A stretch of DNA of 40,590 bases from Planktothricoides sp. SR001 (GTDB taxonomy: Bacteria; Cyanobacteriota; Cyanobacteriia; Cyanobacteriales; Laspinemataceae). The position numbers and the translations under genes were made by a program. Below, one piece after another: positions 1 to 40,590 of the stretch (its first letter is position 1; the number at the start of each line of letters is the position of its first letter). The notes under the pieces were generated by a model. That model searched no databases, had not been told where the DNA came from, and saw only the letters and a program-made list of their open reading frames with translations. Where the stretch lies: assembly GCF_001276715.1 (NCBI RefSeq), contig NZ_LIUQ01000016.1, forward strand, positions 11,156 through 51,745, written 5' to 3'.

Positions 1-25
1 CTCTTCCCCCCACACCGATGGCAGC

Positions 26-60
26 CCTACACCCTACACCCTACACCCTACGCCCTAAAC
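26..60. repeat. CCCTACA heptamer tandem repeat
   Basis: About four to five head-to-tail copies of a CCTACAC heptamer, with small variants at the right end, directly beyond the 3' end of ispF. The same heptamer run recurs at 13139-13185. It looks like slippage-prone intergenic filler dispersed in this genome. No coding or regulatory role can be read from it. Confidence 0.8.
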
Positions 61-63
61 AAA

Positions 64-552
64 TTAATTAGCTTTGACGAGTAAGGCTACGGCATACGCG
101 GAAATCCCTTCTTCCCGCCCTTCGGGGCCGAGTTTTTCGTTGGTGGTGGCTTTGACTCCTACTTGGTCAGGGTCGATCCCCAAGACTGTTGAGAGGCGAT
201 CGCGCATTTTGCTAATATGCGGTTTTAATTTAGGCCGTTCTGCCACCACCACAGAGTCAATATTGCTCACTTGCCACCCTTTCTCTTTGATTAACTGGTT
301 AACTTGGGCTAATAACACTAAACTATCGGCACCTTTCCAGCGATCGTCCGTGGGCGGAAAGTAGTGACCAATGTCTCCTAAACTGAGGGCACCGAGCATG
401 GCGTCCATGATCGCATGAGTTAACACATCTGCATCGCTATGACCCACTAATCCCAAGGAATGCTCAATTTTGACTCCCCCCAGAATTAGTGCGCGATCGC
501 TTCCTAAGCGGTGGATATCATAACCATTGCCAATTCTAATTTGAACCGTCAT
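64..552 (-). CDS. ispF: 2-C-methyl-D-erythritol 2,4-cyclodiphosphate synthase
   Basis: IspF converts CDP-methylerythritol 2-phosphate to the cyclic diphosphate in the cytosolic MEP pathway of isoprenoid synthesis. This pathway feeds carotenoid, phytol and quinone synthesis in cyanobacteria. The 162-aa product has the usual length and all signature blocks: [10 protein letters not shown] near the N-terminus with the metal-binding Asp/His, [15 protein letters not shown] with the second metal His, and [14 protein letters not shown] near the C-terminus. A GTG/TTG extension is possible up to 558. ATG at 552 gives the family-typical start ([10 protein letters not shown]) and is preferred. The gene runs toward the left edge and has no visible operon partner in the window. 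Confidence 0.96.
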
Positions 553-558
553 CACCAA

Positions 559-982
559 AAATCCTCAAAAAATCCTCATTCGTCCTACCGGGCAAATTTT
601 ATCGGAAATAGGGAACAGGAAACGGGTAACCGCCATCGTGCATAGTAGTGCAGGGGTGCCGATCCTGTAAAGTCGCGATCGCTGTGGGGAACCGCCAACC
701 GTCAACAACTAACCAAGGACTTTCTGACCAATGATCGTAGATACTCGCTTGCGGTTTTATCGACAAGACACTATCGTCATTCTGGATCCCTAATAGGTTT
801 TCTCGTTGGGTCTTGATTAAAAAAATGTGGTTTATGTCACACAAATTTGCAATTTAGGGTATAATAATAATAAGTGAAGGATAAGGGATAAAGATAAGCT
901 TTGAAACAATTGTGTAAAAATGCTGATTCTACCAGAATATTCCTGATTATTAATCAATTCCTAAAATATCGAGGTGAAAACT
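559..982. other. intergenic region, promoter-like site but no convincing gene
   Basis: An open frame on the minus strand (599-844) exists here. Its translation is low in coding character and overlaps HIP1-rich filler, so it is not called. Near 860-865 there is a TATAAT hexamer followed by AT-rich DNA, about 115 bases before the DUF7219 gene. It is a plausible -10 box, but no good -35 box sits 16-18 bases upstream. Confidence 0.5.
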
Positions 983-1228
983 ATGATTAAAAGCGCTGAA
1001 TTTATTCATCCTCATAGCCATTTCTATGGTGAATTAACTCCAGAAAATGTTGAATTTCATAACCGGATGGAAGATTTTGTTCAAGAAGCGACGTTAATTT
1101 CTAATTTAGCGGGCAATGGCAAGATGTCTTTGGAAGAAGCGTATGGCGAAATTGAAAAACTCTGGCAACAACTGGGTCAGAGTAAAGAAGAGTTAAAGAT
1201 TGGGAAATCTTTGGCTGAGGTTAGATAA
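983..1228 (+). CDS. DUF7219 family small protein
   Basis: An 81-aa acidic protein with the pattern FIHPHSHFYGELTPEN, then LISNLAGNGKMSLEEAY and a C-terminal helix with LWQQLGQSKEELKIG. I recognise this as the small cyanobacterial family now called DUF7219; no function is known. An in-frame GTG lies at 974, but it is part of a GAGGTG Shine-Dalgarno sequence six bases before the ATG at 983, so the ATG is the better start. No signal peptide or membrane segment is present. It is monocistronic, with a strong hairpin terminator about 65 bases downstream. Confidence 0.85.
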   Translation: MIKSAEFIHPHSHFYGELTPENVEFHNRMEDFVQEATLISNLAGNGKMSLEEAYGEIEKLWQQLGQSKEELKIGKSLAEVR

Positions 1229-1292
1229 ATATCTCATAATTTAGAGGCTAGTAAATATGCACTTACTCCCAGATTATTGACTCATCACGGAT

Positions 1293-1325
1293 AAAAAACC
1301 CGGTTTCTCTGAAACCGGGTTTTTT
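1293..1325. terminator. Bidirectional hairpin terminator (CCCGGTTTC family)
   Basis: A perfect 15-bp inverted repeat, AAAAAACCCGGTTTC / GAAACCGGGTTTTTT, with a three-base TCT loop. It carries U-tracts in both orientations, so it should stop transcription from the DUF7219 gene and from any minus-strand transcript. A sister hairpin built on the same CAGAAACC core follows the TolC-family gene at 26895-26954, so the core is a dispersed element. A minus-strand frame across this site (1263-1457) is probably spurious. Confidence 0.85.
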
Positions 1326-1506
1326 ATGTGAAAAAATAATTTGCTGGACAATTTGCTGGATAAGTTGTGAGAAGTTGTGGAAAAGCGATGGAGAAGTTAA
1401 CTTGCGGTGACAATCCAGAAACCAGCAATTTGCTGGGAATTGCTTTGGCTGAAACATAATGGCACTCCAACAGACACTTGACTGAGTTTCATTTTCTGGG
1501 ATTGTA

Positions 1507-1698
1507 TTAGCGATCGAGTAAACCGGAAAATTTCCAAGTCATATAAACGGCAAAGGCTTTACCTAAATCGTTCATAGCTTGATCGAATTCTTGCGGGTGA
1601 AATTCAGTAGAAGTTTTGGGTTGAGGTTGAGGTTGGGTTTGGGTTTGGGTTTGGGTTTGGGCTTGGGTTTCGGTTTCTTTCGAGGTTTGGTTAATCAT
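1507..1698 (-). CDS. Small hypothetical protein with TQ/PQ repeat
   Basis: A 63-aa frame. Its N-terminal half is a low-complexity run of alternating T/P and Q, arising from a hexanucleotide repeat near 1621-1665. The C-terminal 28 residues (FHPQEFDQAMNDLGKAFAV, then a Tyr-Met-Thr-Trp stretch ending in Leu-Leu-Asp-Arg) look like a genuine amphipathic helix. I do not recognise the family. The Shine-Dalgarno sequence is weak. The compact, well-formed C-terminus argues for a real gene with a variable linker. An overlapping plus-strand Leu-Gly frame is a shadow of the repeat. Confidence 0.45.
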   Translation of the reverse strand: MINQTSKETETQAQTQTQTQTQPQPQPKTSTEFHPQEFDQAMNDLGKAFAVYMTWKFSGLLDR

Positions 1699-1957
1699 AA
1701 AATGTCTTTGCTTGAAATCGTTAATTACATATTCAGGCTAATTAGGCAGCTTTCAGGATAAATTCATGCCAGTTTTTAAGCTGTCACTGTTGGCGAACAT
1801 CTCCAGGTAAGGTTTTTTGTACTATCTAAAATCCGAAATAATCACTGGTGGGAATGTAGTAGGGTGGCATTGGGGCAAAAAATTCCGATTCCCGTGGTAA
1901 AAGCGATTGGACAAAAGTGATACGATCGCACTGATCTAATCATTTCAGAGGGACTTT

Positions 1958-2164
1958 ATGGCCACAAACAGCAAAACTATTACCCTGAGTCAATTTTTAA
2001 AGTTCATGGGTATTGCCGATACCGGAGGACAGGCAAAAATGATGATTCAATCGGGGGAGGTTCTGGTCAATGGTGTGGTTGATACCCGACGAGGCAGACA
2101 ATTAGTGACAGGCGATCGCGTGACGGTGGGTTCACAAACTTTTGAGGTTGATGTGAATCAATAG
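1958..2164 (+). CDS. RNA-binding S4 domain protein (YbcJ/YaaA type)
   Basis: A 68-aa single S4 domain with the diagnostic QFLKFMGIADTGGQAKMMI, then SGEVLVNGVVDTRRGRQL and the terminal GDRVTVGS block. Stand-alone S4 proteins of this size bind structured RNA, usually ribosomal. The ATG at 1958 is preceded by GAGGGAC at good spacing. The gene converges with the LD-carboxypeptidase gene; only 39 bases separate their ends, and no clear terminator lies between them. Confidence 0.9.
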   Translation: MATNSKTITLSQFLKFMGIADTGGQAKMMIQSGEVLVNGVVDTRRGRQLVTGDRVTVGSQTFEVDVNQ

Positions 2165-2203
2165 TAAGGCGATAGATTGTTTCTTTTCTACCTGCTTAAT
2201 TTA

Positions 2204-3262
2204 TTATATCACGGCGGACTCTAACATTCGGATGGTGGCGTTATTTGCATCAATTTCCACGGGAACACCAATGGGAATGGTAAATTTATCGGGAATATGT
2301 CCGATCGCCGACCCATACCAAGCGGGAATTCCTAACGGTTTGATGATATCCGATAAAACTTGGGGTAAAGTCAGGGAGGGATCGTCGTCTTCACCAGGGG
2401 TACAGTTGCGACATTGAGCAAAAATAAACCCAGAAATTTGATCGAGGATGCCCGCGATTTTTAGCTGAGTTAACATTCGGTCGATGCGGTAGATATCTTC
2501 GCCAATTTCTTCCACAAATAAAATGGTTTGATTCCAGTCCGGTAAATAAGGAGAACCCACCATTGAAGTCAGGACGGATAAGTTACCACCCACAATCCGT
2601 CCGGTGGCTTTTCCAGGGGCGATCGCCTCCCCAGAAATTCTCACCGGATTGACCATTTTCACCGCCCCCCCATTAAATAGAATCCGTTGGAAATATTCTA
2701 AAGAAAACTGATTCCATTCAGAAGTGCCCACCGGCCCATGAAAAGTCACCATGCCACTGCGGGCATAAATCGCCAATAATAAGGAAGTAATATCGCTATA
2801 TCCCATAATAATTTTGGGATTTTGGCGAATTAAATTATAGTCCAACAAGGGCAAAATTCGATGGCAACCCCAACCCCCCCGCAGGGTTAACAAGGCTTTG
2901 ACGGAATCATCCGCAAACATAGCCTGAATATCCGCAGCGCGATCGCGGTCTTTCCCGGCTAAATAACCGTATTCATCTAAAATATGCGCCCCACGCTTCA
3001 CCTTTAATCCCAACTTGGCTAAGGCTTTTTCCGTATATTCAACATCTTCTAAATCCACCGGACTCGCGGGATTAATTAAACCAACCGTATCCCCGACTTT
3101 TAGTTTTGGCGGTTTCAGGATATGGTCAGGCATATTGTCAGGCATAGTATCAGGCAATGACTGATCTGTGGCAGCAGCAGGCAGTTTAGTTGCCAACAAA
3201 GATAGTCCCAAAAAATGAAAAAATTGACGGCGATTATAAATTCCTTGAGACAGTTTAAACAT
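2204..3262 (-). CDS. LD-carboxypeptidase (peptidase family S66)
   Basis: The family cleaves the L,D bond of murein tetrapeptides during wall recycling, or acts as an MccF-like esterase. The catalytic blocks are visible: nucleophile in IIMGYSDITSLL, Glu in LFVEEIGEDIYR and His in SAIGHIPDKF, with the GGNLSVLTSMVG block between. The start at 3262 is chosen because AGGA precedes it and because it places a twin-arginine-like signal (NRRQFFHFLGLSLLATKLPA) at the N-terminus. An upstream in-frame start at 3331 would only add an unlikely leader. Mature length suits S66. The gene lies 139 bases behind the ArsB/NhaD transporter gene on the same strand with no hairpin terminator between, so cotranscription is possible. 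Confidence 0.9.
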   Translation of the reverse strand: MFKLSQGIYNRRQFFHFLGLSLLATKLPAAATDQSLPDTMPDNMPDHILKPPKLKVGDTVGLINPASPVDLEDVEYTEKALAKLGLKVKRGAHILDEYGYLAGKDRDRAADIQAMFADDSVKALLTLRGGWGCHRILPLLDYNLIRQNPKIIMGYSDITSLLLAIYARSGMVTFHGPVGTSEWNQFSLEYFQRILFNGGAVKMVNPVRISGEAIAPGKATGRIVGGNLSVLTSMVGSPYLPDWNQTILFVEEIGEDIYRIDRMLTQLKIAGILDQISGFIFAQCRNCTPGEDDDPSLTLPQVLSDIIKPLGIPAWYGSAIGHIPDKFTIPIGVPVEIDANNATIRMLESAVI

Positions 3263-3401
3263 AAAATTAATCCTGTAATTATGAGGAGAGAGAATAGAGG
3301 AGAGAGGAGAAGTGAAAAGTAAAAATTTCAATGAAATATCACCATTTCCTCTATTTTCTATGCTCTATCCTTTATGTTTTATCCTCTATCCTCCCATTTG
3401 A

Positions 3402-4748
3402 CTATGACAATAACCCCGCAATAAAGATGGCGGAAATAATTAACTGCACTGCCATCATAGGCAAACCGTAGCGCAGAAACTTATGAAAAGAAATCTCCCG
3501 ACCATGTTGTTCGGAAATACCCGCAGCAACAATATTAGAAGAAGCTCCCACCAAAGTGCCATTTCCCCCTAAAGTTGCCCCAAACATCATGGCATAAAAT
3601 AAGGGTAAAACTTCGGGAGGAAAATTACCGGAAAAGTTGGGATCGAGAATTTCTGGCCCGACCATGCCAATATTGACGATATATTGTTTCAGCAGGGGAA
3701 CCATTGCCACTACCAAAGGAATATTGGGAATCACACTAGATAATATCCCGACTATAAACACTAAGATTAATGACCCCAGAGCGATATTATTCCCGATCAC
3801 AGCCGCTAAAATTTTAGCCAGTTGACTGGTGACTCCGGTTTTTTCTAATCCACCAATTAAGACAAAGGTGGACATGAAAAATATTAGGGTACTCCAGTCT
3901 ACATCTCGGAGGATATTATGCACTGTGTCAATTTTAGTTTGATGGGCTAATAGTAGGGCTAAACTTGCGCCTAAGAGGGCAACAGATGCGGGGTCAATGG
4001 GAATGGGTAAAGATTCTCCAATTACAAAGAAAGTTAAGACGATCCCCACGATCACTCCGCCTAACATTAACACCTTGGGATGATTAATTTTCGGATGGGG
4101 TAAGTCCTCTAAGTGTTCAAATTTTGTCTGCCAGATTTTCCGAAATAGAAAAGGAGCGATCGCCAATACGGACAAAACTGCCAGCAGTCCGCCAAAACTT
4201 AGTTTAACTAAATATTGATTAAAGCTCATATTAATCGAACTGCCGACAATAAATGTCGCTGGGTCGCCCACCAATGTCAATAAACCGGCACTATTTGCGA
4301 CAAAGACCATTAATATGAGTAATGGCACAAAATCTACCCCAATTTCCTGAGCCATTGGCGGAATTAAAGGCGCTAACAACATCACCGTTGTGGCATTGGG
4401 TAAAACCGCACAAATGGGGGTGGTAATGCCGATGACTGCGAGTAATAAAACCTTGCCACTGCCTTTGGCAATCATTACCATTTGAGTGGCGATATATTCA
4501 AATACTTTCGTTGGTTCAAACGCCCGAACTAAGACCATCACCCCAAAAAAAAGCGCCAAAGTTGCATAGCTTTGGGTAATGTAACTCATCGCTTCTTTCA
4601 GGGTCATTACATGGGCAAAGACCAAAATTAATGCTCCCAATAAAGCGGCCACTGTCAGATGGATTTTTTCTGAAATAATAATCCCAATGACCCCAAGAAA
4701 CGTGGCTAGGGATATCACCGCTGGTAAATTCATTTCTATAAAGTTCAT
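3402..4748 (-). CDS. ArsB/NhaD-type ion transporter (IT superfamily)
   Basis: A 448-aa polytopic membrane protein with about 11-12 hydrophobic segments. Two repeated core blocks are visible: PNATTVMLLAPLIPPMAQ, then NSAGLLTLVGDPATFIVG in the first half, and SVIPNIPLVVAMVPL with GATLGGNGTLVGASSNIVAA in the second. These are the re-entrant substrate-binding loops of ArsB/NhaD/SLC13-like carriers. The family moves Na+/H+, arsenite or dicarboxylates. The ion is not readable from sequence, but NhaD-like Na+/H+ exchange is the likely reading. A GGAG about ten bases upstream supports the ATG at 4748. It has a long leader (about 370 bases after a c-di-AMP riboswitch), which suggests control by osmotic or ion status. 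Confidence 0.9.
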   Translation of the reverse strand: MNFIEMNLPAVISLATFLGVIGIIISEKIHLTVAALLGALILVFAHVMTLKEAMSYITQSYATLALFFGVMVLVRAFEPTKVFEYIATQMVMIAKGSGKVLLLAVIGITTPICAVLPNATTVMLLAPLIPPMAQEIGVDFVPLLILMVFVANSAGLLTLVGDPATFIVGSSINMSFNQYLVKLSFGGLLAVLSVLAIAPFLFRKIWQTKFEHLEDLPHPKINHPKVLMLGGVIVGIVLTFFVIGESLPIPIDPASVALLGASLALLLAHQTKIDTVHNILRDVDWSTLIFFMSTFVLIGGLEKTGVTSQLAKILAAVIGNNIALGSLILVFIVGILSSVIPNIPLVVAMVPLLKQYIVNIGMVGPEILDPNFSGNFPPEVLPLFYAMMFGATLGGNGTLVGASSNIVAAGISEQHGREISFHKFLRYGLPMMAVQLIISAIFIAGLLS

Positions 4749-4844
4749 AAATTATGCTCCGCTGTGATGAGTGCATGATTGGCTGACTAGAAAAACCCCC
4801 AGTCTCAACCTGTTGGCGAAAACGCGAAAATTAGCCATAATTGT

Positions 4845-5021
4845 TTAATCATCATTTTCTAGGTATTGATTCAATTCAATGATTGGATCCACAAATATTT
4901 GTGCATTTTGTTCTAAACAATATGTTGACTTTAAGCCGGTCTGTTTAACTCTAATCTCCTGACCAGATCGCTAATCTTCAGAAATATTGCTAGGCTTTTC
5001 ATTTTTTGATGTAAAAATCAT
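4845..5021 (-). pseudogene. Small ORF in the transporter leader, split by an in-frame TAG
   Basis: Between the riboswitch and the transporter an ATG at 5021 with GGAG eight bases upstream opens a frame of 58 codons to TAA at 4845-4847. It is interrupted only by a TAG at 4971-4973 (codon 17). Downstream of the stop the frame continues with balanced, protein-like composition (for example QEIRVKQTGLKSTYCLEQNA and FVDPIIELNQYLENDD). It may be a decayed small gene or a 16-aa leader peptide. The family is not recognised, and the frame could be open by chance. Confidence 0.3.
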
Positions 5022-5115
5022 AAATTGACTCCAATTCAATCCAGTTTAGGTTTACAGCGTCGTCATTATTTACTGAGTCACTGAATGAAGTCAAAACATT
5101 TTTTAAAATGCTGAT

Positions 5116-5275
5116 TCACCAGTCCTCTCCCAATGCCGCCGGGGTTAGCTGACGGGCTAGAAATGAGAGTTTTTCTTCTCTAAATACTTGAAATATTAGA
5201 GATACGCCCCAAGGTTGGTTCCCCCGTTTCCTCTCCTTGGCGTTCAGATTTTTCAAAGCTAAGGAACTAGGCTGA
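5116..5275 (-). promoter_or_regulatory. c-di-AMP riboswitch (ydaO/yuaA family)
   Basis: Read on the minus strand, the element carries the signature blocks of the ydaO/yuaA motif: GCCAAGGAGAGGAAACGGGG, then GGGGGAACCAACCTTGGGGC, a variable stem, TTTCTAGCCCGTCAGCTAAC, then CCCCGGCGGCATTGGGAGAGGA in part. A closing helix forms between the 5' side (5275 downward, UCAGCCUAGUUCC) and the 3' side (GGACUGGUGA), with two single-base bulges. The variable hairpin pairs TATCTCTAAT-type and AGAGAA-type arms. It precedes the ArsB/NhaD transporter in the same orientation. Known members bind c-di-AMP and usually repress ion, osmolyte or wall genes. No classical terminator is evident just downstream, so the expression platform is unclear. 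Confidence 0.9.
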
Positions 5276-5675
5276 CTTATTCTGTTTACTTAGGGGATAA
5301 GTCTAGCATAAAAAAATTTTTTTTTCAACATAACTTCAATCCAATGGTGTTTTGGCTTTTCTTTAAATTTAGAAGCGTGGGCAAGATTTTGCCCATATAG
5401 TAAATTGATTAAGAGCAATTCTCAAGTAAGTCAGGATGAATCGCGGCTGGTTTTACTAGATAGACAAGAAAGCTTTCATCCTGGATCGATCCCCCCACGC
5501 CCGCTTAAAAAGGGGCTTTTTGGAATGAAAGCAAGAAGTCTAATATTCGACGCCGAATCCCCTCTAGCTTTCTGATTTACCCGGAAATTTGGCTTTTCCT
5601 ATCAATGATTTCAAGTTTGACTGTAAAGTTGTGTAAAGACCTTGTTTCAATGTTTGAATTTGGAAGTGCATAAAA
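5276..5675. other. intergenic region upstream of riboswitch and desaturase fusion
   Basis: This holds the presumed minus-strand promoter for the riboswitch transcript and the upstream region of the plus-strand desaturase-SDR gene. A GGGCAAGATTTTGCCC hairpin lies near 5379-5394. A minus-strand frame at 5577-5864 overlaps the next gene and is not credible. No gene is seen. Confidence 0.6.
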
Positions 5676-6944
5676 ATGATGAATTTTTGGATCGTCAGCG
5701 CCAGTTGGGGTTTCGGTTCGGTTTTGTTCGCGGAACTGGTGCGAGACCTTTATCACTTTGTCAGCCATATTTTTCCCCCTCTGTATCGCTTGCACGTCTG
5801 GCATCATCGGGTTTTTCGTCCGGATCTGACGCCGGTTAGCGAGCGAATTTATCGCGACGCCCACTGGCGCAATGATGTGCCAGAAGCTTTGGTGATGCTG
5901 AGTTTTGGCCTATTTTTGTGGGTGGTGGCGCATTTTGCTGCCCCAGAACACCAATGGTTTGCCCTGGTGGGTTGTTTGTACACTTTGAGTTTTTTGGCAA
6001 GCGCGATCGCCCGGGGAATGGGGTTAGAAGGGGCCGATGAATTGACGGATTTAACCCATACTCCTGGGCCATTTCTTGCCCCACCGTCTCACTGGTTGGT
6101 CAATCGAACTTATCACTGGCGACATCATTTTGATAACCAAAATGCTTATTTTTGCGGTACTTTAACTTTGGTGGATCGAATCATGGGCACAGCACTTTCT
6201 TTGAAGGGGAAAACGATCGCCGTTACTGGGGCTTCTGGAACTTTGGGGCGATCGCTCTTATTTCAGTTACAAAAAGCGGGGGCAAAAGTCATCGCCCTGA
6301 CTTCTAGCAATCAAACCCTGACTCTGAATATTAATGGGGAAGAATTGCCGATAAAAACGATTTCTTGGCAAGCGGGTCAAGAATCCGAGTTAGCCAAAGT
6401 ATTAGAAAAAGTGGATATTTTGGTAATCAATCACGGCATGAATGTTCATGGGGAAAGAACCCCAGAAGCGATCGCGCAATGTTATGAAATTAACGCCTTT
6501 TCCGCTTGGCGACTCCTGGAACTATTTCTCACCACGGTGAAAACTAATGAAGATATTGCCCGCAAAGAAATTTGGGTGAATACTTCTGAAGCGGAATCAA
6601 ATCCTGCGTTTAGTCCCTTATATGAACTCAGCAAACGCACCCTGGGGGACTTAGTAACCCTGCGGCGTTTAGACAGTCCTTGCGTGATTCGCAAACTAAT
6701 TCTTGGCCCGTTTAAAAGTAACCTCAATCCTATTGGCATTATGTCAGCGGACTGGGTAGCCAAACAAATCGTGAAACAGGCGATCGCGGATACTCGGAAT
6801 ATCATTGTCACCATCAATCCTTTGACCTTTATCACCTTTCCCATCAAAGAATTTTTTGTCAGCACCTACTTTAAACTCTTCACCCGGAAAGCCGCCAAAG
6901 TGACAACTGCCGATGAAACTAACCCAGTCAAAATTACTCCGTAG
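5676..6944 (+). CDS. Sterol desaturase-like / short-chain dehydrogenase fusion
   Basis: A 422-aa two-domain protein. Residues about 1-170 resemble the fatty-acid hydroxylase/sterol desaturase fold: His clusters DLYHFVSHIF, LHVWHHRVF and YHWRHHFDNQNAYFCG could hold a di-iron site. Residues about 178-400 form an SDR Rossmann domain with TGASGTLGRSL for cofactor binding, LVINHGMNVHG, a Ser in NTSEAE and the catalytic YELSK (Tyr-x3-Lys). This fusion is a known cyanobacterial architecture with unknown substrate; lipid or carotenoid-like alcohols are a guess. ATG at 5676 follows a weak ribosome site, and ATG at 5679 is almost equivalent. The neighbours give no pathway clue. Confidence 0.85.
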   Translation: MMNFWIVSASWGFGSVLFAELVRDLYHFVSHIFPPLYRLHVWHHRVFRPDLTPVSERIYRDAHWRNDVPEALVMLSFGLFLWVVAHFAAPEHQWFALVGCLYTLSFLASAIARGMGLEGADELTDLTHTPGPFLAPPSHWLVNRTYHWRHHFDNQNAYFCGTLTLVDRIMGTALSLKGKTIAVTGASGTLGRSLLFQLQKAGAKVIALTSSNQTLTLNINGEELPIKTISWQAGQESELAKVLEKVDILVINHGMNVHGERTPEAIAQCYEINAFSAWRLLELFLTTVKTNEDIARKEIWVNTSEAESNPAFSPLYELSKRTLGDLVTLRRLDSPCVIRKLILGPFKSNLNPIGIMSADWVAKQIVKQAIADTRNIIVTINPLTFITFPIKEFFVSTYFKLFTRKAAKVTTADETNPVKITP

Positions 6945-6989
6945 AATTGTAGGTGACAGAGGAACTAAGTTTCTCTTATAGAAATAACC

Positions 6990-7020
6990 CAGTAGGGGTT
7001 TGGATATGCAAACCCCTACA
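6990..7020. repeat. Small palindromic hairpin after desaturase-SDR gene
   Basis: An imperfect-free inverted repeat, GTAGGGGTTTG / CAAACCCCTAC, with a six-base loop, 46 bases after the desaturase-SDR stop. It could act as a weak terminator but lacks a U-tract. Similar GTAGGGG-tipped palindromes recur at 35 kb, so it may belong to a dispersed palindrome family. The rest of the 6945-7227 gap is AT-rich and featureless. Confidence 0.6.
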
Positions 7021-7227
7021 TTAGAATTATTGCAAAAGTATCGTTCATCCGGTGGCGGTTTGAAGGGGGTAGTAAAATAAAGGTCTAATCAAAAAAATTA
7101 GCCTATTAATAATTAACAAAAAGCTATAAAAAATCAAGATAACATTGTCAAAAAATAAATAATATGTTATAAAATAACAATAATAATGGTAAAAACCAAA
7201 ACTGGGAACTTAACAAGGAATTAACTG

Positions 7228-9312
7228 ATGAGTAATTTTTGGCAGTTAATAGCAAGCAACACCAACGGGTTCCCAACGATTTTTGTGGGAACTCCCTTAG
7301 CGCAAGTTTTGGCGCAAATTTTATCCGATCCCATCAAAGACCCGGTGGCGATTTTCCTGATCATCATGGCGATGATGCTGATCGCTCCCCTGGTATTTGA
7401 ACGATTAAAATTACCGGGTATTGTGGGCTTAATTTTGGCGGGAATAGTTATCGGGCCTTATGGGTTAGGATTACTCGCAAGAGATAGCACCATCATTTTA
7501 TTAGGCACCGTAGGATTGCTATTTCTGATGTTTTTAGCCGGTCTAGAAACTAGCTTAGACGATCTGAAATTAAATGCCGATAAAGCCATTATTTTCGGCT
7601 TGGCAACTTTCTCAATTCCGATGGTTTTGGGGACAGTGGCGATGCTGTTACTGGGATATGGTTGGTTGGCGGCAATTTTGGTGGCTTCTTGCTTTGCTTC
7701 CCATACCCTGCTGGCTTTGCCGGTGGCTAGTCGTTTGGGCATTATGCGGACTCCAGCAGTGACAGCCACTTTAGGCGGAACGCTGATTACGAACGTTTTG
7801 GCTTTGTTAGTTTTGGCGGTGATTGTTAAAGCGAAGGCGGGCAATTTAACTCTGAGTTTTTGGTTGTTTCTCATTCCCGCTTTAGCCATTTATACTGTGA
7901 CAACTTTGTGGGGAGTGCCGAAAATTGGCCGCTGGTTTTTCCGCAGGTTTGGCCATGATGAAGGGGCAGAATTTACGTTTGTTATGGCTACGTTATTTAT
8001 CGTGTCTTATTTGGCTCAGTTGATTGAAATTGAGGCAATTATTGGGGCTTTTTTGGCGGGAGTTGCCATTACTAAAATTATCCCTAATTTAAGTCCTTTG
8101 ATGAATCGAATTCAGTTTATCGGCAATACGCTATTTGTGCCGTTTTTCCTGATTTCGGTGGGAATGTTAATTGACCCGATGATTCTGATTAAAGAACCGC
8201 GATCGCTCTTAGTGGCAGCGGTAATGATTGGGGCAGAATTGCTGGCAAAATATTTGGCTGCTTGGGGTTCAGGAAAGTTTTTTGGCTGGAAGTTTCCCGA
8301 AATAATGGTGATGTTTGGTCTTTCCGGTGCTCAAGCGGCGGCTACTTTGGCCGCAATTACGGTGGCGTATAAAATTGAATTAGTAGATCAATTAACGGTA
8401 AATGGAATTATTGGCATGATTCTATTTACTTGCGTCGGTTCTCCTTGGGTGATTGCTCGGTGGGGCAAAGAGGTTAAACCAGAGGAAAAGGTGGTCAGCG
8501 ACAAACAGCAAAATTTGTCCGACCGGGTTTTAGTTCCAGTGGCTAACCCTAATACGGAAGATAATTTATTGCAGTTGGCAATTTTGCTGACGAAAAAATC
8601 TAAAGGTACGTTGCTACCTCTGCACGTTCTTTCTGATAAAAACGACAGGATTTCTCCCCAAGCTAGAATTAAGCAGAGTCAGTTATTGGCGATCGCGGAA
8701 CAAGCTGCTCATGCAGCCACAGTTAAGGTTGAACCCATTGGTCGCATTGATGCGGCGATCGCTCGCGGAATTGTTCGCAGTGCCACAGAACATAATGCTA
8801 GTTTGGTGATTTGTGGGTGGAAAGGCTATTCCACTTATAAGGAAAATTTTTTTGGTAGCACGATCGATAAAATTGTCCGGCGATCGCCTGTCCCGGTTTT
8901 AATTACTCGTTGTCCCCAACCGATTAAGAATATTGCCCGAGTCTTTTTAGCGTTAACTCAGACCGAAACTGTATCCTGGGAATTCCAACAAACTTTAGAA
9001 ATTGCTAAAACCATCGCCGCCGAACTCAAGGCCAAAATTCATTTGTTAATCATCGTTACTGGGGCATCCAATCCAGATTTTTCTTTGGCAACTTTAGGCT
9101 TGAGTGAGAATACGCCCATCCAAGAAATCCAGGACAATTTTGTCATGAAAGTTACGAGAATGCTGACCGCTGATGATTTATTAATCTTAACTTCCGGCAC
9201 CCATCAGTATCATGCGTTTGGATTATCCAATGGATTAGTCGAACCAGAGGCGATCGTCCGCCTTAAACCAGATATTGCCACCATTGTGGTTCATTTTCCT
9301 AATCTCAATTAG
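7228..9312 (+). CDS. CPA2 cation:proton antiporter with C-terminal UspA domains
   Basis: A 694-aa protein. Residues about 28-415 carry some twelve membrane segments of the monovalent cation:proton antiporter-2 family, including PLVFERLKLPGIVGLILAGI and the loop MRTPAVTATLGGTLITNVLA. Residues about 430-690 are two universal-stress-protein-like domains; the first has the nucleotide-loop-like VICGWKGYSTYKENFFGS followed by SPVPVLITR. Such proteins exchange K+ or Na+ for H+, with the USP part sensing nucleotides. ATG at 7228 has AAGGAA eleven bases upstream. It is monocistronic. With the riboswitch-linked transporter 2.5 kb away, it gives this locus two ion transporters. Confidence 0.92.
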   Translation: MSNFWQLIASNTNGFPTIFVGTPLAQVLAQILSDPIKDPVAIFLIIMAMMLIAPLVFERLKLPGIVGLILAGIVIGPYGLGLLARDSTIILLGTVGLLFLMFLAGLETSLDDLKLNADKAIIFGLATFSIPMVLGTVAMLLLGYGWLAAILVASCFASHTLLALPVASRLGIMRTPAVTATLGGTLITNVLALLVLAVIVKAKAGNLTLSFWLFLIPALAIYTVTTLWGVPKIGRWFFRRFGHDEGAEFTFVMATLFIVSYLAQLIEIEAIIGAFLAGVAITKIIPNLSPLMNRIQFIGNTLFVPFFLISVGMLIDPMILIKEPRSLLVAAVMIGAELLAKYLAAWGSGKFFGWKFPEIMVMFGLSGAQAAATLAAITVAYKIELVDQLTVNGIIGMILFTCVGSPWVIARWGKEVKPEEKVVSDKQQNLSDRVLVPVANPNTEDNLLQLAILLTKKSKGTLLPLHVLSDKNDRISPQARIKQSQLLAIAEQAAHAATVKVEPIGRIDAAIARGIVRSATEHNASLVICGWKGYSTYKENFFGSTIDKIVRRSPVPVLITRCPQPIKNIARVFLALTQTETVSWEFQQTLEIAKTIAAELKAKIHLLIIVTGASNPDFSLATLGLSENTPIQEIQDNFVMKVTRMLTADDLLILTSGTHQYHAFGLSNGLVEPEAIVRLKPDIATIVVHFPNLN

Positions 9313-9418
9313 AAATCAATTTTTGATCCAGGGGAAATCATGCTTTTATTGGCCAAAAAATGCTATATATATAATATTGGCCTAATTCCTGGGAATCCTA
9401 TCTGGGTGACAAGCCAAT

Positions 9419-9449
9419 TTGCCAAAAACCCAGTTTATTGGGGTATAAT
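9419..9449 (+). promoter_or_regulatory. Candidate sigma-70-type promoter for phosphotransferase gene
   Basis: TTGCCA and TATAAT separated by 19 bases, the TATAAT ending 21 bases before the ATG at 9471. The -10 hexamer is perfect, but the spacer is one to two bases long. This is a pattern call only. Confidence 0.4.
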
Positions 9450-9470
9450 CTGTAACTCGCTTTACGATCA

Positions 9471-10616
9471 ATGCAAAAATCTAGATTATCAGCGTTTTTC
9501 GGGGATTTATCGGCGCAAAAATCAGGGCATCAATTGACAAAAATTTTACCGAATCAGCCAACAGCAAATTTAGGTAATTTATTGCCTCAATTAGAGATAC
9601 CTTGGGCAAAACCGGGGTGGTTTGATGCGGCAGAAAGCTGGATTCAAACAGAACTGCAACGTCAAGGGTTGAAGGCGATCGCGCCAATTGAAGTAGTTAA
9701 GAATTGGGCATTGGCGATTATTTTACGAGTGCCCACCACTGAGGGGATGATTTATTTTAAAGCTTCATCCCCCCTGTTTGCTCAAGAAGCTGAATTTACT
9801 CGTATTTTGGCGCAACGATACCGGCAAAATATTCCCGAAGTTTTGGCCACTTGCCCTGATAAATCTTGGATTTTAATGCGAGAAATAGAGGGGGAAATTC
9901 TGGAAAATATGGGCGATATTTTTCACTGGGAAGCAGCGTTACATCAGTGGGCTAAATTTCAGATTTCGGCTATAGAACATCGCTCGGATTTAATTGCCTG
10001 CGGTTGGGTAGATTTAGGAGTAGAACATATCGCTAAAACCCTGGAGGGATTATTTGACCCAAGGCTTCGCCTCCCCTGGAATTATGGCAAAAAATTGGCA
10101 AATCGAGAATTATTGCAGTTATTACCACTTGTACCGAAACTGCAAAAAGTCCTTGAACAATTCCGGGAACTGAATATCCCTGATACGTTGGTGCATGGGG
10201 ATTTATCTCCCCGAAATATTTATCTGCGTGACCAAGGTTTTGTCTATTTTGATTGGTCTGATACTTGTATTTCTCATCCGTTTTTTGATTTGATTCGGTT
10301 TTTATATGAGATTTCTAAAGATTTGCCCGATGTCACCGATGCCCGATCGCGGATTCGCAATGCCTATTTAGCCCCTTGGACGATTTATGCGCCAATGGAA
10401 CAATTAGTCTCTACTTTTGAGTTTGCCTCCGCAACTTTGGTGTCTCTTTATGAAGCTATTAGTGATCGCCTATTGCGGGAAAATTGGCGCAACCAGTGGG
10501 GCAACCAGTGGGGCAACCACTGGCAGGGGCAAACCGAGTCGGCGGTTTCTTTTTATCTCCAAAGATTACTGATTCAAGTGGCTACTTATTTACACTTTTT
10601 TCGCCATTGTCAGTAA
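9471..10616 (+). CDS. Aminoglycoside phosphotransferase-fold kinase (APH family)
   Basis: A 381-aa cytosolic protein with the APH/choline-kinase fold. The catalytic loop is LVHGDLSPRNIYL and the metal-binding segment is VYFDWSDTCISHPFFDLIRF. An N-lobe with a lysine in MIYFKASSPLFAQEAE lies at about residues 88-105. The family phosphorylates small-molecule hydroxyls; the substrate is not known, and resistance should not be assumed. A late linker contains three copies of a NQWG/NHWQ nonapeptide-like repeat near residue 350. ATG at 9471 is supported by a TATAAT just upstream. A competing frame at 9340-9537 is not credible. Confidence 0.85.
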   Translation: MQKSRLSAFFGDLSAQKSGHQLTKILPNQPTANLGNLLPQLEIPWAKPGWFDAAESWIQTELQRQGLKAIAPIEVVKNWALAIILRVPTTEGMIYFKASSPLFAQEAEFTRILAQRYRQNIPEVLATCPDKSWILMREIEGEILENMGDIFHWEAALHQWAKFQISAIEHRSDLIACGWVDLGVEHIAKTLEGLFDPRLRLPWNYGKKLANRELLQLLPLVPKLQKVLEQFRELNIPDTLVHGDLSPRNIYLRDQGFVYFDWSDTCISHPFFDLIRFLYEISKDLPDVTDARSRIRNAYLAPWTIYAPMEQLVSTFEFASATLVSLYEAISDRLLRENWRNQWGNQWGNHWQGQTESAVSFYLQRLLIQVATYLHFFRHCQ

Positions 10617-10695
10617 ATGTTGTTACTGGTTAGTTGTTACTGGTTATTGGTGATTGATTATGAAACTTAAATAACCAATCACCAGTAATCAATCA
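10617..10695. terminator. Inverted repeat between convergent genes
   Basis: The gap between the kinase gene (+) and plsY (-) is made of TGGTTATT-type repeats and their complements AATAACCA, which can fold into a hairpin with further ATTGATT/AATCAAT pairing. It probably serves both convergent genes as a loose terminator. No U-tract is evident. Confidence 0.45.
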
Positions 10696-11367
10696 CTACT
10701 CGTTAGTTGCTGTTTCTAATTTTTGCCCAATCCGAGGTTCGGTTCCGTCAAGCAGCCTTTGAATATTGCTACGATGCCGCCAAATTACATAAATTCCTCC
10801 GGCGATCGCAAATAAGATGAATGGCAAAGGTTGATGGGTCGCATACATGATTCCGGAAACCGCGATCGCCCCAGCAATGGAACTCAAAGAAACAATTCGG
10901 GAAATAGCCAAAGATAAGGCAAAAACCCCCAAGGTTGCTAACCCAACCACCCAAGACATAGCTAACAAAACCCCTAAACTGGTGGCGACGGATTTACCCC
11001 CGGCAAAACCTAACCAAATGGATCGACTATGACCGACCACCGCTAATAATCCAGCCGCTGTAATCATCCAGGGTAGCCAACTTTCGAGAATGGGCAACGG
11101 GGCAAGTTTAGAGGTGATATCCAGGTAATAAGCCCATTTCACTAAGGCGATCGCCCCCACTCCTTTTAACACATCTACCGACAAAACAAAAATTGCAGGC
11201 CCTTTGCCCAGGGTTCGCAACACATTAGTTGCCCCCGTGGAACCCGACCCTTCCTGCCGCAAATCGATTCCTTTGAAGATGCGTCCGACCAAATAGCCTG
11301 TGGGAATTGACCCCAATAAATAAGCGGCCAAAAACAAAGATAGATTGAAAATTACCCAATTCATCAT
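10696..11367 (-). CDS. plsY: Acyl-phosphate:glycerol-3-phosphate acyltransferase PlsY
   Basis: A 223-aa integral membrane enzyme that transfers an acyl group from acyl-phosphate to glycerol-3-phosphate, the first step of phospholipid synthesis. The three PlsY motifs are present: YLLGSIPTGYLVGRI with GSGSTGATNVLRTLGKGPA, then VGHSRSIWLGFAGGKSVATS, and the C-terminal block at AIAGGIYVIWRHRSNIQRLL. Five to seven membrane segments are visible. The first of two adjacent ATGs (11367) is used; 11364 is equally possible. Confidence 0.95.
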   Translation of the reverse strand: MMNWVIFNLSLFLAAYLLGSIPTGYLVGRIFKGIDLRQEGSGSTGATNVLRTLGKGPAIFVLSVDVLKGVGAIALVKWAYYLDITSKLAPLPILESWLPWMITAAGLLAVVGHSRSIWLGFAGGKSVATSLGVLLAMSWVVGLATLGVFALSLAISRIVSLSSIAGAIAVSGIMYATHQPLPFILFAIAGGIYVIWRHRSNIQRLLDGTEPRIGQKLETATNE

Positions 11368-11487
11368 AAATAAAATTGCCTTTTCTGTTTCTACTGATTA
11401 ATTGATTTTACCAGGAGATTTTACCAGGATATCCTCTCGTGGCAGCTTTTGGGCTTGTAGCCACAGGTTTTAACCCGTTCCGGTGGA

Positions 11488-12093
11488 CTATTGATTTATG
11501 GCTGCTGAAAAATTGGCATGGGGGAAAACTTTCGCCAAGTCCAGGATAGCATCGCCTAAACCGGGTAAAATAACGGTTTCATTGGGGAGAAATATTTGCT
11601 TTTGCCGATAGTCAAATTTGTTACTTTGGGATTTTTGATAGGGATGGCGGTAAACTTCTAGTTGATTTTCGATTAAGTTGAAAATCCAATAGTCATTAAT
11701 TCCCGATTTCGCATAAAGACCGAGTTTAATTTCGCGATCGTATTCCAGAGAAGAATCGGCAATTTCTATGACTAATAAAATATCTTCGGGAGTAGGATGA
11801 TTGGCCAAATAATTATCATCGCGGTTGCGGGCGATCGCTAAATCTGGTTCTGGTTCGCTATAGTTAGACAGCATTATTGGGTCTTGGCATCGAACTATGG
11901 CGTTATTGCCGATTAATTTTAATATTTCTCGATTTAACAGCGAACAACAAACCGCATGAGGTTTACCTTTAGCAACCATTTTGATAATTTCTCCTTCAAT
12001 TAATTCAGTGCGATCGTCTGTTTGGAGCATTTCCAGGTCAATTAGGCGATGATATTCCTCAATTGTAAACCGTTTAGCAGTGGCTATAGTCAT
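11488..12093 (-). CDS. Uma2 family endonuclease-fold protein
   Basis: A 201-aa member of the Uma2 (DUF820) family, a PD-(D/E)XK-fold group greatly expanded in cyanobacteria; biological role unknown. Typical blocks are FTIEEYHRLIDLEMLQTDDR at the N-terminus, SEPEPDLAIAR (PD motif), VIEIADSSLEYDREIKLGLY (ExD..DR.K core) and the following ARG-type GINDYWIFNL. The core acidic and lysine residues are intact. It stands alone, about 390 bases from plsY on the same strand. Confidence 0.92.
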   Translation of the reverse strand: MTIATAKRFTIEEYHRLIDLEMLQTDDRTELIEGEIIKMVAKGKPHAVCCSLLNREILKLIGNNAIVRCQDPIMLSNYSEPEPDLAIARNRDDNYLANHPTPEDILLVIEIADSSLEYDREIKLGLYAKSGINDYWIFNLIENQLEVYRHPYQKSQSNKFDYRQKQIFLPNETVILPGLGDAILDLAKVFPHANFSAAINQ

Positions 12094-12258
12094 AGTTTTT
12101 ACTGTTTTTACTGGAGATTTGGTGAATGTTTTTATAATAGCAAAGTTAAACAGGCAACGGCTGGTAGGGGCAATCCGATGGCGGTGGTTGCCCCGAATTT
12201 GGCAACGGATGGTTTGACGGATGGGCAGCGGATGAGCGATCGCCCCTTAATATCTGAA

Positions 12259-12594
12259 TTACGCCACAGAAAAATCTGTTAAATGGCGACTTTTTGGGCG
12301 AATAAATCCTAAAACAATATCTGATTTAGGGACTTCTAATTCTAATAGTTCTAAAGCAATTCCTCCTTCGGTCCCATCAAACTCAATCCAAATTTTCTCT
12401 TCAATTATTCGCAAATGCAATACAACAGAGTGAACTCGTCCCGTTCGATCCCATCCTATGTCCAACAATAAGTAATTATCGGCGATGCGATCGCAAAGTA
12501 ATAGAGGCTCAATTTCTCCATGACTTGGTTTATGGTGGGCGTGTTTTTGGAGAATCTGGATAATGATATTACGGTAATGTTCTAGTTTAGCCAT
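12259..12594 (-). CDS. xisI: XisI family protein
   Basis: A 111-aa protein with LEHYRNIIIQILQKHAHHKP at the N-terminus, LLLDIGWDRTGRVHSVVLH in the middle and the C-terminal GFIRPKSRHLTDFSVA, all typical of XisI. The family was named from the Anabaena fdxN element, where XisH and XisI control excision, but most copies lie far from any such element and act in an unknown way. The ATG overlaps the end of the xisH frame by 13 bases, the usual arrangement. Because xisH is broken upstream, xisI here may be orphaned or poorly translated. Confidence 0.92.
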   Translation of the reverse strand: MAKLEHYRNIIIQILQKHAHHKPSHGEIEPLLLCDRIADNYLLLDIGWDRTGRVHSVVLHLRIIEEKIWIEFDGTEGGIALELLELEVPKSDIVLGFIRPKSRHLTDFSVA

Positions 12595-12998
12595 TGGATA
12601 ATCACCTCCCGATCTGGATCGAAAATGACTAGGTAGATTTCTTGATCGCTGACAATATCTTGAATGGCAGGCTTTTGAAAAAAATCTTGGTAAACCTCTT
12701 CAGAAATTGCTAAATATAATTTTCGGTCTGGGCTAATCCGACGCAATATGCTTCGATACATATTATACTGCCCAATTGCTTTTTGTAGCTCAGTTATTTG
12801 TGAAGAACTGTTGAAAACCTTAATTTATATGGCTATTTTCTGTTCTGATTTTTGTGCAGCTAATAGTTTTTCTGCTCCCAAATCTGCGTATAAACGCAGC
12901 CCTTTATATTCTAAGGTATAAGGATCATCAGTAATTGTCCAGCCATCTTTGCTTAAAGCATTTTTCACTTCGTCGTGATACAGGTCATGTTGATGCAT
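12582..12998 (-). pseudogene. xisH: xisH with a nonsense codon at the ExK glutamate
   Basis: A continuous 138-codon frame, the family's normal length, reads HDLYHDEVKNALSKDGWTIT at the start, YADLGAEKLLAAQ, then KIAI-stop-IKVF. It continues ITELQKAIGQYNMYRSIL, LYLAISEEVYQDFF and ends EVIIQWLN. The only defect is TAA at 12825-12827 (codon 58), where the family has Glu in its V-E-I-K motif; a single G-to-T change from GAA explains it. The ATG at 12998 has little Shine-Dalgarno support. Start or error in assembly should be kept in mind, but everything else in the frame is intact, so inactivation must be recent. Confidence 0.85.
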
Positions 12999-13284
12999 TT
13001 TGGCATTGGGAATTTTTATTTTTTGTTTTTCAGTATATCATTGCTGTGCGATCGCCCATCTGAGGAAAGAGGAAAGAGGAAAGAGGAAAGAGAAGGCTGA
13101 TGAAAATTCTCTCTTCTATCTTCTCTCTTCTCTTCCCTACACCCTACACCCTACACCCTAAACCCTACACCCTACACCCTAAACAGCGACTCGGTATGAT
13201 TCGCTATGATGATGATTGTGCTAGGATAAAATCGCCGATCGCATTTACGCGATTTGCACAATACATTGCGCTTGAGAGTTAGCT
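12999..13284. repeat. Low-complexity gap with GAGGAAA and CCCTACA repeats
   Basis: Contains short AGAGGAAAG repeats (13062-13091) and a 47-base CCTACAC heptamer run (13139-13185), the same unit as at the left edge. A plus-strand frame through it (13100-13282) is repeat-derived and not called. Confidence 0.7.
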
Positions 13285-16200
13285 ATGCAGGGGATTTTTT
13301 TTAGTGACGAAAATGGGTTAAATCCAAAATTAACGGGGTTGGATTTGTTTACAACTGATTTCACCACAGAAATCAGCCCTGAAATCAGCCCTGAAATCAA
13401 CGGTGGCAAGATTTCCCGAACTCCGTTAGGAATTGCCCACCAAATTGTCCCAGACACGATTACCGCGATACTGCAACCAACGAGTCAGGAATTGACCGCT
13501 ATTTCCGGTTTGCCTTCCGTTGACCCGTCAATCGAACCTCTGCCGGAAAATCCGGCAACCGACGCTACAGATCCCGTGACTGGGGAAGGGTTAAACCTCC
13601 AAGCGCTACCATTAAGTTTTATTGCTAACCAGGGACAATTCGATCCCACGGTGCATTCGGTGGTCAAAGGAGCAAAACAGGCGATCGCTTTTACTCCCGA
13701 TAAAATATTATTTAATTCTGCGGATCAATGGCAGTCTGAAAAGCTGCCTAACTTAGTCCAATTAACTTTTCCTGGAGCGAATAAAAATACCCAGATTGAC
13801 TTTCTAGATTCCCTGCCGGGAGTCAGCAATTTTATCAAAGGCGAAAACCCGGAAAACTGGGTGACGAATGTGCCAAATTATGCCGGATTAATTTATCAAG
13901 AACTATACAACGGCATCGATTTAAAATATAGCGGATTAGACAGTGAACTCAAGAGTGACTTTATTGTGCAACCGGGGGCAGACCCCAGTCAAATTCGGCT
14001 GCAATATTCTGGCGTAGAAAATATCAGCATACGGGAAGATGGGGCACTGGTATTAATGACCCCCTTTGGGGAATTAGTGGAAAATGCCCCGATTGTTTAC
14101 CAAGAAATTAATGGGGAAAAAATTTATATTCCCGCCCAATATATTTTAACCGAAAACCATACCGTTAGATTTGAGATTAGCGAATATAATCCCAACTACA
14201 CCCTAGTAATTGACCCGACAATTCAATATTCTAGTTATATTGGCGGCAGTCTCCGGGATTCTGTGAGCGATATTGTGGTTAATCGAGCGGGCAATATTAT
14301 CGTTACAGGTTCGACAAATTCTACGGACTTTCCCACCCAATTTAGCTTCCAAAATCGCTTTGGTGGTGGGGCTTTTGATGGGGATGCTTTTGTCACCAAA
14401 CTATCTGTAGATGGTTCAGCGGTTGTCTTTTCTACTTTCCTCGGTGGCAGTGGGAATGAAACGGCAAAAAGCATTGCGGTGGATAATGCAGGAGATATTT
14501 ATATTGGTGGAGTCACGACTTCAGGAAATTTCCCGGTTTTGAATGCTTTTCAAAGAAGTTCTGCGGATGGGATTGCCCCTGAGTTTGGGGGCGATGCTTT
14601 TGTCACCAAACTATCAGAAGATGGCAGTCGCTTAATTTATTCTACTTATTTAGGCGGAACCGGGGTGGAAAATGTGGGCGGAATTGCCGTGGATAATACC
14701 GGCAGTGTCTCGGTAATTGGCACAACCAGATCCGCAGATTTCCCGGGGCAAAATGCCCTTGATAATCAAAGAGATGGGGATGAAGATGCTTTTATTACCA
14801 AGTTTTCTGTGGATGGCACCCGGTTAATTTTTTCTACCTATTTAGGGGGTAGCGATCGCGAATTTGGCGAAGCCATTGTGACAGATAATGGCGGCAATAT
14901 ATATGTGACTGGGGCGACAGAATCCGAAAATTTGCCGGTAGTTGCTGCGGTGCAAAGTACCTTGGGCGGACAGTCTGATGCGTTTGTGGGTAAGTTTGAC
15001 CCCAATGGAAATGCGATTTTTTTGACCTACTTAGGTGGGGGAGATGTGGATCAAGGATTAGCGATCGCCATTGACCAAAGTCGCAGTGTTTATGTCACCG
15101 GAAAAACGGGGTTATCAAACATTGGGCAACCCTTTGCTGCTTCCGAACCCCCCAACCCCCAAAGTGCCAGAAATTTTCCCTTGGTAAATCCATTTCAAAT
15201 TACATTTTTTGGCGGATATGATGATGCGTTTGTCACTAAGTTAAGTGAAAGGGGCGATGCTTTATTATATTCCACTTATTTAGGCGGCAATGGTACGGAT
15301 TTAGGGCAGGCGATCGCGGTGGATAATCAAAATAATGTTTATCTGACTGGAACGACAAATTCTAGTGATTTTCCCCGATTGAATGCCTTGCAACCCACCT
15401 TTGGGGGCAACCGGGATGCGTTTGTCTTGAAGTTAGCCCCGGACGGGAAAACTTTACGCTATTCCAGTTATATTGGTGGCGGAGATATTGACTCTGGACA
15501 GGCGATCGCGCTGGATTTAAATAACAATGTTTATCTCGCGGGATTTACCAACTCTACCGACTTCCCCACCCAGCAACCTTTTCAAGGAACTTTACGGGGA
15601 GTTGGCGACGGATTTATCGTCAAAATTCCCCCAGAAACCGGCCCAGTTCCCAATCAATTTGAAAGTTACACTCAATTTGTCCTCAAGGAAAACCTAAGTT
15701 TATTATCCTTGTTCTACGATGAAAATTATTATCTCACCAATAATCCCGATGTTGCCCAAGCCGTTGCCGCAGGAGTTTATCCCAACGGATTACAACATTA
15801 TTTATTGCACGGTCAGTCAGAACGCCGCAACCCCAGTAAATTATTTAACGAAAATCTCTATTTAGCCCAAAATCCTGATGTCGCCCAAGTGGTTGCGGCG
15901 GGTGGTTTAAGAAGTGGATTTGAGCATTTTAATCGCTTTGGGTTCGCGGAAGGGCGCGATCGCCGTTTAGTGCTCTTCGATCAGGTGTTTTATTTGGCTA
16001 CCAACCCAGATGTTGCTGCCGCTGTAGCCGGTGGTGCATTCAAAAGTGCTTATGAACATTACATCACTGCGGGACAATTTGAACGGCGCAATCCTAATCG
16101 TTTCTTTGATGACCGATTCTATGTGGAATCTAACCCAGATGTAGCCCAAGCTTTAGCTGCTGGTGCGATTAATAGTGGGTTTGAACATTTTGCCTTTGCT

Positions 16201-16362
16201 GGGGAAACACAACGACGGCAAGTTAGTCCTGGATATGACGAATCTTTCTATTTAGCGGATAACCCAGATGTGGCAGCAGTGGTGGCTGCCGGTGGTTTAC
16301 GCAGTGGCTTTGAACATTATATTCGCTTTGGCTTCCAAGAAGGTCGTCCGGGAATTGGTTAA
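13285..16362 (+). CDS. SBBP-repeat beta-propeller protein with NPDV repeats
   Basis: A 1025-aa repeat protein. After a variable N-terminus with a duplicated EISPEISPEI, residues about 108-310 match the domain preceding SBBP arrays (PLSFIANQGQFDPTVHSVV at the start, NPNYTLVIDPTIQYSSY at the end). Residues about 315-790 hold some eight to nine SBBP repeats with the pattern YSTYLGG..., IAVDN.GNIYVTG.T.S.DFP and DAFVTKLS. The last 225 residues are five about-45-aa modules with YL..NPDVA.AVAAG, GFEHY...G..E.R. No Sec signal peptide is visible, which suggests type I-like or other export. Role unknown; a surface or extracellular structural role is inferred. It shares a terminator with the convergent Rh-type gene. 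Confidence 0.88.
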   Translation: MQGIFFSDENGLNPKLTGLDLFTTDFTTEISPEISPEINGGKISRTPLGIAHQIVPDTITAILQPTSQELTAISGLPSVDPSIEPLPENPATDATDPVTGEGLNLQALPLSFIANQGQFDPTVHSVVKGAKQAIAFTPDKILFNSADQWQSEKLPNLVQLTFPGANKNTQIDFLDSLPGVSNFIKGENPENWVTNVPNYAGLIYQELYNGIDLKYSGLDSELKSDFIVQPGADPSQIRLQYSGVENISIREDGALVLMTPFGELVENAPIVYQEINGEKIYIPAQYILTENHTVRFEISEYNPNYTLVIDPTIQYSSYIGGSLRDSVSDIVVNRAGNIIVTGSTNSTDFPTQFSFQNRFGGGAFDGDAFVTKLSVDGSAVVFSTFLGGSGNETAKSIAVDNAGDIYIGGVTTSGNFPVLNAFQRSSADGIAPEFGGDAFVTKLSEDGSRLIYSTYLGGTGVENVGGIAVDNTGSVSVIGTTRSADFPGQNALDNQRDGDEDAFITKFSVDGTRLIFSTYLGGSDREFGEAIVTDNGGNIYVTGATESENLPVVAAVQSTLGGQSDAFVGKFDPNGNAIFLTYLGGGDVDQGLAIAIDQSRSVYVTGKTGLSNIGQPFAASEPPNPQSARNFPLVNPFQITFFGGYDDAFVTKLSERGDALLYSTYLGGNGTDLGQAIAVDNQNNVYLTGTTNSSDFPRLNALQPTFGGNRDAFVLKLAPDGKTLRYSSYIGGGDIDSGQAIALDLNNNVYLAGFTNSTDFPTQQPFQGTLRGVGDGFIVKIPPETGPVPNQFESYTQFVLKENLSLLSLFYDENYYLTNNPDVAQAVAAGVYPNGLQHYLLHGQSERRNPSKLFNENLYLAQNPDVAQVVAAGGLRSGFEHFNRFGFAEGRDRRLVLFDQVFYLATNPDVAAAVAGGAFKSAYEHYITAGQFERRNPNRFFDDRFYVESNPDVAQALAAGAINSGFEHFAFAGETQRRQVSPGYDESFYLADNPDVAAVVAAGGLRSGFEHYIRFGFQEGRPGIG

Positions 16363-16377
16363 ATAATTGGTTAAATC

Positions 16378-16409
16378 AAAAAAAGGGGCAAAGCATCATG
16401 CTTTGCCCC
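16378..16409. terminator. Terminator between convergent SBBP and Rh-type genes
   Basis: A perfect 11-bp stem GGGGCAAAGCA / TGCTTTGCCCC with a three-base loop at 16385-16409, preceded on the plus strand by seven A residues. Read from the minus strand this is a textbook intrinsic terminator followed by T7, serving the ammonium channel gene. In the plus direction it lacks a U-tract. Confidence 0.85.
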
Positions 16410-16445
16410 GGTAAATCTAGACTCTTTTCATCCTCTCATCTTAGT

Positions 16446-17618
16446 CTAAGAATCGGCTTCGATTAATTCTTCTTCATCGATATAGGGTTCAATGCGACGA
16501 CCGGAAAGCACCAGAATCTTGCCAGAAACAAAACCCGCAATTAAGGCGATCGCCAAGGAAACAAAAATCCCGATAATTTGCGCCATCACATTCATGCCTG
16601 ATACCACAAACATGGCCGACAATCCGCCAAATAAACCGGGCAAACCATGTAAATACATCACCCCACAAGTATCTTTCTTTTGCAACAATTCTTCTAATTT
16701 CGGTTGAATCACGGCAAAGCCAACTACAGATAAAATACCGGCGAAAATTCCAATCATCAAAGCAGTTTGATTTGTCGCATGATCGCACACCGAACCGATC
16801 GCCACACCGCCAGCTAAAGTAGCATTAGCAATATCAATCACGGAGATTTTATGGCGTAACAAAACGGTGGCAATATAAGTGGATAAAGTTGCCCCACAAA
16901 GGGCCATGACCACATTCAAAACCACCATTGGGATTTGTGCTTCGGGGACTAAAGCCGCACAAAAACTCGGCCAAAAAACCCATAACACCATACTGCCTAA
17001 CAAAGCGAAGATTTCACTCACATTATCTTCCGGCATGGCATGATCGAATTCTTTTTTGGTGGTCATAGTAAACAACACACCCAGGCCAAAAAATGCGCCG
17101 AAAGCATGGATCACAATTGAACCGCCCGTATCCACAAAACTGCCTTGAGGAATTAGACCCAAACCCCCACCTAACACGATCCATTCATTCACCATATAGG
17201 GAGGGATAAATAGTAAGCCCAATAATAAATATTGTGGCATTTTTAACCGCCCCAACACTGCCCCAGCACAAATCAACAGACTCACCGTAGCAAATTCAGA
17301 AAAAATAAACTTATCGATTTCTAGGGTATGCGCTTCCCCAAATATGCCAAACCCATTAATAAACATATAAAGGGGAATGCCAATACTGACTAATAAATAA
17401 GTGGCGGTAGCGGCAGATCGTCCGTAGGTTTTAATGAAGTTCATTAAAAAGCCAAACCCGACCAACGCCATAATCAAAATATGCAGCGATCGATAATATT
17501 TTTGTACCTCAAGGACGGCGGATAGGTCATTGGTAGCGGCATATCCGACTTGATTAACTAAGAGGACTCCTAAGATCGACAAGAAGAATAAAACTGCCAT
17601 ACGTTTTATATTCTTCAT
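16446..17618 (-). CDS. Rhesus (Rh)-type ammonium/ammonia channel
   Basis: A 390-aa membrane channel of the Amt/Mep/Rh superfamily that conducts NH3/NH4+ (and possibly CO2). The signature stretches are of the Rh branch: VDTGGSIVIHAFGAFFGLGV (first pore His, H171), SEIFALLGSMVLWVFWPSF, then NATLAGGVAIG and KDTCGVMYLHGLPGLFGGL (second pore His, H324). Amt proteins would carry a different GGTVVH-type block. The start at 17618 follows a strong AAGGAGA eight bases upstream and gives a signal-like N-terminus ending near VGYAA. An in-frame start at 17681 lacks support. There is no adjacent glnB/glnK gene. The long upstream gap is rich in repeats, and no canonical GTA-N8-TAC NtcA box was found by eye. 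Confidence 0.9.
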   Translation of the reverse strand: MKNIKRMAVLFFLSILGVLLVNQVGYAATNDLSAVLEVQKYYRSLHILIMALVGFGFLMNFIKTYGRSAATATYLLVSIGIPLYMFINGFGIFGEAHTLEIDKFIFSEFATVSLLICAGAVLGRLKMPQYLLLGLLFIPPYMVNEWIVLGGGLGLIPQGSFVDTGGSIVIHAFGAFFGLGVLFTMTTKKEFDHAMPEDNVSEIFALLGSMVLWVFWPSFCAALVPEAQIPMVVLNVVMALCGATLSTYIATVLLRHKISVIDIANATLAGGVAIGSVCDHATNQTALMIGIFAGILSVVGFAVIQPKLEELLQKKDTCGVMYLHGLPGLFGGLSAMFVVSGMNVMAQIIGIFVSLAIALIAGFVSGKILVLSGRRIEPYIDEEELIEADS

Positions 17619-18934
17619 TCTGGTTCTCCTTTGAATTATTTTGACTGATATTGAGTTGTTTGTTGCCGGAAAGCCGCTCAATTCCCTTGGGGGTAAAGCA
17701 AAAAACTACTAATTTCTAAGGGTTTTAACCATATAGAGATGAGCGAAACCTAATGTTTTGTCATTTCTTTTGTCATCTCTTTTGTCATCGTTATTGTCAT
17801 CTCTTTTGTCATTGATTTTTTCTTCACCAAGGGCTTAACCATTACAGGGATGATCGCGATCAAATTTGCTAAGTTTTACCTTTGATTTTGTTGACAAATA
17901 TTGACAATTTGACAAATTTATGACAAATTATTTAGTATTTTCTGGTGAGTAGCCATTCGGCCAATTGTTAGATTTAATTTGATTACAGTGGCAATCAAAC
18001 AAATTGCTATTTTTATGCTGACCAGAACCTTATTTTGTGAGGATTTATCCCCGTCTATTTCTGGGGCAACTACTCAGGAATTCCTATGACAGACAGGGCT
18101 TATGCTATTTGGCATAAATCCTATTTGTGGGAAATCTATATTTCAGAATGCTTCAAGGCTATTTGGTTCTTCAAGAACTTTTTGATAGTCTGTAGTGTAC
18201 ATCACAATATTTTCTCTTGTCAAGATTTTTTTTGTAAAAAAACATTACTGAATTATTAATTAATTACAAAAACGATCGCCTGATAACATTGGCTGGGAAT
18301 TCAAGTCAGTTTAAATCTGCGATCTTGGCTGACAGGGTGAGCAGATTATCAGAAAAAGTCAGGTAACTCTCACCGAGTCAACAAACAATCATATTCAATT
18401 GGGTGATACCAATTGGGTGATACCAATTGGGTGATACCAATTGGGTGATACCAATTGGGTGATAAATTTAGGTGATAAATTTAGGTGATAAATTTCGGTG
18501 ATATATTCCTGTTATGGTAAAGCCCCCTTTGCTCAACCAATCAATCAAATAGTCTAATTGTTGATTAATTGATAAAATCGCTAATCGGCGAATCGTCACT
18601 TTCCCCAGACTATAAACAAATCGGCGTTGCAAAGCAAAATTAAGGGATGATCTTAGGGATGATCTTGTAGGGGGAATTCCTAAAGGCGGTGGTTACGCCA
18701 AAACCCCAAGAGGGGAAGGGCACCGCGATCGCACCCACCGGGGGGACTCACCAAGCCAAACCCACCGCCCCCTGCCGCCAAATCATCCCACTAATGTGCA
18801 ACCCCCAGCATTGGCTCAATTTTGGCAAATGAAAATAACTATATCTTACCATTAAAAAGTTACCACAATTCTCATTTCTGCTTTGATTGAGATGTAGCCT
18901 ATTTATTTATAACTATTCAACCGGACATGATATC
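17619..18934. other. 1.3-kb intergenic region rich in short repeats
   Basis: Upstream of both the Rh-type gene (-) and the acyltransferase gene (+). It contains several TTTTGTCAT(C/T) repeats at 17757-17816, a cluster of TTGACAAAT-like words at 17890-17930, a 14-bp tandem array at 18396-18465 with 13-bp repeats behind it, and a GC-rich stretch near 18670-18790 with a proline-glycine-like CCACCGCCCC composition. No credible ORF or RNA gene is seen. Promoters for both flanking genes must lie here. Confidence 0.6.
18396..18505. repeat. 14-bp and 13-bp tandem repeat block
   Basis: Five exact copies of CAATTGGGTGATAC (18396-18465), followed by three copies of a related AAATTTAGGTGAT unit (the last with a substitution). 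The units share the core GGTGATA, so the second array looks derived from the first. The 14-bp period differs from the 10.5-bp helical turn. Confidence 0.9.
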
Positions 18935-20281
18935 ATGCCTAACATCGAGCAAGTTCAACCGCCGCTAGAATTTATTGCCCCAAAGTTCAATCTGTCGGTC
19001 TTCAAAGTTGTAACACCTTTATTGCCTGGATGGCGGAAATTTCAGACCCCGATCGCGAATATCCAAGGGGAAAATCTAGAAACTTTGGCACAGCTTTATC
19101 AACAATTTCAACAAGGTAAGATTCGTTTTTTAATCGCCTTTCGGCATCCGAGTACCCATGACCCATTTGCGATCGCCGAACTACTCTGGCACCTTGTCCC
19201 CCAAGCCGCCAAACAACAAAACATCTCCTTCAATGCCCCGATTCATTCCCACTTTATCTATGACCGAGGGATTCCCTTGTGGGCTGGATCTCAAGTGGGC
19301 TGGCTGTTTTCTCAACTCGGTGGCATTCCCATTCATCGGGGCAAACTGGATCGACAGGGATTAAAAACTGCCAGAGAACTCTTTGCCAATGGAGAATTTC
19401 CCATCGCCGCCTCTCCCGAAGGAGGCACCAACGGTCACAATGAAATTATCAGTCCCCTAGAACCGGGAATTGCTCTTATGGGATTTTGGTGTGTAGAAGA
19501 CTTACTCAAAGCCAACCGCAATGAACAAGTCTGGATTCTGCCCCTGGGGATTAAATATCACTACCTCCAAGACAACTGGTCAGCGGTGGCAGAACTCTTA
19601 ACGGAAATGGAAGCGGATTGTGGCATTACTGATTTGACTCCGCCCTCACCGCCAACTGCCGCCACCCTATACCCTCGTCTAATTCGCGTGGGCAATCGAT
19701 TACTCTCGCTAATGGAAAACTTTTACCAACGCTTCTATCATCAAGATTTACCGACCAGTGAAAATGACGAATTGCCCACACGACTGAAAGCCATTTTAGA
19801 TGTGGCCTTAAATGTGGCAGAAAAATATTTTGATGTCCAGCCCAAAGGGGGCTTAATTGACCGATGCCGTCGCCTGGAACAAGCGGGGTGGGATTGCATC
19901 TATCGGGAAGACATTCCTGATGTAGAGAGTCTGTGTCCCATTGAGCGATCGCTTGCCGATCGCATCGCTGAAGAAGCGAATCTGCGGATGTGGCATATGC
20001 GCTTAGTGGAAAGTTTTGTGGCGGTGACAGGTCGCTATGTCAAAGAAAACCCTTCATTTGAGCGCTTTGCCGAAACCACTTTACTGGTTTGGGCAACCAT
20101 GAATCGCATTAAAGGACAAAAAATCAACAAACGTCCCAACCTGGGCAAACAAAAAGTTCAAATGACTGTAGGGGAACCGATTTCGGTTTCCGAACGTTGG
20201 GATGTTTATCAAACCAGTCGCCGAGGGGCGGTGGCTAATCTGACCGCTGATTTACAGACGGCCTTGGAACGGATGATTTAA
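18935..20281 (+). CDS. 1-acyl-sn-glycerol-3-phosphate acyltransferase-like protein
   Basis: A 448-aa PlsC-like (LPLAT) protein found in cyanobacteria. The acyltransferase blocks are FLIAFRHPSTHDPFAIAELL (a H-x4-D-like HPSTHD), LFSQLGGIPIHRGKLDRQGL, then FPIAASPEGGTNGHN, corresponding to motifs I-III, followed by a long C-terminal region with no recognised domain (ERSLADRIAEEANLRMWHM). It probably acylates lysophosphatidate or another glycerolipid at the membrane. ATG at 18935 has GGA at moderate spacing and gives MPNIEQ; a TTG at 18887 in the same frame is less likely. The stop is 12 bases before a decayed group II intron. Confidence 0.82.
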   Translation: MPNIEQVQPPLEFIAPKFNLSVFKVVTPLLPGWRKFQTPIANIQGENLETLAQLYQQFQQGKIRFLIAFRHPSTHDPFAIAELLWHLVPQAAKQQNISFNAPIHSHFIYDRGIPLWAGSQVGWLFSQLGGIPIHRGKLDRQGLKTARELFANGEFPIAASPEGGTNGHNEIISPLEPGIALMGFWCVEDLLKANRNEQVWILPLGIKYHYLQDNWSAVAELLTEMEADCGITDLTPPSPPTAATLYPRLIRVGNRLLSLMENFYQRFYHQDLPTSENDELPTRLKAILDVALNVAEKYFDVQPKGGLIDRCRRLEQAGWDCIYREDIPDVESLCPIERSLADRIAEEANLRMWHMRLVESFVAVTGRYVKENPSFERFAETTLLVWATMNRIKGQKINKRPNLGKQKVQMTVGEPISVSERWDVYQTSRRGAVANLTADLQTALERMI

Positions 20282-20292
20282 AGGGTTGGGGA

Positions 20293-20838
20293 GTGTGAAC
20301 AAGACGGTACAAAAGTCGTTCCGGCCAAGACGGTTTATCCTCAGAACCAGAATTGGTTGAGGAGGCGTTGGTCATTAAATTGGTGGTATAGGAATGCTAA
20401 CGGTGTCGATGAAAAGGCAACGTCATGACTCATAGGGAGGGGCAGGGGCGATCGCGGTCTTGAAGTAAAAAGTAAAAAGGCGCGACCTGAACTGGTCGTT
20501 TTGGTAAGTAGGGTCAGCCCTACCGGGGGAGTCACACCCCCCGCCCTCGCGGAAAGTACCAACAATGGTATAGCCACGCCCAAGTAGGTAACGAAACAGG
20601 CGGAGTGCAGGCACCGAAAGCAGCCTAAACTGGCAGACTAAAGTTAGTTAGAAGGAGCAAGAGGGTCAAAGGGGATGCGTCACCAGACGATCCAAACCTC
20701 AAGGAATATTCGGAAAAACGCCACCAGAAATACGGTAAGAGCTACTGGGAGAAAAACAACCCGGAACTATGAAATCGCTCAGTACCTAAACTGGAAATGT
20801 CCTATTTGTGGCGAACCCATATTCAATGTTGCAGTCGG
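20293..20838 (+). mobile_element. Decayed group II intron with HNH remnant
   Basis: Begins with a GTGTG 5'-type end just after the acyltransferase stop, followed by structured, GC-rich domain I-like sequence. At 20673-20838 there is a remnant of a group II intron protein's C-terminus. First comes DDPNLKEYSEKRHQKYGKSY with WEKNNPE, then after a one-base frameshift at about 20765 EIAQYLNWKCPICGEPIFN, the zinc-knuckle part of an HNH endonuclease. The reverse transcriptase and maturase are gone, and no domain V was found after it. The intron cannot be autonomous. Boundaries are approximate. Confidence 0.6.
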
Positions 20839-21121
20839 TCGCATCGGCAGAGCACGTTACGTTTTCGATACAAATGTGATTGTGAGTTCCTTACTTTTCA
20901 AGAACGGTAATCCCTCGAAATCATTTCGCTACGCTTTGAAACTGGGGAGGTTCTGTTGTGGCTTGAGTTGTACGAATATGGGTTAGTGGTTTCAGTTTGG
21001 TTGTGACCATATTTTGCGGCGGAAAACCGACGGATAAAACCCCGTTTTACGAGTTATGGTCTCATTTTGAAATTATAGACCCCTCAAAATCCGTCAGAAA
21101 AGTCCTTGTAAATTTGAAATA
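20839..21121 (+). pseudogene. Broken PIN-domain toxin fragment
   Basis: The HNH remnant runs without a stop into RYVFDTNVIVSSLLFKNGNP and SKSFRYALKLG, the start of a PIN-domain ribonuclease (first catalytic Asp in DTN). A one-base shift near 20950 then changes the frame. The other frame continues EVLLWLELYEYGLVVSVWL to a stop, matching the expected next helix. A further frame to 21121 (FYELWSHFEIIDPSKSVRKV) could be its tail. The original start and the later catalytic acids are lost. No antitoxin gene is adjacent. PIN proteins of this type are normally VapC-like toxins; this copy is dead. Confidence 0.65.
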
Positions 21122-21217
21122 GTAAGGGTTTAAGCCGCTTTGTTTCGGTTTTCGGTAGTGGTGCATAGTCAGGAAAATTGGATATAATCATTTAGTAAAA
21201 TAATAACTTGATCTTCT

Positions 21218-21452
21218 ATGAATTGTCCCCGATGCGGTTCTAAAAATGTTGTGAAAAATGGCTACACTTCCAGCGGGAAGCAAAACTTTAAATGCAAGCA
21301 CTGTAGTAGGCATTTTGTGCTTGAAACTAGACACCAACCTATATCGCCATAAAAAAAGAAATGATAGATAAACTTTTCTTAGAAAAGATATCTTTGGCTG
21401 GCATAGCCCGATCCAACGGGGTGTCTCCGAGATGGTTACAATATTACGTCTA
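21218..21452 (+). pseudogene. IS1-family transposase fragment
   Basis: An N-terminal zinc-finger of an IS1-like InsA protein: MNCPRCGSKNVVKNGYTSSG, then KQNFKCKHCSRHFVLETR, ending at TAA after 43 codons. In another frame it continues KKEMIDKLFLEKISLAGIAR and SNGVSPRWLQYYV, the helix-turn-helix part. The DDE domain (InsB) is missing. A TATAAT lies about 30 bases before the ATG. No terminal inverted repeats were recognised. Confidence 0.75.
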
Positions 21453-22063
21453 GAAAAAAATTAGCATTAGTTCCTCGATTTGTGAATGTCACATGATCAA
21501 AAATAGTTTTATTAAGAAAAAAAATGTGATAATATATGTTTTTTTGTATCAAGATATTGTAATAAATAGTTAATTTTGCTGGGCATACATAGATCCTATA
21601 ATTTTTTTTTGGGATGTTTATTGGCAGCATATATGAGTTGTGATCTAAATAATCATGGGATTATTTACCCCCTGTTTACCGTCAATTTGCTGTTATTTAC
21701 ACAGATTTTTTGCAAGCATTATCGACCATTTTTAGACCAAAAAACACAATTATGTAGCCAAAAATAGTTATTTAACAAATTTATCTAAGATTTTAATAAT
21801 ACTATTAATAAAGATAATATATAAACAACCCAAAAGTTATTTTATTTTAAATAGGTATAAATTTTTTAAAAAATATATTGTACCACTTATAATAGTAACG
21901 CATTTTTTAATTATTAAAGCAACTCATAATATCCTGAGTATGCAGCACTAAACGGTTTTCTAAAGCAAAAGCAGCATTTTGACTCATTGACAATTCCCGC
22001 GATGTATTGGAAGATAAGTAGCAATGCTTTTCAGTGTTACGTTTCGGGCAAGAGGTAGGGTTT
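21453..22063. other. Very AT-rich gap after the IS remnant
   Basis: Strongly AT-rich and without a credible gene on either strand. At about 21912-22010 the minus strand reads RELSMSQNAAFALENRL and onward to a stop; it faintly recalls the C-terminus of a glycosyltransferase and may be a further gene scrap. The AT excess suggests foreign or decaying DNA. Confidence 0.4.
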
Positions 22064-23524
22064 ATGGATAAACAATTGAGGAAAATGAACTCTCAACAAA
22101 TAGCTCTATACAAACGAATTGAGGCATTTTCGTTCGACCAACCAGATACTCAATTATCTTTCAGCAAACGGTTGGCAAGGTATAACGGCTGGTCGTTGAT
22201 CTATACTCAGAGAGTGATTGAGGAATACAAAAAATTTACATTTCTAGCTGTTGTAGCAGAACATCCGGTAACGCCATCCGATCAGGTTGATCAAGCTTGG
22301 CATTTACATCTGAGTTATACGCGATCATACTGGCAAGAGTTTTGTCCAAAAGTTTTACAAACTCCATTGCATCATAATCCAACTCGCGGAGGCTTATCCG
22401 AGCAGTTGAAGTTTGATGACTGGTATAGCAGGACATTAGAAAGCTACAAGCAGTTTTTTGATCAGATCCCTCCAGCCGATATTTGGCCTGACCCCAAACA
22501 CCGATTTGGGCGAGATTTACACTTTATTCGGGTGAACACCCATCAAAACTGGGTTGTTCCAAAGCTATCTTTGAGTTGCCTACCCAAAGTGCAACTTAGA
22601 CAAGTCGTAATCCTATCTCTTGTATTGACTTTGGCATCCGCCGTCACTGGCTGCCAAAGAATATCTATTATTCCCAATCCATTAAACTTTACAGGTTCGG
22701 AATTTTTGACTTTCTACTTCCAGCTATCAATTGTTGCTGTATTCCTAGCATCTTGCCTCCGAGCTTATCTGCGTTTACCTGATGGCAATCTAGTAAAACG
22801 GACTGTATCTCTTGATGCTTACGAAGCTGCCTACCTTGCTAAAGGTAAAAATCATGTTGTGGATACTGCGATTGCTAGCCTCGTCCAAAAGGGGCGTGTA
22901 ACTGCACAGCAAGAACGACGAATCCTGACTTTGAAGGGATCTGTAGAAGAGCTTTCTCACCCTGTAGAGCAAGCAGTTGCGAATGCTATTGCATCAGACG
23001 GACGTATTGATAGAGTTCGGAGTGGGCTTACTCAAGCAATAGCAATAGATGTAATTCGGGATCAATTGCGTCAGCTTGATCTTTTAGTGAGTCGAAACCA
23101 ATCCTCCAAAGCCCAAACTTACCCAGCACTCTTAATAGCTTGTCTATTAGGATTAGGTATTACCAAGATTTTGGTGGGGATCTCTCGTGGGAAGCCAGTT
23201 GGTTACTTGTTGATGATGTGTATCGTTGTGGCTATCATTGGGTTAGGCTTTTGGCTGACTCCCGCACATCGCAGTCGTTATGGTGATCGAGTCCTACAAG
23301 ATCTCCGTACCCGCGTGCGCTCAACAGTCGTTAGTCATACAGATCCTCACCTTCCCCTGGCATTTGCTCTTTTCGGTATGGCAATTTTACCAAACGATAT
23401 GTTTGCTGACTTAAAGAAACTATTTATTATTGATGGTGGCGGCGGTGGTGATGGCGGTGGTGGCGGCGGTGGTGATGGCGGTGGTGGTGGCGGTTGCGGT
23501 GGTTGTGGTGGCTGTGGTGGTTGA
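22064..23524 (+). CDS. GRDP-like / TIGR04222 membrane protein with Gly-Cys tail
   Basis: A 486-aa protein. Residues about 45-150 resemble the glycine-rich-domain-protein (GRDP) module: HPVTPSDQVDQAWHLHLSYT, then YWQEFCPKVLQTPLHHNPT. Two membrane segments follow at about 188-205 and 215-235. Residues about 250-340 match the TIGR04222 region (AKGKNHVVDTAIASLVQKGR then HPVEQAVANAI). Another two membrane segments come at about 355-375 and 385-405. The protein ends in a roughly 35-residue tail of Gly runs broken by Asp and then by Cys (GGCGGCGGCGG). The ATG at 22064 follows GAGGTAGGG and is preferred to GTG at 22034. Function unknown. Terminal Gly/Cys tails of this kind suggest processing or lipid-linked chemistry, but that is inference. 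Confidence 0.8.
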   Translation: MDKQLRKMNSQQIALYKRIEAFSFDQPDTQLSFSKRLARYNGWSLIYTQRVIEEYKKFTFLAVVAEHPVTPSDQVDQAWHLHLSYTRSYWQEFCPKVLQTPLHHNPTRGGLSEQLKFDDWYSRTLESYKQFFDQIPPADIWPDPKHRFGRDLHFIRVNTHQNWVVPKLSLSCLPKVQLRQVVILSLVLTLASAVTGCQRISIIPNPLNFTGSEFLTFYFQLSIVAVFLASCLRAYLRLPDGNLVKRTVSLDAYEAAYLAKGKNHVVDTAIASLVQKGRVTAQQERRILTLKGSVEELSHPVEQAVANAIASDGRIDRVRSGLTQAIAIDVIRDQLRQLDLLVSRNQSSKAQTYPALLIACLLGLGITKILVGISRGKPVGYLLMMCIVVAIIGLGFWLTPAHRSRYGDRVLQDLRTRVRSTVVSHTDPHLPLAFALFGMAILPNDMFADLKKLFIIDGGGGGDGGGGGGGDGGGGGGCGGCGGCGG

Positions 23525-23769
23525 CAGCCGTCTAACAATTCTGGTGCAACGGATTGACTAAAGCCGCTTTTGGTGTGGCAAAGGTATTGCTGATGTAGAA
23601 ATCAAGCCATAGCTATACACCGTCAATCAACTACCACGGGCAAATTGAAATTGCGAAATCTGGTAATGCAATCCGATCTACCTCAGTGGGTTAAAGAAAC
23701 GCCTTGTCATATTACTATAGTTACAGTCGAAGCATTGTCAATCAATCTGTTTGGGAATGTTCAGCTTAA
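23525..23769. other. gap between TIGR04222 gene and substrate-binding protein
   Basis: About 245 bases with no credible gene and no strong hairpin; it should hold the promoter of the following gene. Confidence 0.5.
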
Positions 23770-25215
23770 ATGAATCAGCTTCATCATGTCTCAAAAGAAC
23801 GAAACAGTATGTCTCAAAAGAACAAAGCAGCCATTCTGATTGTCACCTTACTGCTTACGGGAGGATTATTAGCAGTTGGGTATTTTGCCTTTACCCAGTG
23901 GCAATCACAAACAGCGGCAGACATTAGACCATCTCCCAGTTCCCCAACAGCTAGGGATGACGCTCGACTCAGGGAGATCAGTGGTGGGCAACAGTTATTG
24001 TTTTCTAGCACAACTTCCCCGGCGAAACAGGAGGGAATTGATGCGATCGCGGCGGAAAATTATCCCAGAGCGGTTTCGAAGTTGGAAGCCTCCCTACAAC
24101 AAAATCGCAATGATCCAGAAGCCCTAATTTATCTCAATAATGCCCGCATTGGCGGTGGACAGTCCTATACAATAGCCGTTTCTGTTCCTATCAGTACGGC
24201 GGAAAATACAGCCCAGGAAATCCTGCGGGGAGTGGCTCAGGCTCAAAATGAAATTAACCAAGCGGGGGGTATTAACGGGGTTAACCTGCGGGTGGTGATT
24301 GCTGATGATGCTAACAACCCTAGTGTGGCTCAACAAGTGGCTCAGTCTCTAGTGGCTGATGACCAGGTTTTGGGGGTGGTGGGGCATTATTCTAGTGATG
24401 TGACTTTGGCCGCATCCCAGGTTTATGAACAGGGTCAGTTGGTGGCGATTTCTCCCACCAGTACGTCGATAGAGTTATCTAAGGCGGGGGATTTCATTTT
24501 TCGGACTGTTCCTAGCGATCGCTTTACGGCTAATGCCCTGACAAAATATATGGTAGAGTACCTGGGTCTGAAGCAGGCGGCTATTTTTTATAACAAGAAT
24601 AGTAGTTATAGTCGTTCTCTCAAAGATGAGTTTACTACGGCTTTATATGGGTATGGCGGCGCTGTGGTGACGGAGATTAATCTGGCTGAGGAGAATTTTA
24701 ATAGCTTTGATGCGGTAGAATCAGCTATACAACGGGGAGCAGAGGCGATCGTATTATTGGCTGATACGGAAACTGTTCCTCGGGCTTTACAGGTGGTGCG
24801 TGTTAATGAGAGAAAGTTGCCTGTGTTGGGGGGAGATAGTCTCTACGGACCTGAAGTTCTAGAGGTGGGAAGCGATAGTGAAGGGATGGTGGTGGCTATT
24901 CCCTGGCATATTCTTAGCCACACTAATTCGGAGTTTGCCGGTGCGGCGACTCAGTTATGGGGGGGTGATATTAACTGGCGCACTACTATGGCTTATGATG
25001 CCACTAAAGCCTTGATTGCTGGTATTTCTGGAGATTCTAGCCGCCGGGGAGTTCAAAGGACACTATCAGAACCGGGTTTTTCGGCTAAGGGGGGCGGCGG
25101 AGATATTCGTTTTTCGTCTAATTCTGGCGATCGCAATCACAACTTACAATTGGTTAAGGTTGAAGCAGGAAGGCGATCGAGGGGATTGGATTATTATTTT
25201 AATCCACTTCCTTGA
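23770..25215 (+). CDS. ABC-type branched-chain amino acid substrate-binding protein
   Basis: A 481-aa membrane-anchored periplasmic binding protein. A single N-terminal hydrophobic segment (AAILIVTLLLTGGLLAVGYF) is followed by a Ser/Pro linker, a TPR-like helix pair (YPRAVSKLEASLQQNRNDPE) and a type I periplasmic-binding fold from about residue 135. The latter has ILRGVAQAQNEINQAGGING, VLGVVGHYSSDVTLAASQVY, and AISPTSTSIELSK. Cyanobacterial versions often act as receptors linked to protein kinases; no permease, ATPase or kinase is adjacent here. An alternative ATG at 23809 would remove 13 residues. The start region carries a 15-bp direct repeat, 23 bases apart, that duplicates the ATGTCTCAAAAGAAC start sequence out of frame. 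Confidence 0.85.
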   Translation: MNQLHHVSKERNSMSQKNKAAILIVTLLLTGGLLAVGYFAFTQWQSQTAADIRPSPSSPTARDDARLREISGGQQLLFSSTTSPAKQEGIDAIAAENYPRAVSKLEASLQQNRNDPEALIYLNNARIGGGQSYTIAVSVPISTAENTAQEILRGVAQAQNEINQAGGINGVNLRVVIADDANNPSVAQQVAQSLVADDQVLGVVGHYSSDVTLAASQVYEQGQLVAISPTSTSIELSKAGDFIFRTVPSDRFTANALTKYMVEYLGLKQAAIFYNKNSSYSRSLKDEFTTALYGYGGAVVTEINLAEENFNSFDAVESAIQRGAEAIVLLADTETVPRALQVVRVNERKLPVLGGDSLYGPEVLEVGSDSEGMVVAIPWHILSHTNSEFAGAATQLWGGDINWRTTMAYDATKALIAGISGDSSRRGVQRTLSEPGFSAKGGGGDIRFSSNSGDRNHNLQLVKVEAGRRSRGLDYYFNPLP

Positions 25216-25299
25216 TGGTTTAACCCGGTGCGTTTTCGGCTACAATTAGCTATAGGATACTTTCGGGATAATCATCAATAGCAAGCAAGGAGATGAGGG

Positions 25300-26874
25300 T
25301 TGTTTGGTCGCCAACGGATTTCTTTTCTATCATTATTTATGGTTGTGGGTATCGGAGCGGTAATGGCTCTATCTTCGATGGAGTCTACTGTGGCTCAGAC
25401 CAATTTATTGAGCAGTTCTCTGGGCAATGATTTGGGTAAAACTCCCCAGGATCGCCCAATCCCAGAATCAGAAGAAACTTTGCACTTAGTTCAAGTTAAC
25501 GAGGCTCAACCAACTAGAGAGGATAACTTTTTGGATCCCAATCCTAACCCGTTACAGTTTCCCACGTTGCCAGCAGAAGTAGAAATTACGGAAACTTATC
25601 CGATTACTTTAGCAGAGGCGATCGCCCAAAGCCTGCGGAATAATCGCCAACTGGAAGAAACTCGTTTAACCTTAGAACGTGCCGAAGCCGAATTGCGAGA
25701 AGCCAGAGCCGCACTCTATCCTAATTTATCGGTGCGATCGAATTTAGTCAGAACTAATCAGAATGGCACCAGAGAGGTCAACAATGATGAATTTAATCAA
25801 GATGTCAACACCACCTCTTTAGATGGCACCGTCGAATTAAATTACAATCTGTTTTCCTCTGGTCGTCGCTCCGCACAAATCAAAGCCGCAGAATCTCAAA
25901 TCCGCTTAAATCAGCTAGAAGTGGAACGGATCATGTCTGAGCTTAGATTAAATGTCACCGAAGCTTACTACGACCTTCAACAAGCTGATGAAGAGGTTCG
26001 CATTGCCAAGTCCTCCGTAGACAGTTCCCAAAAAAGTTTGGCAGATGCCCAAGCCTTAGAACGGGCTGGAGTTGGCACTCGCTTTGATGTCATCCGAGCC
26101 GAAGTTCAACTGGCAAATTCCCAGCAAGAATTAAACCAGGCAATTTCTCAGCAACAAATTACTCGGCGACAACTAGCACAGCTTCTCAGCTTACCCCAAT
26201 CCTTAAATATTGTTGCCGGAGATCCAGTCAAACCTGTAGAAGATTGGTCTTTATCTCTGGAAGAAAGTATTGTATTAGCCTATAAAAATAGAGCCGAACT
26301 AGAACAGCAATTAGTCCAAAGAGATATTTCTGAATTCCAACGGCGTGCCGCCCTAGCAAATTTAGGCCCGCAAGTGGATTTATTTGGCAATTATCAATAC
26401 AGTTGGGTGAATCAAGGTGGCGATGTTTTGTTGTCTACTTCTGGAGATTCTACCACCAGACAAGGGGCATTGGCTTTTGGGGCGAGGATGCAATGGAACC
26501 TCTATGATGGGGGGGCTTCCAGTGCCAGAGCCCGGCAACAGAAAAAAAATATGGAAATTGCCGAAACTCGGTTTGCTAACCAGCGTAACCAAGTCCGCTT
26601 TGAAGTAGAACAAGCGTTTTTTAATTTGCAATCTAATCGCAGCAATATTGAAACCGCTCAAATCGCTTTAGAGCAAGCGAAGGAAAGTTTACGATTAGCC
26701 CGATTGCGATTTCAAGCCGGGGTGGGAACTCAAACTGACGTGCTCGATGCGGATACAGAATTAACCCGTGCTGAAGCAAATTTAGTCCGGGCAATTCTCG
26801 GTTACAATCGTTCCCAGGCGGCGATGCAACGAGCGATTACTAATTTTGAGCCGGAGACGACTTTTAGTTTGTAA
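25300..26874 (+). CDS. TolC-family outer-membrane efflux protein
   Basis: A 524-aa TolC-like protein. The N-terminal signal region is followed by LAEAIAQSLRNNRQLEETRL at about residue 104, then two repeats of the long alpha-helical hairpin and beta-barrel strands (NVTEAYYDLQQADEEVRIA, TRFDVIRAEVQLANSQQEL, FFNLQSNRSNIETAQIALEQ, and TQTDVLDADTELTRAEANL). TolC trimers form the exit duct of tripartite pumps and type I secretion. The start is TTG at 25300, with AAGGAGATGAGG just upstream. The gene follows the binding-protein gene by 84 bases and ends at a strong hairpin. A nearby RTX protein (29651) would need such a duct. Confidence 0.9.
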   Translation: MFGRQRISFLSLFMVVGIGAVMALSSMESTVAQTNLLSSSLGNDLGKTPQDRPIPESEETLHLVQVNEAQPTREDNFLDPNPNPLQFPTLPAEVEITETYPITLAEAIAQSLRNNRQLEETRLTLERAEAELREARAALYPNLSVRSNLVRTNQNGTREVNNDEFNQDVNTTSLDGTVELNYNLFSSGRRSAQIKAAESQIRLNQLEVERIMSELRLNVTEAYYDLQQADEEVRIAKSSVDSSQKSLADAQALERAGVGTRFDVIRAEVQLANSQQELNQAISQQQITRRQLAQLLSLPQSLNIVAGDPVKPVEDWSLSLEESIVLAYKNRAELEQQLVQRDISEFQRRAALANLGPQVDLFGNYQYSWVNQGGDVLLSTSGDSTTRQGALAFGARMQWNLYDGGASSARARQQKKNMEIAETRFANQRNQVRFEVEQAFFNLQSNRSNIETAQIALEQAKESLRLARLRFQAGVGTQTDVLDADTELTRAEANLVRAILGYNRSQAAMQRAITNFEPETTFSL

Positions 26875-26894
26875 CTTTTATTTCCCAAACCAGA

Positions 26895-26954
26895 AACCGG
26901 GTTTCTGCGAAAATTTTTGGCCAACAACCACAAAATTAATTCAGAAACCCGGTT
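26895..26954. terminator. Hairpin terminator after TolC gene
   Basis: A 13-bp stem AACCGGGTTTCTG / CAGAAACCCGGTT with a 34-base loop, followed by a T-run. The left arm itself is near-palindromic. It uses the same core as the hairpin at 1293-1325. It also lies ten bases beyond the stop of the convergent SH3 gene, so it may serve both. Confidence 0.8.
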
Positions 26955-26963
26955 TTTTGTTCT

Positions 26964-27782
26964 TTATCTTAATTCAACGGTAAAAGAATATTCATACCCT
27001 CGGAAATTAGATTCTAGATCGATCGCATAATCCCCACTGGTGGATATTTGACTACTCCAGCTAATCGGACCGGGAGCACCTCCTTGGTTGCTCAGTTCTC
27101 GTTGCCGATTCACATCACTGGCGGCAAAAATAAAGGGAAATGGCCCAGAATTTGCCGTCACAGTGATGGTCTGACCTTGTTGGGCGCTAATGGTGTATTC
27201 ATGGCTGCCAGTACCGATGAAGCGATCGCGAATCGTCACCGAATTACTATTACTGGGTATCGTAATCCTCTGAGTCTTTTGGTTACAGCCGCTTTCCGTC
27301 ACATTTTTGGACACCCAACCTTCCAGGGGTTCATTCCCCAGGGTACGCACTTTAAACCAGTTGTTTTGCTCCCCCTCTACGGACAATTGAGTGCGATTTT
27401 GCACCTGACCGATAATGTTACCGTCCCTCACCTCCGGGGTAGAACGGACATTCGTGGGCGGATTGGGATCCGAGACGATCGCCATCGTAATTTTACAAGT
27501 ATCCTTGACCGCATTTGAGGCGGTGGTCGGTCTATTCATCGGCGGATTCGTCGGCACCGTCGCTGGTGCCACCTGCACGGGCGGACTTGACTCAGGAGTG
27601 GTTTCTACCGCAGTCGGTTCATTAGTCTCCGTGGCTCCATTAGTTTCCGTTACCTGATTGGCGGTCGGTGGGGGTGTCGTCGGGGCGCAGGCTAAACAGA
27701 GCATCCCGGTTAAGCAAATCATTCCGGCCTTTTGCAGCCAAGTAGATGGAAATGTAGTGGTTTGATTGTGATAATTTTTCAT
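26964..27782 (-). CDS. Secreted SH3-domain protein with PPC-like C-terminus
   Basis: A 272-aa exported protein. A hydrophobic signal (AGMICLTGMLCLACAP) with a Cys that could be lipid-modified is followed by a Thr/Pro/Asn-rich linker, an SH3b-like domain at about residues 100-165 (DPNPPTNVRSTPEV, then WFKVRTLGNEPLEGWVSKNV), and a beta-rich pre-peptidase C-terminal-like region with GSHEYTISAQQGQTITVTAN. ATG at 27782 is chosen; TTG at 27794 is possible. SH3b domains bind peptidoglycan or proteins. It is a paralog of the next gene, and the pair is presumably a tandem duplication. Confidence 0.82.
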   Translation of the reverse strand: MKNYHNQTTTFPSTWLQKAGMICLTGMLCLACAPTTPPPTANQVTETNGATETNEPTAVETTPESSPPVQVAPATVPTNPPMNRPTTASNAVKDTCKITMAIVSDPNPPTNVRSTPEVRDGNIIGQVQNRTQLSVEGEQNNWFKVRTLGNEPLEGWVSKNVTESGCNQKTQRITIPSNSNSVTIRDRFIGTGSHEYTISAQQGQTITVTANSGPFPFIFAASDVNRQRELSNQGGAPGPISWSSQISTSGDYAIDLESNFRGYEYSFTVELR

Positions 27783-27950
27783 AACAGTATCCAAACTCTC
27801 TTTAAAGCTTTGACGCTTGATAATTTTATTCGTTGCTGAAGTATCTCAGTCTTATAGTATTTCCCTAAAAAACTATTTTTAGGGGGAAAACGCTAAATTT
27901 TTGTCTGATAATTTAGGGCTTTTTTTGAAAGAGAATATATGGCAATAATA

Positions 27951-28811
27951 TCACCTAATTTCAACCATAAAATCATATTTAAATCCTTTAAAATTAGAAT
28001 TCATATCCAAGTAGTAATCTCCACTAAAAGGCAGTTTTCCAGACCATAAGCTTCGATTGCTATCGGTGTAAGGATCGCCCGCTAAAACTTGTCCTTTGGG
28101 AGTAATAATAGTGGGAAATACACTATCGGCATTTAACTTCTCAACCACCATTGTTTGCCCAGCGGCAGCCCTGAGAATGTACTGATGACTCCCCCCACCA
28201 ATAATTTCTCCTTTGACGATCGCAGAAATTCCATTTTTGGGAAACTGAATCCTTTTACTTACGTCGGAGCAACTGCTTTTTGTCCGGTTTTTAGACACCC
28301 ATCCTTGCACAGGTTGATCTATCTTAAACCAGCCATTTTCTTCACCAACTACAGAAATAAAAGTACCATTTTTTAACGTAGTAACTTGATTATTATCCGT
28401 CACGCGAGGACTAGACCGAACATTCAATGGCGGATTCGGGTCAGCAACTACTGCCTGGGTAATTTTACAGCCCTGGGTGGGTGGGTTGACGACAGTCGGA
28501 GGGATGGTTTCGGCGGCTGCGGTTGGTGTAGGTCTCGCCGTAGGTGTGGGTGCTGATGTGGGTGCTGATGTGGGTGCTGATGTGGGTGCTGATGTGGGTG
28601 CTGATGTGGGTGTGGTCAAAGTACCTGAAGTCTCTGGATTGCTCTGTGAGGGGGTTTTACTGGTTGAAGACTCAGAGATTTGGGCTTGGGAAGAAGGGAA
28701 ATTGTCTTCCGGCTGCGATCGCGGCGATTGCAGTGCCACCATTACCCCGCCAACGGTTCCGGCGATCGCCGTAGCCGCAAACATTAAAAATACAGTGTTG
28801 TGATGACTCAT
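27951..28811 (-). CDS. SH3-domain protein with TSAP repeat linker (paralog)
   Basis: A 286-aa protein with the same layout as its neighbour: N-terminal membrane anchor or signal, long linker, SH3b-like domain (DPNPPLNVRSSPRVTDNN, WFKIDQPVQGWVSKNRTKSS) and a PPC-like tail (GSHQYILRAAAGQTMVVEKL, then YYLDMNSNFKGF). The linker holds five TSAP repeats encoded by a 12-bp tandem repeat (about 28549-28612), so it probably varies in length between strains. ATG at 28811. A plus-strand frame through the repeat is a shadow. About 170 bases separate it from the downstream paralog. Confidence 0.82.
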   Translation of the reverse strand: MSHHNTVFLMFAATAIAGTVGGVMVALQSPRSQPEDNFPSSQAQISESSTSKTPSQSNPETSGTLTTPTSAPTSAPTSAPTSAPTSAPTPTARPTPTAAAETIPPTVVNPPTQGCKITQAVVADPNPPLNVRSSPRVTDNNQVTTLKNGTFISVVGEENGWFKIDQPVQGWVSKNRTKSSCSDVSKRIQFPKNGISAIVKGEIIGGGSHQYILRAAAGQTMVVEKLNADSVFPTIITPKGQVLAGDPYTDSNRSLWSGKLPFSGDYYLDMNSNFKGFKYDFMVEIR

Positions 28812-29650
28812 AGATTGCCCAACCTCAATAGATTGACTTCCTAAACCAGGCGATCGCTCTGACCAACCAGTCTTAATCCCGATCTTAATCCCGATCTTAA
28901 TCCCGATCTTAATCCCGATCTTAATCCCGATCTTAATCCCGATCCTTATCTCGATCCTAACTCATGGATGCTTATACAATGTTGCTTTATCAGTCCGACC
29001 ACTCCGGAAAAACCCTGAGAAAGTTTGGAAGGGCGATCGCTTTCGCCACAATTTTGGGTAAGCTCTGAGAAAATAATGAAGTTTAAATCCGGGATTGAAA
29101 AAATTTTAGCTGCTAGTCTTTCTACCTTGTGCTAACCAAACAGCGAGCCGCTGTACAGGTCATCGGGCTGCCGATCGCCAGCCTGCGATCAAGTCGTCCT
29201 AGGATTTTTGCCAAGGTTTCCGCTATTGTGTTAGACAAAAACTACGGAATCCTCCGGAAAGCTGATGACCAGAGGTGTCCGTGGTTTATTTTTTGATTGT
29301 CGTCTCGTGGAGATGTCAAATATGTCGTCAGGTGCATTTCCATATAGGGTTCAATGGCGCTCAGTGTTCTCCCTCGTGTTGGAACCTCCAAGTGATAGAT
29401 TGGTGCGATCGCCTAGATCAATCAACTTCTCTGGGTAAAAATAACCAACCAGTCAACGGATATTAGCGGCGAGAAAGCTTTCTCGCTCCTACACCATCAA
29501 TTTCCTAAGCAATGCTGATGGACAAGTAGACAAAAATCTAGAGGAATCTAGCCCGGGCTATTTTCTCAGAGGCGATCGCGCCCCCACAAGCCAATTTGGA
29601 TATCATTGGCTTCAAGCTTAACCAGTTTTATCAGTTTATAGGTTCAAATC
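28812..29650. other. Intergenic region before RTX gene, with 12-bp repeats
   Basis: Upstream of both the SH3 gene (-) and the RTX gene (+). It contains six exact tandem copies of CTTAATCCCGAT (28872-28943) and, further on, ordinary AT/GC mixed sequence with several HIP1 sites. A plus-strand frame at 29275-29466 is not credible. No RNA gene was recognised. Confidence 0.6.
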
Positions 29651-32600
29651 ATGGAAGAGAACATAGCAATCAGCCAAGATGAACGTAAGGATTTTTCCGT
29701 CGGAGTTTCTTATAGCGCTGGCCTAGGAAAAGATACCGTAATTGGTACATTGTCCGATGATAATCTGCAAGGCAACGAAAACAACGACGAACTATACGGT
29801 AACAAAGGCAATGATGTCCTCAATGGCAATCAAGATGATGACATAGTTTACGGCGGTGAGGGAGATGACGCCATCAATGGTGGTGCCGGAAACGACACAC
29901 TCTACGGCGATGGGAAAAATAACGACACAGACACAGACCCTTTAACCAGTGGGTTCGGTAACGATGTCATCTCCGGGGATCTTGGGGATGACTGGATCTA
30001 TGGCAACCAAGGAGATGACCAACTCGATGGGGGTGATGGAGAAGATCGCCTCTGGGGTGGGCAAGGCAACGATTTGCTCTCCGGTGGCAATGGCAACGAT
30101 GACCTCAACGGCGACCTGGGAGACGACATCATCGTCGGTGGCAATGGCAACGATACCGGCAATGGTGGCGATGGCAACGACCAAGTATTTGGTGAAGAAG
30201 GCGATGACTTTCTCATCGGTGGCAAAGGCAGCGATCTGATCGATGGGGGTGCTGGCAATGACCAGATCCTAGGGGATGACCCCAGCTTGTCCTTTGGCTT
30301 TGGCAACAATAACGACATCATCCTAGCCGGTGATGGCGATGATATTGTCCTCGCAGGTTTTGGCGACGACCAAGTATTTGGCAACGCAGGCAATGACATC
30401 ATTGATGCCCAGGACGGCAATGATCTCATCTATGGTGGCCAAGGCAACGATACCGCCAGTGGTGGCGGTGGCAATGACCGGATGTTTGGGGACAAAGGCA
30501 ATGATGTGCTGATCGCCGGATCTGGAGATGACGAAGTTTCTGGCGGAGAAGGAAATGATCAGATCAGCGGCAACGAAGGCAATGACATCATCAATGGTAA
30601 CGATGGAGACGATACGGTCTATGGGGGGCAAGGCACCGATATTTTGCGGGGGGGTGCTGGCAGGGATTTAGTCTTTGGCGATAAAGGCAACGACACCTTA
30701 ATTCTTGACCCAGGAGATACCGTCACTGGCGGGGAAGGGGATGATGTTTTCCGCCTGATTCGGGGTAACGGTGCGTTTAACCCCGCTGAAGCAGCGAACA
30801 TCAGTGATTTTCGGGCTTACGGCACAGATTTGCTTCAGCTAGATGGAGCCATGAAGTTTGAAGACCTGAATATTTTTGATGGCATTGGCGAAAATGCTGG
30901 GAAGGCGATCGTTCAAGATAAACTCACCGGCCAAACCCTAGCCGTATTAAATGGCATTACTGCTGCTGACTTAACTCGCGACAAGTTCCTCCCAGTGTCC
31001 CAACCCCAAGCCCCCGCCTCCCAGGAGAATCAAGAATTGCAACCCAGCATTCCGGCCACCAGCGGACCTGGCGCAGTCACGCCGCCGCAGCCAGTTCAAC
31101 AAGAACCAGCAGTGATCTCGTTTAGCTTGGGGGAATTCATCCTCAACGAGAACGGTGAACAGATAGGAGCCCCGATTACCGTGAAACGTACCGGCGGCTT
31201 GACTCAAGAAGTAAGCGTTGATGTGGCTCTCACCACCGGAACCGCCACACGAAAAAGCACGGTAGCGGAAGGCGAACAGTTTGATTTCGACGACACCGAT
31301 TTCCCCTTGAAGGTTACCTTCGCAGCCGATGAAAGCGAACAAAAGGTGGTAATTCCCCTGGAGGACGATGACCTCGATGAACCCGCAGAAACCATTGAGT
31401 TAGCATTGACCAATCTTCAGGGAGAAAATGCTGAACTTGGCGACCAAACCACTGCCACGGTAAAAATTCAAGATAATGACGATCCGGGTAACTTAGAGTT
31501 TGCGGCTGCGGAATATATCGTAGAAGAAAATAAGGGATCGATTGATGTTCAGGTGAGACGCAACGGTGGCACCAAGGGGAATGTCTCGGTTAATTTGATT
31601 TTGGATGCGGCGGCTACCCCCACGCCTGGGACGCAATTGGCTACCCCTGGGACTGATTACACCAATATCTTTGGTAGTAGCGGCTTGCGTGTGGAGTTTG
31701 CCAATGGCGAAAGTGTGAAAACCATCAGCATTCCCATTTTGGACGATACTCCCCCCACCCCAGATGGGACGAAAGAGATTAAGTTAGCCTTGGCTAATCC
31801 CAATCCCTCCACGGCGCAATTTGATTCCATCAAAAATACGACAGTCAAGATATTAGATGATGATATTCCGACGCTGACCATTAGTAAAATCGACGATCTG
31901 GCCGATGAAGCCGACCCCAGTAATACAGCTACTTTTGAAATTAGCAGTAGCTTAGGTGCTCAACAACCGCCTCAACTGGTCAATCTTCAAATTGGTGGCA
32001 CCGCTAAACTTGGGGCTGACGATCCCGCTAAACCACCTCAGCCCCCAAGTGATTATATTATTTCCGGAATCACAGACCCGACAAAAACTGCCGTCACCAT
32101 TAGCGGAGGTACGACCCAGTTTACGGTTTCCGTACCCAAGGATCTCAATGATACCGAGACAGAAGGGCCGGAAACTATCATCATTGACCTGCTACCCGGT
32201 ACGAATCCCACAGCCTACAATATCGGCGCCGATAAAAGTACCACCCTCAACCTGTTGGATGATGATAAACCTACGGTTTCCCTGGAAGCCTCTGGGCGAA
32301 TTGCGGAAAATAATTTGGCTCAAGCCGTTGATTTGACATTTACCCTCAAGGGGGCAATCAAAGCACCAATTACAGTCAATTACACCGTTGGCGGATCCGC
32401 TGAGAATGGATCTGACTATACAATCAGTGCCACTAGCGTGACGTTTAATCCCTCGGATTTTAATTCAGCGACTAACACAGCAACCAAAAAAGTCAAGGTG
32501 TCTCCGTTGGACGATCTCACCCGTGAACCCAATGAAGTGATCGATGTCGTCTTACAAGAGCCACCAGGGGGCGAATATGCCCTAGATCCTGAGAAAAATC

Positions 32601-33025
32601 AGACGACGGTGACGGTTTTAGATAATGAAACATCGGTATTAATTTTTACTCCCAGTGACCCCCTTGCCCTGGAAGCAGGAAATGCCTCGGAAATTGGGGG
32701 AGAATTTAAGATTAGCCGTTTTGGCGGTAGCGCTAACGAGGTGGTCGTGAATTACCAGATTGATAACACGGTAAAGGATTCCGCAACTCCTGGTATTGAC
32801 TATGACACCAGCAAGCTGCCTAATTTTAATGCCGCCTCACTGACCGGAAGCATTACCATTCCTGTGGGTCAAGAAGCAGTCACAATCCCAATTACACCTC
32901 TGAATGATCGGGTCGGCGGTGAGACGTTGACTGAATTTATTACCTTTAAGTTGCTTAAGGGCAACGGGTATGAAGATCCCCTCGGGGCTGAAGCCACGAT
33001 TCAATTGATTAATAATGGTGGCTAA
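29651..33025 (+). CDS. RTX (hemolysin-type) and Calx-beta repeat protein
   Basis: A 1124-aa acidic protein without a Sec signal. Residues about 25-380 are calcium-binding RTX nonapeptide repeats (GGAGNDTLYGDG, GNQGDDQLDGGDGEDRLWGG and many more), closed by a domain with LQLDGAMKFEDLNIFDGIG. Residues about 490-1120 hold around five Calx-beta domains, each ending in a variant of VKIQDNDDP or TVLDNET. RTX proteins are exported by type I systems (ABC, adaptor, TolC-like duct) and fold on binding Ca2+; the usual C-terminal export signal is not evident here. Probably an adhesin or surface structure. Numerous minus-strand frames are repeat shadows. Confidence 0.9.
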   Translation: MEENIAISQDERKDFSVGVSYSAGLGKDTVIGTLSDDNLQGNENNDELYGNKGNDVLNGNQDDDIVYGGEGDDAINGGAGNDTLYGDGKNNDTDTDPLTSGFGNDVISGDLGDDWIYGNQGDDQLDGGDGEDRLWGGQGNDLLSGGNGNDDLNGDLGDDIIVGGNGNDTGNGGDGNDQVFGEEGDDFLIGGKGSDLIDGGAGNDQILGDDPSLSFGFGNNNDIILAGDGDDIVLAGFGDDQVFGNAGNDIIDAQDGNDLIYGGQGNDTASGGGGNDRMFGDKGNDVLIAGSGDDEVSGGEGNDQISGNEGNDIINGNDGDDTVYGGQGTDILRGGAGRDLVFGDKGNDTLILDPGDTVTGGEGDDVFRLIRGNGAFNPAEAANISDFRAYGTDLLQLDGAMKFEDLNIFDGIGENAGKAIVQDKLTGQTLAVLNGITAADLTRDKFLPVSQPQAPASQENQELQPSIPATSGPGAVTPPQPVQQEPAVISFSLGEFILNENGEQIGAPITVKRTGGLTQEVSVDVALTTGTATRKSTVAEGEQFDFDDTDFPLKVTFAADESEQKVVIPLEDDDLDEPAETIELALTNLQGENAELGDQTTATVKIQDNDDPGNLEFAAAEYIVEENKGSIDVQVRRNGGTKGNVSVNLILDAAATPTPGTQLATPGTDYTNIFGSSGLRVEFANGESVKTISIPILDDTPPTPDGTKEIKLALANPNPSTAQFDSIKNTTVKILDDDIPTLTISKIDDLADEADPSNTATFEISSSLGAQQPPQLVNLQIGGTAKLGADDPAKPPQPPSDYIISGITDPTKTAVTISGGTTQFTVSVPKDLNDTETEGPETIIIDLLPGTNPTAYNIGADKSTTLNLLDDDKPTVSLEASGRIAENNLAQAVDLTFTLKGAIKAPITVNYTVGGSAENGSDYTISATSVTFNPSDFNSATNTATKKVKVSPLDDLTREPNEVIDVVLQEPPGGEYALDPEKNQTTVTVLDNETSVLIFTPSDPLALEAGNASEIGGEFKISRFGGSANEVVVNYQIDNTVKDSATPGIDYDTSKLPNFNAASLTGSITIPVGQEAVTIPITPLNDRVGGETLTEFITFKLLKGNGYEDPLGAEATIQLINNGG

Positions 33026-33040
33026 TTTTTGCTTCTGGTG

Positions 33041-33108
33041 GTTATTGGTTATTGGTTATTTGTTATCTGGCATTTAATTCCCAGAACGAATAACCAATAA
33101 CCAATAAC
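33041..33108. terminator. Long hairpin after RTX gene
   Basis: A perfect 20-bp stem made of GTTATTGGTTATTGGTTATT and its complement, with a 28-base loop that holds a further TCTGG/CCAGA pair. It lies 15 bases after the RTX stop. There is no U-tract, so it may stabilise the mRNA 3' end rather than terminate. The TTGGTTATT unit recurs at 10640 and around 38050. Confidence 0.7.
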
Positions 33109-33206
33109 GTTTCTGGTGATGAATCGCGCTTCACTTTTCGTTACGATGGAAAATAACTAAACTAGAAAACTAAATCTGGAAATTTAGCCCAGTTAGCCAA
33201 AAGCCA

Positions 33207-33770
33207 ATGAGTTCTCAAATTCTGGTAGAAAAGAAAAAGTTAGATCAGCCCCCGTTAGAGATTCACTATCTGGGCGATCGCGTCTTGCGTCAAAATGCCA
33301 AGCGCATTGCCCGGGTTGATAGCGAAATTCGCGAGTTGGTGCGGGAAATGCTGCAATCCATGTATAGTGCTGATGGCATTGGGTTAGCAGCGCCCCAAGT
33401 GGCCATTCAAAAACAATTGATTGTGGTGGACTGCGAACCGGATAACCCCGCTACTCCCCCGGTGGTGTTGATTAATCCGACGATTAAGAAATATAGTCGG
33501 GAATTGTCGGTTTTCCAAGAAGGTTGCCTAAGCATTCCTGGCGTGTATTTGGAAGTGAAGCGCCCAGAGGCGATCGAGGTGGCTTATAAAGATGAGCATG
33601 GCCGACCAAAAACTTTAACCGCGAATGGTTTATTGTCTCGTTGTATTCAACATGAAATGGATCATCTCACGGGGGTTCTGTTTGTTGACCGGGTAGAAAA
33701 TTCTCTCGCTTTAACCGAAGAACTGACAAAACATGGTTTTTCGCCGAAAGCTGTTCATAAATTGACTTAA
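33207..33770 (+). CDS. def: Peptide deformylase
   Basis: A 187-aa cytosolic metalloenzyme that removes the N-formyl group from nascent proteins. The three motifs are intact: GIGLAAPQV, EGCLSIPG (metal Cys) and QHEMDHLTGVLF (HExxH). It is bacterial type-like in length. The ATG at 33207 has no strong Shine-Dalgarno, but no better start exists. It ends at its own intrinsic terminator, so it is monocistronic. Confidence 0.96.
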   Translation: MSSQILVEKKKLDQPPLEIHYLGDRVLRQNAKRIARVDSEIRELVREMLQSMYSADGIGLAAPQVAIQKQLIVVDCEPDNPATPPVVLINPTIKKYSRELSVFQEGCLSIPGVYLEVKRPEAIEVAYKDEHGRPKTLTANGLLSRCIQHEMDHLTGVLFVDRVENSLALTEELTKHGFSPKAVHKLT

Positions 33771-33796
33771 GTCTAACGAAAATCTTTCTTGTTTAC

Positions 33797-33825
33797 GGTT
33801 GACAGTGAACTGTCAACCATTTTTT
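33797..33825 (+). terminator. Intrinsic terminator of def
   Basis: A 9-bp stem GGTTGACAG / CTGTCAACC with a TGAA tetraloop (33797-33818), then ATTTTTTAG. Textbook rho-independent terminator, 27 bases after the def stop. Confidence 0.9.
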
Positions 33826-33866
33826 AGCTTACCTAATTCTTACCTAATTCTTACCTAAATATTGTC

Positions 33867-34064
33867 ATGCCAATCGATCCAAAAAGTTATCTCTATCTCG
33901 GTGGTGCTTGTATCGCCGGAATTGCAGCGGTCGGTTCAGTGTTTGAATTATCTTCTGGAACTCCGCAGCTTGGTACGGCGATCACAAGTGTGATTCTTAC
34001 TCTAAGTGTGCCATTGGGTGGTTTTTTATTTGTTGCCGCTATTCGTAATGCTCAAGGTAATTAA
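33867..34064 (+). CDS. Small hypothetical two-segment membrane protein
   Basis: A 65-aa hydrophobic peptide with two predicted membrane segments (YLYLGGACIAGIAAVGSVFE and SVILTLSVPLGGFLFVAAIR) joined by a polar turn. I do not recognise a specific family. Codon use and the tight intrinsic terminator behind it support expression. Shine-Dalgarno is weak, and three TTACCTAA repeats precede the start. The stop lies 124 bases from the group II intron. Confidence 0.7.
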   Translation: MPIDPKSYLYLGGACIAGIAAVGSVFELSSGTPQLGTAITSVILTLSVPLGGFLFVAAIRNAQGN

Positions 34065-34093
34065 TCTCAGCTAAGATTAATTAGATTAATTAT

Positions 34094-34121
34094 AAAAAAG
34101 GGAATAATTTTTCCCTTTTTT
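34094..34121 (+). terminator. Terminator of the 65-aa membrane protein gene
   Basis: AAAAAAGGGAA-type arm pairing with TTTTTCCCTTTTTT, a symmetrical stem with a U-rich 3' side and short loop, 30 bases after the stop. Confidence 0.8.
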
Positions 34122-34187
34122 CCTTTGGTGATTATTTATGTACAGCGTTTTTATGATTAGGGCACCACAAATATAGTTATTTCAATT

Positions 34188-35004
<817 letters not shown>

Positions 35005-35023
35005 AAGATTAATACAATTATCT

Positions 35024-35094
35024 AGGGGCGCAAGCCGCCGCGCCCCTACGATATCTGTTGATTTGCTTCTTTGGGCGCGGCGGTTTGCGCCCCT
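35024..35094. repeat. 71-bp palindromic element
   Basis: Terminal inverted repeats of 22 bp, AGGGGCGCAAGCCGCCGCGC-CC and its complement with one mismatch, around a 27-base centre. It begins 19 bases after the intron. A MITE-like or palindromic repeat of the GCGCCCCT family. Confidence 0.75.
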
Positions 35095-35146
35095 GATGCT
35101 TTGTCTCAAGTACAATTGAAATAAATATATAGCGGTTATGATCCCG

Positions 35147-35211
35147 ATGAAGTACAGAGGTCTTCTGGATTCCCGCGCGGGAATGACAGGGTTTTTTTAT
35201 ACTTCATAACT
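35147..35211. repeat. Nested palindrome with ATTCCCGCGCGGGAAT core
   Basis: Outer arms ATGAAGTA / TACTTCAT flank a perfect 16-bp palindrome ATTCCCGCGCGGGAAT and a T-run. Probably another short dispersed repeat; no gene is in the segment. Confidence 0.6.
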
Positions 35212-35225
35212 CTGCCAAGTGCTAT

Positions 35226-35540
35226 ATTGGTAAGGGCGAAGCATTCCCGGCAAAAATTCACGCTTCTAACCATCTAACTTCTGCCAGTATTGGTAAGGGC
35301 GAAGCATTCCCGGAACAAATTCACTCTTCTAACCATCTAACTTCTGCCAGTATTGGTAAGGGCGAAGCATTCCCGGCAAAAATTCACGCTTCTAACCATC
35401 TAACTTCTGCCAGTATTGGTAAGGGCGAAGCATTCCCGGCAAAAATTCACGCTTCTAACCATCTAACTTCTGCCAGTATTGGTAAGGGCGAAGCATTCCC
35501 GGCAAAAATTCACGCTTCTAACCATCTAACTTCTGCGGGA
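35226..35540. repeat. Five tandem copies of a 63-bp unit
   Basis: Unit boundaries at 35226, 35289, 35352, 35415 and 35478, an exact 63-bp period. Each unit opens with ATTGGTAAGGGCGAAGC and contains CATCTAACTTCTGCC; copy 2 differs at a few bases (ACAAATTCACTC for AAAAATTCACGC). After the last copy the sequence turns into GGGAATGCTTCGCCCCTAC, the inverse complement of the unit's GGGCGAAGCATTCCC. There is no spacer variation, so this is not CRISPR. Confidence 0.95.
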
Positions 35541-35625
35541 ATGCTTCGCCCCTACAAGCGCCCGTTCAAATCGATGTCAACGAAAATTTGATCATAATTT
35601 TCTCCATTTTCTCCGGGATGAACCA

Positions 35626-35689
35626 GGGCGAAGCATTTTGACCCAAATTTGAGGATTTTTCCAGAAATTTTTGCCAAAATGCTTCGCCC
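35626..35689. repeat. Palindromic element with GGGCGAAGCATTTTG arms
   Basis: Perfect 15-bp inverted repeats GGGCGAAGCATTTTG / CAAAATGCTTCGCCC around a 34-base centre, ending 94 bases before the FHA-PrsW gene. It shares its GGGCGAAGCATT end with the 63-bp unit upstream. A plus-strand promoter for the following gene must lie near or beyond it. Confidence 0.8.
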
Positions 35690-35782
35690 CTACAATGTCC
35701 CTCTAGGTTGGGAATGGGATATAATGGATGATCTTGGATTGTCTGCCAAAATTTATTTATCATTAAAATCATTTAAAATTCC

Positions 35783-37138
35783 ATGACCCAGAAAGATCCT
35801 GAAGAGGCTTATCTACGACAAATCTTTCATGGAACGGGAAACACAGGTCAGCCAGATATCCCCGGTCAACCACCCCAGCGTTATCCCTTGTCTTCAACGG
35901 TTGAGGTGGTGCTAGGACGAGATCCGAGTTGTCAAATTCTGGTACAGCCCCAACAATATGTGATGGTTTCTCGGCACCATGCGGTGATTAGACCTAAGCA
36001 AAATCTCCCTAATGGTCAAACCTATTGGGAAATTTGCGATTTGAATAGTTCTAATGGGACTTTTGTTAATGGGAAACGGTTGCGCGGTTCTCAAAAGTTG
36101 ATGGTGGGCGATCGCATTTCTTTGAGTAAAAATGGCCCAGAATTTATTTTTGAAGATGTTAGCCCACGTCAAACAATAGTCAACAATACTCCGCCAAGCC
36201 AAGGCGGTAAACAGTCAGGAATATTACCATCTCAATCGGCAAATAATCTCACTTTTACCCAATTATTCCCGATTCTTTCTACAGGTCGGGATTTAAGGCG
36301 GAAAGCTTATTTAATTCCCGGTAGCATTACGGTGTTATTTGTAGTTTTGATGTTTGCTACTTTGGGCAATGCGAGTTTATTTAATCTGTTACTTGCGGCT
36401 TATTTGAGCATTAGTGGTTATTATTGTGTTTACCAACTTTGTGGCAAACATAAGCCCTGGTGGTGGCTTTTCGGCTGTGCGATCGCCACTATGGTGGTGC
36501 TATTAAGTCCGCTTTTATCTGTGTTTATTTTTATTTTCCGAGACATTTTGCCCGGTTCACTTCCCGATCCGACAAATGTCTCGTTTTTCCATTTACTTAC
36601 TGCCATGTTTTTTGGCGCCGGTTTAATGGAAGAATTGGTAAAAATTTTGCCCGTTTTGATGGCATTGGTGATAGGCCGATCGCTGCGATCGCCCTGGAGA
36701 GAACGCTTAGGAGTTTGGGAACCCCTGGATGGGATTTTATTAGGCAGCGCCTCAGCGGTTGGATTTACCCTGTTAGAGACTTTAGGACAATATGTACCGC
36801 AGATTGTTCAAGAAGTCGGAGAACTCCAAGGATTACAGTTATTAATTCCTCGGATATTAGGATCTGTGGCCGGTCATACGGCTTACAGTGGTTATTTGGG
36901 CTATTTTGTCGGCTTGAGTGTGTTGCAACCCAAGCAACGTTGGTTGATTTTAGGGGTGGGATATCTTTGTGCCTCTGGTTTGCACGCCCTCTGGAATTCT
37001 ACAGTAATTTTGGGATATCATGTCCTGGCCATTGTGGGCATTTTATCTTATGCGTTTTTAGGCGCTGCCATTTTGAAAGCGCGATCGCTCTCCCCCACGC
37101 GAGCAGAAAATTTTGCCACTCGGTTACGAGGGCAATGA
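35783..37138 (+). CDS. FHA-domain PrsW-family membrane protease
   Basis: A 451-aa fusion. Residues about 38-125 are an FHA phosphothreonine-binding domain (VVLGRDPSCQ, VSRHHAVI, DLNSSNGTFVNG). Residues about 165-440 are eight or so membrane helices of the PrsW family, with GAGLMEELVKILPVL (Glu-Glu motif), VGFTLLETLGQY, VAGHTAYSGYLGY and LHALWNS, the conserved acidic and His residues of these CAAX-protease-like intramembrane proteases. PrsW of Bacillus cleaves anti-sigma factors. Here the FHA domain could dock a phosphorylated partner. ATG at 35783 has no strong Shine-Dalgarno. It converges with the next gene. Confidence 0.88.
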   Translation: MTQKDPEEAYLRQIFHGTGNTGQPDIPGQPPQRYPLSSTVEVVLGRDPSCQILVQPQQYVMVSRHHAVIRPKQNLPNGQTYWEICDLNSSNGTFVNGKRLRGSQKLMVGDRISLSKNGPEFIFEDVSPRQTIVNNTPPSQGGKQSGILPSQSANNLTFTQLFPILSTGRDLRRKAYLIPGSITVLFVVLMFATLGNASLFNLLLAAYLSISGYYCVYQLCGKHKPWWWLFGCAIATMVVLLSPLLSVFIFIFRDILPGSLPDPTNVSFFHLLTAMFFGAGLMEELVKILPVLMALVIGRSLRSPWRERLGVWEPLDGILLGSASAVGFTLLETLGQYVPQIVQEVGELQGLQLLIPRILGSVAGHTAYSGYLGYFVGLSVLQPKQRWLILGVGYLCASGLHALWNSTVILGYHVLAIVGILSYAFLGAAILKARSLSPTRAENFATRLRGQ

Positions 37139-37201
37139 TGGCTGAATGAGATGGCTGAATGATTGCCTGAATTATGGGCTAGATCATTTTTTCGGAAACA
37201 A

Positions 37202-37906
37202 TTATTGACCCAATTCTTCTATTTGGTTTAATTCGGCTAAAGCATAACGGGCGATCGCAAAACTGACGCGAGCTCTTTCAATCTCTGATAGTTCCGTCCA
37301 CTGGCAAACACCGGAATTCAACCCATCTGCTCCTACCAGGGTTGATTCCGCAGAGTTGCCCCGCATGGCAAAGGCGAATGGACGCGCTAATACTTGCAAG
37401 TCTTCCTTAGCCCAGTCCGGTAACAAGTGATGAACGCATTGCACCAGTTGCTCCGCTAATGGCATCTGGTTCAGTTCTTGACAGCCGGTTTGAATGACTT
37501 CGATCGCCGAGGTGGCGATCTCCTCTAACCATGTCACCGGCACAAAATCCGCAAATTTGGCATAAATTGCTTGTTTTAGTTGGGCAATTGCGCGATGTTC
37601 TTGATGATGTTCTTGATGATGTTCTTGATGACTTTCTTGATAGTTTTCTTGATAATTTGCTCCATCGACTTCCTGCCAAACTTTTTCTAATTGAGCTACC
37701 CAGATTGGGGTTCTCGCGGCCAAAACCTCATCGGTAAGCTCTTCCAACCCACAATCTTGTTCGATCGCTTGAAAATAAACTTCTGACTCTGGGTCTGCGG
37801 GATTCCACGGATAGGCAATTTCATCTATTACCAGTGAATCCAATAATTCCAACTCTACCGGAAATGAGTCTGGGAAAAAGCTAGACTTTTTTGATTGATT
37901 AAACAT
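37202..37906 (-). CDS. Acidic hypothetical protein with QEHH repeat
   Basis: A 234-aa soluble acidic protein, unrecognised. N-terminus SFFPDSFPVELELLDSLVID with AYPWNPADPESEVYFQAIEQ; C-terminus rich in helices (SEIERARVSFAIARYALAEL). In the middle is a QEHHQEHHQEH run from a 12-bp tandem repeat (about 37600-37645). There is no signal peptide. It lies behind the CHAT-FHA gene on the same strand, but 536 bases separate them, so cotranscription is uncertain. Its possible link to the flanking FHA proteases rests on position only. Confidence 0.75.
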   Translation of the reverse strand: MFNQSKKSSFFPDSFPVELELLDSLVIDEIAYPWNPADPESEVYFQAIEQDCGLEELTDEVLAARTPIWVAQLEKVWQEVDGANYQENYQESHQEHHQEHHQEHRAIAQLKQAIYAKFADFVPVTWLEEIATSAIEVIQTGCQELNQMPLAEQLVQCVHHLLPDWAKEDLQVLARPFAFAMRGNSAESTLVGADGLNSGVCQWTELSEIERARVSFAIARYALAELNQIEELGQ

Positions 37907-38442
37907 TTTGATTCTGCTCCTGATCTTGGGATTGCTCCCATTCTATTCTTACCGCTACCTACAACGGTATTTTTGATAGTTCCGCATATATTATGAAGGA
38001 AAATATGAAGGAAAAATTGACTCAGGGTCATTTGTTATTTGTTATTTGTTATTTGTTGTTATTTGTTTGTTGGTTATTTTTTGTTAATTATTTGTTATTG
38101 GTTATTTGTTGTTTGTTGTTAAGCATTTGTTATTTGTGATTCGCTGAAATCATAACAAACAACCAACAACCACCAACCAAAGAATCCCTACCCAACAACC
38201 AACAACCACCTTGCCCTTCGACTTCGCTACCTTCGACTTCGCTACCTTCGGCTTCGCTACCTTCGACTTCGCTCAGGCCTCAACTTCCGCGAAGCGATGT
38301 CCTGACCCCTGACCCCTGACCCCTGACCCCTGACCCCTGACCCCTGAGCCGGTCGGGATGCGAAGGGTCGAAGGGTTGGGATGCGAATGGCCGAAGGGCA
38401 ACCAACAACCAACAACCACCAACCACCAACCAACAACAAATA
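37907..38442. repeat. Repeat-rich intergenic region
   Basis: Contains TTATTTG runs (38030-38110), AACAACCA runs on both sides (complementary to TTGGTTGTT), four copies of a CTTCGCTACCTTCGAC-type 16-bp unit (about 38218-38275), and six exact TGACCCC heptamers (38303-38344). The TTATTTG and AACAACCA tracts could pair as a long stem. No gene is seen; a minus-strand frame at 38257-38439 is repeat-derived. Confidence 0.8.
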
Positions 38443-40122
38443 TTACTGTCCTTCAATTACAAACTTTAAGGTTAAACCCTGGGAACTGCCAAATTTAATC
38501 TGATCCCCTGACTTGAGGGGGACTTCTTGATGGTGAATTTTTTGCCATCCTTGCGGGGCTAAAATTAACGTGCCATAACGAGAAAAGTCCCGCAAAAAAT
38601 AGGCCGGTTCTTGGTTTTCTTGACCAGAAATATCCCGATAAAATATTTCTGCGTGTTGTTGCGATACCCAACGTTCTTGAATCACTAAATCATTTTCCGA
38701 TCGCCTTCCTACGGTTAAGCGTCCCCCTTGAATGTGCCACACTTGTTCCGGGGAAAATTGTTGGCTGTAATCCTCCACAGGTCGCAACGATGCCACTGGT
38801 GCAGAAAAGCTTAAGGCTGTGGTTGAATTGTCCGGCAATTGAGTAATTAATGATTCCAAAGATTGAATCAGTTCCCCGTTAAAGTCTGGGTGCATATATA
38901 ACACCGGCAATGACCAAGCGGGTTGATTAAATTTGTAAAGCGTTAATAACTTTTGGCGGGCGATCGCCACTGCCCGATCAATCGCCATTCGGTTGGCTAA
39001 CCCCGCAGCAAAGGCTTGAATAAAGCTTAACGCTTCTTCGTCGGTAATTTCATCCCGCATGGCCAAAACTGCGGGCAATCCGTGATGAATCAGCACTTCC
39101 GCTAAACTACTGCGGGGAATCGCTTGTTGATTTTCCCGGATAAATGGTTGCGCCCCCCAGCAAGTGTTAAAAACCGCCAAAACTACGCCATTGGCAACGA
39201 GAAGTTGGGCTAATTCTGTACCGCTAAGGGTGGTATTTGGTCGCAGTAAAAGTTGACCCCCATCGGGGGCTTTTACCCCATGACCTGCATAAAAAATAAT
39301 ATTATATTTGCCGGTTTCTAATTGTTGGATTAGTTCAGCTTTGGTCGGTTGAATTAATGTATGCACATAAGAAGGCACCGTGGGCATTGGTAGATGGCGA
39401 TCGCCTTCCTTTTGGCTGACAATCGGCTGTTGTAAAATTTTTCTTAAAGCATCCGCTTCTTTGGCCAATTGTAGAGGAATGTTAGGTTTTTCCGGTTCGG
39501 CATCACTGCCCAAAACCAGCAGGATATTTAAATGATGACTACTGGTGACATTAGATAATGGGTCTACATCACTGGTGGTGCGACTAAATCGCAATTGTGG
39601 ATTGAGAGAAATCGCCGGTTTCCCTGCCTTTGGTTGGCCGATCTCCCACGGCAAGGCGATTAAATTCGGATCTCTAATATCTAATTGCACTCGTAAGGGT
39701 TGTTGCTTGCCGATCGCAATGCCTAGACTTTGGGCGAACGTGCTTTCAATTGCATCTTTAAAGATAAATTCCCAAAGATTTGTGCCCAGTTCCAGCATCA
39801 ATCTCGAACTATAGCTGATGGATTCACCGATCTGATTCGGGAAAACGGCAATTTCTGAGCCAAAAGCCGGGGGGTTGGGAGAAAACATTTGCTGCCATGC
39901 TTGCCACCTTTTGTTGAGGCTGTCTGACCAAAGACAGTCGTGATGGACGTAGCCTCCAGGATAAGGTGCTTTGACGACCCAAATGGCGAAATGACTCCCA
40001 GGGTGATTTGTCCCACCCGTTCTGATGGGGATGTCCTGGGTCGGGGTCAACGACCCTTGACCCAGACTTTCTTTTAATGGCGCGATCACAATGCTCAGAC
40101 ACGGCATCTCAGACTGAGACAT
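38443..40122 (-). CDS. CHAT-FHA protein (caspase-like protease with FHA domain)
   Basis: A 559-aa protein. A CHAT (caspase-HetF-associated with TPRs) domain lies at about residues 130-420, with the His in NIIFYAGHGVKAP (H281) and the Cys in VLAVFNTCWGAQPF (C321), the expected catalytic dyad. The surrounding TSLAEVL-type segment SSLAEVLIHHGLPAVLAMRD is also present. A C-terminal FHA domain at about 466-555 (TVGRRSENDLV, VSQQHAEIF, DFSRYGTLIL) should bind phosphothreonine. CHAT proteases are used in bacterial cell-death, defence and differentiation pathways. ATG at 40122 gives a good start. No classical TPR repeats are present, unlike many CHAT proteins. Confidence 0.9.
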   Translation of the reverse strand: MSQSEMPCLSIVIAPLKESLGQGSLTPTQDIPIRTGGTNHPGSHFAIWVVKAPYPGGYVHHDCLWSDSLNKRWQAWQQMFSPNPPAFGSEIAVFPNQIGESISYSSRLMLELGTNLWEFIFKDAIESTFAQSLGIAIGKQQPLRVQLDIRDPNLIALPWEIGQPKAGKPAISLNPQLRFSRTTSDVDPLSNVTSSHHLNILLVLGSDAEPEKPNIPLQLAKEADALRKILQQPIVSQKEGDRHLPMPTVPSYVHTLIQPTKAELIQQLETGKYNIIFYAGHGVKAPDGGQLLLRPNTTLSGTELAQLLVANGVVLAVFNTCWGAQPFIRENQQAIPRSSLAEVLIHHGLPAVLAMRDEITDEEALSFIQAFAAGLANRMAIDRAVAIARQKLLTLYKFNQPAWSLPVLYMHPDFNGELIQSLESLITQLPDNSTTALSFSAPVASLRPVEDYSQQFSPEQVWHIQGGRLTVGRRSENDLVIQERWVSQQHAEIFYRDISGQENQEPAYFLRDFSRYGTLILAPQGWQKIHHQEVPLKSGDQIKFGSSQGLTLKFVIEGQ

Positions 40123-40192
40123 TCAACTAGGACTCTCTGTTTAAACCGATTTTCTTCCAGTTTATCTGCGATCGGTTCAGGGATTACAGTTT

Positions 40193-40435
40193 TTGGTGTT
40201 GCTACGTTTTGAGGGATGGTTTTCCCGAATGGGGCGATCGGCCGACAGAATGGGGGCAGGTTTCGCGGGGGCAGGCTTCAGGTCAAGTTTCCCAGCTACT
40301 TTAGGACTTACGCAAGGGATAACCTTGGCTGATATTGATGCAGAAAGAGTCAAAGCGTTTCGGGAGTGGGCGGCGAGTCACTCAAGCGATCGGGCATCTT
40401 TATCCGATAAAGCGATTAGCCGAGAAAGCATTTAA
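40193..40435 (+). CDS. Doubtful small ORF at right end
   Basis: An 80-aa frame with a TTG start, opposite the CHAT-FHA gene. Its C-terminal half (LADIDAERVKAFREWAASHS) has coding-like composition, but no family is recognised. It contains the string GGACTTACGCAAGG, which resembles ends of cyanobacterial repeat elements. It may be a gene scrap. Confidence 0.25.
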   Translation: MVLLRFEGWFSRMGRSADRMGAGFAGAGFRSSFPATLGLTQGITLADIDAERVKAFREWAASHSSDRASLSDKAISRESI

Positions 40436-40480
40436 GTAGACGGGCAGAAATAAATGCACCACAGACCCCATTAGAGGAAA

Positions 40481-40574
40481 GAGGATGCATAGGCAAGAGG
40501 ATGCATAGGAAAGAGGATGCATAGGAAAGAGGATGCATAGGAAAGAGGATGCATAGGAAAGAGGATGCATAGGA
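40481..40574. repeat. 16-bp tandem repeat
   Basis: Six copies of GAGGATGCATAGGAAA at an exact 16-bp period (starts 40481, 40497, 40513, 40529, 40545, 40561); the first has C for A near its end. The array approaches the window edge, and each unit holds the 6-bp palindrome ATGCAT. Confidence 0.95.
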
Positions 40575-40590
40575 AAATTCTCTATTCTCT

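Follow-up and report, generated by a model that had tools for sequence, protein, structure and literature searches.

Background

The pairing of a c-di-AMP riboswitch with the kind of transporter gene described here is already in print for Synechocystis. A review presents slr0753 as a putative chloride exporter regulated by a c-di-AMP riboswitch (PMC10117731), and in Synechocystis 6803 it is termed a putative chloride efflux transporter (PMC10117731, PMC9896922). In a psbV mutant, three suppressors were mapped to slr0753 (PMC9896922). In salt-shocked Synechocystis, the mRNA of only one of three chloride-exporter candidates including slr0753, namely sll1864, was reported to go up (PMC8670252); that slr0753 did not go up with it counts against a simple salt role. 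According to PMC5386190, the slr0753 mRNA is a read-through product of a discrete and abundant small RNA, Ncr1680, in both Synechocystis 6803 and 6714. A discrete Ncr1680 RNA together with read-through into slr0753 fits transcription attenuation.

Two other systems are close enough for comparison. In the kdp riboswitch of B. thuringiensis, c-di-AMP is described as promoting termination (PMC6488665). For a Dehalobacter riboswitch, PMC9337991, which names the aptamer pseudoknot of the c-di-AMP riboswitch, describes that without c-di-AMP the bases of the P1 right shoulder and of the pseudoknot pair with the left shoulder of the terminator.

The locus analysed here lies in a 40,590-nucleotide stretch of the genome of Planktothricoides sp. 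SR001 (contig NZ_LIUQ01000016.1), referred to below as the window. It shares its aptamer class with the Ncr1680-slr0753 'actuaton' of Synechocystis PCC 6803, which is conserved in PCC 6714; the downstream transporter is presumably orthologous, as judged from the homologue in Synechocystis salina, and the leader is long in both (314 nt in S. salina, 371 nt in the window). The organism is a different one, with a genome of 7.07 Mb; the leader sequence beyond the first hairpin (H1) differs, and the genome has an extra riboswitch before an NrtB-like ABC operon. The kdpFABC riboswitch of B. thuringiensis resembles the window in aptamer class, ion transporter target and long leader, as far as PMC6488665 describes it, but it has a canonical terminator and serves a K+ pump, whereas the window has a long imperfect hairpin with an interrupted U stretch and a presumed anion transporter. 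The Dehalobacter tandem Na+/c-di-AMP riboswitch has, by the description in PMC9337991, an OFF-switch layout like the one proposed below for hairpins H1 and H2; it differs in standing in tandem with a Na+ riboswitch, while no second riboswitch class was matched in the Rfam scan of the window, and the overlap with the aptamer tail is small in the window. The window is thus a good but ordinary example of a described pairing. We propose, with a probability of roughly 65%, that it carries a c-di-AMP riboswitch in the leader of an Slr0753-type transporter gene which acts as an OFF switch by transcription attenuation.

The aptamer and its boundaries

The features at the 5′ end of the leader are as follows.

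5305 to 5310, minus strand: likely -10 element TATGCT (from the sequence; weak)
5120 to 5275, minus strand: c-di-AMP riboswitch aptamer (ydaO/yuaA, RF00379), from the Rfam match at 5252-5120 plus a 5′ extension from the conserved AGTCAGCCTA-type motif
5164 to 5170, minus strand: P6 loop with ACUCUC(A), one side of the pseudoknot, from its complementarity to the 3′ tail

At the gathering threshold, cmscan returned two Rfam matches in the window, RF00379 and a group II intron. The RF00379 (ydaO/yuaA) match, at 5252-5120 on the minus strand, covers model positions 1-134 completely and scores 69.2 bits (E 3.6e-14), against a gathering score of 38 bits. This covariance-model check had been suggested by the original prediction, made from the sequence alone, and it bears out the c-di-AMP riboswitch placed there on the minus strand. 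The conserved blocks that the prediction listed are all present on that strand and in order, and the order of the RF00379 core (GGGGGAACC, UUGGGG, CCCGUCAGCUAACC, GAGAGGA) is kept. Judged from its sequence, the aptamer is genuine and probably functional.

For comparison, 101 aptamer sequences were extracted, and three of them (L017, L024 and L026) were dropped when the core pattern was unmatched, leaving 98; these are not independent, the 80 that are not of Nostocales type collapsing to 58 at 90% similarity. With the Rfam placement starting at 5252, some pairs in P1 and P2, and one in the helix that follows, are non-standard. A GCC-TAAT-type motif is present in 90 of the 98 sequences by a pattern of our own choosing (73 by a narrower one). 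It coincides with Rfam's P1 in 53 of them, lies upstream of the Rfam start in 36 and is found elsewhere in one; the window belongs to the 36, which mostly have a longer P2. L003, whose P2 is short, scores 85.3 bits, with Rfam's P1 falling on the motif. By inspection, placing P1 at the conserved motif in the window gives standard pairs (one of them G-U), two bulges and an extended P2. P1 then pairs 5275-5270 with 5137-5130, the bulges being A5134 and T5132, which agrees with the earlier description of a closing helix with only single-base bulges; P2 becomes 5266-5262 with 5232-5228 (letters checked). Because the conserved motif pairs properly as P1, in agreement with the start chosen by the original prediction, 5275 looks a better 5′ end than Rfam's 5252. 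The 3′ end of the predicted span (5116-5275) holds less well, 5116 lying a few bases inside the next hairpin. A different, outer closing helix (5271-5263 with 5125-5119) was considered and rejected: pairing of the tail with upstream sequence was no better than in shuffles (p≤0.05 in 3 of 92 sequences; window p 0.405).

Transcription may start near 5298, as the position of the likely -10 element suggests. TATGCT is also found in L011, L019 and L083, and 19 of 32 transporter-linked loci have a -10-like hexamer from our own list in the 50 nt preceding the motif, the motif pattern being absent in five of the 32.

We take the P6 loop and the 3′ tail to be the two sides of the pseudoknot of the RF00379 aptamer. 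In the window the partner of the loop is GAGAG (5129-5125) or UGGGAG (5132-5127) in that tail. At least five contiguous pairs between P6 loop and tail can be formed in 97 of the 98 sequences, compared with a mean of 37.5 and a maximum of 50 for shuffled loops, and the letters differ on both sides between lineages (CTCTC/GAGAG, CCTTCCA/TGGAAGG, ACTGAA/TTCAGT). A duplex-energy test was weak (p≤0.05 in 16 of 98; window p 0.60).

Eighteen Nostocales-type loci (for example, L043 and L069) carry another hairpin directly 3′ of the aptamer, of the GGAAC-CCCAA..TTGGGGTTTC type. Their pseudoknot is altered on both sides (CCTTCCA/TGGAAGG).

Hairpins downstream of the aptamer

Two hairpins that share an arm can be drawn between the aptamer and the transporter gene.

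5075 to 5127, minus strand: H1, proposed anti-terminator hairpin, with its 5′ side at 5127-5106 (beginning in the aptamer tail) and its 3′ side at 5101-5075
5025 to 5094, minus strand: H2, proposed terminator-like hairpin, with its left arm at 5094-5072 (shared with H1) and its right arm at 5045-5025
5014 to 5024, minus strand: U-rich stretch directly 3′ of H2 (UUUAUGAUUUU, the next base being U too), 9 U in the 12 bases after H2

H1 folds in the window with -15.1 kcal/mol (z -1.97; 8 of 200 shuffles were as stable) and is followed by AGUAAAUAAUG, with no U tract. Over the 98 sequences, a folding test of the H1 region gave a mean z of -2.19, with 61 values below -2 (window z -1.8), compared with a mean of -0.39 and 11 of 98 below -2 for a control region. 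In S. salina, the H1 region is no more stable than shuffles (z -0.09 and 0.46). Pairing of the tail over at least five bases, as in H1, is found in 86 of the 98 sequences, and still in a mean of 61.6 of 98 when the downstream sequence is shuffled; the argument for H1 therefore rests on the z-scores. The folding test superseded a duplex test (p≤0.01 in 23 of 98 and, for a far-downstream control, in 2 of 98; window p 0.17). No usable consensus came out of a MAFFT/RNAalifold alignment of 58 non-redundant sequences (-2.8 kcal/mol).

H2 is a long imperfect hairpin followed by UUUAUGAUUUUU. The fold of 5097-5017 has -18.2 kcal/mol and a z of -2.08, with 5 of 200 shuffles as stable; this stability varies with the stretch folded (z -0.31 for 5088-5013 and -1.52 for 5130-5013). 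The window p is 0.025 in a duplex test and 0.28 by pair count. For the wider tests of H2, the 18 Nostocales-type sequences were left out and the 72 of the remaining 80 that had H1 were tested. Counting pairs gave no family-wide signal in these (p≤0.05 in 6 of 72; 10.9 pairs compared with 9.9 in shuffles; mean z -1.05; p 0.47 for S. salina and 0.36 for L011), and duplex energy gave a mild excess only (12 of 72 at p≤0.05). S. salina and G019 have hairpins with a homologous left arm, not above shuffles, with right arms that are unaligned with that of the window; because right arms fail to align column by column, no covariation was counted for H2. H2 is hence proposed rather than established, its support coming mainly from the window and not from the wider set. 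The 549-nt leader as a whole is not notable (z -0.38).

The original prediction described the leader as long and without a classical terminator, and took this for an unusual mechanism. The leader is indeed long, and relatives share this feature. A simple scan of 4600-5700 found no canonical terminator, with 0.9 expected, and our hairpin scan over nine leaders gave weak candidates in the window; 'unusual' is doubtful, since the H1/H2 layout is already known.

Switching mechanism

In the preferred model, bound c-di-AMP would lock the 3′ tail of the aptamer (GAGAG, 5129-5125) in the pseudoknot with the P6 loop. H1 would then lose its base, and 5094-5072 would pair with 5045-5025 as H2, which together with the U-rich stretch would stop transcription about 270 nt before the transporter gene. 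Without c-di-AMP, the tail bases would join H1, which uses the same segment, so that H2 would be suppressed and the polymerase would read through into the transporter. The computed support for this attenuation model consists of the aptamer, the complementarity of the pseudoknot, the conservation of H1, the presence of H2 in the window and a move towards H2 at the expense of H1 once the tail is withheld. In RNA 5130-5013, with the tail free, H1 has a mean pair probability of 0.87 and H2 one of 0.05; in RNA 5124-5013, with the bases up to 5125 withheld, the values are 0.45 and 0.49, so that H1 and H2 are nearly balanced when the U stretch has just been transcribed. With the RNA ending at 5000, a start at 5130 gives 0.76 for H1 and 0.17 for H2, and a start at 5124 gives 0.04 and 0.90. 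By these fold probabilities, sequestering the tail shifts the balance from H1 to H2, despite an overlap between H1 and the pseudoknot of three bases (5127-5125), or of one in the other register. The two are only partly exclusive, because the main stem of H1 (5123-5106) lies outside the pseudoknot. An earlier two-state fold (tail plus downstream sequence -25.3; downstream sequence alone -22.0) was set aside, as its start at 5118 also withheld bases of the rejected outer helix. The model agrees in sign with the kdp riboswitch of B. thuringiensis, where c-di-AMP favours termination (PMC6488665), and in arrangement with that of Dehalobacter (PMC9337991). The genome of the window has one diadenylate cyclase domain.

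The main competitor, which we consider unlikely, is a translational platform, in which H2 hides a Shine-Dalgarno sequence and a start codon. In relatives where an ABC permease starts soon after the platform, the permease would be the gene controlled; in the window the hidden start is that of a short frame, and the transporter would be affected only indirectly.

4971 to 5021, minus strand: 16-codon leader frame, probably not a gene, with a Shine-Dalgarno-like GGAG (5032-5029) inside H2

The same folds speak for hiding, as the mean unpaired probability of the GGAG before 5021 falls from 0.41 when the tail is free (5130-5000) to 0.02 when it is withheld (5124-5000), and a riboswitch controlling a uORF is described for M. 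tuberculosis (PMC12810186). Among permease-linked leaders (17 chosen, two without H1), pairing of the H1 3′ arm with the segment before the ATG reached p≤0.05 in 3 and p≤0.1 in 7 of 15, the window having 0.057; start-codon sequestration was judged weak on this test. Against translational control, the 16-aa peptide of the frame at 5021 matches only its own locus among 183 sequences, and the transporter starts about 220 nt beyond 5021 with a GGAG of its own (4760-4757). No match to the Rho RNA-binding domain was found in the genome of the window, although 9 of 14 control genomes have one, which makes coupling by Rho-dependent polarity unlikely; and Ncr1680 in Synechocystis suggests that transcripts end. 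A small leader protein was also considered: a 41-aa stretch beyond the stop at 4971, in the same frame, likewise matches only its own locus among the 183, has no Pfam match at E≤1 and was judged to be chance.

It is less probable still that the switch works in the ON direction, H1 itself being the terminator and c-di-AMP preventing it by holding the tail. H1 is indeed the best conserved downstream structure, and in the Nostocales-type loci L043, L060, L062 and L069 the aptamer is directly followed by a strong hairpin (-17 to -18 kcal/mol), whose 3′ side runs into T-containing sequence. However, the window's H1 runs into AGUAAAUAAUG rather than a U tract, and the c-di-AMP riboswitches cited here are described as OFF switches (PMC6488665, PMC9337991). 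We give very little weight to the idea that the window holds a decayed copy whose aptamer no longer controls the transporter, the second copy in the genome being the one that precedes an ABC operon. That second RF00379 copy scores 67.6 bits, and the blastn similarity of the leader to S. salina stops at about 5073; yet the window copy scores 69.2 bits, with core, pseudoknot and H1 intact.

The transporter

The gene downstream of the riboswitch lies on the same strand, 371 nt away.

3402 to 4748, minus strand: 448-aa ArsB/CitMHS-type transporter gene, from Pfam, NCBIfam, PDB and homologue matches

Its product (4748-3402) matches the Pfam families CitMHS (3.2e-62) and ArsB (4.5e-15). The NCBIfam matches, to ArsB, MamN and DASS models, are all below cut-off, and the PDB matches are to ArsB- and DASS-type structures. 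Among its Pfam and NCBIfam matches at E≤0.001, no model is named for NhaD. The gene had originally been called a NhaD/ArsB-type transporter: the ArsB half of that name is backed by Pfam, and the sense orientation is borne out, while the NhaD half finds no model of that name. The further suggestion of a Na+-type carrier is not borne out, the matches being to CitMHS, ArsB, DASS and MamN. We presume the gene to be an orthologue of slr0753, by way of the S. salina homologue. By analogy, its cargo is probably an anion, possibly chloride, and an anion is better founded than sodium.

Near the riboswitch, on the opposite strand, a gene at 7228-9312 (plus strand) encodes a Na+/H+ exchanger domain fused to a Usp domain. 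Elsewhere in the window, the group II intron match (RF00029, 34926-35004, plus strand, 60.3 bits, E 1.5e-9) may represent an intron without a protein of its own, or a remnant, because the stretch from 33770 to 35783 has no frame that reaches 150 codons. The gene at 29651-33025 (plus strand) encodes a 1124-aa protein which by eye has many GND-rich, calcium-binding-like repeats and Calx-beta-like stretches.

Distribution and operon history

The genome of the window (7.07 Mb) carries two RF00379 copies, and an RF00379 match was found in 25 of 39 sampled relative genomes and in 99 of 194 genomes of the class, its own included in both counts. The transporter (above 590 bits) is found in 15 of the 39, and 13 of these 15 have the riboswitch, compared with 12 of the 24 genomes that lack the transporter. 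G001, the only other genome from this genus, lacks both. The second copy in the window's genome (G000:C28:79247-79108; L002, L169) lies in front of an operon that encodes an NrtB-like permease, an NMT1-like binding protein and an NrtC/D-like ATPase.

An aptamer lies upstream in at least 42 of 80 named loci of transporter homologues (the best 80 of 207), with up to 2 kb examined; this is a lower bound, because some loci are shorter than 2 kb. Between the aptamer and the estimated start there are 35-557 nt in 23 of the 42, and the remaining 19 have an open frame of 211-283 codons in between, which in L069, the one scanned, is Usp-like. The top-ranked named homologue among the best 80 of 207, from Synechocystis salina (78%), has its aptamer about 314 nt upstream; the homologue in MAG RI_101 (81%) also has one upstream. 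In L034 (JAAUUT010000001.1), a cyanobacterial-looking transporter and riboswitch lie on a contig labelled Candidatus Gracilibacteria, which is probably mis-binned.

Gene order in some relatives may account for the long leaders. In G022 (L171, G022:C12:103000-112000), the riboswitch is followed on one strand by an ABC permease, a binding protein, an ATPase, a Usp-like protein and the transporter (gene names by resemblance to proteins scanned elsewhere in the set), a row that possibly represents the ancestral c-di-AMP operon. Between riboswitch and transporter, L058, L100 and L039 carry a piece similar to the N-terminal part of the permease (48-55% identity over 31-78 residues), containing a stop in L100; these pieces are apparently remnants. 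In G019 (L167, G019:C1:2136000-2142000) a P-type cation ATPase of 924 aa occupies that place, and L047, L072 and L078 have a second aptamer between the transporter and the permease. In the 371-nt leader of the window, genome repeat, locus and Pfam searches found no recognisable gene remnant; besides itself, it has 24 matches of 15-30 bases in its own genome, with E of 0.35 or worse. The simplest account is an ancestral operon whose inner genes were lost, and this leader may be such a deletion scar.

We tentatively extend this to a wider history, which is rather less probable than its negation. One strand-exchange platform, with the tail either in the pseudoknot or in H1 and the H1 3′ arm passing to H2, would be common to cyanobacterial c-di-AMP riboswitches and would once have controlled an operon of an NrtB-like ABC transporter, a Usp-like protein and an ArsB/Slr0753-type anion exporter; the middle genes would have been lost, the leaders would be scars, and the attenuated RNA would persist as an abundant sRNA. 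Neither the platform nor the operon-scar history was found described in the literature searched, which leaves most subscription papers outside.

Conclusions

The window adds a well-preserved cyanobacterial target of a c-di-AMP riboswitch, with a concrete and testable model of switching. The proposed operon history would explain the long leaders of the regulon, and would tie an ABC transporter, a Usp-like protein and a presumed chloride exporter to one second messenger.
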